From: Spirulina major PCC 6313
GTDB lineage: Bacteria > Cyanobacteriota > Cyanobacteriia > Cyanobacteriales > Spirulinaceae
Assembly: GCF_001890765.1 (NCBI RefSeq)
Contig: NZ_KV878783.1
Location: 2,756,771 to 2,820,770, forward strand
DNA: 64,000 nucleotides
Direction of reading: 5' to 3'
Shown here: in pieces, positions 1 through 64,000 of the stretch
How the letters are laid out: the number at the start of each line of letters is the position of its first letter
Numbering within the stretch: position 1 is the first letter of the stretch
Made by a program: the position numbers and the translations under genes
The notes under the pieces: model-generated
Database searches by the model: none
Seen by the model: the letters and a program-made list of their open reading frames with translations, nothing else
Told to the model about the DNA's origin: nothing

Positions 1-615
1 ACGGGGGCAATCTGCTCCATTTTCTCAATGGCGTAGGCTTGCCCCACCATGACCGGAGAGAAACCTTGCCCAGATTTTGCTCCCTTTCGACCTGAGGTTA
101 AGTCCACGTCGGCGCGAACTTTCTCGTAGCCAATGGTGGCAATGGGGAATAGTTGGGACAACTCCTGAACAACTCGAAACTCTAGGTCTCGGTTGGCTCG
201 GATACTGGGGGGCACTTTCTGCTGTTTACGGTTGTTAAATCGCTTTTGGCGATGATTTCGTAGCTGGAAGGGTAACTCTCGATTAATCCGCCGACTGCGG
301 CGAGAACGCCGTAGCATTCTGCGATGATCCATCCGTTCACGCACCCTGGGGTAGGGGAGTTCTAGGGTGGGACTGGAATAATGTCGCTTGAGCGGATTGA
401 ACGGCAATCCCTGAATAGAGTTTGCCGGGATCGACCCCGACCACGATGGGCTGGGTATTACGACCCGATGGCTCCGCTTTTAGGCGCACTGCCTTGATCC
501 GTAGATTGGTTTTCACCCATTGGGCCTTGCCCTGCGCTACCCACCGTTGAGCGCGACTACTCTTGGTGGGCATGGCAGGAGTACCATCAGGGTTTTGGAC
601 TGGGATGCGTTGCAT
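1..615 (-). pseudogene. IscB/IsrB-family RRXRR (RuvC-like) nuclease, frameshifted and cut by the window edge
   Basis: The N-terminal part starts at ATG 615 and shows a PLMP-like segment (PDGTPAMPT), then the RuvC-I motif GVDPGKLYSGIA. That frame stops at 337. The frame one base over, open from about 380 to base 1, continues the protein with an arginine-rich bridge helix (RRMLRRSRRSRR) and a RuvC-II-like GYEKVRAD. A single extra base in the C-rich run near 370-378 explains the break. No HNH domain is visible between RuvC-II and the window edge, so the protein looks more like IsrB than IscB, though the C-terminus is outside the window. In this family the protein is an RNA-guided DNA nickase or nuclease that uses an omega RNA encoded just upstream, and such an RNA is present here. 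An open frame continues upstream to 681, but 615 fits the family N-terminus better. The gene is probably inactive unless the frameshift is bypassed. Confidence 0.8.
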
Positions 616-619
616 GGAA

Positions 620-850
620 GATAATTCCAAAACTACAGGTCTCTTCAGCCAGTGAGTACGGTGTTTCTGGGCTGAACCCACTCCCTGAGATTCCAGGGCC
701 TTACAAATAATCCGATTTAGAGAAGCAACCGGAAGTGTTGCCGTACTAACCTTGGTGGCCTATTCGCAGCTACGACCGGGTTATCTCCGGTCACTCCCCC
801 ACCTCGGCGGATGCCAGGTGGGGGTCATTGAAGCTGCTGCTTACTGAAAA
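620..850 (-). ncRNA. HEARO / omega RNA of the IscB/IsrB-family element
   Basis: This stretch directly precedes the RRXRR gene on the same strand and contains strong hairpins. The distal one is at 796-824, with arms CCCCCACCT and AGGTGGGGG. The next is at 775-791 (ACCGGG/CCGGT). Conserved-looking unpaired blocks follow towards the ORF. HEARO RNAs (HNH-endonuclease-associated RNA and ORF) are known to sit at this position and to serve as omega RNA, with the guide taken from the 5' end. The 5' guide would therefore lie around 825-850, at the junction with the flanking kinase-side DNA. The boundaries are estimates. The family call rests on position, hairpin order and the neighbouring protein, not on a covariance-model search. 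Confidence 0.6.
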
Positions 851-920
851 GTCAAGCTATTCTAACAGGTTGCCTCGACGAGAGGGACGAGGTGTTGACG
901 CTTTCACAGGGGGCACGTAC

Positions 921-2231
921 TTAGGTGTCTTTGAGGCCTTCGGTGGGCAATTGAATGATCACCGTTGTGCCTTGGCCGGGTTCGGAGTGAATCTGAAGAT
1001 CGCCGTGGTGGTCTTCAACGATGATTTGATAGCTGGTGGCGAGGCCGAGGCCTTGGCCGCTGCCGATGGGTTTGGTGGTGAAGAAGGGTTCAAAAATATG
1101 CGATCGCGCCGCTGCATCCATCCCCACGCCATTATCCTGAACGGTGATGGTAAAGCCGGTCTCTGTGGCATCAATACCCAGGGTCAAGGTGGGTGCGGTC
1201 TGATCCGTTTTGGCACGGAGTGCATCGATGGCATTGGTGATCAAACTTAAGATCACCTGGTTAAACTTACGGGCATAGCAGACTAGGTTGGGGATGTGCT
1301 TGTAATGCTTGACCACTTGAATCGGTGGGTCTGCCTGGAGACGCTGGTTCACTAACATCAGGGTTGTGTCAATGGCTTCGGCAATGTTGATCGTTTTGAC
1401 ATCGGATTCATCGAGGTGGGCAAAAATGCGCAGGGCGAGGATCAGCGATCGCAGCCGCTCCGTTCCCGACCGCATCGATTGCAGCACCTGGGGTAAATCG
1501 GCTTGGATAAACTCCAGATCCATCTCCTCTAAAAAGTCCTGCAAACTAGGCGACGGATTCGGTAACTCCGCTTGATAACGAGCGATCGCCTCAATCAACA
1601 GCCCCGCATAATCCGCCACCGGTTCAAGATTGCCCGCAATGAACCCCACCGGATTATTCACCTCATGGGCCAACCCCGCCACCAACTGCGCCAACCCCGC
1701 CAACTTCTCCTGCTGGATCACCTGGGCTTGGGTCTTTTGTAACTCCAGTAACGTGTTCTCCAACTGTCCATTGGTGGTTTTCAGAGTCTCATTTTGCGTC
1801 GCCAACTGCTGATGCAACTGCGCCAACTGTAATTGATGATTGACCCGCGCCAACACCTCTTCCAGCAGAAACGGCTTCGTAATGTAGTCTTCCCCCCCAC
1901 TCTGAAACGCCTTCACCTTATCCTCTGCCTCATTGAGCGCACTCAAAAAAATAATTGGCACTGCCGCCGTTTGGGGATCAGCCTTCAACTGCTGACAGAC
2001 CTGATAGCCAGTCATATCCGGCAAATTAATATCCAACAAAATCAGATCCGGCAGGAGAGATTTCACCGCCAGCAACGCCATCTTGCCATTAATCGCCTTG
2101 CGCACCCCATACCCTTGACCCTGCAACATATCAGACAAGAGCCGGAGATTAGCCGGGGTATCATCCACAATCAGTAAATCAAGGGTAGGGGATGGATTAG
2201 AGGGTGAATCCAGGGTTATAGGGGTCATCAT
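921..2231 (-). CDS. Response regulator fused to histidine kinase (REC-coiled coil-HisKA/HATPase)
   Basis: The N-terminal receiver domain reads [14 protein letters not shown] and has the phospho-acceptor Asp in [14 protein letters not shown] and the Lys of the ITKPF segment. A glutamine-rich coiled coil follows, then an H-box ([12 protein letters not shown]) and an ATPase with N-box ([11 protein letters not shown]), G1 (DNGVGMD) and G2 (GQGLGLATS) motifs. The protein is soluble with no membrane segment. It lies about 100 bp downstream of the ethylene-receptor-like hybrid kinase on the same strand, so it is a likely co-transcribed relay partner. Two ATGs (2231 and 2228) are plausible starts; the frame continues upstream to a TTG at 2246 with no clear ribosome binding site. 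The signal it receives is unknown, and phosphotransfer from the upstream kinase is inference. Confidence 0.85.
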
Positions 2232-2331
2232 AGGAGGGACTATCAAAATTCTGGAGCGTCAATGGCGGGATAGATTTAAAGCATTAATCAAACGAGTTTT
2301 CAATTAACTCCCTTGTACAGAATACCAAGGC

Positions 2332-5300
2332 TTACATCGGGGAACTCTCGTCTACATCAGAGGAGATGGGGAGTCCTAGCACCGGTTCGATCAACTCCAC
2401 GATCGCATCAAAGCGAAATTGCACGGCTAATTCCGTCAGATAGAACATTAAGCTGGCACATTCCGGGGGGATCGCCTCAACAAGCCCAAAAATAGCCGTG
2501 TCATTCCCCTGGAGCGCAGCTTGATACACCTGATCAAGCCACTCGTAGGGCATTTGATCTAAGGTGGCGCGATTAAACTCGATGCTTGAGTGGGTCGCGT
2601 CATTGTCGAGGGATGATTCGAGGGGTTCAGGATCAGCGTATAGATACTCCACCTGGAGATGGGTGCGAATCACTTCAAAGAGTTCGGTTTCTTGGAAGGG
2701 TTTGCGGATAAAGTCATCACAGCCCGCCGTGAGGACATCTTGGCGATCTTCTTCAAAGGCACTGGCCGTTAACGCGATGATCACGATGTCTCGGCCCTGT
2801 TGTTGAGCGCGGCGGCGGATCGTTTGGGTGGCGACATAGCCATCCATGACGGGCATGCGCATATCCATCAGAATTAAGTCCGGTTTCCAGGTTTCCCACT
2901 GGGCGATCGCTTCTTCACCATTGGTGGCTTCGCAGAGTTCAAACCCCAGACGGCTGAGGAGTTGATTGAGCAGGAGCCGATTGTTGGGTTTGTCTTCGGC
3001 GATCAAAATCCGGATTTTGGTTTGACCTGGAACAAGGCAGGCCACGGGACGGGCTTCGAGTTCAGACCGGGCCAGCACGGTGTTGGCTTCGACAGGGGTA
3101 ACGGCGATCGTAAAGCTAAAGGTGGCTCCACAGTTCGGTTGGCTATCGACGGTGATCGTGCCGCCCATCAGGTTGATGAATTTTTGACTGATCGGGAGTC
3201 CTAGGCCAGTGCCTTCTTGGGATTTTAACCCCACCGTGGTTTGTCCGAAGGCGGTGAAGAGTTGGTCATGTTCGCGTGGATCAATGCCGGGGCCGGTATC
3301 GGTGACGCGGAAGGTGATATGGCCGGCATCGTTCGATCTGACGTGCAGGGTGACTTGGCCCGCAGTGGTGAATTTGACGGCATTGTTGAGCAGGTTAATT
3401 AAAACCTGGCGCAATTTTCCTTCGTCGGCACAGATGTATTGGGGGACATGGGGCGATCGCTCCAAACTCAGAATCAAGCCTTTATCCCGCACCTTTAACT
3501 GAAACATTTGATAGAGGCCCTTCAACAGTTGATGAAGGTCAAAATTATGTTCCATTAGTACCGTGCGGCCCGCCTCAATCTTGGACATTTCCAGCACATC
3601 ATTAATCAGGGTTAACAGATGTTCCCCCGACTGATTGATAATGTCGAGATATTGTTTTTGCTCCGCCATCAGCGTCGCCTCGCGGGTCAGGAGTTGGGTA
3701 AAGCCCAAAATCGCATTCATCGGGGTGCGGAGTTCGTGGCTCATGCTGGCGAGAAATTCACTTTTGGCCCGGTTAGCAGCTTCGGCGGCCTCTTTGGCGC
3801 GGGCCAGTTCGCGGGCTTGCTGCTGACTTTGGGAAAAGAGTTCCGCCTGTTGGACGGCGACCCCTAACTGCGTACCAATTTGGGTGAGAATTTTAATTTC
3901 CGATTCATTCCATTGGTGGGGCCCGCTGTTGTGGTAGGCGCAAAGAAGTCCCCAGATTTTTTTGCTAGCAAAGAGGGGGACGATCAGGTAACTGCGGGCT
4001 TGGAGTTGTTCGAGCAGTTCAATGTAGCAGTCGGTAAATCCGGCTTGGTAGATGTCGGTGACACTGTGATAGGCTACGCCACGCCGATAGATGTCGCCTT
4101 CGGTGTCTTTGAGGTAAGTATCTTCGACTAAAGCGCGGTCGGAGCGTCCGATGCAATCGACGTTTTCGGTGGCTTTCCGGGTGATCGGTGGATTGAGTTC
4201 TACGTCCACCACCGGCTGCCATCCGGCGGCGAGGGATTCGGCAACGAGTACGCCGCTCCAGTCGGGGTTAAAGCGATAGATCAAGACGCGATCGCACTCC
4301 AGCGCATGGCGCAGTTCTGCCGTCGTATCCCGGAAAATCGTTTCTAGATCCAAGGTTTGGCGCATTCGAGAAACGACGCGGGCGATCGCCTGCTCCCGTT
4401 GGGCGGTTTTGCGGAGTTGCAGTTCAATCTGTTTGCGCTCGGTAATGTCATGGATAATGCCCACGAGGCTCGCTTCGTGGTTCTGGCCTTGAAACGCAAT
4501 CCGCTTTGTGGTGATCGTGCGCATCCGGTTTTGAGCATCGGTGAGGGTCGTTTCCTCTTCTTGTTCTTCCCCGGTTTCAAACACGAGTTCATCCTGATAC
4601 CAGATTGCATTGGCTTCGAGGGTTGGCAACAGATCGTAGTTAGTTTTCCCTAACAGTTCAGTCGGCGATCGCCCCACCCAATCACAAAATGCCGTATTCA
4701 CCATTGTTAAACGATGGTGACGATCTTTCACAAACATCGGCTCGGTGATGGCATTCAACACCCGCTCTAAAAACTCTTGGCTGGCTTTGAGGGCGGATTC
4801 TGCGATTGTCTTTTGAGCAATTTCCGTCGCTAAGGTTTCATTAATCATCACGAGTTCATTCGTCCGATTTTCCACCCGTACCTCTAGCTCCGCTTTATTT
4901 TGGGCTAAATCTATTAACGCCCGTTGACGCTGCAACTCTGTTGATGCCCGCGCCGCAAAAATTGTTAAAACTCCTTGGGATTGTTCGTCGAGAATTAACG
5001 GTTGACGATGGAGCAAACATAAATTTCCCACCACTTCCTGGTCACTATTAAGCAGTGGCATCCCCACATAGCCTTCGGCATTCATCGGCGCTAAGAGCGG
5101 ATCATTGGGAAACAAAGCTTGGACTTTTTCGGGCACTGCACAAATTTCCTTTGTTTCAAAGGTGATGGCACAGGGCGTGTCGGCGATCGCATACACAATA
5201 TTTTCACTCAAACACCCATGGGCCCAAATTGCCAAGGTTTGCAACTGGGGTTCAGTGTCAGTTTGTTGCAATTCCGACACCAACACATAATCCACCTGGA

Positions 5301-5826
5301 GTGCCGTAGCCAAATTTTCCACCAACGCATTGAAAAAATCCTGCCCTGTGGAGGATGCTGTCCCTTCTACCAGGCGACGGAAAAACCCCTCCATCCGCTG
5401 ACGCTCCTGGATTTCGTCCTGGAGAGCAGCATTGATGCGTTCGAGTTCTTCCGGTGTTCGCAGGGCCAAAAATTGGGGGATGAGTTGCCACAATTCAAAG
5501 GCGGTGTAACAGGAAATCAAGGCCGTCAGCAACCGTTCAAACCCTGAGATCCAATAATTTGGAAACCATAAGGTCCAAATATCAAGGGTGTGACCAATGC
5601 CACACAGGATAATAAATGCGCCAAACAGTACCAAGACACGGGTTAACTTCAACTCCGGACGTTGGGCCACAAAATAGATCAGCATTGCCGGAATCGAAAA
5701 ATAAGCGATCGCAATCAACGCATCACTAATTACATGAAGACTCACCAATGGTTTTTGCCACAGGTAACAAGAGCCATGGGGCATATAAGTTGATAGCATT
5801 AATGTCCGTAATAAGAAATCCCACAT
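2332..5826 (-). CDS. etr1: Ethylene-receptor-type hybrid sensor kinase with GAF, PAS and cyanobacteriochrome-like GAF domains
   Basis: Residue numbers here count from an upstream in-frame start at 5895; the preferred ATG is residue 24. Three membrane helices (about 50-142) carry every residue known to matter for Cu(I)/ethylene binding in plant ETR1, at the right spacing: Asp58, Tyr65, Ile95, Cys98 and His102. Then follow GAF (about 168-325), PAS (about 375-490) and a GAF (about 505-690) with the bilin-site pattern [14 protein letters not shown] (Cys623). A second Cys (Cys581, VDCIGRS) could be a dual-Cys partner. The kinase core has H-box His720 (SMSHELRTP), N-box around 830-840, G1 (DTGPGID) and G2 (GTGLGL). 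A receiver follows with Asp1011 (LILMDMRMP), then a helical tail. The order resembles Synechocystis SynEtr1/UirS (Slr1212), which responds to ethylene and UV/green light, but here an extra GAF and a C-terminal receiver are present. Confidence 0.88.
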
Positions 5827-5895
5827 AAAACTTGAATAATAATGAATTCTTTGTACCGAGCAATCCAAGCAAAGTTGAGGAAACTCAACCCTCAA

Positions 5896-6479
5896 AAACC
5901 CAGAGCTTGAGCTATTCCTGACCCTGATTGCATCGAAGATGGCGATCGCTGACCTGTTTCAACCCTTCTCAATATTCCATATTGCTTTTTCTGGCCCATG
6001 CAACAGCATTAGCCACGGACTCCTAAGCATCAAACAATGAATAACTTCGACTTGGAAGGCCCTACCGTGTTTCCGAATTCAGGTGTACTTTTGCGACACA
6101 ATAATGTTTGTTTCTCAAAGTGGTATTGCCAAAATTCCAGCAGTGGTGTGAGGAAATAGCACACGATCACAGTTTAACCCCTTACATCCAGCGATCAAAC
6201 GGCTCAATGTGGTAAGAATTTCAATGAAAAGCCAGTAAGTCAAGCGGAACTGATGGAGAGTCGCAAACAAATTGTGGTTGACGACATTGAATGGTGATTG
6301 AATTTACAGGGGGGGCTGACCCTTCAGAAACAATTGAGCAATCCTATCTTGAGCAGAGATTGATGACTCACGCTTCTATTTTAATGGTTTCAACCCGAAG
6401 ATGAGCAGCCGGACGGGAAGCGATCGCCCGTTAAGCCCCACGTTTGGTAAGGATGCATCCTAGTTATGTCGCCGTTATG
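5896..6479. other. Intergenic region, no gene recognised
   Basis: This stretch upstream of the hybrid kinase is AT-richer than its neighbours and probably holds that gene's promoter. Around 6225-6293 a short frame reads like the tail of a decayed coding sequence (ends VVDDIEW), but no family can be named. I see no RNA gene. Confidence 0.3.
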
Positions 6480-6606
6480 TCGCCCTCACCCTAAATCCCT
6501 CTCCCAAGCTGGGAGAGGCGATGCACTGAGTCTGCCGAAGTGGACTTTGAATCTGGCTCCCCTGCTTCCTTTTTGAGAGAAGGGGCTGGGGGATGAGGGC
6601 GATCGC
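6480..6606. repeat. Dispersed intergenic repeat (CCCTCACCC...CTCTCCC type)
   Basis: The block begins GCCCTCACCCTAAATCCCTC and ends in GGGCTGGGGGATGAGGGC, so its ends are roughly complementary and could fold as a long imperfect hairpin. Related blocks occur near 25851-25932, 37130-37165, 49835-50075 and 62525-62590. It is a short, non-coding, multi-copy element of the kind common between cyanobacterial genes. The small frames that cross it are not genes. Confidence 0.6.
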
Positions 6607-6732
6607 TCGGTTGAATCTGCACCATTGAGATGTATAGCACTAGCCAGAGCGGTTAGGACCTTCAGAGACTCTAGAACCAGGGGATTAAGCCCCTTGCCTG
6701 TCCTAACGCACTTGTTGATTGCGATACCCCTT

Positions 6733-7110
6733 GTTGACACTCCCCGCGCTGAAGCGACAGGGATTCTTGGTTCATCGACCGGACTTAACTCAGCAGGATT
6801 GCTCCAACCCCGCCAGAGGTCTAATCTCCCCAAGCGGATAACGTCCCCTGTGCCCCACGGTAGTTAGTCCAAGGCGCAGCATACAAACCCGCTTCACTAT
6901 CGACTCAGCCTGATGCCGATCCCAGACTAACCCGTTCACATGCAAGTCTTCCGAGGCGACCAAATCGTTAGATTGGATGACGCAGTGGGCAATCCGCCCA
7001 CTCATTACGCTGCCTGCTTACCCTTAAATGCTTCCAGGCCTGTCGGTTTTTAGCCTTGTGATCGTTCCTGGACGTTTGAAATCCAAGATAGCAGCCTAAC
7101 ACGACTAAGC
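6733..7110 (-). pseudogene. Relic IS200/IS605-type TnpB with its right-end hairpin
   Basis: On the minus strand several frames carry recognisable TnpB pieces in the correct order. They are KNRQAWKHLRVSRQRNEWA (before 7005), then NDLVASEDLHVNGLV (the RuvC-II region; the usual YED reads SED), then a tail resembling the family's C-terminal linker. The distal end at 6733-6775 has the typical hairpin (CCCGCGCTGAAGCGACAGGG on the plus strand) followed by GTCAA when read on the minus strand, as at the right end of the intact-length element at 33-34 kb. Multiple frame breaks show old decay. The N-terminal half is not recognisable. Confidence 0.65.
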
Positions 7111-7351
7111 CCAAGGAGGGCGACTAACGTCGCTCGTGTCGTCTTTCATCCCCGCAATCAATTGACGGGCTTTCAGGCTCCCGCACTATTTTCGTAATCT
7201 TTGATACTGCAAGCATGGTCTGATCAACCCCCAACAGGCAAAAACATCAACGGAATGATCGCCGCTCGTGAAAAGATTCCGCAATCCGCCAATCACCCCG
7301 AATTCGTTGCTATAGAATGATTGGGATTTAAACACCTATGCTCTACGAACT
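6867..7351. other. Intergenic region upstream of carB
   Basis: Apart from the TnpB relic reaching to about 7110, the remaining 240 bases hold no gene I can support. The carB promoter should lie in the last 150 bases, which are AT-richer; I cannot assign a defined box. Confidence 0.3.
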
Positions 7352-10300
7352 ATGCCTCGTCGCAGTGACCTAAAAAAAATTCTGCTACTGGGGGCTGGCC
7401 CCATCGTGATCGGGCAAGCCTGTGAATTTGACTACTCCGGAACCCAAGCCTGTAAAGCCCTCCGCCAAGAAGGCTACGAGGTGATTTTAGTCAATTCCAA
7501 CCCCGCCACGATTATGACCGATCCCGAAACAGCGGATCGCACCTACATCGAACCCGTCACCCCGGAGATTGTCGCCAAGGTGATCGAAAAAGAACGCCCC
7601 GACGCGCTGCTCCCGACCATGGGGGGTCAAACGGCCCTCAATGTGGCCGTGACCTTGGCAAAAAATGGGGTTCTAGATCAGTATGGCGTGGAGTTGATCG
7701 GGGCGAAGTTGGAGGCGATCGAAAAAGCAGAAGATCGTCAACTCTTTAAAGAAGCCATGGCCAAAATTGGCGTGCCGGTCTGCCCGTCGGGGATTGTTAG
7801 CAATATGGATGAAGCTCGCACCATTGCAGCGGAAATTGGCAGCTATCCGCTGATTATTCGCCCGGCGTTCACCTTGGGGGGAACGGGCGGCGGCATCGCC
7901 TATAACCAGGAAGAATACGAAGAGATGGCCCAAGTTGGGATCGATGCCTCGCCTGTATCTCAGATTCTTGTGGAACAGTCGCTGCTGGGCTGGAAGGAGT
8001 ACGAGCTTGAGGTGATGCGGGATCTGGCGGATAACGTGGTGATCATCTGTAGTATTGAGAACTTTGACCCGATGGGGGTACATACGGGGGATTCGATCAC
8101 CGTGGCTCCGGCCCAAACCTTGACGGATAAGGAATATCAACGGCTGCGGGATGCGTCGCTGAAGATTATCCGAGAAATTGGGGTGGAAACGGGGGGATCG
8201 AATATTCAGTTTTCGGTGAATCCGTTAACGGGGGATTTCATTGTGATTGAGATGAACCCCAGGGTGTCGCGTTCTTCGGCGTTGGCCTCGAAGGCCACCG
8301 GGTTCCCGATCGCAAAATTCGCGGCGAAACTGGCCGTCGGCTACACCCTCAATGAAATTTCCAACGACATCACCAAGCAAACCCCCGCGTCCTTTGAGCC
8401 GACAATTGACTATGTGGTGACGAAGATTCCCCGCTTTACCTTTGAGAAGTTTCCCGGTTCGGAGCCGGTGCTGACGACCCAAATGAAGTCGGTTGGGGAA
8501 GCGATGGCGATCGGGCGGACGTTGCAGGAGTCGTTCCAGAAGGCGTTGCGATCGCTCGAAACCGGCCGCTATGGGTTTGGCTGCGATCGCAGTGAAGCCC
8601 TGCCCACCCTCTCCCAGGTGGCGGCTAACTTGCGCACCCCCAACCCCGATCGCATCTTTAGCATTTACCACGCGATGAAGCTGGGGATGTCCGTGGAAGA
8701 AATTCACGATCTTACTGCCATTGATGTTTGGTTCTTAGATAAGTTGGCGGATCTGTTGGTGACAGAACGGCTCTTGAAGCAAACGCCCCTGGCCGAAATT
8801 ACAGCGGTGCAGATGCGCCAAATTAAACAAAAGGGGTTTAGCGATCGCCAAATCGCCTTCGCCACCAAAACCACCGAAGACGAAGTGCGCACCCATCGCA
8901 AAGCCCTTAACATCGTGCCCGTCTACAAAATGGTGGACACCTGCGCGGCGGAGTTTGAAGCCTTCACCCCCTACTACTATTCCACCTACGAACCCGACGA
9001 AAGCGAAGTCACCCCCTCGGACAAACCGAAGGTGATGATTCTCGGCGGCGGGCCCAACCGCATCGGTCAAGGGATCGAGTTTGACTATTGCTGTTGTCAT
9101 GCGTCGTTCTCCCTCAGTGAGGCGGGCTTTGAGACGATCATGGTCAATTCCAACCCGGAAACGGTGTCCACGGACTACGACACGAGCGATCGCCTCTATT
9201 TTGAACCCCTCACCAAAGAGGATGTCCTCAACATTATCGAAGCCGAACAACCGGCCGGGGTGATTATTCAATTCGGTGGTCAAACCCCCCTGAAATTGGC
9301 TGTACCTCTGCAACAGTATCTCAACGATACCCCCGACTGCCCGACAAAAATCTGGGGAACCTCCCCCGATGCGATCGACACCGCCGAAGACCGCGAACGG
9401 TTTGAAAAAATCCTCCAAGAATTGGAGATTCTCCAGCCCCCCAACGGCCTCGCCCGCAGCTACGAGGAAGCCTTGGTGATTGCCAATCGCGTTACCTATC
9501 CCGTGGTGGTACGTCCTTCCTACGTTCTCGGCGGTCGGGCGATGGAGATTGTTTATTCTGATCCTGAACTGGAACGGTACATGACCTTTGCGGTGCAGGT
9601 GGAACCGGATCACCCGATTTTGATCGATAAATTCCTCGAAAATGCGGTGGAAGTGGATGTGGATGCGATCGCTGACAAAGACGGCAATGTCACCATCGGC
9701 GGCATCATGGAACATATCGAACAAGCCGGGATTCACTCCGGCGACTCCGCCTGTTCCCTCCCCTACACCACCCTCACCGATGCCGCCCTTGAGACGATCC
9801 GCACCTGGACGGTGAAACTCGCCAAAGCCCTCAACGTCATCGGCTTGATGAATATTCAATTTGCCGTCCAAGGCAACACTGTCTACATCCTCGAAGCCAA
9901 CCCCCGCGCCTCCCGCACCGTGCCCTTCGTCTCGAAAGCGATCGGCGTGCCCTTGGCGAAAATGGCCTCGCTGGTGATGTCCGGGAAAACCTTAGCCGAA
10001 TTGAATTTCACCCAGGAAATCATCCCTAAACATGTGGCCGTTAAAGAAGCGGTCTTACCCTTTAAAAAATTCCCCGGCTCCGATACCCTCCTGGGACCCG
10101 AAATGCGTTCTACTGGGGAGGTGATGGGCCTTGATACTCAATTCGGCACGGCCTACGCCAAGGCGGAACTGGGAGCCGGTGAGGTCTTGCCATTGACGGG
10201 GACGGTGTTTGTGTCAACGAGCGATCGCGACAAGCCCCTCGTTGTCCCTGTGGTGAAGGACTTTATCGAGTTGGGCTTTACGGTGATCGCCACGGTGGGA

Positions 10301-10594
10301 ACCTACCAATTCCTGAAAGATAATGGCCTGGAGGCGGAATTGGTGCTGAAACTCCATGAAGGCCGCCCCCACGTTTTAGACGCAATCAAAAACGAACAAA
10401 TTCACCTGATCGTTAACACCCCTTCGGGTCAAGAGGCCCGCGAAGATGGGATGCTGATTCGCCGCACCTGTTTGGCCTATCAAATCCCCTTGGTGACCAC
10501 GATCGCCGGGGCGCGGGCTACCACTGCCGCGATCCGCTCCATGCAGCAGCAACCCCTAGAGGTGAAGGCGTTGCAAGACTACATCATGGGCTAG
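7352..10594 (+). CDS. carB: Carbamoyl-phosphate synthase large subunit
   Basis: Makes carbamoyl phosphate from bicarbonate, ATP and glutamine-derived ammonia for arginine and pyrimidine synthesis, together with the small subunit CarA (not in this window). The 1080-residue length is the normal full length. The N-terminal segment [20 protein letters not shown] and its duplicate, [19 protein letters not shown] (about residue 565), mark the two homologous ATP-grasp halves, and both contain the glycine-rich and metal-binding EMNPR/EANPR motifs. The C-terminal allosteric MGS-like domain begins around residue 950 ([16 protein letters not shown]). The gene stands alone with no obvious operon partner. 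Cyanobacterial carA and carB are usually unlinked. Confidence 0.98.
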
Positions 10595-10716
10595 GCGATC
10601 GCGTTGGCTTGGCTCTGTCCCAAAACCTGGATGAAGCCAAGCCACCTTTCGCTGTCTTGGTGTTGAGGGGGTGAGCTTGATCCCAAAAAAGTCATGGGAA
10701 CCAAGCGTTTAAACTC

Positions 10717-10926
10717 TCAGAGGGAAACTGATTTGACCGGTAGCAGACGCGATTGTTGACGAACATCTTGAACCATAATCGCCTGTTGAAGTCGGACAAA
10801 GGCTTGAATATCGTCACGACCGTATTTTGTGGCTTGCAGAAGATGACGGAGATGGTTCTCGTCTTCACAGCTTAGATATCCTGTTGCGATCGCATCATGC
10901 ACTAAATTTTGAATTAAACCCATCAC
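10717..10926 (-). CDS. Small conserved cyanobacterial protein of unknown function
   Basis: A 69-residue protein, mostly helical and acidic to neutral. The pattern ATGYLSCEDENHLRHLL followed by DDIQAFVRLQQAIM resembles a small family I associate with cyanobacteria, with no assigned function. It has no membrane segment, signal peptide or cysteine motif (a single Cys). Two adjacent ATGs (10926 and 10923) could start it. It is transcribed opposite to carB and separated from its neighbours, so context offers no clue. Confidence 0.6.
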   Translation of the reverse strand: MMGLIQNLVHDAIATGYLSCEDENHLRHLLQATKYGRDDIQAFVRLQQAIMVQDVRQQSRLLPVKSVSL

Positions 10927-11220
10927 CCAGAACTCCAGTTTCAGGTTGTTTGATGATTACCCTATTCTCGAAGATATCTCTAGGAGAAAAATATTAAATT
11001 ATGCACTCCTGACCAAAAATTTATCATTGTTGATGAATATTACGACCCATGCTCAACCTTACTCAATCTTTCGCAAATTCCCGTAAGGTAGTAGATGAAA
11101 ACTCAATGTAGAGACAATTTCCATCGGATCATCAAATTCAGAATAGCGGCATTGAACAGCAGAGCATAGTATTGGAAAATACAAATTTTTCTCCCCTGCG
11201 CCATTGGGTTTTCGCGCCAT

Positions 11221-11270
11221 AACCCTAAAACCCCGTCGGGTTAATTCCGACAGGGTTCTAGGGTTATTTT
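11221..11270. terminator. Strong hairpin terminator, probably bidirectional
   Basis: An inverted repeat with arms AACCCTAAAACCCCGTCGG and CCGACAGGGTTCTAGGGTT surrounds TTAATT and is followed by TATTTT on the plus strand. It lies immediately downstream of the minus-strand tRNA-Arg and is well placed to end that transcript. Nothing else is recognised between 10927 and 11220. Confidence 0.75.
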
Positions 11271-11281
11271 GAATCGATTAA

Positions 11282-11355
11282 CGGGCGAGAAGGGATTCGA
11301 ACCCCTGACACCGTGGTCCGTAGCCACGTGCTCTAGTCCACTGAGCTACACGCCC
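11282..11355 (-). tRNA. tRNA-Arg (ACG)
   Basis: The minus strand folds as a cloverleaf: acceptor GGGCGTG with CTCGCCC (one T-T mismatch), D-arm GCTC/GAGC, anticodon stem CGTGG/CCACG with loop CTACGGA, and T-arm AGGGG-TTCGAAT-CCCTT. Anticodon ACG reads CGN arginine codons after A-to-I editing. The 3' CCA is not encoded and the discriminator base is G. Confidence 0.95.
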
Positions 11356-11421
11356 TTGGGTTGCTCGCATTTTGTGCGACAGTTATTAACTGTAGCATAG
11401 GCAAAATCCCAACGCAACCCA

Positions 11422-11916
11422 ATGACTGAAAATACCTCCTCCCTCACCCATCTCAACGCGACCGGCGCAGCGCAAATGGTGGACGTATCCGATAAACCCG
11501 TGACCAAACGCACAGCGATCGCAGCGGGTCAAATTCGCATGACCGCCAACACCCTCACCGCCATCCTGGCCGGCAACAGCCCCAAAGGTGACGTGATCGC
11601 CACGGCCAAACTCGCCGGTATCATGGCCGCCAAACAAACCGCAAACCTGATCCCCCTCTGTCATCCCCTCCCCTTAAGCCAAATCACCGTCGAACTCACC
11701 CCCGATCACGACCTACCGGGCTACCAAATTCAGGCCACCGTCACCACCAAAGGCGAAACCGGCGTGGAAATGGAAGCGCTCACCGCCGTCTCCATCGCCG
11801 CCCTCACCCTCTACGACATGGCCAAAGCTCTAGAAAAATCGATGCAAATCGAGCAGATTCGGTTAATCTCTAAAACCGGAGGCAAATCCGGCGACTACGC
11901 CGCCCACCCCGCCTAA
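11422..11916 (+). CDS. moaC: Cyclic pyranopterin monophosphate synthase
   Basis: Second step of molybdenum-cofactor synthesis: converts the 3',8-cyclo-dihydro-GTP product of MoaA into cyclic pyranopterin monophosphate. The full 164-residue sequence shows the family hallmarks [31 protein letters not shown] (catalytic-site His/Cys region) and [20 protein letters not shown]-type C-terminal helices. It lies just downstream of tRNA-Arg on the opposite strand, with gatC 53 bases after it. The start at 11422 gives the usual length. Confidence 0.97.
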
Positions 11917-11969
11917 ACGGATACCATGACGCGATACTATTGATCAACGGACATCCGCAGACTTTAACC

Positions 11970-12269
11970 ATGGCCAAACTCGATCGCAGCGATGTACAAA
12001 AAGTGGCAGACCTCGCTCGGCTGCGCTTAACCGAAGCCGAAGAAATTGCCTTCACCACCCAACTCAGCAGCATCCTCGACTATTTTGAACAGTTGAGCAA
12101 CCTCGACACCGAAAATGTCGAACCCACCACCCGCGCCATCGAACTGAGCAACATCGTTCGAGCGGATGAACTGCAACCCACCGTAGACCCAGAAATCATG
12201 CTCCAAGAAGCTCCGGAGCCGGAAGGGGAATTTTTTCGCGTGCCGCAAATTCTCGGCGGCGAGGAATAA
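11970..12269 (+). CDS. gatC: Asp/Glu-tRNA amidotransferase subunit C
   Basis: Small stabilising subunit of GatCAB, which converts Glu-tRNA(Gln) (and in some organisms Asp-tRNA(Asn)) to the amide form. The mature 99-residue protein starts MAKLDRSDVQKVADLARL. ARLRLTEAEE, LSSILDYFEQLSNLDTENVE and the C-terminal FFRVPQILGGEE are characteristic. The frame extends upstream to a TTG at 11940, but ATG 11970 matches the family N-terminus. It follows moaC closely; gatA and gatB are not in this window. Confidence 0.95.
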   Translation: MAKLDRSDVQKVADLARLRLTEAEEIAFTTQLSSILDYFEQLSNLDTENVEPTTRAIELSNIVRADELQPTVDPEIMLQEAPEPEGEFFRVPQILGGEE

Positions 12270-12424
12270 AACGGGCGCTTCAACCGGGGTCACGGTCAGA
12301 GGAAAACCCGAACCACGACGGTGGTAGATTAACGCCTCTTAACAGGTGCTTTGACTTTTCAGATCTAGCCTGCTTAAGATGGGTGTGGGGTTATCTAGAG
12401 TTTTAACTCTAGGGAGGTACGGCT

Positions 12425-12643
12425 ATGACGATGACAGTAAGTATGCCGACAGCAGATACTGTATCTGCAATGACGGCGGATGATGTGGCGGCATTGGCGA
12501 TTCGTTTAGAACAAGATGACTATCCGACTCCGTTCGCAGCGTTGACGGATTGGCACTTGTTGCGGGCGATCGCATTTCACAATGCCAAACTGGTTGAACC
12601 CTACCTCCATCTTCTGGATATCGAGGAATTTGACGAAGGGTAA
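12425..12643 (+). CDS. DUF2555 family protein
   Basis: A 72-residue protein with the conserved core DVAALAIRLEQDDYPTPFAAL followed by DWHLLRAIAFHNAKLVEPY. It matches the cyanobacterial DUF2555 family as I remember it; function unknown. A clear ribosome binding site (GGGAGGT) precedes ATG 12425. Only three bases separate it from coaBC, so the two are almost certainly co-transcribed, which might hint at a link to coenzyme A synthesis. Confidence 0.85.
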   Translation: MTMTVSMPTADTVSAMTADDVAALAIRLEQDDYPTPFAALTDWHLLRAIAFHNAKLVEPYLHLLDIEEFDEG

Positions 12644-12646
12644 ACC

Positions 12647-13852
12647 ATGGGTCACCAGATCCTAATCGGTATAGGCGGCGGTATCGCCGCCTATAAAGTT
12701 TGTACGGTCATTTCTACCCTCGCCCAGACGGGGGTAGAGGTGCGCGTCATTCTCACCACCGCCGCCACCCAATTTATTACCCCCCTCACCGTCGCCACCC
12801 TCAGCCGCCACCCAGCCTACACTGATGCTGATTTTTGGCAGCCCAACCGGGCACGACCGCTTCATATTGAATTGGGAGAATGGGCAGATCTATTCCTGAT
12901 TGCTCCCTTAACAGCCCATACCTTGGCGAAACTGGCCCACGGTTTCGCGGACAATCTCCTCACGAACACTGTTCTCGCCTCCCGCTGTCCGATTCTCCTC
13001 GCTCCGGCCATGAATACGGATATGTGGGAACAGGCCACCGTGCAGGAGAATTGGCGGCATTTGTTAACGCAACCGCGCTATCACGGCTTGGCGACGGGGG
13101 TGGGGCGGTTGGCCTGCGATCGCGTCGGAGCCGGTCGGATGGCAGAACCGGACGCGATTTTACAAGCCTTGGAATCGCTACGCCTCACCCAAGGCCGCCA
13201 ACCGTTGCAAGGTAAACGGATCGTAATCACGGCGGGCGGCACGCGGGAATTTCTCGATCCGGTGCGTTTCATCGGCAACCCTGCCACGGGCAAAATGGGC
13301 ATTGCGATCGCCCAAGCTGCGATCGCCCGTGGTGCGATCGTCACCCTCATCCACGGCCCTGGCGCGTTACCCACCGGCCTAGGGGAATCGCCCCACTATA
13401 CCGGGGTGGCGGTCACCACGGCGGCAGAGATGGCGATCGCTCTCGATCGCGCCTTCCCCGCAGCGGATTGGGTGATTATGGCCGCAGCGGTGGCGGATGT
13501 GCGCCCGGCGAACTACGCCCCCCAAAAGTTAGCCAAGGCGGATCTTCCCGCTGCCCTCCCCCTCGCTCCCGTGCCGGACTTAATCGCCACCCTGAGCCAA
13601 CGCAAACAGCCCCACCAAAAGTTAATCGGCTTTGCGGCCCAAACCGGGGACATTGTGCCCCCTGCGATCGCAAAACTCCACCGCAAAGGCTTAGATGCGA
13701 TCGTCGCTAATGCGATCGACCAACCCCAAGGCGGGTTTGGCAGCGATCAAAACCAAGGCATTTGGATCACAAAAACGGCACAAATCCCCCTCCCCTTGGA
13801 CAGTAAATTAGCCATGGCCCACCGCATTTTAGAGCAGTGCGATCGCCTTTAA
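12647..13852 (+). CDS. coaBC: Bifunctional phosphopantothenoylcysteine decarboxylase/phosphopantothenate-cysteine ligase
   Basis: Two consecutive steps of coenzyme A synthesis in one polypeptide. The N-terminal flavoprotein half (about 1-180) has [10 protein letters not shown], the catalytic-His region and the substrate-clamp region with PAMNTDMWE. The C-terminal ligase half (about 190-401) shows [33 protein letters not shown] and a KIGFAAQT-like segment ([11 protein letters not shown]). Length is normal. It overlaps no gene and follows DUF2555 by three bases. Confidence 0.97.
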
Positions 13853-14101
13853 TGGGGGGTGCGATCGCACTTCCTGTGGATGGATGCAATACATTCCCGT
13901 CCCATTCCGCCACCAATTGAGCAAAATCCGGCTGTGCTTCAAATTATCGTTGAGGTCAGTATTTTTTTGGCAACTTGCCCACACAAATGAGCAACAGAAT
14001 ACCTAAACCCCTTGCTATAATCGCGATAAATGGCTTGGGCAATATCCTCGTTTGGGCAAGTTTCCCCAGCCCAGAGAACGTTTTAACCGCAGATCATCAT
14101 T
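13853..14101. other. Intergenic region before the STAND operon
   Basis: No gene is seen. The base composition turns AT-richer about here, matching the operon that follows. A promoter for the STAND gene should lie in this stretch; TTGCTATAAT near 14012-14021 looks like a -10 element. Confidence 0.35.
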
Positions 14102-17100
14102 ATGGTGGAAAAATCGGGTCAATCCTTCAGAAAAAGCAGTAAGTATGATAAAAATAGCGCACTAGATTTTCATTCCTACTTAAAATCGATTTCCAATGAC
14201 GAAAACTATAAAGAATCACAAGAAATTTATACGTCTATCCTAGTCAGAGATGATCAACACACGCAGGCTAATAGCCTAGCGCAGCACTCGTTACGGTTAA
14301 AATTACGAATAAAAAGAGTCAATTTTGAAGCAAAGCAAGATAGTTGTTATCAAGAAATATCATCACCACAAAAGAAGGTTGAGCATTGGGATGTATTGGC
14401 AGGACTACGACACTATGCCAAAAATCATGTGTTGTTAGTTGGTAAGCCTGGATCAGGAAAATCTACGGCACTCCGACAGTTGCTTTGGGAAGAAGCACAT
14501 AAGGCACGCCAAGATTCAAGCAATCGAATTCCTGTGTTAGTGCGATTACGTCGTTGTACTGAAACCATTGAAAAACTCATTCAAGATGTTCTATTGGGTC
14601 ATGGAATAGATCTCAAAATTGACCAAATCAGAAAATCAATTAAAGATGAATTTTTGATATTGCTAGATGGTCTGAATGAATTACCCGAACACTTGAGAAT
14701 AGAAGTCGCTAATTTTCGCGATCGCTACCCGGAGACTCCAATAATCGTCTCAACCCGAAATTTGAGCCTAGGTGGCACACTGGGTATCGAAAAAGCCTGG
14801 TTGACTGACAAAAGATTGTGCCCAAACCTCAAAAACCCTCACTATGCCTGGATTTCAGCGTTTTATAATCGGAGCCCCCTTATCGTGAACCATCTTGGCA
14901 CTGGATTGGAATTGGCAGAAGCCTTGCCAGTACTCAGTTATGGCTCTCTACAGAGGTGATCGCTGAGATGCCTATGGGACAAGAGTTTTCAAAGTTTTGT
15001 CAGTCAATCAGCGAAAAAGCTCTCGAAATGCTTCCCCTAACAGCATCCCAAACACAAGAGTTTATTCAGAGATATCTAGGAGAAGAAGGCGATCGTCTCT
15101 TTCAGCAGCTTCAGGGTGAAAGGCTACAGAAATTTGCTGAAACGCCGCTGTTATTGTGGATGCTGTGTCGGGTATTCGCTCAGAATGGTAAGGTTCCTAA
15201 CAATCTAGGACTCGCATTTCGGGAGTTTGCCCAACTCCATGACCAAAAACTTCAAGAGGATGCCCCAACGGATTCTAAAGATGAGTGGCATAGGTTGTTG
15301 CGTCGTCTAGCTTTTGTGATGATGCAGGGAAAAACGTTAATTGATCCTCAGTTATCAATCCCGAAAGAGGAAGTAGAAGACTGTTTAACGAAATATTTAC
15401 AGCAAATAGGTAGATCTAATCCCAGAGAGGATGCTGAACGCGGGCTTAAGGATTTACTGAAATACCACTTAATCCAATCGGTCATTCAACCCAATCTGGA
15501 AGAACATATTGAGTTTCGCCACCAACTCATTCAGGAATATTACGCGGCAGAACATCTGCTTAGACTGTTGCCGAATATTACAGATGAGCAACTAACGCAA
15601 AATTACCTTAACTACCTGAAGTGGACAGAGCCTATCGCGTTGATGTTGGCTCTCATCGGGGATGAAAAACAGGCGTTACAAGTTATAAAACTGGCATTAG
15701 ATGTAGATTTGTGGTTGGGTGCAAGGTTAGCAGGTGAGGTGAAGGAAGAGTTTCAGCAGAAATCCCTCAATATTGTCAACCAAACAATAGCAGACAATAA
15801 TTTTCCTGATTGGATGACAGTTGCCATACTTGGGCAAATTCAAACTGAGCAATCGAAACAATGTCTTGTTAAATATTTGAATCACCAAGAAATTAAGATT
15901 GTCCGCAAAGCTTGCCGATTTATAGGCGAGACTAGTGATTTTAAAGTAATAGATATCATTTTTTCAAGGCTTGAGGACGTTGAAAAAAATTTCCTGAATC
16001 ACAAATTTTTTGGAGGATCTGATCAAATCGGTGAGCTATGGGCAATGTTGACTGAATCACTTTCATATCTTCAGCCTCAAAAAGTCATTTATTTTTTACG
16101 AGAAAGACTAATAGAGAAGAAAATAAAAAATTGGTATTTTTTGCATCAATTTACGAAAGCACCTCAGTTGCTCATGAGACTTGACGGTGAATCGGTATTG
16201 CTGATGTTGCTTGAAGACTTAAAAAGATTGCAAAATGACAGCAAAAAGCCTATGCCACCAGATTTTTTCAATAAAAGTCCTGATAGTTTTATTAGATCGC
16301 TCATAATGTCTTCACCAGACAGAATAAAAAAAGAGTATCAAAATGCTTTCGACAATGATAAATCTCTAATATTCAATCTTATAAGTTGTTCATCTAATTA
16401 TGAATCAGTAGTAGATGCTCTTATTCAAGCCTTAGAAAATGAAGAAAGCATAAATTCAAAAAAACAAATCATTAAGCTGATTAGCAATTCACACCATGAT
16501 CAAATCAATAAGATCTTGATTAGACAGTTATCTCATCCTAATTTCAAGGTTAAAGCCGAGGCTTGTCAGCAACTTATCAATCGCAATCAGAAAAATCCTG
16601 ATGTTATAAACGACCTCATGCAATTACTTGATCATGAGAACTGGGAGGTTGCATGGTCAGCAGCATTTGTTTTGGGTAGCTTAGGCCATGAACATTCTAT
16701 TTGTAAGCTAACTGAAGCAATGCAAACAGAAGCTAAGAAATATAAATACACAGTATTACATCGAATGACAGCAAAGGCTTTAAGTAACCTTAATTCGCAA
16801 CTTACTGCGCCTATTTTAATTAAATTCATTGATGAAAATCATCAAAAAAATAATGAATGTTGTACTGGTATTGTTTGGGAGTCTGCTTTTTCTTTGAGCA
16901 AGCTTGGTTGTCCAGAAGCAATTCCTGTTCTTTTGAAGGCTGCTCAATCAGGTTTGTCTAAGGAATGCAAGGAAGCTATTCAAGGTCTTGCCAGACTTGG
17001 CGAGGTAGAACACTTACAAGCAATTTTGAAATCAAAATCAGTTGGATGGCAAACGGCTGCTATTGAGCTTGTTGATCTTGAAGAAAATAACGCCTTTGAT

Positions 17101-17583
17101 GATTTAATTTCTCCTTTACAACAGGCTTTGATTGAGCCTGATACTGCATCATCTAATAAGATAATTGAAATGCTATCTAAACTTGCAGGATCAGAAACTA
17201 TTGATTGGCTCATTGATGCCTTAAAAAATCCTTATCAGCATACCCACGATCAATTTTTTGCTAATAGAGTTGCATTCGTGTTGTCCAGAGCAAATCTAGA
17301 TATTTTACAAAAACGCTTAACAGATTTAAAGCAGTTAATCACCAACCATCACATTGAACAGCTTTTCTGGCTGATTCCCACTATCCAAAACCGTTGTCAG
17401 TTCTATAACTACGAGATTTACCAAGCCCATCTAATAGCGCAGCAAGCCGATCGCCAAGCAAGCCAGAAGAGCGATCGCCCCTCCTCAAACCCAGTTACCT
17501 ATGATCTAAGAAACGCCACAATTGGCAATTTTGCCCATGAAGTCCACGGCAACCAAATCACCAAAGCGGAGGAACGCTCATGA
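14102..17583 (+). pseudogene. NACHT-HEAT STAND NTPase (NLR-like), interrupted by a 215-bp MITE
   Basis: The first fragment (14102-14959) has an N-terminal region of about 110 residues, then a NACHT domain with Walker A GKPGSGKST (about 115-122) and Walker B FLILLDGLNELP (about 184-195). It then runs off frame into inserted DNA. The second fragment (14956-17583) holds the rest: winged-helix/sensor region (LQKFAETPLLLWMLCRVF, EFRHQLIQEYYAAEHLL), about 500 residues of HEAT-like alpha repeats, and a C-terminal motif YDLRNATIGNFAHEVHGNQI. Deleting 14797-15011 and one copy of the 9-bp duplication gives one continuous frame of about 1085 codons that reads GIEKALEMLPLTASQ across the join. STAND NTPases of this type act as oligomerising sensors, and several are antiphage. 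The two halves overlap by GTGA, so split expression is conceivable. ATGA overlap couples the gene to the antitoxin downstream. Composition is AT-rich and HIP1-poor, suggesting transfer. Confidence 0.85.
14797..15011. mobile_element. MITE with 17-bp terminal inverted repeats and 9-bp target duplication
   Basis: The left end is CTGGTTGACTGACAAAA and the right end, read on the other strand, is CTGATTGACTGACAAAA (one mismatch). The flanks carry the direct repeat CGAAAAAGC at 14788-14796 and 15012-15020. The 215-bp body has no recognisable transposase, so it must have been moved by an enzyme encoded elsewhere. The same terminus sequence occurs near 25804-25966. Insertion introduces a stop and a frameshift in the STAND gene. 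Confidence 0.9.
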
Positions 17584-17849
17584 ATATTCCCATTCCCGAA
17601 GACCTAGAACACCGGCTTCAGCCCCATCTTCCCCAACTCTACCAACGTGCCCTTGAAGCGATCGCCCTCGAAGCCTATACAAACTGCTTAATGAGCGCGG
17701 CTGAAGTCCAAGCCTTGCTTCATCTGCCTTCCCATCTGGCCACCGATGCCTTTCTCAAACAGCATGGAGCCATCCGATCTCTTACCCTAGAAGACATTCA
17801 GCAAGACATTCAGACCCTAGATCGAGTGCTTCATGATCGTTCTTTGTGA
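17580..17849 (+). CDS. UPF0175-like antitoxin of a PIN toxin-antitoxin pair
   Basis: An 89-residue protein with the pattern EAIALEAYTNCLMSAAEVQ followed by FLKQHGA and an acidic C-terminal helix (LTLEDIQQDIQTLDRVL). It resembles the UPF0175 family found upstream of DUF3368 PIN proteins in cyanobacteria. Its start overlaps the STAND stop (ATGA) and its end overlaps the PIN gene by 17 bases, so the three genes are translationally coupled. By analogy it should bind and neutralise the PIN toxin and repress the promoter; this is inference. Confidence 0.72.
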   Translation: MNIPIPEDLEHRLQPHLPQLYQRALEAIALEAYTNCLMSAAEVQALLHLPSHLATDAFLKQHGAIRSLTLEDIQQDIQTLDRVLHDRSL

Positions 17850-18270
17850 CACTTCTCCGATTTGCTATCTTATTCTCATTGGTCAAATTAACTTGCTCCC
17901 GCAACTCTTTCAAGCCATCACGATCCCTACTGCGGTTCGTGATGAGCTTTTGAACGAAGATGCTGGCCAATCAATTTATACGTGGATTCAGCATCCTCCC
18001 CCATGGCTGCATACTCAAACCGTTCCTCAACCGCTGCTCTCGTTGCCCGATCATCTCGGTGCTGGAGAGCGGGAAGCTATCTCTCTCGCCGTCTCACTGC
18101 AAGCCGATTTAGTGATCATTGACGATCTGGATGCTCGAACTGCCGCGCAAAAACTAAACCTTTCCATCATTGGTACACTTGGAATTCTGTACCGCGCCGG
18201 AGTTAGAGAACTCATTGACTTTCCAGCGGCGATCGCTCAACTTCAAAAAACCTCATTTCACGTTTCCTAA
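17833..18270 (+). CDS. PIN-domain RNase toxin (DUF3368 type)
   Basis: A 145-residue PIN fold. The first acidic residue lies in IVLCDTSPICYL, then comes a conserved AVRDELL segment, and the C-terminal catalytic acids lie in ADLVIIDDLDARTAAQKL. The GTLGILYRAG signature is typical of DUF3368. PIN toxins cut RNA in a Mg-dependent way and are held in check by the partner antitoxin directly upstream. Overlap with the antitoxin start is typical of TA pairs. Its position inside the STAND operon, between the two genes that share the amyloid-like motif, is unusual. Confidence 0.8.
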   Translation: MIVLCDTSPICYLILIGQINLLPQLFQAITIPTAVRDELLNEDAGQSIYTWIQHPPPWLHTQTVPQPLLSLPDHLGAGEREAISLAVSLQADLVIIDDLDARTAAQKLNLSIIGTLGILYRAGVRELIDFPAAIAQLQKTSFHVS

Positions 18271-18307
18271 ACTCTCGTTCAACAACTTCTTGAGGATTAT
18301 TACCACC

Positions 18308-18697
18308 ATGGCCAACGCCCCTAAATTTGATCTTCGTGGTGCAAACATTGGCAACCTTGCCGATACGGTGCAAGGTGATCAGATTGCTCACATTCAGAAT
18401 CAGTCTGAGCAGAATTTTGAAATATTGTTGACAGACTACAAGCAATTTATTGATCAACTTCAGCAGAAATACCCCACATTGACGGATCTAGCCACCGTTT
18501 CTCAGATGATTGAAGTTGAAACACAGCTCATCAAAGCACAAGATCCACAACGGTGTCAAAACTTCCTGAACCTCAAACGACTTGTGAATGGTGGACAAAA
18601 AGCAGGACTTAAAATTGGCGAACACTTTGCGGAAAATAATGTTTGGGCAAAAGGGGCGATCGCATTTCTCGAAGGTGTGAGTGAAGATGTAACGTAA
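18308..18697 (+). CDS. Small helical protein with N-terminal amyloid-signalling-like motif
   Basis: A 129-residue protein whose N-terminus (residues 6-27) carries FDLRGANIGNLADTVQGDQI. This is the same motif, in the same register, as the STAND C-terminus (YDLRNATIGNFAHEVHGNQI); 12 of 20 positions are identical. Similar short G-N-x-Q motifs pair bacterial NLR-like receptors with effector proteins encoded next door (the BASS families described for cyanobacteria). The remaining 100 residues are predicted by eye as alpha-helical, ending in a short hydrophobic segment (WAKGAIAFLEGV). No catalytic motif is visible. It is likely the effector or adaptor that the STAND protein would nucleate; this is inference. 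The frame is open upstream to 18170, but ATG 18308 is the natural start, 37 bases after the PIN gene. Confidence 0.72.
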   Translation: MANAPKFDLRGANIGNLADTVQGDQIAHIQNQSEQNFEILLTDYKQFIDQLQQKYPTLTDLATVSQMIEVETQLIKAQDPQRCQNFLNLKRLVNGGQKAGLKIGEHFAENNVWAKGAIAFLEGVSEDVT

Positions 18698-18707
18698 GAG
18701 TATTTAC
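18694..18707 (+). promoter_or_regulatory. Possible NtcA box upstream of ureC
   Basis: GTA-N8-TAC matches the NtcA consensus for nitrogen control in cyanobacteria. It overlaps the stop of the preceding gene and lies about 245 bases upstream of ureC. The match is short and could be chance. Confidence 0.25.
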
Positions 18708-18773
18708 AAAGGGGATATTTTACCTTGCTTTTCCGAGTTTCAGCGTATCCCGAACCTCAGGACAGGACAAACA

Positions 18774-18815
18774 CTTGTCGGTTTTTTGGCTCGTACTGAA
18801 GCCGAGCGTGACAAG
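18774..18815 (+). terminator. Hairpin after the STAND/TA operon
   Basis: Nested inverted repeats: outer CTTGTC/GACAAG and inner GCTCG/CGAGC. There is no T-run, so function as a terminator is uncertain. Confidence 0.4.
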
Positions 18816-18953
18816 GGGGGTATGGTGTGGGGATTTGGCATCCGGGCGTATCCTTTTATTTTGCGTTGGAGATGCCGATCGCCTTCTTTGCTACAGTACC
18901 CTCTAGGGCTAATTTGCTATGCTTACCCCGCTTGCCGTTGAGGAGATTTGACG

Positions 18954-20663
18954 ATGAATTACCGCATGGATCGCCGCGCCTACGCTGAAACCTTTGGCCC
19001 CACGGTGGGCGATCGCGTTCGTCTGGCCGATACTGACCTGATTATTGAAGTGGAGCGGGACTTTACCACCTACGGCGATGAGGTGAAATTTGGCGGCGGT
19101 AAGGTGATTCGGGATGGGATGGGGCAATCGCCCGTCTCTCGCGCTGATGGGGCGGTGGATGTGGTGATTACCAATGCGCTGATCTTGGATTGGTGGGGCA
19201 TTGTCAAAGCCGATGTGGGGATTAAGGACGGGCGGATCGTGGCGATCGGGAAAGCGGGCAACCCCGGCATTCAAGACAATATTGATATTATTATCGGCCC
19301 CAGTACCGAAGCGATCGCTGGTGAAGGGCATATCCTCACGGCGGGCGGCATTGATGCCCATATTCACTTCATTTGCCCGCAGCAGATCGAAACGGCGATC
19401 GCATCGGGGATCACCACGATGATCGGCGGCGGCACGGGCCCCGCCACGGGAACCAACGCCACCACCTGCACCCCCGGCGCGTGGAATATCGCTCGGATGT
19501 TGCAGGCGATCGAGGCCTATCCCCTCAATTTTGGTTTTATGGGGAAAGGCAACAGCAGCCAACCCCAAGGCCTCGTCGAACAAGTGGAGGCGGGGGCGAT
19601 CGGGTTGAAACTCCATGAAGATTGGGGCACAACTCCGGCGGCCATTGATACCTGCCTCACCGTGGCCGATCAATTTGATGTGCAAGTGGCGATCCACACC
19701 GACACCCTCAACGAATCCGGCTTTGTGGAAGACACGATCGCTGCCTTTAAAAACCGCACGATCCACACCTACCACACCGAAGGCGCAGGCGGTGGCCACG
19801 CCCCCGATATTATCAAGGTCTGTAGCGAAACCAACGTCCTCCCCTCCTCCACCAATCCCACCCGCCCCTACACTACCAACACCCTCGAAGAACACCTCGA
19901 TATGTTGATGGTCTGCCATCACCTCGATCGCAGCATTCCCGAAGATGTGGCCTTTGCTGAATCCCGCATCCGCCGCGAAACCATTGCCGCCGAAGATATC
20001 CTCCACGACAAGGGCGCGTTTAGTATGATTTCCTCCGATTCCCAAGCCATGGGGCGCGTCGGGGAAGTGATTATTCGCACCTGGCAAACGGCCCACAAGA
20101 TGAAGACCCAGTTCGGCGCGTTGAGCGAAGACAGCGATCGCCACGACAACCACCGCGCCAAACGCTACATCGCCAAATACACGATCAACCCTGCCATCAC
20201 CCATGGCATCAGCGACGATGTGGGGTCGGTGGAAGTGGGTAAACTCGCCGATCTTTGTCTCTGGAAACCGGCCTTTTTTGGGGTCAAGCCGGAAATCGTG
20301 ATTAAAGGTGGTCTGATCGCCTGGGCCCAAATGGGCGACCCCAACGCCAGCATTCCCACACCCCAACCGGTGTATATGCGGCCGATGTTTGGCAGTTTTG
20401 GCGGCGCAGTGGGGGCAACCTCGTTAACGTTTCTCTCCCAGGCAGCGATCGCCGCCGACATCCCCCGCCAATTCGGCCTCAATAAGATGATCGCCCCCGT
20501 CCACAACATCCGCACCGTCACCAAGGCGGACATGAAACTCAACGCCTACCTTCCCCAGATCGAAGTAGACCCCGAAACCTACGAAGTCCGCGCCGATGGG
20601 GAATTACTCACCTGTGAACCTGCGATCGCCCTGCCCATGGCCCAACGTTATTTCTTGTTTTAA
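18954..20663 (+). CDS. ureC: Urease alpha subunit
   Basis: Catalytic subunit of the nickel enzyme urease, which hydrolyses urea to ammonia and carbamate. The carbamylated Lys lies in [12 protein letters not shown]. The nickel- and substrate-binding His and Asp residues are present in [40 protein letters not shown] and SSDSQAMGR. Length (569 residues) is normal. ATG 18954 is preceded by GAGGAG at good spacing; the in-frame TTG at 18948 is less likely. No ureA, ureB or accessory ure gene is in the window, so the urease genes are scattered, as in some other cyanobacteria. Confidence 0.97.
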
Positions 20664-20848
20664 GACTACAGTGCTCATGTCGAGCATCCGTCAAATAAAA
20701 TATACAGGCAAGACGATTCATCCTCTTAATTTATGAGGTTAACCGCACCAATGCGTACCTCATTGATGCGAAAATTGCTATCGATGAGGCATTGTGCCGG
20801 GTGCATCTCAATTCATGAGATGAGAAAGACCCAAAAACTTGTTATAGA

Positions 20849-21673
20849 ATGATGAGAAAAATTCTTAGTTTCTTACCAAGCATTGAATTTTATTTCAAAG
20901 TCACTATTATCTGTACCCTTTTACAGCAAATATTCGCGTATTTTTGGGCAGATAGTCACATGAATTTAATAGCTCAAATTCTGCTGTACTGGCTCATTGG
21001 CTCCCTCTCATTTTATAGCCTTGGCTTCCTCATCGAAAACGGCATCAAAAAAAATCATGCCCTGACCCAAAAGCTAAGTGCCAGAGTCGTTACCGTCAAA
21101 AAACAATCATTCCCGACCTTTACCCTCAATGGAATTATCCTCGGCGAGATCAAGGCTTGTATTGCAGCCTTAATTATTCTAACTCTCGCCCCAGAAGTTC
21201 ATCGAGGGAATAGCCTATTCTTGAACTTTGGATGGTTCTTGATGAGAATCATCTGTGCAGACTTGTGCTTCTACATTTCCCATCGATTATTACACCGAAA
21301 ATCTTGGCTCAAGATTCATCTTAAACACCACGAATTCCAAGATTCATCGAGTTTTGTTGCTGGTCATAAAAGCCTTATTGAATATATCATCACAACTCTG
21401 ACTGATATTTTACCTATCTTGATCTTTGGCTATGATTTAACTCAAATTCTTTCCTGGATTATTGTGGGTAATGCTTACAATTTAGAGGGTCACAGTTCAC
21501 TGTCAATTTTCTTCATTTCATCCGATTTTCATGACCTGCACCATACATCTTTTCAGGGAAACTATGGCATTCAAGACTTTTGGGATCGTCTATTTAACAC
21601 CCTCAAATCACCCACAAAACAGCTCCGCCCCATTTTTCCAACCAATTATCTCAGCTCTAATGATGCCGGTTAA
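20849..21673 (+). CDS. Sterol desaturase/fatty acid hydroxylase family membrane protein
   Basis: A 274-residue protein with four or so membrane helices and the di-iron histidine boxes of the family in order: HRLLH (about 148), HLKHH (about 157) and HDLHH (about 230). These oxygen-dependent enzymes hydroxylate or desaturate lipid-like substrates; the substrate here cannot be read from sequence. Two adjacent ATGs (20849 and 20852) are possible starts. It lies 185 bases after ureC. That gap has imperfect dyads (ATGAGGT/ACCTCAT near 20731-20764) that may be regulatory. Confidence 0.82.
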   Translation: MMRKILSFLPSIEFYFKVTIICTLLQQIFAYFWADSHMNLIAQILLYWLIGSLSFYSLGFLIENGIKKNHALTQKLSARVVTVKKQSFPTFTLNGIILGEIKACIAALIILTLAPEVHRGNSLFLNFGWFLMRIICADLCFYISHRLLHRKSWLKIHLKHHEFQDSSSFVAGHKSLIEYIITTLTDILPILIFGYDLTQILSWIIVGNAYNLEGHSSLSIFFISSDFHDLHHTSFQGNYGIQDFWDRLFNTLKSPTKQLRPIFPTNYLSSNDAG

Positions 21674-21686
21674 ATTCAGCACTGGA

Positions 21687-22523
21687 TTATAGGCAGTCTT
21701 TATTTTTCGTTCGCACCCGATCATAAAGATCCGCCATCACCGCAACAAATGAATGACTACGTTGCCAAAATGCTGGATCATCTCCCATTTTTTTGATCAA
21801 AATGGCGGCAATCAGTGGTTGCTGAGGAGGAGAAATCGTCGTGGGTAAAGGTTCATCACCCTGCCAAAAATCACGCAGGTTATCAAGAGAGGCCGATGTC
21901 AGTTGAGGGCGAGTATAGTATGATTCACGGGCAAGCGGCGATCGCACCTCTGCCTGTAATTCGGCCGTCAGTGCTTGGCCTAAGGATGATTTTGCTAGCT
22001 CCGTCGTGAGAGATTCCCGCGATAAACCCCGCAACTCAAACAATAAAAAGGGATCTTGATCTAATTGCAACGCAAGGCGATAAAAAATACCGGCAATATG
22101 TTTACACGGATCGCCCCAATCCGGACAGGAACACTGTGTATAGACCGCAGAAAAATCGTGGGGTAAAAGCTGCAAGCCCAAGGCTTGAAACGGTTCTTCA
22201 ATAGAGTCTGGCATTTCATTGAGCAGCAACCGCGAAATCAAACTCGCCTTTGAGGTTAACCGTGCAATGACAGTTGACCATTGTTCGGGGGTAATGGGAG
22301 ATAATTCAATATGGATATCATACAGAGGTTCTGTGTAAACATTGAAATAGGGATTAATTGAACCTCGAACCTGCGCGAAAATCTTCCCGTCTTCAATCTC
22401 AAGACATTTGACTTTATTGCTTCTCGCATAGGAACGTCCCCGTTGGAGACGACCGCGATCGCCACATTTTTCAAGAGCGGCTAAAAACCGCTGTCCCCAC
22501 CATGTTCGACTGATCTGTGCCAT
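21687..22523 (-). CDS. SWIM zinc-finger protein
   Basis: A 278-residue protein with the SWIM motif CSCPDWGDPCKHIAGIFY (Cys-x-Cys ... Cys-x-His), which binds zinc and is thought to contact DNA or protein. It starts MAQISRTWWGQRFLAALE. It is the downstream partner of the SNF2 helicase (90-base gap, same strand); this pair recurs in bacteria and suggests a joint chromatin- or repair-type function that remains unassigned. Confidence 0.88.
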   Translation of the reverse strand: MAQISRTWWGQRFLAALEKCGDRGRLQRGRSYARSNKVKCLEIEDGKIFAQVRGSINPYFNVYTEPLYDIHIELSPITPEQWSTVIARLTSKASLISRLLLNEMPDSIEEPFQALGLQLLPHDFSAVYTQCSCPDWGDPCKHIAGIFYRLALQLDQDPFLLFELRGLSRESLTTELAKSSLGQALTAELQAEVRSPLARESYYTRPQLTSASLDNLRDFWQGDEPLPTTISPPQQPLIAAILIKKMGDDPAFWQRSHSFVAVMADLYDRVRTKNKDCL

Positions 22524-22613
22524 TGTTCCCTACTCCAATTCGATTGAACCAACCGTATTTTTGAATGTTGAAATTTGAAGGTTTAAGTGCGACGAAATGA
22601 AATCACTCAAGCC

Positions 22614-25600
22614 TTACATGATCGCATTTTTACTCAACGCAATGAGCGTCCGAAACGCATCATTATCTAATTCTGTGAGCCAAGATTCATCAGCCCCAAC
22701 CACTGCGCCAGCTAGTTTCTTTTTATCCTCAATCATCTGATCAATTCGTTCTTCTAAAGTCCCGATGGCTACGAATTTATGGACAAAAACATGTTTTTCT
22801 TGACCAATCCGAAAGGCGCGATCGGTGGCTTGGTCTTCCACCGCCGGATTCCACCATCGATCAAAGTGAAACACATGATTCGCCTTCGTTAAGGTAATCC
22901 CAACCCCTCCCGCTTTAATCGAGAGGATAAAAATTGACGGTTCAGTCGCAGGATCTTGAAACGCGGCGATCATTTGCTCCCGTTTTTTAACAGGAGTTCC
23001 CCCATGCAGAACATAGGTATTGTAGTGGCAGTGGTGGCGTAAATAGTGATCTAGGGACTCGGCAATTTCACGAAACTGGGTAAAAATCAAGAGACTTTCG
23101 CCCTCTGCGATCACTTCTTCCACCATATCCGTTAAGCGACTGAGTTTATGCGATCGCGCTGCTGTGAATTCACTATTATCTTGGAGAAATTGGCGGGGAT
23201 GGTTGCAAATCTGCTTGAGGCGCATCAAGGTCGATAAAATGAGTCCTTTGCGTTGAATGCCCTCAGTGGATTCTAACTGTTGTTCGACATCCTTAAGCAC
23301 CGCTGCATAGAGAGAGGCTTGCTCTTGGGTGAGGTTACAAAATAATTTTTGCTCGATTTTATTGGGTAGATCCTTAATAATGCTTTGATCAGTCTTGAGC
23401 CGACGTAAAATAAACGGTTCAACTAAGTTTTTCAGGGTTTGAGACTGAACTAGACTATTTTCTTTTTGAATCGGTAGCTCAAAATTGCGCCGAAATTGAG
23501 CTTGCGTCCCTAAATAGCCAGGGTTGAGAAATTGAAAAATAGACCACAAATCTAAGAGGCGATTTTCGACGGGAGTGCCGGTTAATGCGAGGCGATACTG
23601 TGCCTCTAGTTTGAAAATGGCTTTAGTTTGGTTTGCTTTTGGATTTTTGATGTTCTGAGCTTCGTCGAGAACAATTCGCTGCCAGGTCAAGCTCGATAAA
23701 CGCTTAAAATCCTGACGAGCCAAGCTATAGGAGGTAATCAAAACATCAACCTGATCACAGAGTTCTTGAAAGGCTTGATCGGTTTTGACGCGATCGCTGC
23801 CATGATGAATGACTGTGCGTAGCGTCGGGGCGAACTTCTTAATTTCCCGTTGCCAATTGCCCAAAACAGAAGTGGGAACAATCAAAAGAGTGGGCGCAAA
23901 ACTCAGCCCATTAGCCTGGGCTTCTTCTTGATCTTGGACTAATCGCGCAATGACTTGTACGGTTTTTCCCAGCCCCATATCATCGGCTAAACATCCATTG
24001 AGTCCTAATTGTTCAAGATATTGCAGCCAGGCTAAGCCACGACGCTGATATTCGCGTAAATCCCCCTGAAATTGGGTGGGACTTTGCACGAGTTCCAGTT
24101 GGCTTTTATCGTGCAAACGTGCCATCATTTGACCGAGAGAATCTTCGCGATCGCAGTCTACTTCTACACTGTCATCAGCCTTAGCCGTGAGTTGCATAAA
24201 GTCCAGCAAACTCAGTTCAGGATGTTCTTGGTGTTGCGTTTTCCAAAACTCCAACATCTGGGCCATCTTTTGGGGATCTAATTCGATCCACTGGCCCCGA
24301 AACTGAATTAAGGGGGTTTTGGTTTGAACAAGCTGTTGCCATTCCTGCTCAGAAATAACATGATCGCCAATGGCTAATTCATAGTCATACTTAACGATGG
24401 TATCCATGGAGAAAAAGCCTTTTTTGTCGGCTTGACTGGGAGATTTAGACCCTCCATTGGCTCGCAAACGGACTTTGGCCCGTTGACGGCCTTCTGGAGT
24501 CCACCACGCTGGCACAATCACGGAATAGCCGGCACTTTCTAAAATCCACGCCGATTCTTTCAGAAACTCAAACGCCCCCTCCAAATTCAGACTAATCCCC
24601 ATGGGCTGATCCGTTTCTAAGCCTCGCCAAATGTCGGGATAAATTCGAGCCGCATAGCCTAGATCAAGTAGTAAATATTGTTCAAAGGAGTCCCCAAACT
24701 GCTGTTGTAAAATCTCTTTCTGACTGCCTTTTAAGCGCCAATAGTCGAGCAAACTAATTCGTAATGAGGGATCATGCTTGGCTGCTACTTGAAACTGAAG
24801 CTGCCACGGATCTTCCGAGTTTGCCGGTTCGTGGAGTTGAAAACAGAGAGAAAAACCAGAATTTTGGTGATTTTTTTCGAGGCGATCGCGCCAATTTTGC
24901 CAATCTTGATACTGTTGAACAGATTCGGGAGATCCGGGTATATAGTTTTGAGTTAAGCAGTCCTCAAGAATCGAACCCTGATAGGTTTTTTGAAAGGATT
25001 GGGGGCGGGGAGTTTGAGTAACAATAGAGGTTAGCCAACATTCAGCAAAATGGTGGAGGAGCGTGGCGCGATCGTGGAATTGGGGGCGGGGCGGTTCTGT
25101 GGCGAATCCTGCCGTACAAATCGCGGGCATACAGGCGGTAAAGTGGGCGATATGGTGTGAGTAGCGATCGCCAACCCAGTCCCATCCCCCGTAAATTTCA
25201 ACGCTCGATAGAGTCTTTGCAGTCTTCTGTTTTGTTTTTGTTTGGCGGGTCTCGTGATATTTCAAGGCCGGGATATATTGCTCTTCAATTAAGAGTGTTT
25301 TCAACCCCTGACTGTAGTGATACCAAAACCACAAATCAGATCCCAATTGCACCTCTGCTAAACCATGCAACGCCAGAAAGTGCAGATCATTAAGCACGCG
25401 CACAACAGTTTTGACAGTCTTGCCTGTGGGATAGGCTTCGATTTGCCAGTAGTCCAACGTAAATGCTTCGGCACTTTCTTGTTCTAGATAACGAGACAGT
25501 TCAGGGGAGGGGAGCGGCTGCTGGTCAGCGCTGGGGAGTAGAAATGAACAGCGTTGAATCTGCGCCTCTGGCTGGCGTGGATTGAGGAGAGCTAGTCCTA

Positions 25601-25766
25601 ACTGTTGGTGCAGAAAATCGGTGAGCTTGCTATGTTGTAAATGATACGGATGGATGCGATCGCGCCTACTTTGCGATTTTGTCGTTTCTACCCAAAGATA
25701 GAAATTTCCCCCTTGAACAAAGGTGTTGTTATCCTCAGGAATCCAAGTTCCATGTAGAACGTGCAT
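22614..25766 (-). CDS. SNF2-family DNA translocase/helicase
   Basis: A 1050-residue protein. The N-terminal 500 residues are the bacterial SNF2 accessory region. The motor follows: Walker A ADDMGLGKTVQ (about 595), DEAQ box IVLDEAQNIKN, LTGTPVENRLLDLWSI, and the C-terminal lobe with HGGTPVKKRE, SIKAGGVGITLT and the QATDRAFRIGQ arginine-finger motif. SNF2 proteins use ATP to move along duplex DNA and remodel bound proteins. The adjacent SWIM gene is the probable partner. Start at ATG 25766 gives a typical N-terminus. Confidence 0.95.
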   Translation of the reverse strand: MHVLHGTWIPEDNNTFVQGGNFYLWVETTKSQSRRDRIHPYHLQHSKLTDFLHQQLGLALLNPRQPEAQIQRCSFLLPSADQQPLPSPELSRYLEQESAEAFTLDYWQIEAYPTGKTVKTVVRVLNDLHFLALHGLAEVQLGSDLWFWYHYSQGLKTLLIEEQYIPALKYHETRQTKTKQKTAKTLSSVEIYGGWDWVGDRYSHHIAHFTACMPAICTAGFATEPPRPQFHDRATLLHHFAECWLTSIVTQTPRPQSFQKTYQGSILEDCLTQNYIPGSPESVQQYQDWQNWRDRLEKNHQNSGFSLCFQLHEPANSEDPWQLQFQVAAKHDPSLRISLLDYWRLKGSQKEILQQQFGDSFEQYLLLDLGYAARIYPDIWRGLETDQPMGISLNLEGAFEFLKESAWILESAGYSVIVPAWWTPEGRQRAKVRLRANGGSKSPSQADKKGFFSMDTIVKYDYELAIGDHVISEQEWQQLVQTKTPLIQFRGQWIELDPQKMAQMLEFWKTQHQEHPELSLLDFMQLTAKADDSVEVDCDREDSLGQMMARLHDKSQLELVQSPTQFQGDLREYQRRGLAWLQYLEQLGLNGCLADDMGLGKTVQVIARLVQDQEEAQANGLSFAPTLLIVPTSVLGNWQREIKKFAPTLRTVIHHGSDRVKTDQAFQELCDQVDVLITSYSLARQDFKRLSSLTWQRIVLDEAQNIKNPKANQTKAIFKLEAQYRLALTGTPVENRLLDLWSIFQFLNPGYLGTQAQFRRNFELPIQKENSLVQSQTLKNLVEPFILRRLKTDQSIIKDLPNKIEQKLFCNLTQEQASLYAAVLKDVEQQLESTEGIQRKGLILSTLMRLKQICNHPRQFLQDNSEFTAARSHKLSRLTDMVEEVIAEGESLLIFTQFREIAESLDHYLRHHCHYNTYVLHGGTPVKKREQMIAAFQDPATEPSIFILSIKAGGVGITLTKANHVFHFDRWWNPAVEDQATDRAFRIGQEKHVFVHKFVAIGTLEERIDQMIEDKKKLAGAVVGADESWLTELDNDAFRTLIALSKNAIM

Positions 25767-25803
25767 TTTCTCTGATGATTAAATGAATATAAGCATTATG
25801 GCG

Positions 25804-25966
25804 GGTTGACTGACAAAAGATCAATGCCGGGTTGACTGACAAAAGTTGATCGCCCTCACTCCCAACTCCTCTCCCAGAGGACGAGGGGAGCCGATCCATT
25901 TTTCCAGTTCCCTCTCCCCTAGGGTGAGGGCTTTCTGGGATCTGGCTAATTTTGTCAGTCAACCAG
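25804..25966. mobile_element. Degenerate MITE copy of the same family as the one in the STAND gene
   Basis: The left end appears twice in tandem (GGTTGACTGACAAAAG at 25804-25819 and 25830-25845). The right end at 25950-25966 is the exact complement of CTGGTTGACTGACAAAA. Between them lies a copy of the dispersed CCCTCACTCC...GGGTGAGGG repeat (25851-25932). No clear target duplication remains. Confidence 0.7.
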
Positions 25967-26096
25967 GTCGCGATCGCTGATTTTTGGTGCTCTGAACAGG
26001 AGAGCGATCGCGCCATTCCGACTTCCCCTGTATTCGTTCAAACTTCAGGGAGCCACCACAGTAAAATATGGATCTGTCCTTCTACCGTCTTGAGTC

Positions 26097-27011
26097 ATGA
26101 CCCCCTCCACTTCCCTAAAGCTTGCGATCGTTGGTGATGTGCATGACCAATGGTCAGCGGCGGATAATGCGGCCGTGGTGGCGCTGGGGGTGGATTTGGT
26201 GTTGTTTGTGGGGGATTTTGGCAATGAGGCGGTTGATGTCGTGCGCTGTGTGAGTGAATTGTCCGTGCCCTATGCGGTGATTCTCGGTAATCATGATGCT
26301 TGGTATACTGCGTCAGCCTGGGGACGAAAAAAAGCTCCCTACAATCACGCCCTTGAAGATCGGGTGCAGGAGCAGTTGACGCTGTTGGGAGATGCCCATG
26401 TGGGCTATGGGGTGCGGGATTTTCCGGCGTTGAATCTGTCGGTGGTGGGGGGGCGGCCTTTTAGCTGGGGCGGGGATCACTGGCTGAATCCGGAGTTTTA
26501 TCAGGAGCGGTATGGGATTGATGGGTTCGCAGCGTCGAGTCGGGCGATCTGTGCAGCGGTGGAGCGGGCCCAATGTGACCGGATTATTTTTCTCGCCCAC
26601 AATGGCCCAACAGGGCTAGGCAATCAACCGGAATCGATCTGTGGCCGGGATTGGAAGCCGATTGGTAGTGATTTTGGTGATCCGGATTTGGCGGCAGCGA
26701 TCGCCTTTGCCCGCACCCAGGGCAAACCGATCCCCCTCGTGACCTTTGGCCACATGCACCACACCCTCCGGCATCGGCGCGATCGCCTCCGCGACATCAC
26801 CCAAACCGAAGCCGAAACCCTTTACCTCAACGCGGCCCGTGTGCCCCGTATCATCAACACCGGCCAGGAACAACAGCGTAATTTTTCCCTCGTCACCCTC
26901 ACGGCGGGCCAAGTCACCGCCGCCGATCTCGTCTGGGTCGATGAACAGGCACAGATTCACCACCAAGAACCCCTTTACCCCACACCGCAAACCGTCCAAG
27001 GCTTGCTATGA
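26097..27011 (+). CDS. Metallophosphoesterase, TIGR04168-type
   Basis: A calcineurin-like phosphoesterase of 304 residues with the dinuclear metal motifs in order: GDVHDQW (about 12), VGDFGNE (about 39), GNHDAWY (about 62), LAHNGPTGLG (about 166) and FGHMHHTLRH (about 218). This version is conserved across cyanobacteria and plants (TIGR04168); its substrate is not established. It ends 13 bases before tRNA-Ser. Confidence 0.9.
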   Translation: MTPSTSLKLAIVGDVHDQWSAADNAAVVALGVDLVLFVGDFGNEAVDVVRCVSELSVPYAVILGNHDAWYTASAWGRKKAPYNHALEDRVQEQLTLLGDAHVGYGVRDFPALNLSVVGGRPFSWGGDHWLNPEFYQERYGIDGFAASSRAICAAVERAQCDRIIFLAHNGPTGLGNQPESICGRDWKPIGSDFGDPDLAAAIAFARTQGKPIPLVTFGHMHHTLRHRRDRLRDITQTEAETLYLNAARVPRIINTGQEQQRNFSLVTLTAGQVTAADLVWVDEQAQIHHQEPLYPTPQTVQGLL

Positions 27012-27024
27012 TATTAAACACCTT

Positions 27025-27109
27025 GGAGAGGTGGCAGAGTGGTCGAATGCGCTCGACTTGAAATCGAGTGTAGCGTGAGCTACCGTGGGTTCGAATCCCA
27101 CCCTCTCCG
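27025..27109 (+). tRNA. tRNA-Ser (TGA)
   Basis: Acceptor GGAGAGG/CCTCTCC, anticodon stem CTCGA/TCGAG with loop CTTGAAA (anticodon TGA), long variable arm and T-arm GTGGG-TTCGAAT-CCCAC. The long variable arm is the class II serine form. The 3' CCA is not encoded. Confidence 0.96.
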
Positions 27110-27129
27110 TTTTCGCCCGCAAGCCCTGG

Positions 27130-27259
27130 CATCATGGCACAGATAAAATAGTGAATTAGCTGAGGTGGTGCGTTACGGCGGATTGCTGAGTTACAGTCAT
27201 AACATAGGTTGCAGCCGCCTAACGCACCCTACTGGACTAGCATCATGGCACAGATAAAA
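27130..27259. repeat. Hairpin repeat bracketed by direct repeats
   Basis: The direct repeat CATCATGGCACAGATAAAA occurs at 27130-27148 and 27241-27259. Between them lies an inverted repeat, GGTGCGTTACGGCGG at 27167-27181 against CCGCCTAACGCACC at 27215-27228. The arrangement suggests a small mobile or duplicated element. Confidence 0.55.
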
Positions 27260-27297
27260 GAGTAGATTAGGTAGTGGACTACAATCAAGCGATCGCC

Positions 27298-28092
27298 CTA
27301 CGCTAACGCCGCTTTCAAACTGCGGCAAAAGGTATCGATCGCGGCGAGGCCTTCCTCTGGCGTTCCTTCGGCCAAACGTTTCACGACGGCACTGCCCACA
27401 ATCACCGCATTTGCGCCCCAGTCTTTTAACTGCTTGGCGTGTTCCGGTTGAGAGACACCGAAGCCAACGCCGACGGGCTTTTGAGTGCTTTTTTGTAGTT
27501 GGGGGAGGAGGTCTTGGACGCGGGAGGCGATTTCAGTGCGAGCGCCGGTTACCCCTGTGACGCTGACGAGATAGATGAAGCCTTGGGATTTTTGGGCGAT
27601 CGCATCAATGCGTTCCGTGGGGCTGGTGGGGGCCACAAGGAGGATCACTTCAATGCCGTGGGCGGTGGCACTTTCGAGGACTGCGGTGGATTCTTCAAGG
27701 GGTAAATCTGGGATCACCAACCCTTTCACCCCCGCCTCGGCAATCTGCGCCATAAACACATCAACCCCCCGAAAATAGATCGGGTTGTAGTAGGTAAAGA
27801 GAATAATCGGGGCGGTGAGTTCAGCATGGAGCGATCGCACCATATCCAGCACCTTTTGCAGCGTCACGCCCCGTTGTAATGCCCGCGTCGCCGCCGCTTG
27901 AATCGTCGGCCCATCGGCGAGGGGGTCAGAATAGGGCACACCCAATTCAATCAAATCTGCACCGGCCGCATCAAGCACCCTTAAGGCCTGGGCCGTGGTT
28001 TCTAAATCCGGATCACCCGCCGTAATGAAGGGAATTAAGGCGCATTGATTATTTTCTTTCAGGGTTTGGAAGCGCTCAGAAACCGAGGTCAT
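27298..28092 (-). CDS. trpA: Tryptophan synthase alpha chain
   Basis: Cleaves indole-3-glycerol phosphate to indole and glyceraldehyde 3-phosphate; indole is channelled to TrpB. The catalytic Glu lies in [17 protein letters not shown], and the catalytic Asp in the segment [22 protein letters not shown] and [13 protein letters not shown] are family signatures. The start at 28092 (MTSVSERFQ) gives the normal 264 residues. The frame is open further upstream only because it runs across tRNA-Ala, so the longer version is rejected. Confidence 0.97.
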
Positions 28093-28174
28093 GCCACGTT
28101 TAGGGAAGGGATAATTTGGACTCTTGATTGTACCATTTTCCCTGCCCGGCTCCCCTGATTCTGGGCTGAATGAA

Positions 28175-28247
28175 TGGAGGATAGGGGAGTCGAACCCCTG
28201 ACCTCTGCGGTGCGATCGCAGCGCTCTACCAACTGAGCTAACCCCCC
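28175..28247 (-). tRNA. tRNA-Ala (CGC)
   Basis: Acceptor GGGGGGT/ATCCTCC, D-arm GCTC/GAGC, anticodon stem CTGCG/CGCAG with loop ATCGCAC (anticodon CGC, codon GCG) and T-arm CAGGG-GTTCGAC-TCCCCTA region. The anticodon arm contains a HIP1-like GCGATCGC by coincidence of sequence. No encoded CCA; discriminator A. Confidence 0.93.
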
Positions 28248-28283
28248 GTCGGTGAATGATCATACCATTCTCACCCTCAATCT

Positions 28284-29003
28284 TCAAACTGAAAAGGCCG
28301 CATCCTGTTGGGCAACCACCCTTTCCACCCGCTCTAGTTCCAACTCGGTGAATTTATCCACCGTCCAGTTGGCCTGACGTTGCAACATGTGAAACGGGTA
28401 AGTATGGGCAATGCCCACCACCTGGATACCGGCCGCCTTAGCCGCAGCAATCCCCACGAGGCTATCTTCAATGGCGAGACAGCGTTGGGGTTCGATCTGG
28501 AGGTGGGGATATTGCTGCTGAGCGCGTTCCACGGCCAGATAATAGCTGGCGGGATCGGGTTTACTCGTGGCGCAATCGTCCTCAGTGACGATAATGCTGA
28601 AATATTGGGCAAGCTGCGATCGCGTCAACACCAGATCCACCGCCGCCCGGTCTGTCTCCGTCACCAACCCCAAGACCAAATCAATGCTATGGAGTTTTTT
28701 GATAAACGCGGCAACACCCGGATAGAGAGGCAACGTGTCGAGGGTAGCGAGGCGATCGCAATATCCCTGCGCCTTTTGGGTCATCAACTGTTGCAAATAA
28801 TCATCGGACACCACCCGCCCCCGTTGCCGCAGTAAATCCCGCAGACAGGCGCGATCGTTCCGTCCCAAGCAAAACCGTTGATAATCTGCCAGATCCGGCC
28901 GCAAATTTTCCGCCAGCAAAATCTGTTGAATCAACTCCCCATGGATTGCCTCATCATTAATGATCGTGCCATTGAAATCAAAGAAAACAGCTTTCAGCGT
29001 CAT
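28284..29003 (-). CDS. HAD-superfamily hydrolase (phosphoglycolate phosphatase/beta-phosphoglucomutase-like)
   Basis: About 239 residues. HAD motif [13 protein letters not shown] has the nucleophile Asp but carries Asn where the second acid is usually DxD; this FDFNGT form is known in part of the family. Motif II lies in GLVTETDR, the motif III Lys in ATSKPDP, and motif IV in [18 protein letters not shown] helical cap lies at about 20-85. Substrate unknown. The preferred start is ATG 29003; an upstream in-frame ATG (29021) would add six residues. Confidence 0.88.
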
Positions 29004-29124
29004 GGCTGGTGCAAGAAACAAAAATCACTCTCCATTCTACGGGAGGGAGCAAGAGACTGACCCCCTCTTGACTCTCTAGCGCACTGGAGAGTTTAGGCTT
29101 AAAAAAATCCCAAACACCAGCACC

Positions 29125-31413
29125 ATGAAACAGCAAACTCTTCACCTCGATGGCATGAGTTGCGCAGCCTGCGCCCGCGCCATTGAACGGGTCATCTCTA
29201 GCGTTGAGGGGGTGAGCGATTGCACCGTCAATTTTGGCGCGGAACTGGCCCGCGTGAATTACAATCCCGACACCACCGGCCTAGAGCAGATTCAAGCTGC
29301 CGTACAGCGAGCGGGCTATGATGCAACCCCCCTCAATTCATCCCGGCAATCCTCCGAGGCGATGGATGCAGCCCAAGCCGAGAAGGCCCAACAACTCCGA
29401 CGCAAGCTGATCCTCGGTGGGGTGGTGAGTGGGATTTTAATGGTGGGAGGATTGCCGATGATGACAGGGCTACACCTGCCCTTTTGGCCGATGTGGCTGC
29501 ATCATCCTTGGTTCCAGTTGATCCTCACGACTCCTGTAATGCTGTGGGTGGGGCAATCTTTCTTTAAGGGGGCGTGGGCGGCATTGCGCCAGGGTCGGGC
29601 GGACATGAATACCTTGGTGGCCTTGGGCACAGGGGCGGCCTATGGGTATTCGCTGTTTCCGACGATCGCACCCCAATGGTTCACCACCCAAGGGTTAACG
29701 CCCGATGTCTATTACGAAACCGCCGCCGTGGTGATTACCCTGATTTTGCTCGGTCGCGCCCTCGAACATCGCGCCAAGGGGAAAACCTCCGCCGCGATTC
29801 GGCAATTGATGGGATTGCAGGCGAAAACGGCGCGGGTGATTCGGGATGGGGAAGCGCGGGATATTGCGATCGCATCTGTGGAAGTGGGTGATATTGTCCT
29901 CGTCCGGCCAGGGGAGAAAATTCCCGTTGATGGTGTGGTAACTCAGGGAAAATCCACCGTTGATGAAGCCATGGTTACAGGGGAAAGCTTGCCGGTGGAA
30001 AAACACCCCGGCGATGAGGTGATCGGCGCAACCATCAATAAAACCGGCAGTTTTCAATTTGAAGCGCAGCGGGTGGGCGATGAAACGGTACTGGCGCAAA
30101 TTGTCCAACTGGTGCAGCAGGCCCAAGGCTCCAAAGCCCCGATCCAACAACTGGCGGATCAGGTCACGGGGTGGTTTGTGCCGGTGGTGTTGGGGATTGC
30201 AGTGCTCACCTTCGGCCTCTGGTCTGGCCTGACGGGGAATCTATCCCTGGCGTTGATTACCACCGTTGGGGTCTTGGTGATTGCCTGCCCCTGCGCCCTG
30301 GGTCTGGCGACTCCGACCTCGGTGATGGTGGGCACGGGCAAAGGGGCAGAGTTGGGGATTCTGATCAAAGGGGCGGATAGTTTAGAACTGGCGCACCACG
30401 TCCGCACGATTGTGCTCGATAAAACCGGGACATTAACCGCCGGTCAGCCCTCGGTGACTGACTACGCCACCGTCAAAGGCACGGCAGAGGGTCAGGAGTT
30501 GCGTCTGTTGGCCCAGATGGCGGCGGTGGAAGCCCAATCAGAACATCCCCTGGCGGCGGCGGTGGTGGACTATGCCCACCGTCAAGGGGTGGAGGATTTA
30601 CCCCCGGTGACGGAGTTTGAGGCGATCGCAGGCTGTGGCGTGGTGGGTCAGATCAACGGCCAAACCCTGCGGATCGGCACGGGGCGCTGGTTGGCTGACT
30701 TGGGGTTAGACTGCGATCGCCCCCAAGTCAACGGCCAACCCCTCGCCCACCTCGCCCACCGTTGGGAACAAGGGGCCAAAACCGTTGTTTGGGTCGCCCA
30801 GGATCAGGAAATTCTCGCCATTGTTGCGATCGCCGATGCCCTCAAACCCTCCTCAGCCCAAGTGGTAAAACGCCTCCAGCGCATGGGATTAGAGGTCATT
30901 CTGTTAACCGGCGATAATCAAAAAACCGCCGAAGCGATCGCCGCTGAAGTGGGCATTGATCGCAGCTTTGCCCAAGTGCGCCCCGACCAAAAAGCCAAAA
31001 TCATCGAGCAACTCCAACAGGAAAAATCCAGCCGGAAATCGGCGGCGATCGTTGCCATGGTGGGCGATGGCATCAACGACGCGCCCGCTCTCGCCCAAGC
31101 CGATGTGGGGATTGCGATCGGAACCGGCACTGATGTCGCCATGGCCGCCTCCGATATCACCCTCATCTCCGGCGATCTGCAAGGCATCATCACCGCCATT
31201 CAACTCAGCCACGCCACCCTCCGCAACATCCGCAGCAACCTCTTTTTTGCCTTTATCTATAATGTGGTCAGCATTCCCATTGCTGCTGGGGCACTCTATC
31301 CCCTCACCGGTTGGCTCCTCAGCCCTATGGTGGCCGGGGCAGCGATGGCCATGAGTTCTGTTTCCGTGGTACTCAATGCCCTACGATTGCGACGTTTTCA
31401 AGTCAAGACCTAG
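29125..31413 (+). CDS. Copper-transporting P1B-type ATPase
   Basis: A 762-residue Cu(I) pump of the CopA/PacS/CtaA group. The N-terminal heavy-metal domain has GMSCAACAR (residues 10-18). Eight membrane helices include the ion-binding [12 protein letters not shown], followed by the phosphorylation site DKTGTLT, the HP motif (SEHPLA), the TGDN nucleotide-binding motif and [14 protein letters not shown]. Whether it exports copper or delivers it to thylakoid plastocyanin cannot be told from sequence, so no symbol is given. No copper regulator is adjacent. Confidence 0.95.
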
Positions 31414-31431
31414 TGAATAAAACGTGACTGG

Positions 31432-31477
31432 AAATCGGTTTGAATGGGCCTCGCTCGTCATTCAAACCGATTTTTTT
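31432..31477 (+). terminator. Rho-independent terminator of the copper ATPase gene
   Basis: Perfect 15-base arms AAATCGGTTTGAATG and CATTCAAACCGATTT around a 12-base loop, followed by a T-run. Confidence 0.93.
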
Positions 31478-31983
31478 ATCTTGAATTTTTTAAATCAGAA
31501 AAATGTTAAAAAATTCAAAAAAATGCAGCATACCTGATCTTCAATGACACTTAGAACCTAGGGCAAGAATCCGGTGAGAGGGTGGGCGATCGCATTGCAA
31601 TCGCTTTAGACTGGCTCCGTATTGATTGAAAATGTTACGAGTCACAAATAATTTCATCGGATGAGATGAAAACAGTGGACAATGGGGCAATGGGGTGTAT
31701 CTGCATTGCATCCGGTAGATAGTCGCGTAGAGTATGATCACCTGCTCTCTTGGAAGTATTGGCATTGTATAGTCTGCCATTAAACATCAATCAATCCATC
31801 AATACACAGCTATAGATACAGCGATCCTAAATCAATCGGAGATCTTATCTCCTCATCAACAAGGGGCTTAAACCCCTTGCCTGTTCATAAATTAAATAGG
31901 ATTGTTCTAGGGTGTTAGTCGTCCAAAAAGATAACCTTGTTTAAGTCTTGAATCTTCAAGGTTATTATACTTTTTTTGACACC
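31478..31983. other. Intergenic region with small repeats
   Basis: No gene supported; a 79-codon minus-strand frame at 31541-31780 has no recognisable features. The stretch holds AAGGGGCTTAAACCCCTT (31860-31877), a self-complementary block also present in variant form near 6683. It also holds a hairpin ATAACCTTG/CAAGGTTAT (31931-31965) just before the PAS-protein start. Confidence 0.4.
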
Positions 31984-33150
31984 ATGAATTATTGTTTTTG
32001 GCTCATTTTATCGTGGTTAGATTTCATTCCGATCAAAAAACAATGGTCTCCTTTTTTAATTACTAATTTGGTTCCGTGGATGCCAATCCATAGTATTTGG
32101 ATTTTGAGTGGCTTGTCTTTGGCTAGTGTGGTGGTATTTTTGATGGTTTGGGGATGGCGTAGGTACATGATTAATAAAGTCCCTAAACGATGGTTCTGCG
32201 GTCTTCCTAATCGGCGCGATCGCATCATCGCTGACCGATTACCAGAGGAACTGATTATCATTGATGAGAGGGGTACGATTCAATTCATCAATCAAGCGGC
32301 ACAAAGAGAATCAAAATTAGCATTCCAGGAAAAAACTCAGCATTATCAAGCCATTGTAGAAACAGCGTCAGAAGGGATCTGGCTCATTGATATGAATAAC
32401 CGAACATTATTTGTGAATCAACGGATGGCGGAAATGTTGGGCTATGACATTGAAGAGATGCGGGGGCGATCAATTTTTGAGTTTATGGATGAGGAAGGAA
32501 AGGCGATCGCTCACAAACAATTACAAAGTAGTCGTTTAGAGCAATTAGATCAGTGTGATTTGAGGTTCCAATGCCGGGATGGTTCTGCCCTCTGGGTGAT
32601 TATTTCTACCCCGCCTGCCTATGATGCCAGTGATCACTATGTCGGGGCCGTGAGTCTGATGACAGACATTACGGAGCGAAAGCAGGCAGAAGCGATTCTG
32701 CAAGATAATGAGGAGCGGTTTCGCGCAATTTTTGAACAGTCGGGGGTGGGAATGGCAATTTTTACCCTGGAAGGGCATTTTTTCCGCGTCAATCAGAAGC
32801 TTTGTGATCTGTTGGGGTACAACCGGATTGAGTTATTGATCCAGCGTTATGAAGATTTGCTGCTCCCGGAGGATCGCCTTGAAACGCAGCGTTTAAGCCA
32901 GCGGTTATCTGATGGGATGGAGTCTTCCTACTGTCGTCCTCAGCGGTATCGATGCTCTGATGGCCGGTGGTTGTGGGGGGCAACAACGGTTTCCTTGATT
33001 CGCGATCGCGACAATGTGCCGAAGTATTTTGTGGGTGTGATTGAAGATATCAGTACGCAAAAGGCGGCATTACAAGAACGAGAGGCGGCGGAAGAGTTCC
33101 TACGGGCGTTGTTAAATGCAATCCAAGAAAGTGCGTTTTTACGAATGTAA
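31984..33150 (+). pseudogene. PAS-domain membrane sensor, 3'-truncated by a TnpB element
   Basis: The N-terminal part has a membrane helix (WILSGLSLASVVVFLMVW). Then follow a short PAS-like start, a full PAS domain with PAC tail (VETASEGIWLIDMNNRTLFV ... VSLMTDITERKQAE) and a second PAS/PAC (IFEQSGVGMAIFTLEGHFF ... VGVIEDISTQKAAL). A third PAS begins as LNAIQESAFL and is cut at TTTAC (33138-33142), where the transposable element starts. Only two codons of element sequence follow before a stop at 33150. The expected kinase or cyclase output domain is missing, and it is not found after the element. The start is uncertain (ATG 31984; TTG 31948 in frame). Confidence 0.8.
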
Positions 33151-34398
33151 AGCGTAAAGCCCCCGTTTTCCAAACGGGGGATATAAGCGAAGGGCTGAAT
33201 TTATTCAGCCGTGATACCGAGGTATCATAGCAACCATGAAAACGCTCAAGTTCAAGCTCTACCAGCATAAGCGGAATAGATACCTCAAGCGGACAATCAA
33301 TGCCGCAGGGCGTATCTACAACCATTGTGTTGCCCTCCACAAACGGTACTACCGAATGTGGGGCAAGCACTTGAACTGCGCCCGACTGCAAAAACACATC
33401 GCCAAGCTTCGGAAACGGAACCCCTGGTGGTTGCAGGTGGGTTCTCAAGCCGTACAGGATATCTGCCAACGAATTGAGAAAGCGTATCAACTGTTCTTCA
33501 AACACAACAAAAAAGGCGTTCGCCTGCCAAACTTTAAGAAGACCCGAAAGTACAAATCCTTCACCCTCAAGCAAGCTGGGTACAAATTCCTCGGTGGCAA
33601 CCGGGTCAGGATTGGGAACAAAGTCTATCAATATTGGCACTCTCGCCCCATTGAGGGCAAGGTCAAGACCGTGACGATTAAACGAACTCCCTTGGGAGAA
33701 CTGTTCATGATTGTCACGGTAGATACCCTGTCAGAACCCCAAGTCAAAACCGAGACAGGTAACATTGCTGGTTTTGATTTTGGACTCAAGACGTTTCTGA
33801 CCTGTTCTGAGGGATTCAAGATTGATGCCCCCTTGTTCTTCAAGCAGTCACTCAACGCAGTTCGCAAAGCGAGTCGAGAGTTGTCCCGTAAGCAAAAGGG
33901 TTCAGCCCATCGAGAACGTGCCCGATTGAACTTATCCCGCAAGCATGAAGATATGCCCATCGACGGGGGGCCTGGTTTGGGAAGTTAGCCCATCAACTGA
34001 CGAATCAGTTTGATATGCTGTGTTTTGAAACCTTGAACCTCAAGGCGATGCAGCGGCTCTGGGGGCGTAAGGTGAGTGATTTGGCGTTTCGGGAGTTTCT
34101 GCAAATCCTGGAGTGGGTGGCGACGAAGAAGGGGAAGCGGGTGGTCTATGTTGACCGCTGGTTCCCTTCGAGCAAGACCTGTTCAAGTTGTGGTCATATT
34201 TTGGAGCATCTGGATTTAGAGACTCGCCATTGGCGGTGTCCCAGTTGCTCGGCAGAGAATGACCGGGATGAGAATGCGGCGATGAATATTAAAGTGGCTG
34301 GGGCTTCAGCCATTGGGTTAGGTGATGTCAGACAGGCGTTGCCTGCTATTGCTGTTTGATCCCAGAATCCCCCGTTTTCTAAACGGGGGAGTAAGTCA
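33143..34398 (+). mobile_element. IS200/IS605-type TnpB-only element
   Basis: Both ends carry the subterminal hairpin of the family. The left arm pair at 33161-33180 is CCCCGTTTTC/CAAACGGGGG. The right hairpin at about 34369-34389 is CCCCCGTTTTCTAAACGGGGG, followed by AGTAAGTCAA. The left junction follows TTTAC, a plausible target/TAM sequence. There is no tnpA. The RNA that guides TnpB (omega/reRNA) would run from the 3' end of tnpB across the right hairpin. Confidence 0.85.
33236..34359 (+). pseudogene. tnpB: TnpB RNA-guided nuclease gene with a single frameshift
   Basis: The first frame (33236-33988) gives the N-terminal and RuvC-I parts (NIAGFDFGLKTFLT). The second frame (from about 33953) continues HRRGAWFGKLAHQLTNQFDM, then RuvC-II (LCFETLNLKAM), the zinc finger CSSCGHILEHLDLETRHWRC/CPSC and RuvC-III (NDRDENAAMNI). 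Adding one base after GATAT near 33954 would restore a protein of about 374 residues with all catalytic acids, so the lesion looks recent or could be a sequencing error. The protein would cut DNA beside a TAM using the element-encoded RNA. Confidence 0.85.
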
Positions 34399-34879
34399 AT
34401 ATCAACTCATGGCATCTACCCTAGATGACATGCTTCGGGAGGGTTATCAGGCGGCGGAGTTGATCGGATCGCAAACCGTGTTAAAAATTCCTGCGACTCC
34501 GATGGGGTTTCAGGCGTTGGCACAGCTTTCGCCCCAGATTTCCTGTTCTGTGACGGGAATTTACCATCCGGCTCAGGCGGCTGTGGCCGGTGAAGGGGGG
34601 GCAAAATATGCGATCGCCTACGTTAACCGTGCCACCCGCTTGCTCGGTGACGGCATTATTCTCGTCGCTGAAATGGCGCAAATTCTCCGCAACAGCCCGA
34701 CGCGCATCCTGGCCGCCAGCCTTAAATCCCCCGACGAAGCCGCCGCCGCTCTCCAGGCCGGAGCCGATCACCTCACCTTACCCCTGACGCAATTACAGGC
34801 TCTGGCCACCCATCCCCTGTCCGAAAAAACCGTGCAGGAATTTGCTGAGGGTGGATGTGGATTGGAGATCAGACCTTAA
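34399..34879 (+). pseudogene. Transaldolase-family gene, 5'-truncated by the TnpB element
   Basis: The frame is open from the element's right border. It reads the central and C-terminal parts of a short transaldolase/fructose-6-phosphate aldolase: TVLKIPATPMGFQAL (Schiff-base Lys region), SVTGIYHPAQA, ILAASLKSPDEAAAAL and ADHLTLPLTQLQALATHPL. The first 60 or so residues, including the LFLDTA-type start and the TTNP motif, are absent and are not found upstream of the element. ATG 34408 could start a fragment but would lack half the barrel. The 3' end overlaps the convergent arsR-type gene by four bases. Confidence 0.78.
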
Positions 34880-35247
34880 TCGCTAAAGCTGCGAAAGAGG
34901 CTGAAGGCTTCGATTTCTTGGTTTTGGCTCTCTAGGGCGGTGGCAATGCGATCGCAGACAATATCGCAAATTTTGAAAATGCTCGGATCAGCAATTTCGT
35001 AATAAACGCTCACCCCCTTAGGCTGGCGATTCACCATGCCCAATTGAGTTAAGAGCTTTAAATGTTTCGACACATTAGCTTGCCCTAACCCAGTGGCATC
35101 AATGATTTCCGTCACATTTTTAGAACCAGACTTCAAACAACACAAAATTTGCAGCCGGCTCACCTCGGATAACACCTTGAAATACTCGGCAATCCGATTG
35201 AGCACTGTGGGTGAAATCTTCGCGATCTGATTCATTCCACAATCCAT
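34876..35247 (-). CDS. ArsR-family transcriptional regulator, possibly persulfide-responsive
   Basis: About 123 residues, a winged helix with the ArsR core EYFKVLSEVSRLQILCCL ... ATGLGQANVSKHLKLLTQLGM ... GVSVYYEIAD. It has Cys residues in LCCL and in the C-terminal helix (ICDIVCD). SqrR/BigR-type members sense persulfide with a Cys pair in comparable helices, and the divergently transcribed gene encodes a persulfide dioxygenase. That link is inference from context. The start at 35247 has GGGGGA upstream; ATG 35235 and TTG 35265 are alternatives. Confidence 0.85.
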   Translation of the reverse strand: MDCGMNQIAKISPTVLNRIAEYFKVLSEVSRLQILCCLKSGSKNVTEIIDATGLGQANVSKHLKLLTQLGMVNRQPKGVSVYYEIADPSIFKICDIVCDRIATALESQNQEIEAFSLFRSFSD

Positions 35248-35288
35248 GACATTAATATCCCCCAATAAAACTTTACGGCTCTTGATGC

Positions 35289-35312
35289 ATTATCATATTA
35301 CTATATGATAAT
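35289..35312. promoter_or_regulatory. Perfect dyad operator between the ArsR-type regulator and the persulfide dioxygenase gene
   Basis: Half-sites ATTATCATAT and ATATGATAAT are separated by four bases. The site sits in the 107-base divergent promoter region. ArsR-family operators commonly have this AT-rich dyad form. Confidence 0.75.
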
Positions 35313-35354
35313 ATGATTTGTGCAAGACTCATACGCAACCCTCTCCATCTATAT

Positions 35355-36044
35355 ATGCTATTTCGCCAACTCTTCGATCCTGAAACTAGCACCTATACCT
35401 ATCTCATCGCCGATCGCACCACCCGTGAGGCGATTCTCGTCGATCCGGTGATCGAACAAGTAGACCGCGATGAGCAACTTTTAACAGAACTTGGCCTCAC
35501 CCTTCGTTACTGTCTCGAAACCCATATCCACGCCGACCACATCACCGGCACCGGAACCCTGCGCGATCGCACCGGCTGTTCTGGCGTAGCCCCCCGCAAA
35601 TCCGGCATTATCTGCGCCGATGTGCCCTGTGATCATGGCGATCGCTTCACCATCGGCGACATCACCGTGACCGCGATCGCCACCCCTGGTCACACCAACT
35701 GCGACATGAGCTACTTGATCAACGACACCCACCTGCTCACCGGCGATAGCCTCTTCATCCGAGGCTGTGGCCGCACCGATTTCCAAAGCGGCGATGCGGG
35801 TCAACTCTACGACTCCATCACCCAGCATCTGTTTACCCTGCCGGATCATGTCCTCGTCTATCCGGGTCACGACTATCGCGGCCAAACCGTCTCCACCATT
35901 GGCGAAGAAAAGCAACATAATCCCCGCCTGGCCGGACAAAGCCGTGATCAGTTCATTACTCTGATGAGTGGTCTTGATCTCCCCAATCCGAAAAAAATCA
36001 TGGAAGCAGTGCCGGCAAACCAACATTGCGGCCAAGTTGCCTAG
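35355..36044 (+). CDS. Persulfide dioxygenase-like metallo-beta-lactamase protein (ETHE1/Blh type)
   Basis: Oxidises glutathione persulfide to sulfite in the ETHE1 group. The iron-binding motif is ETHIHADHITG, with the further ligands in TPGHTNCDMSY, LTGDSLFIRGCGRTDFQ and VYPGHDYRG. The single-iron Blh/ETHE1 pattern GRTDFQ separates it from glyoxalase II. 229 residues is typical. Upstream in-frame codons to 35313 run into the operator and are unlikely to be translated. It heads an operon with the rhodanese gene (48-base gap), presumably controlled by the divergent ArsR-type repressor. Confidence 0.88.
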   Translation: MLFRQLFDPETSTYTYLIADRTTREAILVDPVIEQVDRDEQLLTELGLTLRYCLETHIHADHITGTGTLRDRTGCSGVAPRKSGIICADVPCDHGDRFTIGDITVTAIATPGHTNCDMSYLINDTHLLTGDSLFIRGCGRTDFQSGDAGQLYDSITQHLFTLPDHVLVYPGHDYRGQTVSTIGEEKQHNPRLAGQSRDQFITLMSGLDLPNPKKIMEAVPANQHCGQVA

Positions 36045-36092
36045 ACTCTCCACTTTTCGCGTTTCAACCCCTACCCTTCGGAGTATCCATCC

Positions 36093-36632
36093 ATGACCAC
36101 GATTAACACCCAACTCGAAGCGATCGCCCCCACCACCCTCCAGCAATGGTTAGCAGAAGATCGCGTCACCCTCGTTGATGTGCGCGAACCTTCCGAACAC
36201 GCCGGCGAAAAAATAGCCGGGTCTCACCTCGTCCCCCTCTCCCGCTTTGAACCCGCTCAACTGCCCCACGAAGCCGGCAAGCCCGTCGTCCTCTATTGCC
36301 AAACCGGCAACCGTTCCACCGAAGCCGCCCGCCATCTCATCCTCGCCGGCTATGAATCCGTGATTCACCTCGACGGCGGCATCACCGCTTGGAAGCAAGC
36401 CGGACATCCCACCCAAGTCAACAAAAACGCACCGATCAGCATCATGCGCCAAGTGCAAATGATTGCCGGGAGTTTAGTTCTCACGGGGACTCTCTTGGGG
36501 GCCTTTGTCTCGCCTTGGTTCTTGATTTTGAGTGGGTTTGTGGGCGCGGGGCTAACCTTTGCAGGGCTGTCGGGAACCTGTGCCATGGCGATGCTGTTGG
36601 CGAAACTCCCCTACAACCAACGAGTGGGCTAA
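36093..36632 (+). CDS. Rhodanese domain fused to a DUF2892-type membrane domain
   Basis: An N-terminal rhodanese (about 12-105) has LVDVREPSEHAGEKIAGS and the active-site loop VVLYCQTGNRST with its catalytic Cys. The C-terminal 60 residues form two membrane helices (IAGSLVLTGTLLGAF and WFLILSGFVGAGLTFAGL region) followed by a Cys (GTCAMAMLLAKLPYN). This is the DUF2892 arrangement. It would transfer sulfane sulfur at the membrane beside the persulfide dioxygenase, giving a small sulfide/persulfide-handling operon. Confidence 0.9.
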   Translation: MTTINTQLEAIAPTTLQQWLAEDRVTLVDVREPSEHAGEKIAGSHLVPLSRFEPAQLPHEAGKPVVLYCQTGNRSTEAARHLILAGYESVIHLDGGITAWKQAGHPTQVNKNAPISIMRQVQMIAGSLVLTGTLLGAFVSPWFLILSGFVGAGLTFAGLSGTCAMAMLLAKLPYNQRVG

Positions 36633-36672
36633 CGCTCCTCGCCCACCGGGCTACTCCTGCCTGGAATCCTTT

Positions 36673-36975
36673 GTCGTGCGAGCTTCTAGCTCCCTATGGA
36701 TTGGCCAGTTCATGGGGGAAAGTAGCGAGCCAGAGGCTCGCACTCCCATTCCGTTGACCTTCTGTCGTGTGAGCTTCTAGCTCGCTATGGATTGGCCAGT
36801 TCATGGGGGAAAGCAGCGAGCCAGAGGCTCGCACTCCCATTCTGTTGACCTTCTGTCGTGCGAGCTTCTAGCTCGCTATGGATTGGCCAGTTCATGGGGG
36901 AAAGCAGCGAGCCAGAGGCTCGCACTCCCATTCCGTTGACCTTCTGTCGTGTGAGCTTCTAGCTCGCTGCCTGTT
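36673..36975. repeat. 91-bp tandem repeats, each a large imperfect palindrome
   Basis: GTCGTG starts recur at 36673, 36764, 36855 and 36946, giving a period of exactly 91: three complete units and one partial. Within each unit GTGCGAGCTTCTAGCTCGCT is complementary, with about two mismatches, to the later AGCGAGCCAGAGGCTCGCAC. Each unit could form a stem of about 20 bp around a loop of about 38 bases. A decayed related piece lies near 37013-37035 and another near 57116-57140. The frames crossing it are not genes. Confidence 0.9.
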
Positions 36976-37593
36976 AATAAGCTTCTAACTCTCTGCCCGT
37001 CTAGATTTGGCATCAGTGAGCCAGAGGCTCATAGTACCCTTGATGCAATTCTCAACGGGCCCGTGGGTGATCCCCTGTTATTCAATCCTTAATCTTGCTC
37101 CGATGCGATCGCAAAAGCTTTACGGCTTGACCCTCACCCCAAACCCCTCTCTCACGGGGCGAGGGGCTTCTGATCTGTACATGATAATTTCTGAACAAGC
37201 TTTAATTCAAGAACATTACTATCCTGAATTTGATTAAAAGATGGGTTAAAAAATGAGTATTGTTTGATACAAGATCAGCAATGTTATCAGTTAATAAAAT
37301 ATGTTGTGATTCAAAAACAACTTAATGCACTTTTATGCTGTAGCTGAGACTATCGTGAATAGTTTCAACCTCTTTTCGCAATAAATAGATTGCGAATCTT
37401 CACAATTATTTACTTAGACCTTGAAGATTATTGAATGATTCTAAACATCGCGGGAATTACTGGGGTTCAGTGACAAAATACGGGGAAGTATTCTCTCGAT
37501 AATCGATTGATTTTGGTCAAAGTCAATGATTAGGAGTGAGCTTATTCTGCACTGAAATTGTGCATAGTTACTGTCCTACGAAGGGGAAGACCC
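36976..37593. other. Intergenic and promoter region of the hox cluster
   Basis: The first 200 bases hold repeat debris, including a CCCTCACCCC...GGGGCGAGGGG copy at about 37130-37165. The rest is AT-rich and should contain the hoxE promoter. A perfect 8+8 dyad lies at 37375-37396 (listed separately). No gene is supported. Confidence 0.5.
37375..37396. promoter_or_regulatory. Dyad TTCGCAAT-N6-ATTGCGAA upstream of hoxE
   Basis: Perfect 8-base half-sites 6 bases apart, about 200 bases upstream of the hoxE start. A candidate operator for the hydrogenase cluster; the binding protein is unknown. LexA and AbrB-type regulators are known for hox genes in Synechocystis, but I cannot assign this site to either. 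Confidence 0.4.
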
Positions 37594-38103
37594 ATGTCCA
37601 CCATCACCCCCACCCCTGCTGCCCCCAAGGCGCAACCGGATAAACGCTTCAAGATTCTCGACATCACCATGAAGCGGAATCACTATCGCCAAGATGCGTT
37701 GATTGAAGTGCTCCACAAGGCGCAAGAGTCTTTTGGCTTTTTAGAGCTTGATGTTCTTGAATATGTGGCGCGATCGCTCAAGCTCCCCCTGGGCCGCGTC
37801 TATGGGGTAGCGACGTTTTATCATCTCTTCTCCCTGAAGCCCAGCGGTAAGCACAGTTGCATCGTCTGTACCGGCACAGCCTGCTACGTCAAAGGGAGCG
37901 GCAAACTGGTCGAGGCGATCAGTGAAAAACTGGGCATCCAAGTGGGCGAAACCACGCCCGATGGCCAAGTATCCCTTTCCACCGCCCGCTGCATTGGAGC
38001 TTGTGGCATTGCTCCTGCTGTGGTGTTTGATGGCGAAGTGAAGGGCAAACTCGATGCGGATGCGGTGCTCGCGCGTCTGGCGGTCTTGGCTGAAACTGAA
38101 TAA
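37594..38103 (+). CDS. hoxE: Bidirectional [NiFe] hydrogenase diaphorase subunit HoxE
   Basis: A 2Fe-2S subunit homologous to NuoE. CTGTACYVKGSG and ARCIGACGIAPAV supply the four cluster cysteines. The body has HKAQESFGFLE and GVATFYHLFSLKPSG. ATG 37594 is preceded by AAGGGGA; the longer upstream frame is not needed. First gene of the hox cluster; hoxF starts 12 bases later. It acts with HoxF and HoxU to pass electrons between NAD(P)H or ferredoxin/flavodoxin and the hydrogenase. Confidence 0.96.
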   Translation: MSTITPTPAAPKAQPDKRFKILDITMKRNHYRQDALIEVLHKAQESFGFLELDVLEYVARSLKLPLGRVYGVATFYHLFSLKPSGKHSCIVCTGTACYVKGSGKLVEAISEKLGIQVGETTPDGQVSLSTARCIGACGIAPAVVFDGEVKGKLDADAVLARLAVLAETE

Positions 38104-38115
38104 TCTGGAGGCACG

Positions 38116-39741
38116 ATGGATTTAGTTGAACTGAAAGCATTGGCGGCGGCCGAACAGGCCAAGTTTAAGCCGGTGCGCGTAAATTGTTGTACGTCCACGG
38201 GTTGCCAAGCGGCTCAATCATTGGAGATTAAAAAGAATCTGGCGAAGGCGGTGAAGGATCGCGGCCTGGGCGATCGCGTCGAAGTGGTGGGAGTCGGCTG
38301 TATGGGGTTCTGTGGTCGTGGCCCCTTGGTGCAAATTTCCACCGATGACCAACTGTTTGAAGCGGTCACCCCCGACCAAGCCGCCGGGATTATTGCCAGC
38401 ATCGACGGTGGCATCACTGATGCTGAGGTGGGCGATGTGAACCATCCCTTCTTTAGCCGCCAATTCCATATTGTGCGCAAAAACAGCGGCAAAATTAACC
38501 CCGATCGCATCGAAGACTACATTGCCAGCGGCGGCTATCAAGCCCTGTACAAAGCCCTTTTTGAACTATCGCCCGACGAAGTGGTGACGGAAATCACCCA
38601 AAGCGGTCTGCGGGGTCGCGGCGGCGGTGGCTTCCCGACGGGGGTGAAATGGGCCACGGTGGCGAAAATGCCGGAGGGTCAGAAATACGTGATCTGTAAT
38701 GGGGATGAGGGTGATCCGGGGGCGTTTATGGATCGCTCCGTCCTCGAAAGTGATCCCCATTTGGTGCTCGAAGGGATGGCGATCGCAGCCTACGCCGTCG
38801 GTGCCGACCATGGCTATATCTACGTCCGCGCCGAATATCCCCTCGCCATCGATCGCCTCAACAAAGCGATCAAACAAGCCAAACGCTACGGCATCCTCGG
38901 CAGTCAAATTTTTGACTCCCCCTTTGACTTCAAAATTGACATTCGGATCGGGGCCGGAGCCTTTGTCTGTGGGGAAGAAACGGCGTTGATCCATTCCATC
39001 GAAGGCAAACGCGGCAACCCCCGCACCCGCCCCCCCTATCCAGCCCAAGATGGTCTCTGGCATTGCCCAACGCTGATCAACAACGTGGAAACCTACGCCA
39101 ATATTTCCACCATTATTGAAAAAGGCTCTGACTGGTACAGCCAGATCGGCACCGAGGGCAGTAAGGGCACGAAAATCTTCGCCCTCACCGGCAAGATCCG
39201 CAACAACGGCCTGATCGAAGTGCCGATGGGGATCACCCTGCGGGAAATTGTCGAAGAAATGGGCGGCGGTGTCCCCGATGGCACGATTAAGGCGGTGCAA
39301 ACGGGTGGCCCGTCCGGCGGTTGCATTCCGGCACATCTGCTCGATACCCCCGTTGATTACGACTCCCTGACGAAGGTGGGGTCGATGATGGGGTCGGGCG
39401 GCATGGTGGTGATGGATCAGACCACGAGCATGGTGGAAGTGGCGCAGTTCTATATGGACTTCTGCCGCGAGGAAAGTTGCGGCAAATGTATTCCCTGTCG
39501 AGCGGGGACGGTGCAACTGCACAGTATGCTGACGCGCTTGTTGGCGAAACAGGCGACGGCGGCGGATTTGGAAACCATGGCCTCACTCTGCGCCATGGTC
39601 AAGGAAATGAGCCTCTGTGGTTTGGGAATGACGGCCCCGAATCCGGTACTGAGTACCTTGAACTATTTCCGCTCGGAATATGAGGAACTGTTGCAACCAA
39701 TGCCCGCCCAGCCGCAAAACGCGGCAGTGACGGCATCCTAA
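38116..39741 (+). CDS. hoxF: Bidirectional [NiFe] hydrogenase diaphorase subunit HoxF
   Basis: The FMN- and NAD(P)H-binding subunit, 541 residues, NuoF-like. An N-terminal thioredoxin-fold 2Fe-2S part has NCCTSTGCQ and VGCMGFCGRGP. The nucleotide/FMN site has GLRGRGGGGFPTGVKW and CNGDEGDPGAFMDRS. The 4Fe-4S motif lies in ESCGKCIPCRAGT. A ribosome binding site (GGAGG) precedes ATG 38116. It is followed 48 bases later by hcp rather than by hoxU. Confidence 0.97.
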   Translation: MDLVELKALAAAEQAKFKPVRVNCCTSTGCQAAQSLEIKKNLAKAVKDRGLGDRVEVVGVGCMGFCGRGPLVQISTDDQLFEAVTPDQAAGIIASIDGGITDAEVGDVNHPFFSRQFHIVRKNSGKINPDRIEDYIASGGYQALYKALFELSPDEVVTEITQSGLRGRGGGGFPTGVKWATVAKMPEGQKYVICNGDEGDPGAFMDRSVLESDPHLVLEGMAIAAYAVGADHGYIYVRAEYPLAIDRLNKAIKQAKRYGILGSQIFDSPFDFKIDIRIGAGAFVCGEETALIHSIEGKRGNPRTRPPYPAQDGLWHCPTLINNVETYANISTIIEKGSDWYSQIGTEGSKGTKIFALTGKIRNNGLIEVPMGITLREIVEEMGGGVPDGTIKAVQTGGPSGGCIPAHLLDTPVDYDSLTKVGSMMGSGGMVVMDQTTSMVEVAQFYMDFCREESCGKCIPCRAGTVQLHSMLTRLLAKQATAADLETMASLCAMVKEMSLCGLGMTAPNPVLSTLNYFRSEYEELLQPMPAQPQNAAVTAS

Positions 39742-39789
39742 GGCGCGATCGCAGCCTCATCTACATCAGCAATCGGAGAGTTGAACAAA

Positions 39790-41436
39790 ATGTTTTGTGA
39801 ACAATGTGAACAAACCGCCAGCGGCCAAGGCTGCCATCAATGGGGAGCCTGTGGCAAAAGCCCGGAGGTGAACGCGGTTCAGGATCTGCTGGTTTATGGC
39901 CTGCGGGGCCTGTCGGTGGTGGCGATCGCCGCCCGTGATCACAACATTGATACCACCGATGCCGATATCCTCCTCGGCGATGCCCTCTTTTCGACGATGA
40001 CCAACGTCAACTTTGACCGGAAACGGTTTATCACCTTAATCCGGCAAGTGATCACCCTCCGGGAACTGCTCAAGCTGCAAGTCCAAAACCACAATGGGCG
40101 CAAGACCTTCTGGCCCGACATTTGCAACTACGAGCCGGATTGGTCAGAAAGTCTCGTGGAGCAGGGCTTGGCGAAGTCCCTCGAACGCCTCCAAAAAGTC
40201 GGGCAGAATCCGGATATTTTTGCCCTCCAACTCACCGTTTTGTATGGCGTGAAAGGGTTGGCTTCCTATGCGTTCCTAGCTTCGGAACTGGGACAACATG
40301 ATCCGGCGGTTTACCACTTCTGCGAAGAGGCCCTCATTGCCTTAGATCGCACGGATTTAGACCTGATGGCCTGGGTGAACTTAGCCCTGAAGGTGGGCGA
40401 GGTGAATTTTCGGGCAATGGAACTCCTGGATGCGGGCCATACGCAAACCTACGGCCACCCAGTTCCGACCCCGGTTCCCCTCAATCCGCGCCAAGGCCAG
40501 GCGATCCTTGTGTCCGGCCATGACATTAAAATCCTGGCGGCGTTGTTGGCGCAAACCCAAGATACGGGGCTAACGGTGTACACCCACGGCGAACTGTTGC
40601 CCGCCCACGGCTACCCGAACTTAAAGGAAAAATATTCCCATTTCTACGGCCATTACGGGACGGCGTGGCAAAACCAAACCAAGGATTTTACCAAGTTTCC
40701 GGGGGCGATCGTGGTGACCACCAATTGCCTGATGCCGCCCCATGAAACCTACGATGACAAGCTGTTTTCTGTGGGGAGTGTGGGCTATCCGGGGCTGATT
40801 CATCTGGGGATGTCGGATGGGGTTCCGGATTTTAGCCCGGCGATCGCAAAATCCCTCGCCATGCCCGGCTTCACGGTCAATGATCCGCCGCGCTCGGTGC
40901 TAACCGGGTTTGCCCGCAATGCGGTGCTGTCTGTGGCCGATACGGTGGTGGATGCCGTGAAGGCGGGGAAAATTCGCCATTTCTTCCTCGTCGGGGGCTG
41001 CGATGGGGCCAAGCCCGATCGCAACTACTACACCGAATTTGTCGAAAAAGTCCCCGATGACTGTGTAGTTTTGACCCTCGCCTGTGGGAAATTCCGCTTC
41101 TTTGATCAGCAGTTGGGCACGATTGGCGACTTGCCGCGCTTGCTCGATGTGGGGCAATGTAACGATGCCTACAGTGCGATTCAAATCGCCTTGGGCTTGG
41201 CTCAGGCGTTTGACATGGGGGTGAACGATCTGCCCCTGTCGATGATTTTGTCTTGGTATGAGCAAAAGGCGATCGCTGTTCTGCTCACCCTCCTCCATTT
41301 GGGGATCAAAGACATTCGCCTAGGGCCAACCTTGCCCGCCTTCTTGACTCCGAATGTCTTTGCCCTGCTCTCCGAACGGTATAACCTCCAAGGCATTACC
41401 ACCCCCGACGCAGATCTAGCCGCCTGCTTAGGGTAA
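39790..41436 (+). CDS. hcp: Hybrid cluster protein (hydroxylamine/NO reductase)
   Basis: 548 residues. The N-terminal Cys motif MFCEQCEQTASGQGC...GACGK has C-x2-C-x8-C-x5-C spacing, the class I pattern for a 4Fe-4S cluster. The hybrid-cluster ligands lie in the regions TNCLMPP, FLVGGCDG and TLACGKFRF. Hcp proteins reduce hydroxylamine and nitric oxide. Placement between hoxF and hoxU suggests the hydrogenase diaphorase or the same redox signal feeds it. I recall hcp at this position in Arthrospira- and Lyngbya-type clusters. ATG 39790 is preferred to the in-frame TTG 39781. Confidence 0.95.
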   Translation: MFCEQCEQTASGQGCHQWGACGKSPEVNAVQDLLVYGLRGLSVVAIAARDHNIDTTDADILLGDALFSTMTNVNFDRKRFITLIRQVITLRELLKLQVQNHNGRKTFWPDICNYEPDWSESLVEQGLAKSLERLQKVGQNPDIFALQLTVLYGVKGLASYAFLASELGQHDPAVYHFCEEALIALDRTDLDLMAWVNLALKVGEVNFRAMELLDAGHTQTYGHPVPTPVPLNPRQGQAILVSGHDIKILAALLAQTQDTGLTVYTHGELLPAHGYPNLKEKYSHFYGHYGTAWQNQTKDFTKFPGAIVVTTNCLMPPHETYDDKLFSVGSVGYPGLIHLGMSDGVPDFSPAIAKSLAMPGFTVNDPPRSVLTGFARNAVLSVADTVVDAVKAGKIRHFFLVGGCDGAKPDRNYYTEFVEKVPDDCVVLTLACGKFRFFDQQLGTIGDLPRLLDVGQCNDAYSAIQIALGLAQAFDMGVNDLPLSMILSWYEQKAIAVLLTLLHLGIKDIRLGPTLPAFLTPNVFALLSERYNLQGITTPDADLAACLG

Positions 41437-41485
41437 ACCCTAGGGGCGGATCGGGATTATCTATTCCCGATGCCCCGTTATTCTC

Positions 41486-42319
41486 ATGGAGTTCTTGCAA
41501 ATGATGTATTTCAGTTTAATCAGTCTGGGTGTAGGGTTGGCGGTCATGATCGCCGGACGGCGGCTGTGGCAAATGTGGCAGATCCACAAACTGCGGCGAT
41601 CGCTCACCACCGCCAATGAATTGATCGTGTTCACCCCCGATCTCGTCGCCAACCTGCCGCCCCCAGTTCAGCGCTATTTACTCCATGCGATCGCCCCCGG
41701 CACGCCCCTCGCCAACGCCGTCCAACTCGACATGCAAGGCAGCTTCAAAACCAATATCAACAAACCCTGGTTGCCCCTCAAAGCCCGCCAATGGATGACC
41801 GCCCTTTCCGGCTTCGTCTGGCAAGCCAAAATCGGCAAACCCCAACTCCAATTCATCGGTGCAGACTCCTACTGCAACCGCCAAGGCCGCGTCCACTTTG
41901 ACCTCTGGGGCGCGATTCCCCTCGTCGATCACCATAGCGACGAAATTAGCCGCTCTAGCCTCGGTCGCCTCGCCATTGAAATGGTGTGGCTCCCCTCGGC
42001 CCTCCTTCCCCATAACGGAGTTACCTGGCACGCCCTCAGTGAACACCACATCTGTGCCGAATGGACGATGGACGATGAACCGATCTGCCTTCAACTCACC
42101 ATCGACAACCAAGGCCGCCTCCAGCACGCCGAACTCTCGCGCTGGAACGAACAAATCCACGGCTACAGTCGCTTCGGCTCTAGCTTTGTCAGTGAGCGCA
42201 CCTTTAACGGCATCACCATTCCCACCCAAGTGGCCGCCGGTTGGAATGTTGATAGCCCGGACTACCACGAATTTTTCCGCGCCGTGGTTCACGATGCCAA
42301 ATTCTCAACGACAGTCTAG
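41486..42319 (+). CDS. DUF6544-like membrane-anchored protein
   Basis: A 277-residue protein with an N-terminal membrane helix (YFSLISLGVGLAVMIAG). The soluble body has PPPVQRYLLHAI, LPLKARQWM, FDLWGAIPLV and HGYSRFGSSF. This pattern matches what I know as the DUF6544 family (function unknown, lipocalin/SRPBCC-like by guess). It is co-oriented inside the hox cluster between hcp and hoxU, so it may be expressed with hydrogenase genes without being part of the enzyme. A short GC hairpin (CCCCCAACCCTGGGGG, 42321-42336) follows it. Confidence 0.7.
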   Translation: MEFLQMMYFSLISLGVGLAVMIAGRRLWQMWQIHKLRRSLTTANELIVFTPDLVANLPPPVQRYLLHAIAPGTPLANAVQLDMQGSFKTNINKPWLPLKARQWMTALSGFVWQAKIGKPQLQFIGADSYCNRQGRVHFDLWGAIPLVDHHSDEISRSSLGRLAIEMVWLPSALLPHNGVTWHALSEHHICAEWTMDDEPICLQLTIDNQGRLQHAELSRWNEQIHGYSRFGSSFVSERTFNGITIPTQVAAGWNVDSPDYHEFFRAVVHDAKFSTTV

Positions 42320-42414
42320 CCCCCAACCCTGGGGGATGTTGCTGCTATTCCCTGTCCTAATGGGGTGATCCCTTACACCCCTATCACCCTTAAATCCCTT
42401 TGCAGGAGAGAACT

Positions 42415-43131
42415 ATGTCAATTACGACCCTGAAAATTAATGGTCAAGATGTTGTGACCGAAAGTGGTAAAACTGTTCTGGATGCGGCCCAAGAGGCCGG
42501 GGTTGCCATTCCCACCTTGTGCCACCTTGAAGGGGTGAGCGAAGCTGCTGCTTGTCGCCTCTGTGCCGTGGAAGTGAAAGGCACACCAAAACTATTGCCC
42601 GCCTGTGTCACCCCGGTGAGTGAAGGGATGGAGGTGGAAACCAATACCCCGAAACTCCAGGACTATCGCCGCATGATTGTGGAACTCTTTTTCGCCGAAG
42701 GGAATCACGTTTGCTCGATCTGCGTGGCCAATGGGAACTGTGAGCTACAAGATGTGGCGATCGCGGTGGGGATGGATCATTCTCGCTTTAGTTACCGTTT
42801 CCCCGATCGCGGCGTGGATCTCTCCCATCCGATGTTTGGCATTGATCATAACCGCTGCATTCTCTGTACGCGCTGTGTGCGGGTGTGCGATGAAGTGGAA
42901 GGGGCCCATGTGTGGGATGTGGGCAACCGGGGCGAGGCTTGCTATATCGTGTCGGGGATGGATCAGCCCTGGGGCGAGGTGTCCGCCTGTACGGCTTGTG
43001 GTAAATGTGTGGATGCTTGCCCGACGGGGTCGATTTTCCGCAAGGGCACGACAACGGGAGAAAAGGTGGGCGATCGCGCCAAATTGGAATTTTTAGTGAA
43101 CGCTCGCGAAAAACAAGAGTGGTCACGCTAA
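42415..43131 (+). CDS. hoxU: Bidirectional [NiFe] hydrogenase diaphorase subunit HoxU
   Basis: An iron-sulfur subunit of 238 residues, like the N-terminus of NuoG. The plant-ferredoxin-type 2Fe-2S motif is PTLCHLEGVSEAAACRLCAV. The His-Cys 4Fe-4S region is GNHVCSICVANGNCEL. Two further 4Fe-4S motifs are CILCTRCVRVCDE and CTACGKCVDACPTG. ATG 42415 has GGAGAG upstream. It carries electrons from HoxF to HoxY. Confidence 0.97.
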   Translation: MSITTLKINGQDVVTESGKTVLDAAQEAGVAIPTLCHLEGVSEAAACRLCAVEVKGTPKLLPACVTPVSEGMEVETNTPKLQDYRRMIVELFFAEGNHVCSICVANGNCELQDVAIAVGMDHSRFSYRFPDRGVDLSHPMFGIDHNRCILCTRCVRVCDEVEGAHVWDVGNRGEACYIVSGMDQPWGEVSACTACGKCVDACPTGSIFRKGTTTGEKVGDRAKLEFLVNAREKQEWSR

Positions 43132-43197
43132 AGATGAAGGGTGTTAATCCCAATCCAGGGGACTGTATTGGATCTGAATTGTTCACCATTACCGCTT

Positions 43198-43602
43198 ATG
43201 TCTTCACGTTCTGATCTGTCTGCTCTCTATTCATCTCCTGTGCCCTTCACGCTATCTACCCGGCACTATGGTAGTCAGCCTGAACCAGAAACCCAATTTT
43301 TGATGGCCTTGGACTTGTGCGAAGACTTTTTTGCCATATCCGCCGCCTGTACTCCCACCGATGGCATGCAACTCCGTCATGCGGTGGAACTATTGACCCC
43401 CCTTTTAGCAGGGACAGAACTTTGGTTTGTACTCATCGATCGCTACATAACCCGGATTCAACGGCTGCGATCGCAACTCCGAACCTTAAGCGGTACATCC
43501 CAACCCGGACAAACCTGTTGCATCAATCAACACTGTGCTTGTCCCCTCCATTGTGACCCCAGCGAATACGCGCAACTCCTAGAGGCGCTACTCTCAGTCT
43601 AG
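43198..43602 (+). CDS. Unknown Cys-rich protein between hoxU and hoxY
   Basis: 134 residues; no family recognised. A helical middle (VELLTPLLAGTELWFVLIDRY, RIQRLRSQLRTL) is followed by a Cys/His cluster, CCINQHCACPLHCD (five Cys, two His in 14 residues), which could bind an iron-sulfur cluster or zinc. It fits the hox cluster tightly (67 bases after hoxU, 42 before hoxY). Co-expression with the hydrogenase is therefore likely, and a role in assembly or regulation is possible but not shown. ATG 43198 is chosen; the frame extends to 43141. Confidence 0.7.
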   Translation: MSSRSDLSALYSSPVPFTLSTRHYGSQPEPETQFLMALDLCEDFFAISAACTPTDGMQLRHAVELLTPLLAGTELWFVLIDRYITRIQRLRSQLRTLSGTSQPGQTCCINQHCACPLHCDPSEYAQLLEALLSV

Positions 43603-43643
43603 AGAACTTCTTCATTCCTGATTCAAATTCACGAGGACTCATT

Positions 43644-44192
43644 ATGTCTAAAATTCGCTTTGCTACGGTTTGGCTTGCGGGCTGCTCCGGCTGTCACATG
43701 TCCTTTTTGGATATGGATGAATGGCTGATCGACCTCGCCGCCCAAGTGGATGTAGTCTATAGTCCCGTCGGGTGTGACCTCAAAGACTATCCCGACCATG
43801 TGGACGTGTGCCTCGTGGAAGGCGCGATCGCCAACGAAGAAAACCTCGAACTCCTGCGCCACGTCCGTGCCCGCACCAAAACCCTAATCTCCTTCGGTGA
43901 CTGTGCCGTCACCGCCAACGTCCCCGCCATGCGCAACATGCTCGGCGGCGCAGAACCCGTCCTCAAACGCGCCTACCTCGAACTCGGCGACTCCACCCCC
44001 CAACTCCCCCACGAACCCGGCATCGTCCCCGAACTCCTCGACCAAGTACGCCCCATCCATGAATGGGTTCCCGTCGATATCTTCATGCCCGGTTGCCCCC
44101 CCAGCGCCGATCGGATTCGCGCCACCCTCGAACCCCTCCTACGCGGCGAAATGCCCGTCATGGAAGGGCGAGACATGATTAAATTTGGGTAA
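43644..44192 (+). CDS. hoxY: Bidirectional [NiFe] hydrogenase small subunit HoxY
   Basis: 182 residues, the hydrogenase small subunit with the proximal 4Fe-4S ligands in WLAGCSGCHMSF, FGDCAVTANVP and FMPGCPPSADRI. It starts at ATG 43644 with GAGGA upstream. It passes electrons between HoxU and the NiFe site of HoxH. Confidence 0.97.
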   Translation: MSKIRFATVWLAGCSGCHMSFLDMDEWLIDLAAQVDVVYSPVGCDLKDYPDHVDVCLVEGAIANEENLELLRHVRARTKTLISFGDCAVTANVPAMRNMLGGAEPVLKRAYLELGDSTPQLPHEPGIVPELLDQVRPIHEWVPVDIFMPGCPPSADRIRATLEPLLRGEMPVMEGRDMIKFG

Positions 44193-44247
44193 TTGGCCCA
44201 GTACCCCATTTCCAGCATTCAGTTTCTTCATTGGTTAATTTGACTTC

Positions 44248-44784
44248 ATGACACTTTTTGAGCTCGTCACCGAGACAATTCAAACAGATGATTGGTCGTT
44301 TCATATTCTGGAATCCGAAGCGACAATCATGATCGAAATAACCTTGGAATCTGGGCAGTTTCGAGGCTATTTCTTGATCGATGAAGAAACAGAATGGGTA
44401 CAGTTTAATCTCGTCTTGCCGGTGACCGTGCCCGCGGACAAACTATCTGTGGCTTGTGAATTCATTTGTCGCGTCAACTATACGTTGCTGGTCGGTCACT
44501 TAGATATCGATCTTGATGATGGCGAAGTTCGCTATAAAACCAGCGTGATTCTCCATGAAGCACCTAGGACACTCAACACCATCCGTAATGTAATCTATCC
44601 CAATTTGATGATGGTGGATCACTACTTTCCCTCATTCATGAAAGTGATCTATGGAGATGCAGATCCCGCCGAGATCCTTGATGATCTCGATGATGAATTT
44701 GACGACGAATTCGACGATGAATTTGATGATGATGACCTCCAAAACAGTGATCATCAGCACTTTGATCCCCATGATTTGAATTAA
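44248..44784 (+). CDS. YbjN-like protein with acidic repeat tail, between hoxY and hoxH
   Basis: 178 residues. The N-terminal 140 resemble the YbjN/type III secretion chaperone-like fold (TDDWSFHILESEATIMIEI, FICRVNYTLLVGHLDIDLDDGEVRYK). The tail is a low-complexity acidic repeat, DDEFDDEFDDEFDDDD, then a His-containing end (HQHFDPHDLN) that could bind metal. Other cyanobacteria also have an open reading frame between hoxY and hoxH (sll1225 in Synechocystis). Function unknown; nickel handling or hydrogenase maturation is a guess from position and tail. Confidence 0.72.
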   Translation: MTLFELVTETIQTDDWSFHILESEATIMIEITLESGQFRGYFLIDEETEWVQFNLVLPVTVPADKLSVACEFICRVNYTLLVGHLDIDLDDGEVRYKTSVILHEAPRTLNTIRNVIYPNLMMVDHYFPSFMKVIYGDADPAEILDDLDDEFDDEFDDEFDDDDLQNSDHQHFDPHDLN

Positions 44785-44858
44785 CGCCACCGACAGCACC
44801 CAAACACCGCCATCCTCAATCTTGACTCTCCTATTCACCTATTCTCCCCACAAAGACC

Positions 44859-46283
44859 ATGGCTAAAACAGTTGTTATTGATCCCGTCACTCGCATTGAA
44901 GGTCACGCCAAAATCTCGATCTTTCTCGATGATGCGGGCGAAGTTGAAAATGCGCGATTCCATGTGGTGGAATATCGCGGCTTTGAAAAATTTTGCGAAG
45001 GTCGGCCCTTTACCGAAATGGCGGGGATCACGGCGCGAATTTGCGGCATTTGTCCCGTGAGTCATTTACTCGCCGCCGCGAAAACGGGCGATAAACTCCT
45101 CGCGGTGCAAGTGCCGATCGCTGGGGAAAAACTCCGCCGCCTGATGAATTTGGGGCAGATTATTCAATCCCATGCCCTTTCATTTTTCCACCTCAGCAGC
45201 CCGGATTTTCTCCTCGGTTGGGATAGTGACCCGGCGAAGCGGAATGTGTTTGGGCTGATTGCCGCTGATCCGGACTTGGCGCGGGCGGGGATTCGGCTGC
45301 GGCAGTTTGGCCAGACGGTGATTGAAAAATTAGGGGCGCGGAAAATTCACGCCGCCTGGACGGTTCCGGGGGGGGTACGATCGCCCCTCTCCGCAGAAGG
45401 TCGCCAATGGATTTGCGATCGCCTCCCGGAATCCCTCGACACCACCCGCACCGCCCTGCGGATCTTCAAAGACCTCCTCGATCGCTTCCACACCGAAACC
45501 GAACAGTTCGGCAAATTTCCTTCCCTCTTTATGAGCCTCGTCGCCCCCAACGGCGATTGGGAACATTACGGCGGCGCGATCCGCTTCAAAGACAGCGAGG
45601 GCAACATCATCGCCGATGGCCTCAGCGAAGACGATTACCAAGACTATTTAGGCGAAGCTGTTGAACATTGGTCCTATCTGAAATTCCCCTACTACAAGCC
45701 CCTGGGCTATCCTGACGGCATCTATCGCGTTGGCCCCTTGGCGCGGGTGAACAATTGCGATCGCTTCGGAACCCCCGAAGCCGATGCCGAACTCGCCGAA
45801 TTCCGTCAACGGGCCGGGGCGATCGCTACCTCCTCCTTTCTCTATCACTACGCTCGCCTCTTGGAAATCCTGGCCTGCTTAGAACGAGTTCAGCGTCTCA
45901 TGGATGACCCGGATATGATGAGCGATCGCGTTCGTGCCAAAGCTGACATCAATCAAACCGTGGGCATCGGGGTCAGCGAAGCCCCACGGGGAACCCTCTT
46001 CCACCACTACCAAGTAGACGAAAACGGCCTCCTCGAAAAGGTCAACCTAATCATCGCCACAGGCCAAAACAACCTGGCGATGAACCAAACCGTCACCCAA
46101 ATCGCCAAACACTACATCCACGGCAACGAAATCCCCGAAGGCATGCTTAACCGCGTCGAAGCCGGAATCCGCTGCTTTGACCCCTGCCTCAGTTGCTCCA
46201 CCCATGCGGCGGGCCAAATGCCCCTCCATGTGCAACTGCTGCGCCCCGACGGTTCCGTCCTCGATGAGGTGTACCGCGACTAA
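44859..46283 (+). CDS. hoxH: Bidirectional [NiFe] hydrogenase large subunit HoxH
   Basis: 474 residues carrying the NiFe active site. N-terminal ligands lie in [11 protein letters not shown], and C-terminal ligands in [11 protein letters not shown]. The peptide after the C-terminal motif ([20 protein letters not shown]...) is what an endopeptidase (HoxW, not in the window) would trim after nickel insertion. Last gene of the cluster; a perfect palindrome terminator follows. Confidence 0.98.
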
Positions 46284-46368
46284 GGGCGATCGCGCCTGAA
46301 CCGCTCCCGCTCATCCCGAATCAGGTGAACCCCAGCGAATTCACTGGATAGCATCAATAGCAACTCAA

Positions 46369-46402
46369 GCCAGAAACCCTCTGAATTCAGAGGGTTTCTG
46401 GC
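46369..46402. terminator. Perfect 34-bp palindrome between convergent hoxH and the LuxR-type regulator
   Basis: Arms GCCAGAAACCCTCTGAA and its exact complement with no loop beyond GAATTC at the centre. It can terminate transcription from both sides, although no long T-run follows. Confidence 0.8.
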
Positions 46403-46463
46403 ATTCTGCTCAAGAGCCATCCCGGTGATCCACCCCACCAGAAATCACCCCGAATCACCAGCT

Positions 46464-47150
46464 TTATTTTGAGGGAGTTTCACCCGGTGGAAGCAACCCC
46501 ATTTGAATGGCCCAGATCGCAGCCTGGGTGCGATCGCGCACCTCTAATTTTTGCAAAATCGTATGGACATGAACACGCACCGTTCCAGGCGCAATATAAA
46601 GAGCATCAGCAATCTCCCGATTGCTCTTGCCATGGGCGACTAAGGACAAAATTTCCTGTTCTCGTTTCGTTAAAGGATTCGTCGCCGCCGTTGATGACTC
46701 CTCAGTCACAAGGGGGGATGCTTGCTGAAACACCGATTGAATTTCCTGGGACGCGATCTCATCCCACCACGATGCCCCCACTGCCACCGATCGAATTGCC
46801 AAGATGAGAACTTCGGCGGCCACCCCCTTGACACAATAGCCCTGGGCCTGGGCTTCAATTAAACGGTTAATCAAGGTAGGCTGGGAATGAGACGTGAGAA
46901 TTAAAATAGGCAATTTGGGCTGAAGTTGTTTAATTTGGCGGCAGGTTTCGATACCGCCAATACCCGGCAACCCCACATCTAAAATCACCATGTCAAAAAC
47001 CTGTTGATGAACAAAGGCGATCGCCGTTTCCCCATCTTCGGCCTCAGCCACAATCTCTAAACTAGGTTCCTGGGTGAGCCGGGTCACCAACCCTAACCGG
47101 AACAGTTCATCATCTTCAACCAAAAGAATTCGGATTGGCGAGAGCGACAT
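46464..47150 (-). CDS. NarL/LuxR-type response regulator
   Basis: 228 residues. The receiver domain has ILLVEDDELFRLGL and phospho-acceptor DMVILDVGLPGIGG, then a LuxR helix-turn-helix (LTKREQEILSLVAHGKSNREIADALYIAPGTVRVHV). It is located 63 bases downstream of the sensor kinase on the same strand, forming a two-component pair. Target genes are unknown; being convergent to hoxH is not evidence of control. Confidence 0.93.
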   Translation of the reverse strand: MSLSPIRILLVEDDELFRLGLVTRLTQEPSLEIVAEAEDGETAIAFVHQQVFDMVILDVGLPGIGGIETCRQIKQLQPKLPILILTSHSQPTLINRLIEAQAQGYCVKGVAAEVLILAIRSVAVGASWWDEIASQEIQSVFQQASPLVTEESSTAATNPLTKREQEILSLVAHGKSNREIADALYIAPGTVRVHVHTILQKLEVRDRTQAAIWAIQMGLLPPGETPSK

Positions 47151-47213
47151 CGGAAACTATCCATAACACCAGGGCATGATTTGAGGGTGAAGCTCGGCAA
47201 AGGATGAGAAACA

Positions 47214-47891
47214 TCACAATTCGATCGGCACCCAAAAGGCAACAACAGCCCCGCGAGGCGATCGCTGCTCTGCCCATATTTTACCGCCATGGGCTTCAAT
47301 AATCTGACGACTGAGGTAAAGCCCTAAACCCGCCCCTTTCGCTTGGCGATCGCCGTTCCCTTGATAAAACCGCTCAAATAAATGGGGTAAATCATGCTCA
47401 GAGATGCCCTGTCCTTCATCTAATATTTGCACCTGATAAACATTGTTTTTAAGAGCAATAAAAATCTCTACTTTTCGCCCGCGTAGAGAATGGTGAATCG
47501 CATTCGTAATTAAATTATTAAACACGCGGTGTAGCTGAAACGCATCCCCATTAATCCAATAGGCTTGGCGAAAATCAGAGTCACCTTGACGCAGACATAA
47601 ATGAACTTGTCGAGACGTTGCGAGGGGGGTTAATTGCAAAATCACCTCTTCCGCAATATTCGTGAGATTCACAATGCTGCGGTGGAGTTGTAACCCATTC
47701 AGATCATTCCGGTAAATATCCATCAGCATTTCGACCAGTTGCAAGGTCATGCGATGGCTGCGGATCATAATGGCGATCGCCCGTTGTTGAGCGGTGTTGA
47801 TCGTGCCAAACTGTCCAGCCTGAAACGCATTGAGGGTTTCAATCGCTCCTAAAAGAGGCGTTTTTAAGTCATGGGTCAGCTTCGGTCTCAC
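47214..47891 (-). CDS. Sensor histidine kinase core, apparently lacking its N-terminal sensor
   Basis: 225 residues beginning directly at the H-box (LTHDLKTPLLGAIETL), then N-box (NLITNAIHHSL), G1 (DEGQGISEHD), F (LFERFYQG) and G2 (GAGLGLYLSRQI). The usual PAS/GAF/membrane sensor is missing and the frame opens with a GTG at 47891 right at the domain edge, so the gene looks 5'-truncated. The intervening 160 bases up to the next gene contain interleaved inverted repeats. The kinase may be constitutive or dead. Confidence 0.8.
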   Translation of the reverse strand: MRPKLTHDLKTPLLGAIETLNAFQAGQFGTINTAQQRAIAIMIRSHRMTLQLVEMLMDIYRNDLNGLQLHRSIVNLTNIAEEVILQLTPLATSRQVHLCLRQGDSDFRQAYWINGDAFQLHRVFNNLITNAIHHSLRGRKVEIFIALKNNVYQVQILDEGQGISEHDLPHLFERFYQGNGDRQAKGAGLGLYLSRQIIEAHGGKIWAEQRSPRGAVVAFWVPIEL

Positions 47892-47921
47892 ACTATGTTG
47901 ATATGGGAAGCATCCCAGTGA

Positions 47922-48002
47922 TGCAACCCCAGCAAAAGACTAGCCTGTGAACCCTGTTTAGTGGTTGCAGGAGAATACGCATTGTAGAGAACCGCTAGTC
48001 TT
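47922..48002. other. Interleaved inverted repeats (possible pseudoknot RNA or element end)
   Basis: TGCAACC (47922-47928) pairs with GGTTGCA (47963-47969), and AAGACTAGC (47936-47944) pairs with GCTAGTCTT (47994-48002). The two stems interleave, as in an H-type pseudoknot. It lies between a truncated kinase gene and the BtaA-like gene. Confidence 0.4.
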
Positions 48003-48052
48003 AATGCAGCAACCCAAGCGCAGGAAATTCGATCGCTCTGGCCAGAGATGGA

Positions 48053-49177
48053 CTACCGCCCTTCCTCTGCTAAAGTGCTCCGAGATTCGACGACGAAATC
48101 ACGGTAGAAGAAGGCGCGATCGCTCCCTTTTAACGCATTGCTCAAATCAAAGCGGGGCGTAATGTGATCGTACAGTGCCGGCGGACAGCGGCGCGGCACA
48201 AACAAATTCCAATAGGCCCAGCGTCCCCCTAGTTGACTCCGAGCCGCAATTTGCGCCAAGGTGCGGGCGTGGTTTGCCGCTGACATATATTCAAAAATAT
48301 TGCTGAGGTTGAAGCGATCAATCGGGGGGCAATCGGGGCGATCTAGATATTCTTCCACGGCGCAGCAATGCCATTCGAGGCGATCGAGGTGGGCGCGGAT
48401 CGGCTCGAACTGTTCCGGGCGGAGGGCGTAGGGGAGGGCGGTGCGGTGTTCGCCCGTGAGTATCCATTGCAGATAGGGATTCAGGGCCGGATCAAGGGTG
48501 GTGAGGGCGTGGCGCAGTTGGGCGGCGAGTTGGGGGGTGGGGTTGCCGTCCACGTAGCGAAAAAAGCTGGGATCGCGCCCCCAGCGTCCGATCAGTGGTT
48601 GAGAAAAAAAGAGGTTAAATCCCCAACGCCAACGCCAATGATTCCAGGTGCGATCGTAAAACTGTTGACGGTCGGCGGGGGATTTGGGGGTGAGGAGGGA
48701 TGCGATCGCCCCCTCATTCTGCAACAAGGGCAATAGGTAGCAGCGAAACCGCGCCAAATATCGCTCAAACTTCCCCACCGTCCCAAACCCCGCCCCAATC
48801 AACCATCGCCGCCGATCCCAAAACCCTTGCACATCCGCCGCGAGATCCCCCCGACAGCGTTGATACCACGCCCACCGCTGGGCCGCCGTTCCCGATCGCG
48901 ACCCCAAAAACTGCAACAGTTCCCCATAGTCTAACCGCCGATAGGCCGCCACCCGCAGGGCTAAACAGGCCAACTGAGCCGGATTGAGATCGACAGCGAT
49001 CGCTCGTTTTGGCCCCCGACTCAACAACGCCAGGGTATTATCCCCCGCCGATGCGATGGACAGGCAAGTGTGATCCGGCTGCACCTCCAACGCCGCCAGC
49101 AACAAATCCGCATCTTCCCAACATTGGGCGTAGCGGATCTGGGAAAAGTCCGCTGTTTGGGCGATTTCCGTGGGCAT
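48053..49177 (-). CDS. DUF3419/BtaA-like aminocarboxypropyl transferase
   Basis: 374 residues. IRYAQCWEDADLLLAAL, LSIASAGDNTLALL and AVDLNPAQLACLALR form the SAM-binding start typical of BtaA, which moves the 3-amino-3-carboxypropyl group of SAM to diacylglycerol in betaine-lipid (DGTS) synthesis. NLSNIFEYMS and the end DRAFFYRDF fit the family. No btaB methyltransferase is adjacent, and betaine lipids are not a usual cyanobacterial product, so the substrate may differ. The stop-side flank holds the interleaved repeats. Confidence 0.82.
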   Translation of the reverse strand: MPTEIAQTADFSQIRYAQCWEDADLLLAALEVQPDHTCLSIASAGDNTLALLSRGPKRAIAVDLNPAQLACLALRVAAYRRLDYGELLQFLGSRSGTAAQRWAWYQRCRGDLAADVQGFWDRRRWLIGAGFGTVGKFERYLARFRCYLLPLLQNEGAIASLLTPKSPADRQQFYDRTWNHWRWRWGFNLFFSQPLIGRWGRDPSFFRYVDGNPTPQLAAQLRHALTTLDPALNPYLQWILTGEHRTALPYALRPEQFEPIRAHLDRLEWHCCAVEEYLDRPDCPPIDRFNLSNIFEYMSAANHARTLAQIAARSQLGGRWAYWNLFVPRRCPPALYDHITPRFDLSNALKGSDRAFFYRDFVVESRSTLAEEGR

Positions 49178-49189
49178 GGTGGCGCGACG

Positions 49190-49672
49190 CTAACCCCGAA
49201 AAAAGGATCGAATTGACTGCCATGCCGTGTTGAGGGTCTGTTGCAGTTGGCGGCGACTCTCCCATTGAGCCAGTTCGCGCTCATAGGCGGGGCCTTTGGG
49301 TTGAAAAATTTTCCAACCGCCCAACACACTCAAGGTCACCAACACCACCACCAAATACCGCGACCAGCCCAACCCGCCGCCACTGAGCAAATCCAGACTC
49401 ATAAAAAAGCCCGCGAGAATCATATATTTCACGGCTTTATGGCGAAATTGGGCGAAGCGGTAGCGGTCGAACTCTTGGCGTTTTTCGGTTTCGAGGCGAG
49501 ATAAACGCCAATCTTGTTCAGCGGCTTCGAGGCAGGTGAGGGGAATCTCAAGTTCTTCGGCGATTTCGAGGAGTTGGGTGCGTGTGAATTCACCCTCGCG
49601 ATCGTTGCGGGCGATCGCTAATTGCAAAATCTGTTGAATGTCGTCCGATTGATAAATTTGCGGCGCGGTCAT
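49190..49672 (-). CDS. 2TM-domain protein
   Basis: 160 residues. The N-terminal half is soluble and helical (DDIQQILQLAIARNDREGEF, TRTQLLEIAEELEIPL). Two membrane helices follow (YMILAGFFMSLDLLSGGG and YLVVVLVTLSVLGGW), then a charged tail. The pattern matches the 2TM family (PF13239) common in cyanobacteria, function unknown. It lies 12 bases upstream of the BtaA-like gene on the same strand, so likely in one transcript. Confidence 0.75.
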   Translation of the reverse strand: MTAPQIYQSDDIQQILQLAIARNDREGEFTRTQLLEIAEELEIPLTCLEAAEQDWRLSRLETEKRQEFDRYRFAQFRHKAVKYMILAGFFMSLDLLSGGGLGWSRYLVVVLVTLSVLGGWKIFQPKGPAYERELAQWESRRQLQQTLNTAWQSIRSFFRG

Positions 49673-50261
49673 ACCCGGATTAAGGCAACACAGGACAATG
49701 GTTTCATTATAGAAAATGTGACAAGAACAGGACGAAAATCACCATTTTCATCGATGCCACTCAATGGAGGCGTGCGAGGGAGTATTTATGTTGTGTAACC
49801 CTTTTCGCCCTGACCCATAATTTGTGCAACCCCTCAACCCCTCACCCAACCCTCTCCCGCAGGCCACTGCTTATGCATAACGTTCAAATGTTGGCCTACG
49901 TTGCGATCGATCCCCCTAAATCCCCTTTTAAAAGGGGGACTTTGAGCAGTTTGTGTATAAGCGGTAGACCGCAGGAGAGGGCTTTTAGCTCCCTTCTCCT
50001 GCGGGAGAAGCGATGCCCTGAGCTTGTCGAAGGCTTGCCCTGAGCGAAGCCGAAGGGGGGGGCTGGGAATGAGGGCACTAGATGGCAATCAGTCTGAATC
50101 TGCAATAAGTTGGGATGCACCCCCATTGCTCGTACCTTGGTCATCTGAAAAACCTTGAAGTTGACAGCCATGGCTCATTATCGACTTCCCCCTAAACAAC
50201 TAGCGGAACAACATACATTCGTATCTAGTCAACTATTTTTGATATCCTTCAAAAAAATGCT
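49673..50261. other. Intergenic region filled with dispersed repeats
   Basis: Contains CCCCTCACCCAACCCTCTCC (about 49838), CCCCCTAAATCCCC followed by a TTTTAAAAGGGGGAC hairpin (49912-49940), and a long copy ending GGGGCTGGGAATGAGGGC. It also contains the short palindromic unit CTGAGCTTGTCGAAGG/CTGAGCGAAGCCGAAGG (50017-50056). No gene is supported; open frames across it are repeat artefacts. The last 100 bases are AT-rich and should carry the glycosidase promoter. Confidence 0.6.
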
Positions 50262-52172
50262 ATGAATCATAGATTTTTCAAACGAAAGCACATTTATGGA
50301 GCCATCTTAACTCTATTGTTTTTGATCACAACCTCCCTCACCTTAACTAGCAACGTATCCGCCAAGAGCATAACAGTTCATTCATGGATAACAACCCCCG
50401 ATCAACATCAATTATTGCAACCACAAGATGACATCTCCTTCACCTCAAAAAAACAGCCCAGCCCTTTAACCATTAATCTCAACCCCAACACAAAATATCA
50501 ACAAATGGATGGCTTTGGGGCCGCATTAACTGATTCCTCTGCTTGGCTCATTGCGAATAAATTATCACCCACTCAACGCAACGCCTTATTAAATAATCTC
50601 TTTGAATCCGATGATGGAATTGGGTTAAACATTCTTCGCCTGCCTATGGGAGCATCAGATTTTGCTCTGAGCAATTATACATATAACGATCACAACGGTT
50701 TTCCAGATCTCGACCTTAGTGATTTTTCGATACAACATGACACTGCATATATCATCCCCACTCTTCAGCAAATCAAACAAGTCAATCCAGCGATGAAAGT
50801 CATGGGATCGCCATGGAGTGCGCCAGGTTGGATGAAAACCACTCGTACAAATAAGTGTCTGGATGTACAAGACTGGTCAGAAAATGATGGTGGAAATATA
50901 CAACAGTGGGATTGTACTGGCAATTCAAATCAAGCTTGGCAACTCGAAAAAAATCAACAAACAGGTCACGATCAGATTATTTCTGCCCATAGTAAAAAGT
51001 GTCTAGATGTACAAGACTGGTCAGAAAATGATGGTGGAAATATCCAACAGTGGGACTGTACTGGCAATTCAAATCAAGCTTGGCATCTTGAACATAATCA
51101 ACAAACAGGTCACTATCAGATTATTTCTGCCCATAGCAAAAAATGCCTAGATGTACAAAACTGGTCAGAAAATGATGGTGGAAATATCCAACAGTGGGAC
51201 TGTACTGGCAATTCAAATCAAGCTTGGCATCTTGAACATAATCAACAAACAGGTCACGATCAAATTATTCCAATTCACAGCAAAAAAACAGAGCCAAATG
51301 GTGGATTAAATCGTGGAATATTAAAGCCTCAATTTTATACTGCTTATGCAGACTATTTTACGAAATTTATCCAATCCTATGAATCCTATGGCATTCCCAT
51401 CTATGCAATTTCTGTCCAAAATGAGCCTCATCATGAATCTGATTATCCTACTATGAGGTTTGAGTCCGGCGACATGGCACGGTTCATTAAAGACTCGCTT
51501 GGCCCTAGTTTTTTATCGAATAACATAAAAACCAAAATACTCATCTGGGATCACAACTGGGATGAGCCCAACTACCCCATATCCATACTCAATCAACCTG
51601 AGGTCAGAGATTACATTGCAGGTTCGGCATTTCACTGTTATGCAGGCGATGTCAGTAATCAAACCATTGTCCACAATTCCCATCCTGATAAGGACGTGTA
51701 TTTCACAGAATGTTCAGGAGGGGGTTGGGAACGAGATTTTGGAAAAAACTTATCATGGCAAACCAAGTATCTTACTATTGGAGCGACTCGAAACTGGGCT
51801 AAAACTGTGCTGCTTTGGAATCTAGCCCTTGACGAAAATAATGGCCCTAAAAATGGAGGATGTCAGGATTGTAGAGGAGTGGTGACGATTAATAGCAATA
51901 CAGGGTCTATTGCGAAAGAAGTGGAATACTATGTCCTTGGGCATATTAGTAAGTTTGTCGATCCGGGGGCATACCGAATTGAATCAAATTCATTTGCAGG
52001 AAGACTTGAAAATGTTGCTTTTCAAAATCCTGATGGCTCATTAGTTTTATTGGCACTGAATCCCAGTAGTGAATCACAAATGTTCAACGTTCAGTGGTCT
52101 GGAAAATCATTCACCTACTCATTATCGGGTGGGTCAGTGGCAACATTGATCTGGAACATTTCACCGTCTTAA
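50262..52172 (+). CDS. Secreted GH30-family glycosidase with a ricin-type beta-trefoil inserted in the catalytic domain
   Basis: 636 residues. A signal peptide (hydrophobic LTLLFLITTSLTLTSNVSA, cut near 34) starts the protein. GH30 hallmarks: QMDGFGAALTDSSAWL (about 81), LNILRLPMGASDF (about 122), SPWSAPGWMK (about 183), acid/base Glu388 in ISVQNEPHHE, and nucleophile Glu483 in VYFTECSGGGW. The C-terminal beta domain has FQNPDGSLVLLALNPS. Directly after SPWSAPGWMKTT the barrel is broken by three near-identical 48-residue repeats (198-341), each with CLDVQ.WSENDGGNIQQW and the QxW motif NQAW of ricin B lectins. The barrel then resumes at LKPQFYTAYADYF. Related enzymes cleave glucosylceramide or beta-1,6-glucans. 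AT-rich, HIP1-free sequence suggests transfer. Confidence 0.92.
   Translation: MNHRFFKRKHIYGAILTLLFLITTSLTLTSNVSAKSITVHSWITTPDQHQLLQPQDDISFTSKKQPSPLTINLNPNTKYQQMDGFGAALTDSSAWLIANKLSPTQRNALLNNLFESDDGIGLNILRLPMGASDFALSNYTYNDHNGFPDLDLSDFSIQHDTAYIIPTLQQIKQVNPAMKVMGSPWSAPGWMKTTRTNKCLDVQDWSENDGGNIQQWDCTGNSNQAWQLEKNQQTGHDQIISAHSKKCLDVQDWSENDGGNIQQWDCTGNSNQAWHLEHNQQTGHYQIISAHSKKCLDVQNWSENDGGNIQQWDCTGNSNQAWHLEHNQQTGHDQIIPIHSKKTEPNGGLNRGILKPQFYTAYADYFTKFIQSYESYGIPIYAISVQNEPHHESDYPTMRFESGDMARFIKDSLGPSFLSNNIKTKILIWDHNWDEPNYPISILNQPEVRDYIAGSAFHCYAGDVSNQTIVHNSHPDKDVYFTECSGGGWERDFGKNLSWQTKYLTIGATRNWAKTVLLWNLALDENNGPKNGGCQDCRGVVTINSNTGSIAKEVEYYVLGHISKFVDPGAYRIESNSFAGRLENVAFQNPDGSLVLLALNPSSESQMFNVQWSGKSFTYSLSGGSVATLIWNISPS
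50853..51284 (+). repeat. Three 144-bp tandem repeats coding for the beta-trefoil
   Basis: The units start at 50853, 50997 and 51141, an exact 144-base period in frame with the glycosidase. They are nearly identical at the DNA level, including silent positions, which indicates recent duplication or gene conversion. Confidence 0.95.
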
Positions 52173-52411
52173 TACCCATTCTGAAAAGGGGTCATCCCAC
52201 TTTTTAGACATTCTTTCAGGACAGGGAAGGAGCAGAAATTTCACCTCAGAAATCCGGTAAGAAAAATCTAATTCACGAAGGGCTGATGATGAGAGAAAGG
52301 GTGATGCCGCTGATGCCCAGTTGATGCTCCTAGGGCGCGATCGCATCACCCTCCCACCCAAAACTGCCAGTCTTAACGCTACAGTAAACAGGATTTACCT
52401 GCGTAATTATC

Positions 52412-54175
52412 GTGACTGCCGCTCCTCTTCATCCCCTCCAACGCCTGCTGCACTATAGCCAGCGCTATCGCCTGCTGATCTGGCAAGCTACCGCCGCCTC
52501 AGTTCTTAACAAAGTCTTTGACCTCGCGCCGCCGGTCTTGATCGGGGCGGCGGTGGATGTGGTGATAAAACAACAGGATTCCCTGATTGCCCGCTGGGGA
52601 GTGCGCGACACCTTTACGCAATTGTTGATTTTAACGATTTTGTCGGCGGTGATTTGGGGGTTGGAATCCCTGTTTGAATATGCCTATGAGCGGCTCTGGC
52701 GCAATTTAGCCCAAAATATGCAGCACGATTTGCGCCTCGAAACCTATGGCCATGTTCAAGAGTTGGAGATGAGCTTTTTTGAGGACAGCAGTACGGGCGG
52801 GTTAATGGCGATTTTGAATGATGACATTAACCAGTTGGAGCGATTTTTAGATATTGGGGCCAATGAAATCCTGCAAGTGACCACTACGGTGATTGTGATT
52901 AGTGCGGGGTTTTTAATCCTTGCGCCAACGGTGGCCTGGATGACGATGATCCCGATTCCGATTATTATTGTCGGCTCGATCGCATTTCAGAAAAAACTCG
53001 CGCCGCGCTACGCCAAAGTGCGGGAAAAAGTGAGCCTGTTAAGTGGGCGGTTGGCGAATAATCTCAGCGGGATTACGACGATTAAAAGTTTCACCACGGA
53101 AGCCTATGAATTGGATCGCTTGGCCATGGAAAGTGAAGCCTATCGCCAAAGTAATCGCCATGCGATCGCCCTCAGTGCGGCTTTTGTGCCGTTGATTCGG
53201 TTGGTGATTTTGGGTGGCTTTACGGCGACGCTGTTGATCGGGGGGATGGAAACCGTGGAGGGGCGGCTAGCGGTGGGAACTTACAGCGTCTTGGTGTTCA
53301 TGACCCAGCGGCTGCTGTGGCCCTTGACGCGATTGGGCCAAACCTTGGATCAATATCAGCGGGCGATGGCATCCACGCAACGGGTGATGAGCTTGCTCGA
53401 TACGCCGATTCGGATTGCCTCCGGAAACCAACCCCTACCCCGCGTGGACGGTACGATTCAGTTCGATCAAGTCACGTTCGGCTACCAGGTCGATTACCCC
53501 ATCATCGATCAGCTTACCCTGACGATTCCGGCGGGTCAGACCATCGGCATTGCCGGATCAACAGGGTCGGGAAAAAGTACCCTGGTGAAGCTCCTGCTAC
53601 GGTTCTACGAAATCCAGTCGGGCATGATTACGATTGACGGTCTCGATATTCGCGCCATTCACCTTCATGATCTGCGGGGGGCGATCGGCCTCGTGAGCCA
53701 GGATGTGTTTTTGTTCCATGGCACGGTGCGGGACAATATTGCCTACGGGAGTCCGGATGCGACGTTTGGGGAAGTGTGCGAGGCGGCGAAGTTGGCCGAA
53801 GCGGAGGAGTTTATTCAGCAATTGCCCCAGGGCTACGAGACGATCGTGGGGGAACGGGGGCAAAAACTATCGGGGGGACAGCGGCAACGGTTAGCGATCG
53901 CCCGCGCCATCTTGAAAAATCCGCCGATCCTAATCCTCGATGAAGCCACCTCCGCCGTGGATAACGAAACCGAGGCCGCCATCAGTCGCGCCCTGGCCCA
54001 CATCACCCAAAACCGCACCACGATCGCGATCGCCCACCGCCTTTCCACAATCCGCCACGCCGATCGCATTTATGTGATGGAACAGGGCCGCCTCGTGGAA
54101 CAGGGCGATCATGATGAGTTAGTCGCCCTCAACGGGATCTACGCCAACCTCTGGCGCGTCCAAACCGGGGAATAG
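52412..54175 (+). CDS. ABC transporter, fused membrane-ATPase half-transporter (exporter type)
   Basis: 587 residues. Six membrane helices (about 20-320) include [20 protein letters not shown], then the ATPase: Walker [11 protein letters not shown]-loop LVSQDVFLF, signature [15 protein letters not shown], Walker [13 protein letters not shown] and H-loop IAHRLSTI. The ABCB/HMT-like form works as a dimer and exports lipids, peptides or drugs; the substrate is unknown. It starts with GTG at 52412; no nearby ATG fits the family start better. Confidence 0.93.
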
Positions 54176-54689
54176 TGGATCGTCTGCGCCAAGGTAATGG
54201 ATTAGGTTGCGCTTGGAGATATGAAGGGACTTGACTCGGTGCGGTTATGAAGAGAAGCCGCGCCGAATCGATCTGAGGTGTACGGGAGCATTTTTAAGGT
54301 CTCATAGCCAAAAGAGCAATCCGGTTCTGCAACACGTACTTCCTAATCTCAATGTGGATACTGTTTAGAGATACATTACGCCGAAAACTCAGCCTAAGCA
54401 TTGCTCTCTGTTCACTATTTGAGGAAGATTGTCTGCAATGTTGGATTACTCTTTGGTCGATTCAACGAGACAGATAGAAAATGAATATGTTTAACCTCAT
54501 TTTACTAGTGGATAGAACCTTGACTGTTTTATCTGTCAGGGAAGCATCACCTGCTTCAATTACTAATGTAGCACCTTCACCCTAGAGATCGAGCGGGTGC
54601 AACTAAAGTTTACGCACCCTGAGTATTAACATTCAAAACTGTTGAATCACGTTAATTTGGGGGAGACAAATCCCGGAATTATGCTAATG
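54176..54689. other. Intergenic region, nothing recognised
   Basis: About 500 bases between the ABC gene and the end of gcvT. No open frame with family features, RNA gene or clear repeat is visible. Confidence 0.4.
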
Positions 54690-55817
54690 CTAGCGGCGAT
54701 GGGGGGAGCGATAAAACGGTTTTTTCACCACTGTTGCGGGGTAGGATTTACCCCGAATTTCCACGTTAACGGTATTGCCCGGCTTGGTGAGGGCTTTCGG
54801 CACGTAGGCGAGGGCGATCGCTTTCCCCAAGGTGGGGGACAACGTGCCGCTGGTGACAACCCCCACCGTTTCCCCCGCCACAACCACGGGGTAATCATGG
54901 CGGGCAATATGTCGCCCGGCCATTTCCAGCCCCACCAAACGCCGCTCCACTCCTGCCGCCTTTTGTGCCGCGAGCACGTCCCGCCCGATAAAGTCAGGAT
55001 TGCTGTCGAGATGTACCAACCAGGCGAGACCGGCTTCGAGGGGGGTGGTGGTTTCGGTAATGTCTTGGCCGTAGAGGGCCATGGCGGCTTCGAGGCGGAG
55101 GGTATCCCGTGCGCCGAGGCCGCAGGGTGCAACGCCGGCAGCAGCGAGAGCCTGCCAGAGGGCTTGGCCGGTGGGAATATCCACCATCACTTCAAAGCCA
55201 TCTTCGCCCGTGTAGCCGGTGCGGGCGATAAAGGCGGCTCCGTCTAAGATTTCGGTTTGGCAATGGCCGAAGCTAGGAATGGCGGTTAAATCGGCTTTGA
55301 TTAGGGGTTGCAGGGTGGCGATCGCCTCCGGCCCTTGGACGGCAATTAAGACCCGATCCCCAGAGACATCCTCAAGGGTGACGGGGCTGCCGCTGAGGTG
55401 TTCGGTGATCCAGGCGTAATCCTGCGATCGCGTCGCCGCATTGACGATGATCACCCCCTGTTCAGCACCGTCTGCCGTCGTGCCTTGGTAATAGATAATG
55501 ACATCATCAATAATGCCGCCGTCCGGATTGAGCAACACCGTATATTGTGCTAATCCTGGTGTTAGGCGATTTAAATCCGACGGCACGAGCCGCTGTAACT
55601 GTTGGCGGGCAGTTTGACCCTGCCAGAGGAATTTGCCCATGTGGGAAATATCGAACATCCCAACCTGGGTACGCACGGCTTCATGTTCCTGCTTGAGTCC
55701 GGTAAACTGTACCGGCATTTCCCAGCCCGCAAAGGCAGTAAAGCGGGCATTTTGCGCGGTCATGAGGTCAAACAGGGGAGTACGCGAGAGATGATCTGAA
55801 GATTGCACTGATACCAT
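54690..55817 (-). CDS. gcvT: Aminomethyltransferase (glycine cleavage T protein)
   Basis: The T protein of the glycine cleavage system, central to photorespiration in cyanobacteria. It transfers the aminomethyl carbon to tetrahydrofolate and releases ammonia. The folate-site and catalytic segments are LFDLMTAQNARFTAFAGWEM, VGMFDISHMGK, IARTGYTGEDGFE and GLGARDTLRLEAAM. ATG 55817 gives 375 residues; the frame to 55886 is an upstream extension without family similarity. It is preceded by the thioesterase gene on the same strand; gcvH and gcvP are not in the window. Confidence 0.96.
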   Translation of the reverse strand: MVSVQSSDHLSRTPLFDLMTAQNARFTAFAGWEMPVQFTGLKQEHEAVRTQVGMFDISHMGKFLWQGQTARQQLQRLVPSDLNRLTPGLAQYTVLLNPDGGIIDDVIIYYQGTTADGAEQGVIIVNAATRSQDYAWITEHLSGSPVTLEDVSGDRVLIAVQGPEAIATLQPLIKADLTAIPSFGHCQTEILDGAAFIARTGYTGEDGFEVMVDIPTGQALWQALAAAGVAPCGLGARDTLRLEAAMALYGQDITETTTPLEAGLAWLVHLDSNPDFIGRDVLAAQKAAGVERRLVGLEMAGRHIARHDYPVVVAGETVGVVTSGTLSPTLGKAIALAYVPKALTKPGNTVNVEIRGKSYPATVVKKPFYRSPHRR

Positions 55818-55905
55818 CCGGTCAAAAAATGAGCTTAAACTGCTGGGATGCCGTGGCGAAACGCTGGGCGATCGCGGCTTCCTCATCTTATCGAGTTGCG
55901 TGGTT

Positions 55906-56391
55906 CTATTGTTTCGAGAACTTCACTAAAGCGTCGCGCATCGCTGGGGGTAATCGGCGCATAATTTTGCCCTTGTCCCGATCCATAGCCACGAGGGTCA
56001 CAAAGGCCGATACACAGAGTTCGTTGGTGTCTAAATTTTGAATTTGATAGGCCCAGTTGATCCGCACGCCTTTCATTTCCATCATGCGGGTTTTGACCAT
56101 GGCCACCTCGCCCATGCGCAGGGAGCGATGATACCGCAGAGACATTTCCACCACAGGTAAATCACACCCCACCCCCACCAGATCCGCGAAGTTGATGCCG
56201 AGCGATCGCAAACATTCCACCCGCGCCTCTTCCATCCAAGCCACATAGGCCCCATGCCAAACAATGCCGCCATAATCGGTATGGTGGGGATGAACGCGGA
56301 CGACATATTCAAACCACTTATCTGTTGTGGCGTGGAGGGCGTGGTCTTCAATGATGGCGGTAGTGGGAGGGAGTTGCTGTTGTTTATCCAT
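55906..56391 (-). CDS. Acyl-CoA thioesterase, 4HBT/YbgC type
   Basis: 161 residues, hot-dog fold. The catalytic-site motif HHTDYGGIVWHGAYVAWMEE has the Asp of the 4-hydroxybenzoyl-CoA thioesterase family, followed by GVGCDLPVVEMSLRYHRSLR. The substrate is not defined by sequence. It is 88 bases upstream of gcvT on the same strand. Confidence 0.85.
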   Translation of the reverse strand: MDKQQQLPPTTAIIEDHALHATTDKWFEYVVRVHPHHTDYGGIVWHGAYVAWMEEARVECLRSLGINFADLVGVGCDLPVVEMSLRYHRSLRMGEVAMVKTRMMEMKGVRINWAYQIQNLDTNELCVSAFVTLVAMDRDKGKIMRRLPPAMRDALVKFSKQ

Positions 56392-56448
56392 GACTCATGA
56401 CGCTAGCCGGACTGTGGATTTTAATGTACCGTATCCCGTTGAAGTGAA

Positions 56449-56472
56449 GAAACCCCTCTTTGGAGGGGTTTC
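56449..56472 (-). terminator. Hairpin terminator
   Basis: Arms GAAACCCCTC and GAGGGGTTTC with a 4-base loop. It lies downstream of the minus-strand secreted-protein gene that ends at 56517. Confidence 0.7.
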
Positions 56473-56516
56473 GATGCGTTACTCTGGCGATGCCATGGGT
56501 CAGATACAGCGATGGG

Positions 56517-57065
56517 CTAGTTGCTGGCGCAGGCTTCAAGGAGGCTCTGTTCTAGATCGCTGACGGTGGTGAAGGCGTGGAAACCCTGTAACGTCACTTG
56601 CCGCTGCACTTTGCCCGCGACTTCCGTCGGTGGGGTATCCAGGGCGATCGCATAGCTCGACGTATCAGGATGATCCGGAATTGCGATCGCCAACTCCAGC
56701 GCATCCTCCGTCACCTGTCCCGTAAAGCAGGCATATTCCGAACGGGGCCGGTAAATCGCCCCCCGCACTTGCCCATCATCCACCGTAAACACCAAATAAT
56801 CTTGCGCCAATTGATCCCGCTGCGTCGCGACACCATAGGCATGAATACCATCTTGCAACAACGACGATGCAGACATCGATTCCGGCTCAGGCTGGGTAGT
56901 TTGGGTAGTTTGGGCAAGCTGGATCGCGTGGCTTGTCTCATCCATCGCCTTCACCACCTCAGCCCCTGCCACATCCAGCAGCAACCCTTGACCCAGCACA
57001 GCGATGAGCATCGCACCCATCCATTGCCATTGTTTTTTCGTTGCGTTAAAACCAAACATATTCAT
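56517..57065 (-). CDS. Secreted hypothetical protein
   Basis: 182 residues starting MNMFGFNATKKQWQW, with a signal-peptide-like hydrophobic stretch (MGAMLIAVLGQGLLLDVAGA). The mature part has LVFTVDDGQVRGAIYRPRSE and YACFTGQVTEDALELAI, a pattern I associate with uncharacterised cyanobacterial periplasmic proteins. GGGGAG lies 6 bases before ATG 57065. Two Cys (in YACFTG and LLEACASN) could form a disulfide. No enzymatic motif seen. Confidence 0.7.
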   Translation of the reverse strand: MNMFGFNATKKQWQWMGAMLIAVLGQGLLLDVAGAEVVKAMDETSHAIQLAQTTQTTQPEPESMSASSLLQDGIHAYGVATQRDQLAQDYLVFTVDDGQVRGAIYRPRSEYACFTGQVTEDALELAIAIPDHPDTSSYAIALDTPPTEVAGKVQRQVTLQGFHAFTTVSDLEQSLLEACASN

Positions 57066-57723
57066 TCTCACTCCCCGCGAAGAACACACCAACAATTCAC
57101 ACCAAAAACCGAGAGCGTAGAAGCTCGCACTTCCATCTCGTTCTCTATTAACCCCAAGGCCGGCATCCTTGATTTCGGATGTTACGCCCGGTGTTTTCCA
57201 TACATTTACTCTATCGCTCTTCGCCAAACTGCGGAAAATGAGCTATGGGAATTTACGGACATCGACACCAGGACACGAAAAGACTCAAACCCTTAAAAAC
57301 CGAGGAGTTGAGCGATCGCACTCCTGCCCTAGATTCCCGTTTACCCCCCGGTCTTGACCATTATTTTTTCAAAAAACGCTACAAAAGTTCATGATTTTGC
57401 TGTCAGATCACGACCGTCAACAAATTCAGATCACAACACCTCCTGGGGGGATATCACGAGCCCTGAACTGACAGCAAGGAAGAGTGCGATCGCCCCCCAT
57501 TCCCAGTCAAATCCCATCCCATCTACAATGTTGGTACTGAAACGCTTTACAATTGTTCAAGAATTATCGTTATCACCCTTGCGGTCAAACTGACGTTTGA
57601 TCCCCTCCACGGTGTCTACAGTCAGTCAGCGAGGGTCTAGAGACGGTTAACCAATTTCTCTAGAGTACCCCTATTCAAGGTAGTCACGAACGGTTGTCGC
57701 ACTCAAACTAGAAGAACGTAGAT
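57066..57723. other. Intergenic region upstream of the EF-G paralogue
   Basis: Contains a decayed piece of the 91-bp repeat (AGAAGCTCGCACTTCCATCT near 57119). No gene is supported. The long leader, over 600 bases between divergent genes, presumably carries both promoters. Confidence 0.4.
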
Positions 57724-59814
57724 ATGAAGAAAGACATTACCCGCTATCGGAACATCGGCATTTTTGCCCACGTTGATGCCGGCAAAACCACCACCACAGA
57801 ACGCATTCTTAAACTAACAGGCAAAATCCACAAAATCGGCGAAGTTCATGAAGGGGCGGCAACCACTGACTTCATGGAACAGGAACAAGAACGCGGGATC
57901 ACCATTCAATCCGCCGCCACCACCTGTTTTTGGAAAGAACACCAACTCAACATCATCGACACCCCCGGACACGTGGACTTCACCATCGAAGTCTACCGCT
58001 CCCTGAAAGTGCTCGATGGTGGTGTGGGTGTGTTTTGTGGCTCTGGTGGGGTTGAACCCCAATCAGAAACCAACTGGCGCTACGCCAACGACTCCAAAGT
58101 TTCGCGGATCATCTACGTCAACAAGCTTGACCGCACGGGCGCAGACTTCTATAGCGTCGTCAAACAAGTCAAAGACATTCTTGGCGCACAGCCCCTCGTT
58201 ATGACCCTCCCCATCGGGATCGAAAACGCTTTCGTCGGTGTTGTGGATCTCCTCACCGAGAAAGCCTGGGTATGGGATGACTCCGGTGATCCGTTGAACT
58301 ACACGATCCAAGACATTCCCGCTGACATGGCCGATGATGTCGCCACCTACCGCGAAGCCCTGATCGAACTCGCCGTTGAACAAGACGACGAGGTCATGGA
58401 AAAATACCTCGAAGGCGAGGAAATTGACATCGACACGATCAAAACCTGCATCCGCAAAGGAACCCGTGATCTAGCCTTTTTCCCCACCTATTGCGGTTCT
58501 TCCTTCAAAAACAAAGGGGTACAACTCGTCCTCGATGCTGTTGTGGACTATCTCCCCAACCCCCTCGAAGTCAATCCGCAGCCCATTGTTGACCTCGAAG
58601 GCAACGAAACCGGCGAATACGCCAAAGCTGATTTTGATGCGCCCCTCCGGGCCCTCGCCTTCAAAATCATGGACGATCGCTTCGGCGCTCTCACCTTTAC
58701 CCGCATCTATTCCGGGATGTTAGCCAAAGGTGACACCATCCTCAACACCGCCACGGGTAAATCCGAGCGGATCAGTCGGATGGTGGAAATGCACGCCGAT
58801 ACCCGCGAGGAGATTGAGTCTGCCCACGCTGGGGACATCGTTGCGCTGGTGGGAATGAAAAGCACCCAAACGGGCCACACCCTCTGTGATCCGAAAAACC
58901 CCGCCACCCTGGAACCAATGGTTTTCCCGGAACCGGTGATTTCCATTGCTGTCAAGCCGAAGAAAAAAGGCGCTGACGAAAAAATGGGGATGGCCCTCAG
59001 CAAGATGGTGCAGGAAGATCCCTCTTTCCATGTGGAAACCGACCAAGAAAGCGGCGAAACCATTCTCAAGGGGATGGGAGAATTGCACCTAGATATTAAG
59101 GTGGACATTCTCAAGCGTACCCACGGTGTGGAAGTGGAAGTGGGCAAACCCCAAGTGGCTTACCGCGAATCGATCACCAAGCGCCTCGAAGACAGCTACA
59201 CCCACAAGAAACAGTCTGGGGGTTCAGGTCAGTACGGCAAGATCGATTACATTCTGGAGCCGGGCGAAGTGGGCAGTGGCTTCCAGTTTGAATCGAAGGT
59301 CACCGGGGGGAATGTACCCCGCGAATTTTGGCCAGCGGTGCAAAAGGGTTTTGCGTCCAGTATTGAGCAAGGGCCGTTGGCTGGATTCCCCTGTGTGGAC
59401 TTGAAGGTGACGTTGACCGATGGAGCTTATCACGCGGTGGATTCTTCGGCGATCGCCTTTGAAATCGCCGCCCGCGCTGCCTACCGTCAATCTCTCCCCA
59501 AAGCAGGCCCCCAACTCCTAGAGCCGATCATGGCCGTGGATGTGTTCACCCCCGATGACTACATGGGTGATGTGATCGGCGACCTCAACCGTCGTCGGGG
59601 CCTAATCAAGTCCCAAGATGCTGGCACCATTGGGGTTCGCATCAAAGCGGATGTGCCCCTCAGCGAAATGTTTGGCTACATCGGCGACCTGCGCACGATG
59701 ACCTCCGGCCGTGGTCAATTCTCAATGATCTTCGCCCATTACGCCCCCTGTCCTGCCAACGTGGCCGAAGAAGTGATCAAGGAAACCAAAGAACGCCAAG
59801 CCGCGTTAGCGTAA
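57724..59814 (+). CDS. Elongation factor G paralogue
   Basis: 696 residues, a full-length translation GTPase: G1 [13 protein letters not shown]2 [10 protein letters not shown]3 DTPGHVDF, G4 NKLD, then domains II-V with the domain IV segment [16 protein letters not shown] and the C-terminal [10 protein letters not shown]. The stretch [20 protein letters not shown] differs from the canonical ribosomal-operon fusA, and no rps7/rps12/tuf genes are adjacent. It is therefore most likely one of the extra EF-G-like proteins cyanobacteria carry. All GTPase motifs are intact. Role in translocation, ribosome recycling or stress is open. Confidence 0.93.
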
Positions 59815-59832
59815 TCGCTCGTTAACTAGTTG

Positions 59833-59862
59833 AAAAAGGGGGTGCGATCGCACCCCCTTTTT
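59833..59862 (+). terminator. Terminator with HIP1 at its apex
   Basis: Perfect 30-base palindrome: AAAAAGGGGGTGCGA and its complement, with GCGATCGC at the centre and a T-run at the end. Confidence 0.92.
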
Positions 59863-59894
59863 CATAGGATGAAGTGATCGCTTTCGCCTTCTCT

Positions 59895-60680
59895 TCACGT
59901 CACATCTTCAAGAGGTAATGATAGGGTTTGGGCGATTTGTTCGGGGGTGAGTCCGAGGGTGCGCAGATGTGCGATCGCGCCCTGTTGAGCCTGTTTTAAT
60001 TGCTCCAGTTCCGCCTTGGCCGTTTCAGCCTCAGCCTTGGACGTTTTCGCTTCAGCTTGGGCGGTTTCCGCTTCAGCCTTGGCGGTTTCCGCTTCAGCCT
60101 TAGCCGTTTCAGCCAACTTCCCTAATTCCACATAACTTAAAAATAAATCGCCATTGGGCTTATAAATATGTAGCGTCTCGGATGTGATTTCAAAGCGGAT
60201 TTTCAAGAGGGGACTTTCCCAACCGTTCAGTTCTGGAATGACGGTAAATGCTTCCTCGTGCCGTTGCCATCCCGTTAAATCATTATGATCCGGATCGTAG
60301 AGATAATATTCACTGACTCCAAACTGGTGATAAAACTCCCACTTTTTCGCCATTTCTCCCAAGCGATTCCCTGGGGATAAAATCTCAAAGACCACTTGGG
60401 GCGCGATCGCACCTTCTTCCCATTGTTTATAAGACCCGCGATACCCTTTCGGGCGACCGAGCGCCACCATCACATCCGGAGCGCGACGAGTGCGATTATC
60501 CCCTTCCATGGGATACCACAACAAATCCCCCGCGACAAATACATTCGGATCATCCGCAAACAATAGTTCTAAATTTTCTTTGATCGTGACAATCCAATGA
60601 AACTGTAGGGTGTTATCCGACATGGGTAAACCATCACTATCCGGGTAGACAATTTTCGAGCGTTGCAGTTCTTGAACCAT
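59895..60680 (-). CDS. Uma2-family (DUF820) protein with coiled-coil tail
   Basis: 261 residues. The N-terminal PD-(D/E)XK-like fold has RRAPDVMVALGRPKGYRGSY, PQVVFEILSPGNRLGEMAKK and YYLYDPDHNDL, the DUF820/Uma2 signature. The tail repeats AETAKAE (about 187-225) as a coiled coil, then ends in a helix-turn-helix-like GLTPEQIAQTLSLPLEDV. These proteins are abundant in cyanobacteria; nuclease activity is predicted from fold and rarely shown. Confidence 0.88.
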   Translation of the reverse strand: MVQELQRSKIVYPDSDGLPMSDNTLQFHWIVTIKENLELLFADDPNVFVAGDLLWYPMEGDNRTRRAPDVMVALGRPKGYRGSYKQWEEGAIAPQVVFEILSPGNRLGEMAKKWEFYHQFGVSEYYLYDPDHNDLTGWQRHEEAFTVIPELNGWESPLLKIRFEITSETLHIYKPNGDLFLSYVELGKLAETAKAEAETAKAEAETAQAEAKTSKAEAETAKAELEQLKQAQQGAIAHLRTLGLTPEQIAQTLSLPLEDVT

Positions 60681-60766
60681 AATTTGCTCTTGACTGGGAT
60701 GATCATCCTAATTATAAAAAATGGGCCAAAATTTCGTTCCTGTTGCTTGGATTATGATTCATCACG

Positions 60767-60803
60767 CCCAAAACCCCCCAGACGAATCTGAGGGGTTTTG
60801 GGG
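60767..60803 (-). terminator. tmRNA terminator
   Basis: Arms CCAAAACCCCTCAGA and TCTGGGGGGTTTTGG (minus strand) directly after the tmRNA 3' end. Confidence 0.8.
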
Positions 60804-60805
60804 TA

Positions 60806-61200
60806 TGGAGCCGAGCAGAGTCGAACTGCTGTCCGAACTGGCTATTTACCTTCTGTTCGTTCACAGGTTTAGCCCTTTTGATCCGCAAGGCGGGAGTAAC
60901 TAATTATTCCGAGTTACGCGGAGTCTCTAGTAAAGTTCTCGCAAAGCCTCATGACTAGATGCACTTGGCTCGCATATCCGTTAAGGGTTATCCATTAGCA
61001 TTAACGGAGTCAACTAATGAATGCTCGAAACCTAGTTTGGTTTATGGACTAAGCAGCAACAGGTGCAGCTTTACGAGCGAAAGGAACGATGTTGTTCGCA
61101 GTTACTTTTTTGGTTGAACTCTTGATTTGCGAGAGGGAGTTCGCTCTCGACCTGAATCACAGGGCGGCTTTCACCAACCCGTCGAAACCTTTACGGCCCC
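60806..61200 (-). ncRNA. ssrA: tmRNA
   Basis: Rescues stalled ribosomes. The 5' end GGGGCCGTAAAGGTTTCGAC pairs with the 3' CGGCTCC(A) to form the tRNA-like acceptor, and the T-arm has TTCGACT. The reading frame encodes ANNIVPFARKAAPVAA and a TAG stop, close to other cyanobacterial tags. One-piece (not permuted) form. CCA is not encoded. Confidence 0.97.
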
Positions 61201-61319
61201 GTGTGTTGTTGTTTCATTATAGAAAGGTTTGACTCGGAATGCCAAGGGGGAAGCGATCGCACCACTTGCGCACTTCTGCGGCTAGGGTAGAGACGATTCC
61301 TTTGGTTGAACTGATTTTG

Positions 61320-62498
61320 ATGATGTACTGTACTGTCCCTAACCGATTGATCGCCGCCGCCTTAATCGTTATGGTGGCTGGATGTGGAACCGCTACGGAG
61401 ACGATCGCAGAGGGCGATCGCACCCTCTCCCCCGCCGCCCAAGCCCAACTGAGCGCAAATTTGAGCCAGTGGGTGGCTGAGTACCAAGCCCAAGACGAGA
61501 TCCCTGGGGTGGCGGTGGCGTTGGTGATCAATGACGAGATTTTGCTGCTGGAAACCTGGGGCGATCGCGACCTAGCGCAACAATTACCCGTTACCCCCCA
61601 AACCCTGTTTCACATCGGCTCGACCCATAAATCCATGACGGCGCTGCTGGGGGCGATCGCCGTTGATCGCGGCCTGCTGGCGTGGGATGCGCCGCTGGTG
61701 GAGACGTTCCCGGAGTTGACCCTCGCCGACCCCGATGCCACCGAGAACCTGACCTTGCGCCATCTCCTCAGTATGCGCAGCGGCATCCACAGTGATGCAG
61801 AAGATGATTTTGAGGTGGATACAGCCACCCCGGAAGACCTTGCCGACTATATCGCCGATCTTGATCTATTTAGTGCGCCGGGTGATCAATTCAGCTATAG
61901 CAACCTCTCGGTTTCCCTGGCGGGCTATCTGATTGCCCTGGCCGAACGCCCAGACCAAGACCCCTTCCCAGCCCATGCCGCCCTCCTGCAAAGCTGGATT
62001 CTTGACCCCATTGGTATGGATGATGCGGTGCTGCAACGCAGTGATGCGCTGCGAGGCGGAAATGTGGCGATTCCCTATCGTTGGGATGACACCGAGGGAG
62101 ATTGGGTCACAGCGGAGCCTGAAGATTTTGATGATGATGTGCTTGCGCCTTCGGGGGGATTAAAGGCCAGTGTGGAAGACATGGCGGCCTATTTGATCAC
62201 TCAAGTTCAGGGGGGGGTGACCCCAGGGGGCGATCGCATTGTCTCCGCTGCTAACCTTGCCGCCACCTGGGAACCCCGTTGGGGAACCTATGCCATGGGC
62301 TGGGAAGTGGCAGACTATCCCGATCTGTGGGTGTTACACCATGAGGGCCTGTACGATAATCAGTTGAGTATTATCGGCCTGTTGCCAGACTATGGATTAG
62401 GGTTTGTGGTGTTAACCAATAGTGCGGAGGCGGCAGAAAATTTGATCGCAGATGTGACCGATTATCTGGTGGAACAAGTGGAACGCCTAGAAGACTAA
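61320..62498 (+). CDS. Lipoprotein serine hydrolase of the beta-lactamase/PBP4 fold
   Basis: About 392 residues. The N-terminal signal ends in the lipobox VMVAGC, so it is a probable lipoprotein. Catalytic motifs: STHK (Ser-x-x-Lys, in HIGSTHKSM), YSN (in FSYSNLSV) and a third motif HHEG. This class (beta-lactamase family C-like, EstB, D-aminopeptidases) includes peptidases and esterases; resistance to antibiotics is not implied. The first in-frame ATG at 61239 would add 27 residues without a signal, so 61320 or 61323 is preferred. Confidence 0.88.
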   Translation: MMYCTVPNRLIAAALIVMVAGCGTATETIAEGDRTLSPAAQAQLSANLSQWVAEYQAQDEIPGVAVALVINDEILLLETWGDRDLAQQLPVTPQTLFHIGSTHKSMTALLGAIAVDRGLLAWDAPLVETFPELTLADPDATENLTLRHLLSMRSGIHSDAEDDFEVDTATPEDLADYIADLDLFSAPGDQFSYSNLSVSLAGYLIALAERPDQDPFPAHAALLQSWILDPIGMDDAVLQRSDALRGGNVAIPYRWDDTEGDWVTAEPEDFDDDVLAPSGGLKASVEDMAAYLITQVQGGVTPGGDRIVSAANLAATWEPRWGTYAMGWEVADYPDLWVLHHEGLYDNQLSIIGLLPDYGLGFVVLTNSAEAAENLIADVTDYLVEQVERLED

Positions 62499-63024
62499 AT
62501 CAGCAACGGAGCGGCGCGAATCTCGCTTCTCCCACAGGAGAAAGGAGCCAAACGCCCTCGCCCCGTGGGGGGTTGGGTGAGGGATTGCATAACTGGGATG
62601 CACCCCAGAAATTCCTCGTTTTTTGAGCCTGAATTGTCGTGATCGAGAAGGTAACGTTTTTTTGCGATCGCTTGATGATCGCTTAATCCACTTGTTAGGA
62701 TTTAGACATGTTCAAAAGGCAGAACCAAACAGCCTAATCAACCCACAAAAAGCGAGGTAAAACGCTGTTAGATACACTGTCAAATTCGATCGCAAAAGCG
62801 GCACAAAGCAAAAACGCATCCAACCCTAATCATTAAAATAATTGGAGTATCTCGACAGGTTTCTGTCAGGCTCGAATAATACTGAGGAATAATGGGGGAA
62901 GGGATCTGCAAGTTTAGTTTTGGGCCGCTTTTGGTCTGCTTGCAGTGGACTATTTAGTAGTCGTCCCTCGGAGCATCTACGAGCATCACGACCCTAGCCC
63001 ATTCGATATCAATATCCATTGATC
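62499..63024. other. Intergenic region with a dispersed-repeat copy
   Basis: The first 110 bases hold a copy of the CTCTCCC/GGGTGAGGG repeat with TGGGATGCACCCC (62609). The rest is AT-richer with no gene recognised. Confidence 0.5.
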
Positions 63025-63681
63025 ATGATTCATGCTCGTGTCTTATCGGGAATGTGGGGAGGGGTAATGGCGATCGCCCTCCACAGTGCCAGCGCCGCCG
63101 CCCAAGACGACCTGCGCATTCATATCCACACCCAAATTCACCCGGATTTCCCGCCCAGCGCGGTGGTGTTGCAGGGTGAAATTCGCGATCAACAGGCTGA
63201 AATTCGCCGCATCGAAATCTATCACACCAGCGATCGCACCACCCCCCACCAACGCATCACCGGCATCGCCACCCGTTTTCCCGACCTCAGCACCGCCGGA
63301 CTCGTGATCGAAGACCTCAATTTTGACGGTTATCAGGATCTGCGACTGCCGGAATTTCTCCCCGCCTCCCCCAATATTCCCTATCTATATTGGCTCTACA
63401 ATCCGGAAACAGCCCAGTTTGAGCGGAACCATGCTTTAGAAATGATCACCAGTCCGGTGGTGGATTCAGAACGACAACTGATCACGTCCTTCAGTCGGGT
63501 TAATGCCGTGACCTATGTGATCAGTGACTATCGCATGGAGGGCGATCGCCTCCAACTCCTGCAAGAGCGCACCGAAATCTATGATAGAAAGGGGCGAAAG
63601 CGCGTGATTGTCAAAATGTGGCAGGACGGTGAATTCGTGATTGTCAGCGATCGCCTCGAACCCGCCACCGCTGATCCCTAG
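63025..63681 (+). CDS. Secreted XAC2610-like protein
   Basis: About 218 residues with a signal peptide (GMWGGVMAIALHSASAAAQ). The mature protein has LVIEDLNFDGYQDLRLPEF, an FG-GAP/calcium-loop-like acidic motif (DLNFDGYQDL), and IPYLYWLYNPETAQF, as in the XAC2610-related family of periplasmic proteins. Start at ATG 63025; TTG 63019 is in frame. The function is not known. Confidence 0.75.
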   Translation: MIHARVLSGMWGGVMAIALHSASAAAQDDLRIHIHTQIHPDFPPSAVVLQGEIRDQQAEIRRIEIYHTSDRTTPHQRITGIATRFPDLSTAGLVIEDLNFDGYQDLRLPEFLPASPNIPYLYWLYNPETAQFERNHALEMITSPVVDSERQLITSFSRVNAVTYVISDYRMEGDRLQLLQERTEIYDRKGRKRVIVKMWQDGEFVIVSDRLEPATADP

Positions 63682-63709
63682 TTGCTAGCCGTGATTCCTT
63701 GGATTAACC

Positions 63710-63934
63710 ATGACTCACCCCTCTAATGAACGCAAAGTTGCTGACGCTGCCTTTCAACAATCCTTGGCAGACCTTGAGCAACTCCTCACCGAAGCCGATC
63801 CCCCCCAAGCCAAGCAGAACAGCAAAACCCCACCCCCTGCCCCCCCACCCTCTGCCGTTTCCCCCCAGCGGCGCACCTCCCCCAACTCGGCCCACTGGCA
63901 CGACCCCGCCCCAGACCTAGACCTTGAACCGTAA
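63710..63934 (+). CDS. Small proline-rich hypothetical protein
   Basis: 74 residues. The N-terminal helix (ERKVADAAFQQSLADLEQLL) is followed by a proline-rich, disordered tail ending in acidic residues. It is 28 bases after the secreted-protein gene on the same strand with a plausible ATG. Two other frames are open here because of the C-rich composition, so the call is moderate. Confidence 0.5.
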   Translation: MTHPSNERKVADAAFQQSLADLEQLLTEADPPQAKQNSKTPPPAPPPSAVSPQRRTSPNSAHWHDPAPDLDLEP

Positions 63935-64000
63935 GCCGTTCCCGCGATCGTCCTGCCGGAATGAAAACTATCACCCGTCCTTTTGGTTAACCTGCACCGA

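Follow-up and report, generated by a model that had tools for sequence, protein, structure and literature searches.

A short tag shared by a STAND receptor gene and a small helical protein gene in Spirulina major, and its locus-specific recurrence in cyanobacteria

STAND NTPases oligomerise on activation. The amyloid signalling pairs known as BASS or Bell-NLR pairs, reportedly described by Dyrka and colleagues in 2020, are among the closest described counterparts of the locus presented here. In NLR/effector pairs of fungi and multicellular bacteria, shared amyloid motifs template the effector, according to the available parts of two papers (PMC7889193, PMC9815663), and in the BASS layout, as the accessible text of PMC7889193 gives it, the motif is located at the N-terminus of the NLR and at the C-terminus of the effector, with a Bell domain that contains a hydrophobic helix. 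EAD-type, Death-like and TRADD-N adaptors, the last of which have an RRM-like alpha/beta fold, are homotypic and duplicated in adjacent genes, and in multicellular prokaryotes they connect effectors to STAND proteins or to sensors of other kinds (PMC7159879, PMC8195603, for the parts available).

The present locus lies in a 64,000-nucleotide stretch of the Spirulina major PCC 6313 genome, hereafter the window, and all of its genes are encoded on the + strand. The STAND receptor is present as two open reading frames: an N-terminal fragment (14102..14959) with the P-loop and the start of the NACHT domain (Pfam PF05729, E 5e-8, above the cut-off) that reads through into an insertion, and a C-terminal fragment (14956..17583) with the remaining NACHT and the HEAT repeats (Pfam HEAT_2, E 9e-30), at the end of which the shared motif is found. 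This receptor-side motif, DLRNATIGNFAHEVHGNQI (17503..17559, +), is followed by 7 further residues. The small protein of 129 residues (18308..18697, +), defined by its ORF and a structure model and predicted to be an effector or adaptor, carries its own copy, DLRGANIGNLADTVQGDQI, at residues 8–26 (18329..18385, +), followed by a family-wide helical domain (18407..18691, +) delimited by the match to our profile A2. Two overlapping toxin-antitoxin-like genes, missed by the first-pass annotation of this DNA, separate the receptor from the small protein. One encodes a UPF0175 antitoxin-like protein (17580..17849, +; PF03683, E 6.5e-9, a clear match), the start of which overlaps the receptor stop, and the other a PIN/DUF3368-type toxin-like protein (17833..18270, +) whose matches are weak and below the curated cut-off (PF20698, E 0.0023; PF11848, E 0.011).

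The first-pass annotation had claimed a 20-residue motif with 12 identities in the same register; the motif is present with its 12 identities in a single ungapped register, over a length of 19 residues. The local alignment score is 68, as against a mean of 20.7 and a maximum of 49 in 50,000 shuffles of the small-protein N-terminus (Gumbel p ~2e-7). The receptor tail is also the top match among the other frames of at least 60 codons in the window, where the runner-up scores 39, and in the whole genome (5.05 Mb) it ranks second after the small protein itself, although this hit is weak when taken alone (E 0.24). Sharing of the motif between the STAND C-terminus and the N-terminus of the small protein is thereby confirmed to be far above chance.

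The AlphaFold model of the small protein has five helices between residues 21 and 122 with a mean pLDDT of 69, and residues 1–28 fall below pLDDT 50, so that the tag has no confident predicted structure. No convincing match to the helical domain was found in Pfam, NCBIfam, PADLOC, PHROGs or PDB: against solved folds the modest-confidence model gave a best Foldseek E of 1.6, the best sequence-profile E was 0.11, and VIA-align gave a best Z of 4.8, which is not above the helical-bundle background; weak structural matches of this kind are uninformative. The initial description of an all-helical partner of no recognised family is supported to this extent. Identity with TRADD-N or Death-like domains was considered and has no Pfam support, and the model is all-helical. 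No enzymatic or membrane signature was found in the domain. On a simple hydropathy scale its best 19-residue value is 0.6, with 1.6 or more in 7 of 62 relatives, and a membrane-inserting effector is unsupported for the window protein because no membrane helix is predicted. Several variant endings of the domain are joined to the same first helices, and thus the family is modular at both ends.

The locus shares with BASS the adjoining genes, one for an NLR-type NTPase and the other for a small helical protein, the short G/N-rich motif common to both, which varies between families and loci, and the inclusion of cyanobacteria among the hosts (PMC7889193, PMC8086366, PMC12261475, PMC9815663, in their available text); the sharing of such a motif above chance by the NLR-type gene and its effector neighbour, one mark of BASS, is found here as well. 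The topology, however, is reversed relative to that of BASS. The window motif ends the receptor (17503–17559) instead of standing at the NLR N-terminus, though in the NB-ARC-TPR partners L106 and L120 the tag is near the N-terminus, and in the small protein it precedes the helical domain (residues 8–26 of 129) and is not C-terminal. Furthermore, the helical domain has no clear hydrophobic membrane helix on the simple scale, the partners in this family also include LRR-type, DUF6232-type and TPR proteins, and toxin-antitoxin genes sometimes lie between the two. By this analogy the window pair would work like BASS in mirror image, and we do not classify it as Bell/BASS. EADs differ in that an EAD is a domain, whereas the common element here is a tag of 19–25 residues; in the available text of PMC7159879 the word "amyloid" occurs 0 times and in that of PMC8195603 once, and such tags are not described there. 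Bacterial NACHT and Avs anti-phage STAND proteins have the same order of a NACHT ATPase followed by a repeat-type sensor, and weak PADLOC Avs2 matches were obtained for two relatives (L006, E 1e-6; L005, E 0.0025), but the output module is here C-terminal or in a separate tagged protein.

The window NACHT-type STAND gene does not form an intact single reading frame, a point that the first-pass annotation had also missed. A 215-bp MITE (14797..15011, unstranded) with near-perfect terminal inverted repeats (CTGRTTGACTGACAAAA) lies inside the NACHT domain, flanked by a 9-bp target-site duplication, CGAAAAAGC (left copy 14788..14796, right copy 15012..15020, both unstranded). Its position is between the codons for GIEK and ALEMLPL, where it shifts the frame and splits the gene into 14102–14959 and 14956–17583; reconstruction of the empty site restores one open frame of 1085 codons. 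Elsewhere in the genome there are three copies with 100% identity and six with 71–75%, and one further partial match of 64 bp, which identifies the element as a MITE and its insertion as recent. The window receptor copy has thus probably been inactivated, and although both tags are intact the window copy is probably no working pair; an intact receptor tag is what one expects after a recent insertion. What had been called a STAND protein is thus the C-terminal portion of a gene that has been disrupted.

Seven loci with relatives of the small protein were found in cyanobacterial genomes and MAGs when one genome per species was searched. In Leptolyngbya PCC 6406 (L005) an intact trypsin-NACHT-HEAT receptor ends with DLRGATIANLAHEVHGNQI and a short tail, and the small protein carries DLRGANIGNLAETVQGDQI. 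The small protein of Phormidesmis priestleyi ULC007 (L006) has a helical domain 80% identical and an unlike tag, QNFHGSVSGGVAGNVEGDMI, and its receptor has QNFYAPVSAVAGNVEGNLI near the end, while a third tag occurs in P. priestleyi BC1401 (L011), where NFPNAQKVQVFEQIDTYIE is matched by HFPNATEVKIFENVDRYHE on the receptor. A further small protein (L010) bears the same type of tag and has no matching neighbour. L007, L008 and L009 are fusions of the helical domain with a HEAT-type protein, and another segment containing G and N stands between the two parts. On two plasmids, of Nostoc and Acaryochloris, relatives coincide with a feature that the annotation lists as a COR-domain protein. A phage or plasmid origin was considered and set aside, as no relative was confirmed in viral contigs (83 stretches pattern-matched) and none in phage records.

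The matching was then examined across 386 genomes of the phylum with two profiles. Profile A1 was built from eight small proteins, tags included, and matched in 31 of the genomes; profile A2 (20 rows, many of them from loci already seen to match) covers the helical domain only, and gave 120 matches in 59 genomes, all within the window's own class. A small protein was called separate when its frame was at most 280 residues and a match was called at a score of 40, both limits being chosen by us. From 66 such A2 matches six short fragments were removed and five proteins of named genomes (two of L005, and L006, L010 and L011) added, which gave 65 small proteins, 19 of them first found with the tag-containing A1 profile, and 56 after removal of 9 similar ones. 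The residues before the helical domain were compared with the terminal residues of proteins encoded on the same strand up to 3 kb away. A neighbour match of at least 40 was found for 30 of the 56, as against a mean of 2.98 and a maximum of 12 matched loci when neighbourhoods were re-assigned in 100,000 permutations, and 0.56 with shuffled residues; the mean own score was 50.5 versus 26.9 (z ~20). Among the 30, one (L126) reflects TPR similarity, and in two (L005b, L135) the match is to a tagged protein next door, at its N-terminus. The 40 loci new to this search (L098–L137), obtained with A2 by the helical domain alone, include 19 matches, or 18 without the L126 artefact. In 21 of the 30 matches the C-terminus of the upstream gene pairs with the N-terminus of the small protein, and the remainder involve downstream N-termini (4), downstream C-termini (3) and upstream N-termini (2).

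Two results count against the matching. Among all 56 neighbourhoods the own one ranks first in just 20 cases, as loci of the same tag type compete, and 26 of the 56 have no matched neighbour within 3 kb, some of these stretches ending at contig ends. One may ask whether the tag is simply a chance similarity or a common low-complexity tail of cyanobacterial proteins, unrelated to pairing, in view of the G/N-rich composition common to the tags and of the 4.4% of off-diagonal comparisons that score at least 40. The permutation over loci keeps this composition and yields just 3 of 56, which contradicts such an explanation, and we give it a negligible likelihood.

The specificity of matching can be seen where the helical domains are similar and the tags are not. 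The domains of the window, L006 and L011 proteins are 61–80% identical, and their tags score 59–68 with their own receptor and 18–28 with the other two. Over seven loci of one helical subtype, the small protein scores 59–74 with its own receptor and mostly 14–31, with three values at 40–43, with receptors of other tag types; the highest cross scores (48–69) are found among the window, L005 and L043, which have one tag type in common. Where a genome holds two unlike matched pairs, as in three of those checked, the scores within pairs (58–93) were above those across pairs (21–38) in all three. This within-genome check covered four genomes that we picked, the fourth of which (L099, L079) has near-duplicate pairs that are not distinguishable, and left out the genome of L061 and L074. 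Single-linkage clustering of the effector-side tags of 29 matched loci gives nine clusters, one of which contains 16 loci.

The paired copies are old. In 38 matched loci, different codons are used at 282 of 564 identical residues, where 322 would be expected if the codons were independent, and in the window pair at 9 of 14 with 9.0 expected. Synonymous sites between paired tag copies are near saturation, so tag identity is held by protein-level selection and not by recent copying, and recent duplication or gene conversion of the tag is ruled out by the same codon differences. The small protein is under purifying selection in comparison with its Leptolyngbya PCC 6406 relative (dN 0.10, dS 0.65, dN/dS ~0.15), and its tag is held tighter than the whole ORF in the comparison of the window with L005 (dN 0.021, dS 0.572); the receptor tag in the same comparison, over 19 codons, looks less constrained (dN 0.116, dS 0.194), which speaks against the reading favoured below. 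It could be imagined that the pair is an evolutionary residue of no lasting function, left when a toxin-antitoxin cassette that duplicated the tag split a fused receptor-tag-domain gene; fused forms are known (L007, L009, L045 and others) and toxin-antitoxin-like genes stand exactly at the split in the window. But residues have been kept while synonymous sites approached saturation, matching recurs with unlike tags and unlike receptors, and the low dN/dS of the small ORF points the same way, so that this scenario is already contradicted and we regard it as very improbable. A common unrelated tail, named in the first-pass annotation as the outcome that would speak against a pair, likewise fails to account for matching that is locus-specific, recurrent and free of recent duplication. 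A receptor Asn facing an effector Asp, suggested by the window, L006, L044 and L065 as a built-in brake on self-assembly, was considered and rejected, because in 21 pairs the difference runs from N to D 7 times and from D to N 9 times, and net charge does not differ significantly.

The composition of 42 tag copies is G 13%, N 14%, V 11%, I 9% and L 2%, as against L 12–14% in the protein bodies, a composition of beta type, and A, E and K are likewise scarcer in the tags than in the helical domains and the bodies of the receptors. The RHIM core [IV]Q[IVLC]G occurs in 1 of the 42 and the PP core NxGxQxGxN in 0, and eight tag fragments had no match in Pfam at E 10; membership in RHIM or PP was thus rejected, and the RHIM/PP-like kinship that had been proposed is not supported. 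These results also set the tags apart from those of the fungal NLR/HeLo signalosomes (HET-S, sigma, PP) and the metazoan RHIM systems, with which the locus would share the proposed logic of receptor clustering and templating of a next-door effector. Some tags have short regular repeats (L121, GDNIAGDKIAGDKIGRDKI; L118, VSGEVQGNVSGNVEGNV) and pentapeptide-type repeats were noted by eye in the same chain of several helical-domain proteins, as would suit tags that are a stoichiometric, non-amyloid docking pair, with beta-solenoid or pentapeptide-like rungs stacking tail to tail and simply acting as a tether that keeps the small protein, then an adaptor or regulator, at the receptor. This is in our view unlikely, since on visual inspection 18 of the 19 long fused proteins, all but L054, keep a G/N-rich segment where a tether would be useless, and since the tags resemble in composition and length the amyloid signalling motifs described in the available parts of the papers.

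The partner genes encode several kinds of protein. Pfam identifies NACHT and HEAT in L005, L111 and L114, HEAT and TIR in L098, the N-terminus of which is lost at a contig end, HEAT in L137, NB-ARC and TPR in L106 and L120, TPR in L071, and DUF6232 in L108, L118 and L133, with L072 just below the cut-off. A further six (L006, L011, L044, L057, L058, L065) were assigned to NACHT-HEAT by P-loop and sequence resemblance, and five to the DUF6232 type by size, position and hydropathy (L103, which has no Pfam match, L075, L079, L099, L134). L043 has, by inspection of its sequence, leucine-rich repeats and a Roc-like GTPase region, and for L042, L104, L107 and L116 no family was found. The helical domain itself also occurs in fusions with NACHT-HEAT proteins, LRR-type proteins and others. 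A search with the receptor-tail pattern CxFYNYE[IVM] gave 7 matches in 7 of the 386 genomes versus 5 for the reversed control pattern, so that the pattern alone proves nothing and the ORFs decide. By its ORFs one match (L138) is due to chance, and six are real receptors, of which those of the window, L044, L065 and L114 belong to matched pairs and two are fused, to the helical domain (L070) and to TIR (L139); all but L139 had been found before. TIR is a cell-death domain. It follows HEAT repeats in both L139 and L098, which supports the view that the receptor end used by the helical domain can carry an output.

It has to be considered whether the small protein, instead of being an executor, regulates the receptor or the toxin-antitoxin genes in between, as an inhibitor, an antitoxin-like partner or a scaffold. 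Intervening genes of this type are found in the window and also in L005 (antitoxin family only), L011, L044 and L065, and two intervening ORFs in L006 gave no family; nothing in the helical domain points to an enzyme or a membrane protein, and in some pairs it is the partner, of DUF6232 type, that is the membrane protein. A strongly hydrophobic stretch of 19 residues occurs in 9 of 9 DUF6232-type partners checked, and since these are the membrane-spanning members of several pairs, the labels of effector and adaptor could be reversed there. The intervening families, however, differ (UPF0175, PIN, ParE/RelE) and the gap is 62–170, as approximate lengths, in 14 of the 21 upstream C-terminal pairs, which argues that the intervening genes are not intrinsic, and in L139 it is TIR that occupies the receptor end otherwise used by the helical domain. 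We hold the regulator for an improbable alternative.

The reading that we favour, and consider rather likely, is that the STAND protein and the small protein are a receptor and its downstream partner, the latter most likely an effector, in a two-component cell-suicide or anti-phage signalling pair, and that the G/N/V/I-rich tag of 19–25 residues is their homotypic contact. The receptor/effector pair proposed in the first-pass annotation is supported at the level of the family, where 30 of 56 small proteins have a matching neighbour, while the receptor of the window itself is broken by the MITE. Judging from its family, a NACHT-HEAT receptor would sense a trigger through the HEAT array and oligomerise by the STAND ATPase, and oligomerisation would cluster the C-terminal tags. 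The clustered tags may then seed a cross-beta, amyloid-like stack by which the small proteins are recruited and their N-terminal tags templated, and the helical domains of these proteins, once clustered, would switch on the response. The amyloid step of this signalling is plausible by analogy. In the literature searched, outside of which most subscription papers lie, we found no description of this arrangement and no defence activity for this clade, and the name DUF6232 was absent from the full texts searched.

The family may represent a large, so far undescribed, "barcoded" signalling layer of cyanobacteria, in which one helical output family is joined to many kinds of sensor by many mutually orthogonal self-templating tags, a proposal whose chances we put at about even. 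It would include NACHT-HEAT, HEAT-TIR, NB-ARC-TPR, LRR-type, DUF6232-type membrane and TPR sensors with tags of 20–30 residues in at least nine sequence classes within the present sample, a scope to which we assign the same even chance. If true, such tags would let several pairs coexist in a cell without cross-talk, and the idea of amyloid-type NLR signalling would be extended to a mirror topology and to sensors that are not NLRs. The matched tags would form a natural panel from which recognition specificity may be read in the sequence, and with a new helical family come intact loci such as that of Leptolyngbya PCC 6406, unlike the broken locus of the window.

Membrane proteins of the DUF6232 type lie upstream of tagged helical proteins at L072, L075, L079, L099, L103, L108, L118, L133 and L134, and at these nine loci their C-terminal tag, a short G/N-rich motif, matches the tag of the downstream helical protein. 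Four were assigned by Pfam (L108, L118, L133 and, just below the cut-off, L072), and the rest by size, position and hydropathy. These proteins would be a kind of sensor without a STAND ATPase.

Toxin-antitoxin-type genes of differing families (UPF0175, PIN, ParE/RelE) repeatedly follow the receptor, and precede the small protein at loci that have one. Such genes are found at 17580-18270 of the window, 9675-9965 of the Leptolyngbya PCC 6406 locus (L005), 9575-9958 of the Phormidesmis priestleyi BC1401 locus (L011) and 900-1163 of L139, as well as in L044 and L065. The Leptolyngbya locus has a UPF0175 gene without a toxin gene immediately 3' of it. Amid its toxin-antitoxin-like genes, 0.8 kb downstream of the first small protein, lies a second, diverged one (11160-11579), whose N-terminal tag, NIQNFNANNAAVNLGGTIEGDQI, is a different one. 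The trypsin-NACHT-HEAT receptor of this locus (5551-9678) also has an internal repeat of the GDVVAGDKVGRDKIG type, which lies after the trypsin part and ahead of NACHT and resembles the L121 tag.

The window receptor gene is split inside NACHT by a 215-bp MITE (14797-15011) with inverted ends CTGRTTGACTGACAAAA. The genome holds four identical copies, the window's included, and six diverged ones; one identical copy lies approximately 13 kb upstream of the window. In L007, from a MAG, a NACHT-HEAT gene with a fused helical domain (1235-4656) is likewise in two frames, 1235-1699 and 1696-4656.

At L061, L063, L066-L068, L073 and L074, adjoining genes form chains with NSQFGGGxINAxxVNAGxIGGDI-type tags in common, placed at N- or C-termini. 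Their members include pentapeptide-like proteins, P-loop proteins and a CHAT-AAA_35 protein (L063), and these chains possibly represent multi-protein cascades.

What the first reader, a model, noticed from the sequence alone, without database searches (positions are those of the whole stretch)
50262..52172. GH30 glycosidase with a beta-trefoil lectin nested in its catalytic barrel
Carbohydrate-binding modules normally hang on the ends of glycosidases. Here a three-repeat ricin-type trefoil (residues 198-341) is inserted straight after SPWSAPGWMKTT, a loop at the active-site face, and the barrel resumes at LKPQFYTAY with both catalytic Glu residues intact. The lectin could clamp the substrate directly over the active site.
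Basis: partly seen in the sequence, partly recalled or inferred. Interest (0 to 1): 0.75.

Follow-up and report, generated by a model that had tools for sequence, protein, structure and literature searches.

The report
Glucanase with a sugar-gripper nested inside
A cyanobacterium carries a secreted enzyme, probably for cutting fungal-type beta-1,6-glucan, into whose catalytic barrel a complete three-leaved sugar-binding domain of almost identical repeats has been inserted next to the active site; this is a new combination of parts, but nested sugar-binding domains were already known in other glycosidase families.

Summary
Window 50262-52172 (+) encodes an intact, probably secreted 636-aa protein: a GH30 barrel interrupted at residues ~195-345 by a ricin/CBM13-type beta-trefoil of three 48-aa repeats (90-94% identical), with both catalytic Glu (E388, E483) intact. 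AlphaFold2 predicts exactly 12 strands (3x4), pLDDT mostly above 90; the trefoil is circularly permuted (starts at strand 2, closes with a strand 1).
The closest GH30s (Paenibacillus order 58-62%, Chloroflexota 54%) have only a short loop there; where they carry a ricin domain it is C-terminal. No internal trefoil was found in about 1,600 genomes (overlapping samples, not exhaustive) or 72,556 plasmids.
New here: seven Chloroflexota genomes carry a different ~145-aa domain in the same loop, independently, so the GH30 beta3-alpha3 loop is a recurrent insertion site.
The catalytic domain matches BT3312 endo-beta-1,6-glucanase (11 of 12 mapped active-site residues) better than glucosylceramidase.
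Nested binding domains are precedented: GH10 Xyn10C (same beta3/alpha3 position), GH5_14 (a trefoil), MtGlu5, SusG. The combination is therefore a new variant of a known kind. The 'clamp over the active site' is plausible but unshown.

The parts
50262..52172 (+). Whole gene: secreted GH30 glycosidase with internal beta-trefoil, 636 aa
   Evidence: ORF; Pfam; only copy in the genome
50262..50366 (+). Probable Sec signal peptide (MNHRFFKRKHIYGAILTLLFLITTSLTLTSNVSA)
   Evidence: basic N-terminus, hydrophobic core and VSA motif read from the sequence; low confidence in the model (residues 1-32); no signal-peptide program was run
50367..50840 (+). GH30 first part: N-terminal strands of the beta-sandwich and barrel strands 1-3, ending ...SPWSAPGWMKT
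   Evidence: Pfam GH30 83-198; alignment with 44 GH30 relatives; AF2
50841..51296 (+). Insert in the beta3-alpha3 loop (residues ~194-345): circularly permuted ricin/CBM13-type beta-trefoil, 12 strands
   Evidence: Pfam RicinB; PDB sequence match ThreeFoil 2.8e-28; AF2 strands 198-337; absent from all GH30 relatives
50853..50996 (+). Repeat unit 1 (residues 198-245, KCLDVQDWSENDGGNIQQWDC...); predicted sugar site D201/W216
   Evidence: TRF, unit comparison, beta2 Asp / beta3 aromatic check
50997..51140 (+). Repeat unit 2 (residues 246-293); predicted sugar site D249/W264
51141..51284 (+). Repeat unit 3 (residues 294-341); predicted sugar site D297/W312; its last strand (332-337) takes the place of the missing first strand of unit 1
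51297..51944 (+). GH30 second part: barrel alpha3 to the end of the barrel, acid/base E388 and nucleophile E483, C534-C537 pair of the beta8-alpha8 loop
   Evidence: mapping on BT3312; conserved columns
51966..52148 (+). GH30C beta-sandwich domain (residues 569-629)
   Evidence: Pfam PF17189 3.3e-17

Best explanation
A secreted endo-beta-1,6-glucanase of the GH30 BT3312-like kind was acquired horizontally by this cyanobacterium. It carries a three-site CBM13-type beta-trefoil nested in the loop between barrel strand 3 and helix 3, at the rim of the catalytic cleft. The trefoil has three nearly identical sugar sites (Asp on beta2, Trp on beta3 of each repeat) and most likely works as a multivalent substrate-anchoring module held on the active-site face by two connections, keeping a polysaccharide (fungal, lichen or algal material with beta-1,6-linked glucan) at the cleft, while catalysis is ordinary retaining hydrolysis by E388/E483. 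The near-identity of the repeats means the trefoil arose, or was homogenised, by recent tandem triplication of one 48-aa foil. Because the array needs only three units' worth of strands in any phase, it could be spliced into the loop as a circular permutant with adjacent ends. Shown: sequence, domain boundaries, conserved catalytic and -1/-2 subsite residues, absence of the insert in relatives. Predicted: the permuted 12-strand fold. Inferred: substrate, sugar binding, presentation at the cleft, foreign origin, triplication history.
For: Domain calls. AF2 with a mixed alignment: pLDDT mostly 92-98 across the trefoil, 12 strands; with a GH30-only alignment the barrel is at about 97 and intact. 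Foldseek best match is BT3312 endo-beta-1,6-glucanase, TMt 0.86. BT3312 contact residues D131, W179, N237, E238, H281, N282, E339, W345, W377, C393 and C396 are all matched (N244 is D394) (with PMC5481569). NCBIfam's BT3312-type endo-1,6-beta-glucanase is the best named model, 401 bits. CBM13 geometry (acidic residue from beta2, aromatic from beta3; PMC11039641) is kept in all three repeats. dN/dS of 0.10-0.15 between repeats. Low GC (38-41%, GC3 0.25-0.42 against 0.47-0.68 for neighbours) and no GH30 homologue in other sampled cyanobacteria. Some GH30_3 enzymes carry CBM92, a three-site beta-1,6-glucan-binding trefoil (PMC11039641), so a trefoil on a beta-1,6-glucanase makes functional sense. 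Deleting an inserted CBM lowered catalytic efficiency in MtGlu5 (PMC9063844).
Against: No experiment. The NCBIfam BT3312 equivalog cut-off (700) is not reached. Inter-domain geometry is unknown (no coordinates or PAE available; pTM 0.77). CBM13 domains often bind galactose- or xylose-type sugars rather than glucans, so the lectin ligand may differ from the enzyme's substrate. [quoted passage not shown] Only one genome has it, so conservation of the architecture cannot be tested.
Confidence: 0.6

Rival explanations
1. The trefoil is an independently acting anchor (or cell-surface or biofilm lectin) that happens to sit in a tolerant loop; it does not touch the substrate in the cleft, and the loop is merely a permissive insertion site.
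For: In SusG and Pm25 inserted CBMs act largely independently (PMC7848910). The same GH30 loop holds an unrelated domain in seven Chloroflexota genomes, as expected of a permissive site. The permuted trefoil's ends should be adjacent in space, so insertion need not disturb the barrel.
Against: The loop follows directly after the W185...W190 stretch, and W185 is the equivalent of a -1 subsite residue in BT3312. MtGlu5 shows real cross-domain synergy (PMC9063844).
Confidence: 0.28
2. The insertion is recent and has damaged or altered the enzyme: catalytically weak, a decaying horizontally acquired gene or a lectin with a vestigial barrel.
For: Single genome, foreign base composition, near-identical repeats.
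Against: Intact ORF; all catalytic and most BT3312 subsite residues kept; dN/dS 0.10-0.15 between repeats; signal peptide kept.
Confidence: 0.08
3. Sequencing or assembly artefact: a collapsed or expanded repeat, or a chimera.
For: 144-nt near-identical tandem repeats are a classical assembly hazard.
Against: Reading frame kept through about three units; the three copies differ at 9-18 of 144 positions, mostly silent; the unit count gives exactly one complete trefoil; genome in 2 contigs, 99.9% complete.
Confidence: 0.03

Closest known systems
BT3312 (GH30_3 endo-beta-1,6-glucanase, PDB 5NGK/5NGL, Bacteroides thetaiotaomicron; PMC5481569)
   Same: Barrel plus beta-sandwich fold (TMt 0.86), catalytic pair, -1 and -2 subsite residues, the C393-C396 pair of the beta8-alpha8 loop
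   Different: No inserted domain; Asn244 is Asp in the window protein; lipoprotein in a PUL rather than a lone secreted enzyme
GH30 enzymes of the Paenibacillus order (L028, L029, L030, L013...) and Chloroflexota (L021, L023)
   Same: About 48-62% identity in the second half of the GH30 domain; the closest relatives found
   Different: Short loop (about 7-11 residues) in place of the trefoil; L028 carries a CBM6-looking and a ricin domain C-terminally
Xyn10C-like GH10 xylanases with two CBM4 between beta3 and alpha3 (Pm25, BACOVA_04390; PMC7848910)
   Same: Binding modules nested in the beta3-alpha3 loop of a TIM-barrel glycosidase
   Different: GH10, CBM4 tandem, xylan
Plant GH5_14 with fascin-like beta-trefoil inside the barrel (PMC12656318)
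   Same: A beta-trefoil nested in a TIM-barrel glycosidase
   Different: After the first barrel strand, fascin-like, plant, GH5
MtGlu5 GH5 with inserted CBM29-like domain (PDB 7VT8, PMC9063844) and SusG with CBM58 (as cited in PMC7848910)
   Same: CBM inside the catalytic domain; in MtGlu5 deletion lowers catalytic efficiency
   Different: Different position (MtGlu5 between the beta6-alpha6 loop and helix 6; SusG in the B domain), different CBM folds, other substrates
ThreeFoil (PDB 3PG0) and other symmetric trefoils
   Same: Nearly perfect threefold-repeated ricin-type trefoil; best PDB sequence hit of the insert (2.8e-28)
   Different: Designed and free-standing; the insert here is natural, circularly permuted and nested, and has two Cys per repeat

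Membership tests
Glycoside hydrolase family 30 (clan GH-A) | GH30 barrel profile above Pfam's gathering score | tested here: met
   158.9 bits against cut-off 23
Glycoside hydrolase family 30 (clan GH-A) | Acid/base Glu after beta4 (NEP) and nucleophile Glu after beta7 | tested here: met
   E388 and E483 align with BT3312 E238 and E339
Glycoside hydrolase family 30 (clan GH-A) | Associated C-terminal beta-sandwich | tested here: met
   PF17189 at 569-629
GH30 subfamily 3, endo-beta-1,6-glucanase (BT3312 type) | BT3312 substrate-contact residues | tested here: met
   11 of 12 mapped residues identical, N244 is D; D286 could not be mapped
GH30 subfamily 3, endo-beta-1,6-glucanase (BT3312 type) | NCBIfam NF053856 equivalog cut-off | tested here: not met
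   401 bits against cut-off 700; best named model all the same. I therefore call it BT3312-like, not a proven member
GH30 subfamily 3, endo-beta-1,6-glucanase (BT3312 type) | Hydrolysis of beta-1,6-glucan | not testable with these tools
   needs an enzyme assay
GH30 subfamily 1, glucosylceramidase | Closest relatives are glucosylceramidases | tested here: not met
   human GCase ranks behind BT3312 by sequence (3.5e-44 against 7.5e-87) and by fold
Ricin B / CBM13 beta-trefoil | Three QxW repeats, 12 strands | tested here: met
   three NQAW motifs, 12 predicted strands, Pfam PF00652 97.4 bits against cut-off 29
Ricin B / CBM13 beta-trefoil | Acidic residue on beta2 and aromatic on beta3 of each repeat | tested here: met
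   D/W in all three
Ricin B / CBM13 beta-trefoil | Sugar binding | not testable with these tools
   needs a binding assay
CBM92 (beta-1,6-glucan-binding trefoil) | WExF motif at the end of each subdomain | tested here: not met
   the repeats have NQAWxLE, with Trp/Asp placed as in CBM13 (motif from PMC11039641)
Glycosidase with nested CBM (Xyn10C/MtGlu5/SusG kind) | Binding module inside the catalytic domain sequence, barrel complete on both sides | tested here: met

The most novel reading that the evidence does not exclude
The trefoil was built inside the barrel: one 48-aa foil entered the GH30 beta3-alpha3 loop and was triplicated in place into a complete, circularly permuted, almost perfectly symmetric trefoil whose sites extend the enzyme's substrate cleft. 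It would be a natural, recent case of a globular fold assembled by triplication within another protein, at a loop of GH30 that repeatedly acquires new domains.
Probability: 0.2. Interest if true: 0.72.

Novelty: new variant of a known kind. Interest (0 to 1): 0.48.

Why it matters
It adds GH30 to the few barrel glycosidase families in which a sugar-binding domain is nested in the catalytic domain rather than hung on an end. Together with the Chloroflexota insertion found here, it makes the beta3-alpha3 loop of GH30 a recurrent insertion site, mirroring GH10. That is practically useful: it names a loop where binding modules can be spliced into GH30 enzymes, with a natural example. The nearly perfect repeat symmetry also offers a natural counterpart to designed symmetric trefoils such as ThreeFoil.

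Tried and rejected
Empty-site comparison: the upstream neighbour (2TM protein) is found in 11 other family genomes, but in the ten stretches read its neighbourhood is not conserved, so no empty chromosomal site could be shown. IMG/VR scan: no relative. Phage records: 6 matches, no place covering 80% of the query. CBM92 as the identity of the insert: rejected (no WExF). Glucosylceramidase as the activity: less likely than beta-1,6-glucanase. C-terminal ricin GH30s (Streptomyces tendae, Persicobacter, Nonomuraea) first looked like the same architecture (80-89% query coverage) but the ricin is C-terminal. The full mixed alignment misaligned the ricin rows, so a reduced set was used for AF2 after checking. 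Paper searches for a GH30 with an internal CBM13 or ricin domain found none in the open library; this library is incomplete. The CBM13/ricin survey PMC11212257 has no occurrence of GH30, 'inserted' or 'internal' in its main text. Promoter and terminator scan near the gene: nothing above chance.

Full report
What is there. Window 50262-52172 (+) is an uninterrupted 636-codon ORF beginning with a Sec-like signal peptide. Pfam finds the GH30 barrel in two stretches around a ricin-type lectin domain, then the GH30C sandwich. Inside the lectin part, a 144-nt unit is repeated 2.9 times at 94%. The three 48-residue units are 90-94% identical as protein and 88-94% as DNA; differences are mostly silent (dN/dS 0.10-0.15). 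In 18 other ricin-type trefoils fetched here, two repeats of the same protein are as a rule 37-81% identical over the 27-residue core, with a single pair at 93%; in the window protein the three values are 96-100%.

Where the insert sits. In 44 aligned relatives the sequence passes from ...SPWSAPGWMKT directly through a short loop to LKP..Y..YA.YF. Of 77 GH30 sequences examined (some loci overlap), 74 have 41-47 residues between WMK and the catalytic NEP; the window protein has 193, a Chloroflexota protein has 185, and one sequence is masked. The insertion point is the loop after barrel strand 3, and W185 just before it aligns with BT3312 W179, which contacts the -1 sugar (PMC5481569).

Does it fold as a trefoil? 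AlphaFold2 with an alignment holding both GH30 and ricin rows gives mean pLDDT 84.7, with residues 201-340 at 86-98 by blocks of ten, and exactly twelve strands in three sets of four. The first strand is a beta2 (198-202) and the last (332-337) is the beta1 of a notional fourth unit, so the domain is circularly permuted by one strand, and the two ends meet where beta1 and beta2 would normally be joined. With GH30 rows only, the barrel is modelled at about 97 and the insert is unsupported, as expected without an alignment for it. No coordinates or PAE could be read, so the trefoil's orientation over the cleft is not established.

What the enzyme is. The best solved relative by sequence and by fold is BT3312, an endo-beta-1,6-glucanase of GH30_3; human glucocerebrosidase comes behind. 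Of twelve BT3312 residues named in the paper that could be mapped, eleven are identical, including the nucleophile, the acid/base, the -2 stacking Trp and the disulfide pair of the specificity loop (PMC5481569). The NCBIfam BT3312 equivalog is the best named model but its strict cut-off is not reached. Beta-1,6-glucan, as in fungal and lichen walls, is therefore the likeliest substrate; this is inference. The trefoil keeps the CBM13-type pair (Asp on beta2, Trp on beta3) in all three repeats and lacks the WExF of CBM92 (PMC11039641), so three equivalent sugar sites are likely, of unknown specificity.

Where it comes from. The genome is a cyanobacterium (photosystem II chlorophyll proteins). 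No other GH30 of this kind was found in the 386 sampled genomes of the phylum, the 13 of the family or the 293 of the order. GC is 38-41% and third-position GC 0.25-0.42, against 0.47-0.68 in neighbours. The nearest GH30s are from the Paenibacillus order (up to 62% in the second half) and Chloroflexota; in the tree the window protein falls beside Paenibacillus-order sequences without firm support. Horizontal acquisition is well supported; the donor is not identified.

Is it unique? No other internal trefoil was seen in Cyanobacteria (386, 13 and 293 genomes, overlapping), the Paenibacillus order (300), Bacillota (379), Chloroflexota (301) or plasmids (72,556 records). Streptomyces, Persicobacter, Nonomuraea and one close Paenibacillus-order relative (L028) carry ricin domains C-terminally. 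Actinomycetota, Bacteroidota and eukaryote genomes could not be surveyed as such. Their GH30 falls in a separate Chloroflexota clade (95/94). Pfam and PDB sequence searches name no family for that domain, and it was not modelled.

How it most likely works. Catalysis is the usual retaining mechanism (established for GH30). The nested trefoil, tied at two points to the rim of the cleft, would anchor a polysaccharide by up to three weak sites and keep it close to the active site. MtGlu5 is the best experimental precedent for a nested CBM that works together with its cleft (PMC9063844); Pm25 and SusG are precedents for nested CBMs that work rather independently (PMC7848910). The sequence cannot decide between these.

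How the trefoil may have arisen. The repeats are far more alike than in any other trefoil compared, so they share a recent origin by triplication or have been homogenised. The phase is that of neither a normal terminal CBM13 domain (which starts with beta1) nor a simple transplant of one, which leaves open that the array was built in the loop; no intermediate with one or two foils was found, so this stays a minority reading.

Compared with what is known. Nested binding modules are a known kind: GH10 with two CBM4 at the very same beta3/alpha3 position, GH5_14 with a fascin-like trefoil inside its barrel, MtGlu5, SusG. What is new is GH30 as host, a CBM13-type trefoil as guest at this position, its circular permutation and near-perfect repeat symmetry, and the evidence that the GH30 loop has been invaded at least twice. 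I therefore rate it a new variant of a known kind, of moderate interest.

Noticed in passing
L077 1486-3438 (-); also L139, L140, L141, L142, L143: Chloroflexota GH30 with an unrelated ~145-aa domain (beta-rich by eye) inserted at the same beta3-alpha3 loop; uninterrupted in six genomes, 82-84% identical across the insert. No Pfam or PDB family named.
   Followed up: partly
L144 (genome G1003, contig 2, about 376521-378468): In a seventh Chloroflexota genome the same GH30 with the other inserted domain is split over three pieces, as by frameshifts; sequencing error or a decaying gene.
   Followed up: no
L028 589-1008 (-): The GH30 closest by its second half (Paenibacillus order, 62%) carries a C-terminal ricin trefoil whose second repeat (LDVQDWSTSNGGNIQQW) is among the nearest foils to the window's repeats, hinting at a shared pool of terminal trefoils.
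   Followed up: partly
L103 1477-1878 (+): A Paenibacillus-order ricin trefoil with two repeats 93% identical over the 27-residue core, another near-symmetric natural trefoil.
   Followed up: no
window 50007-50045: Short intergenic element upstream of the gene containing CTGAGCTTGTCGAAGG and a second copy of GCCCTGAGC 22 nt on; only one full match in the window against 0.03 expected.
   Followed up: partly
window 46464-47891 (-): LuxR-type response regulator and a histidine kinase fragment (225 aa, HisKA plus ATPase, no sensor part in the ORF) next to the large subunit of a NiFe hydrogenase; the kinase may be truncated or start upstream.
   Followed up: no
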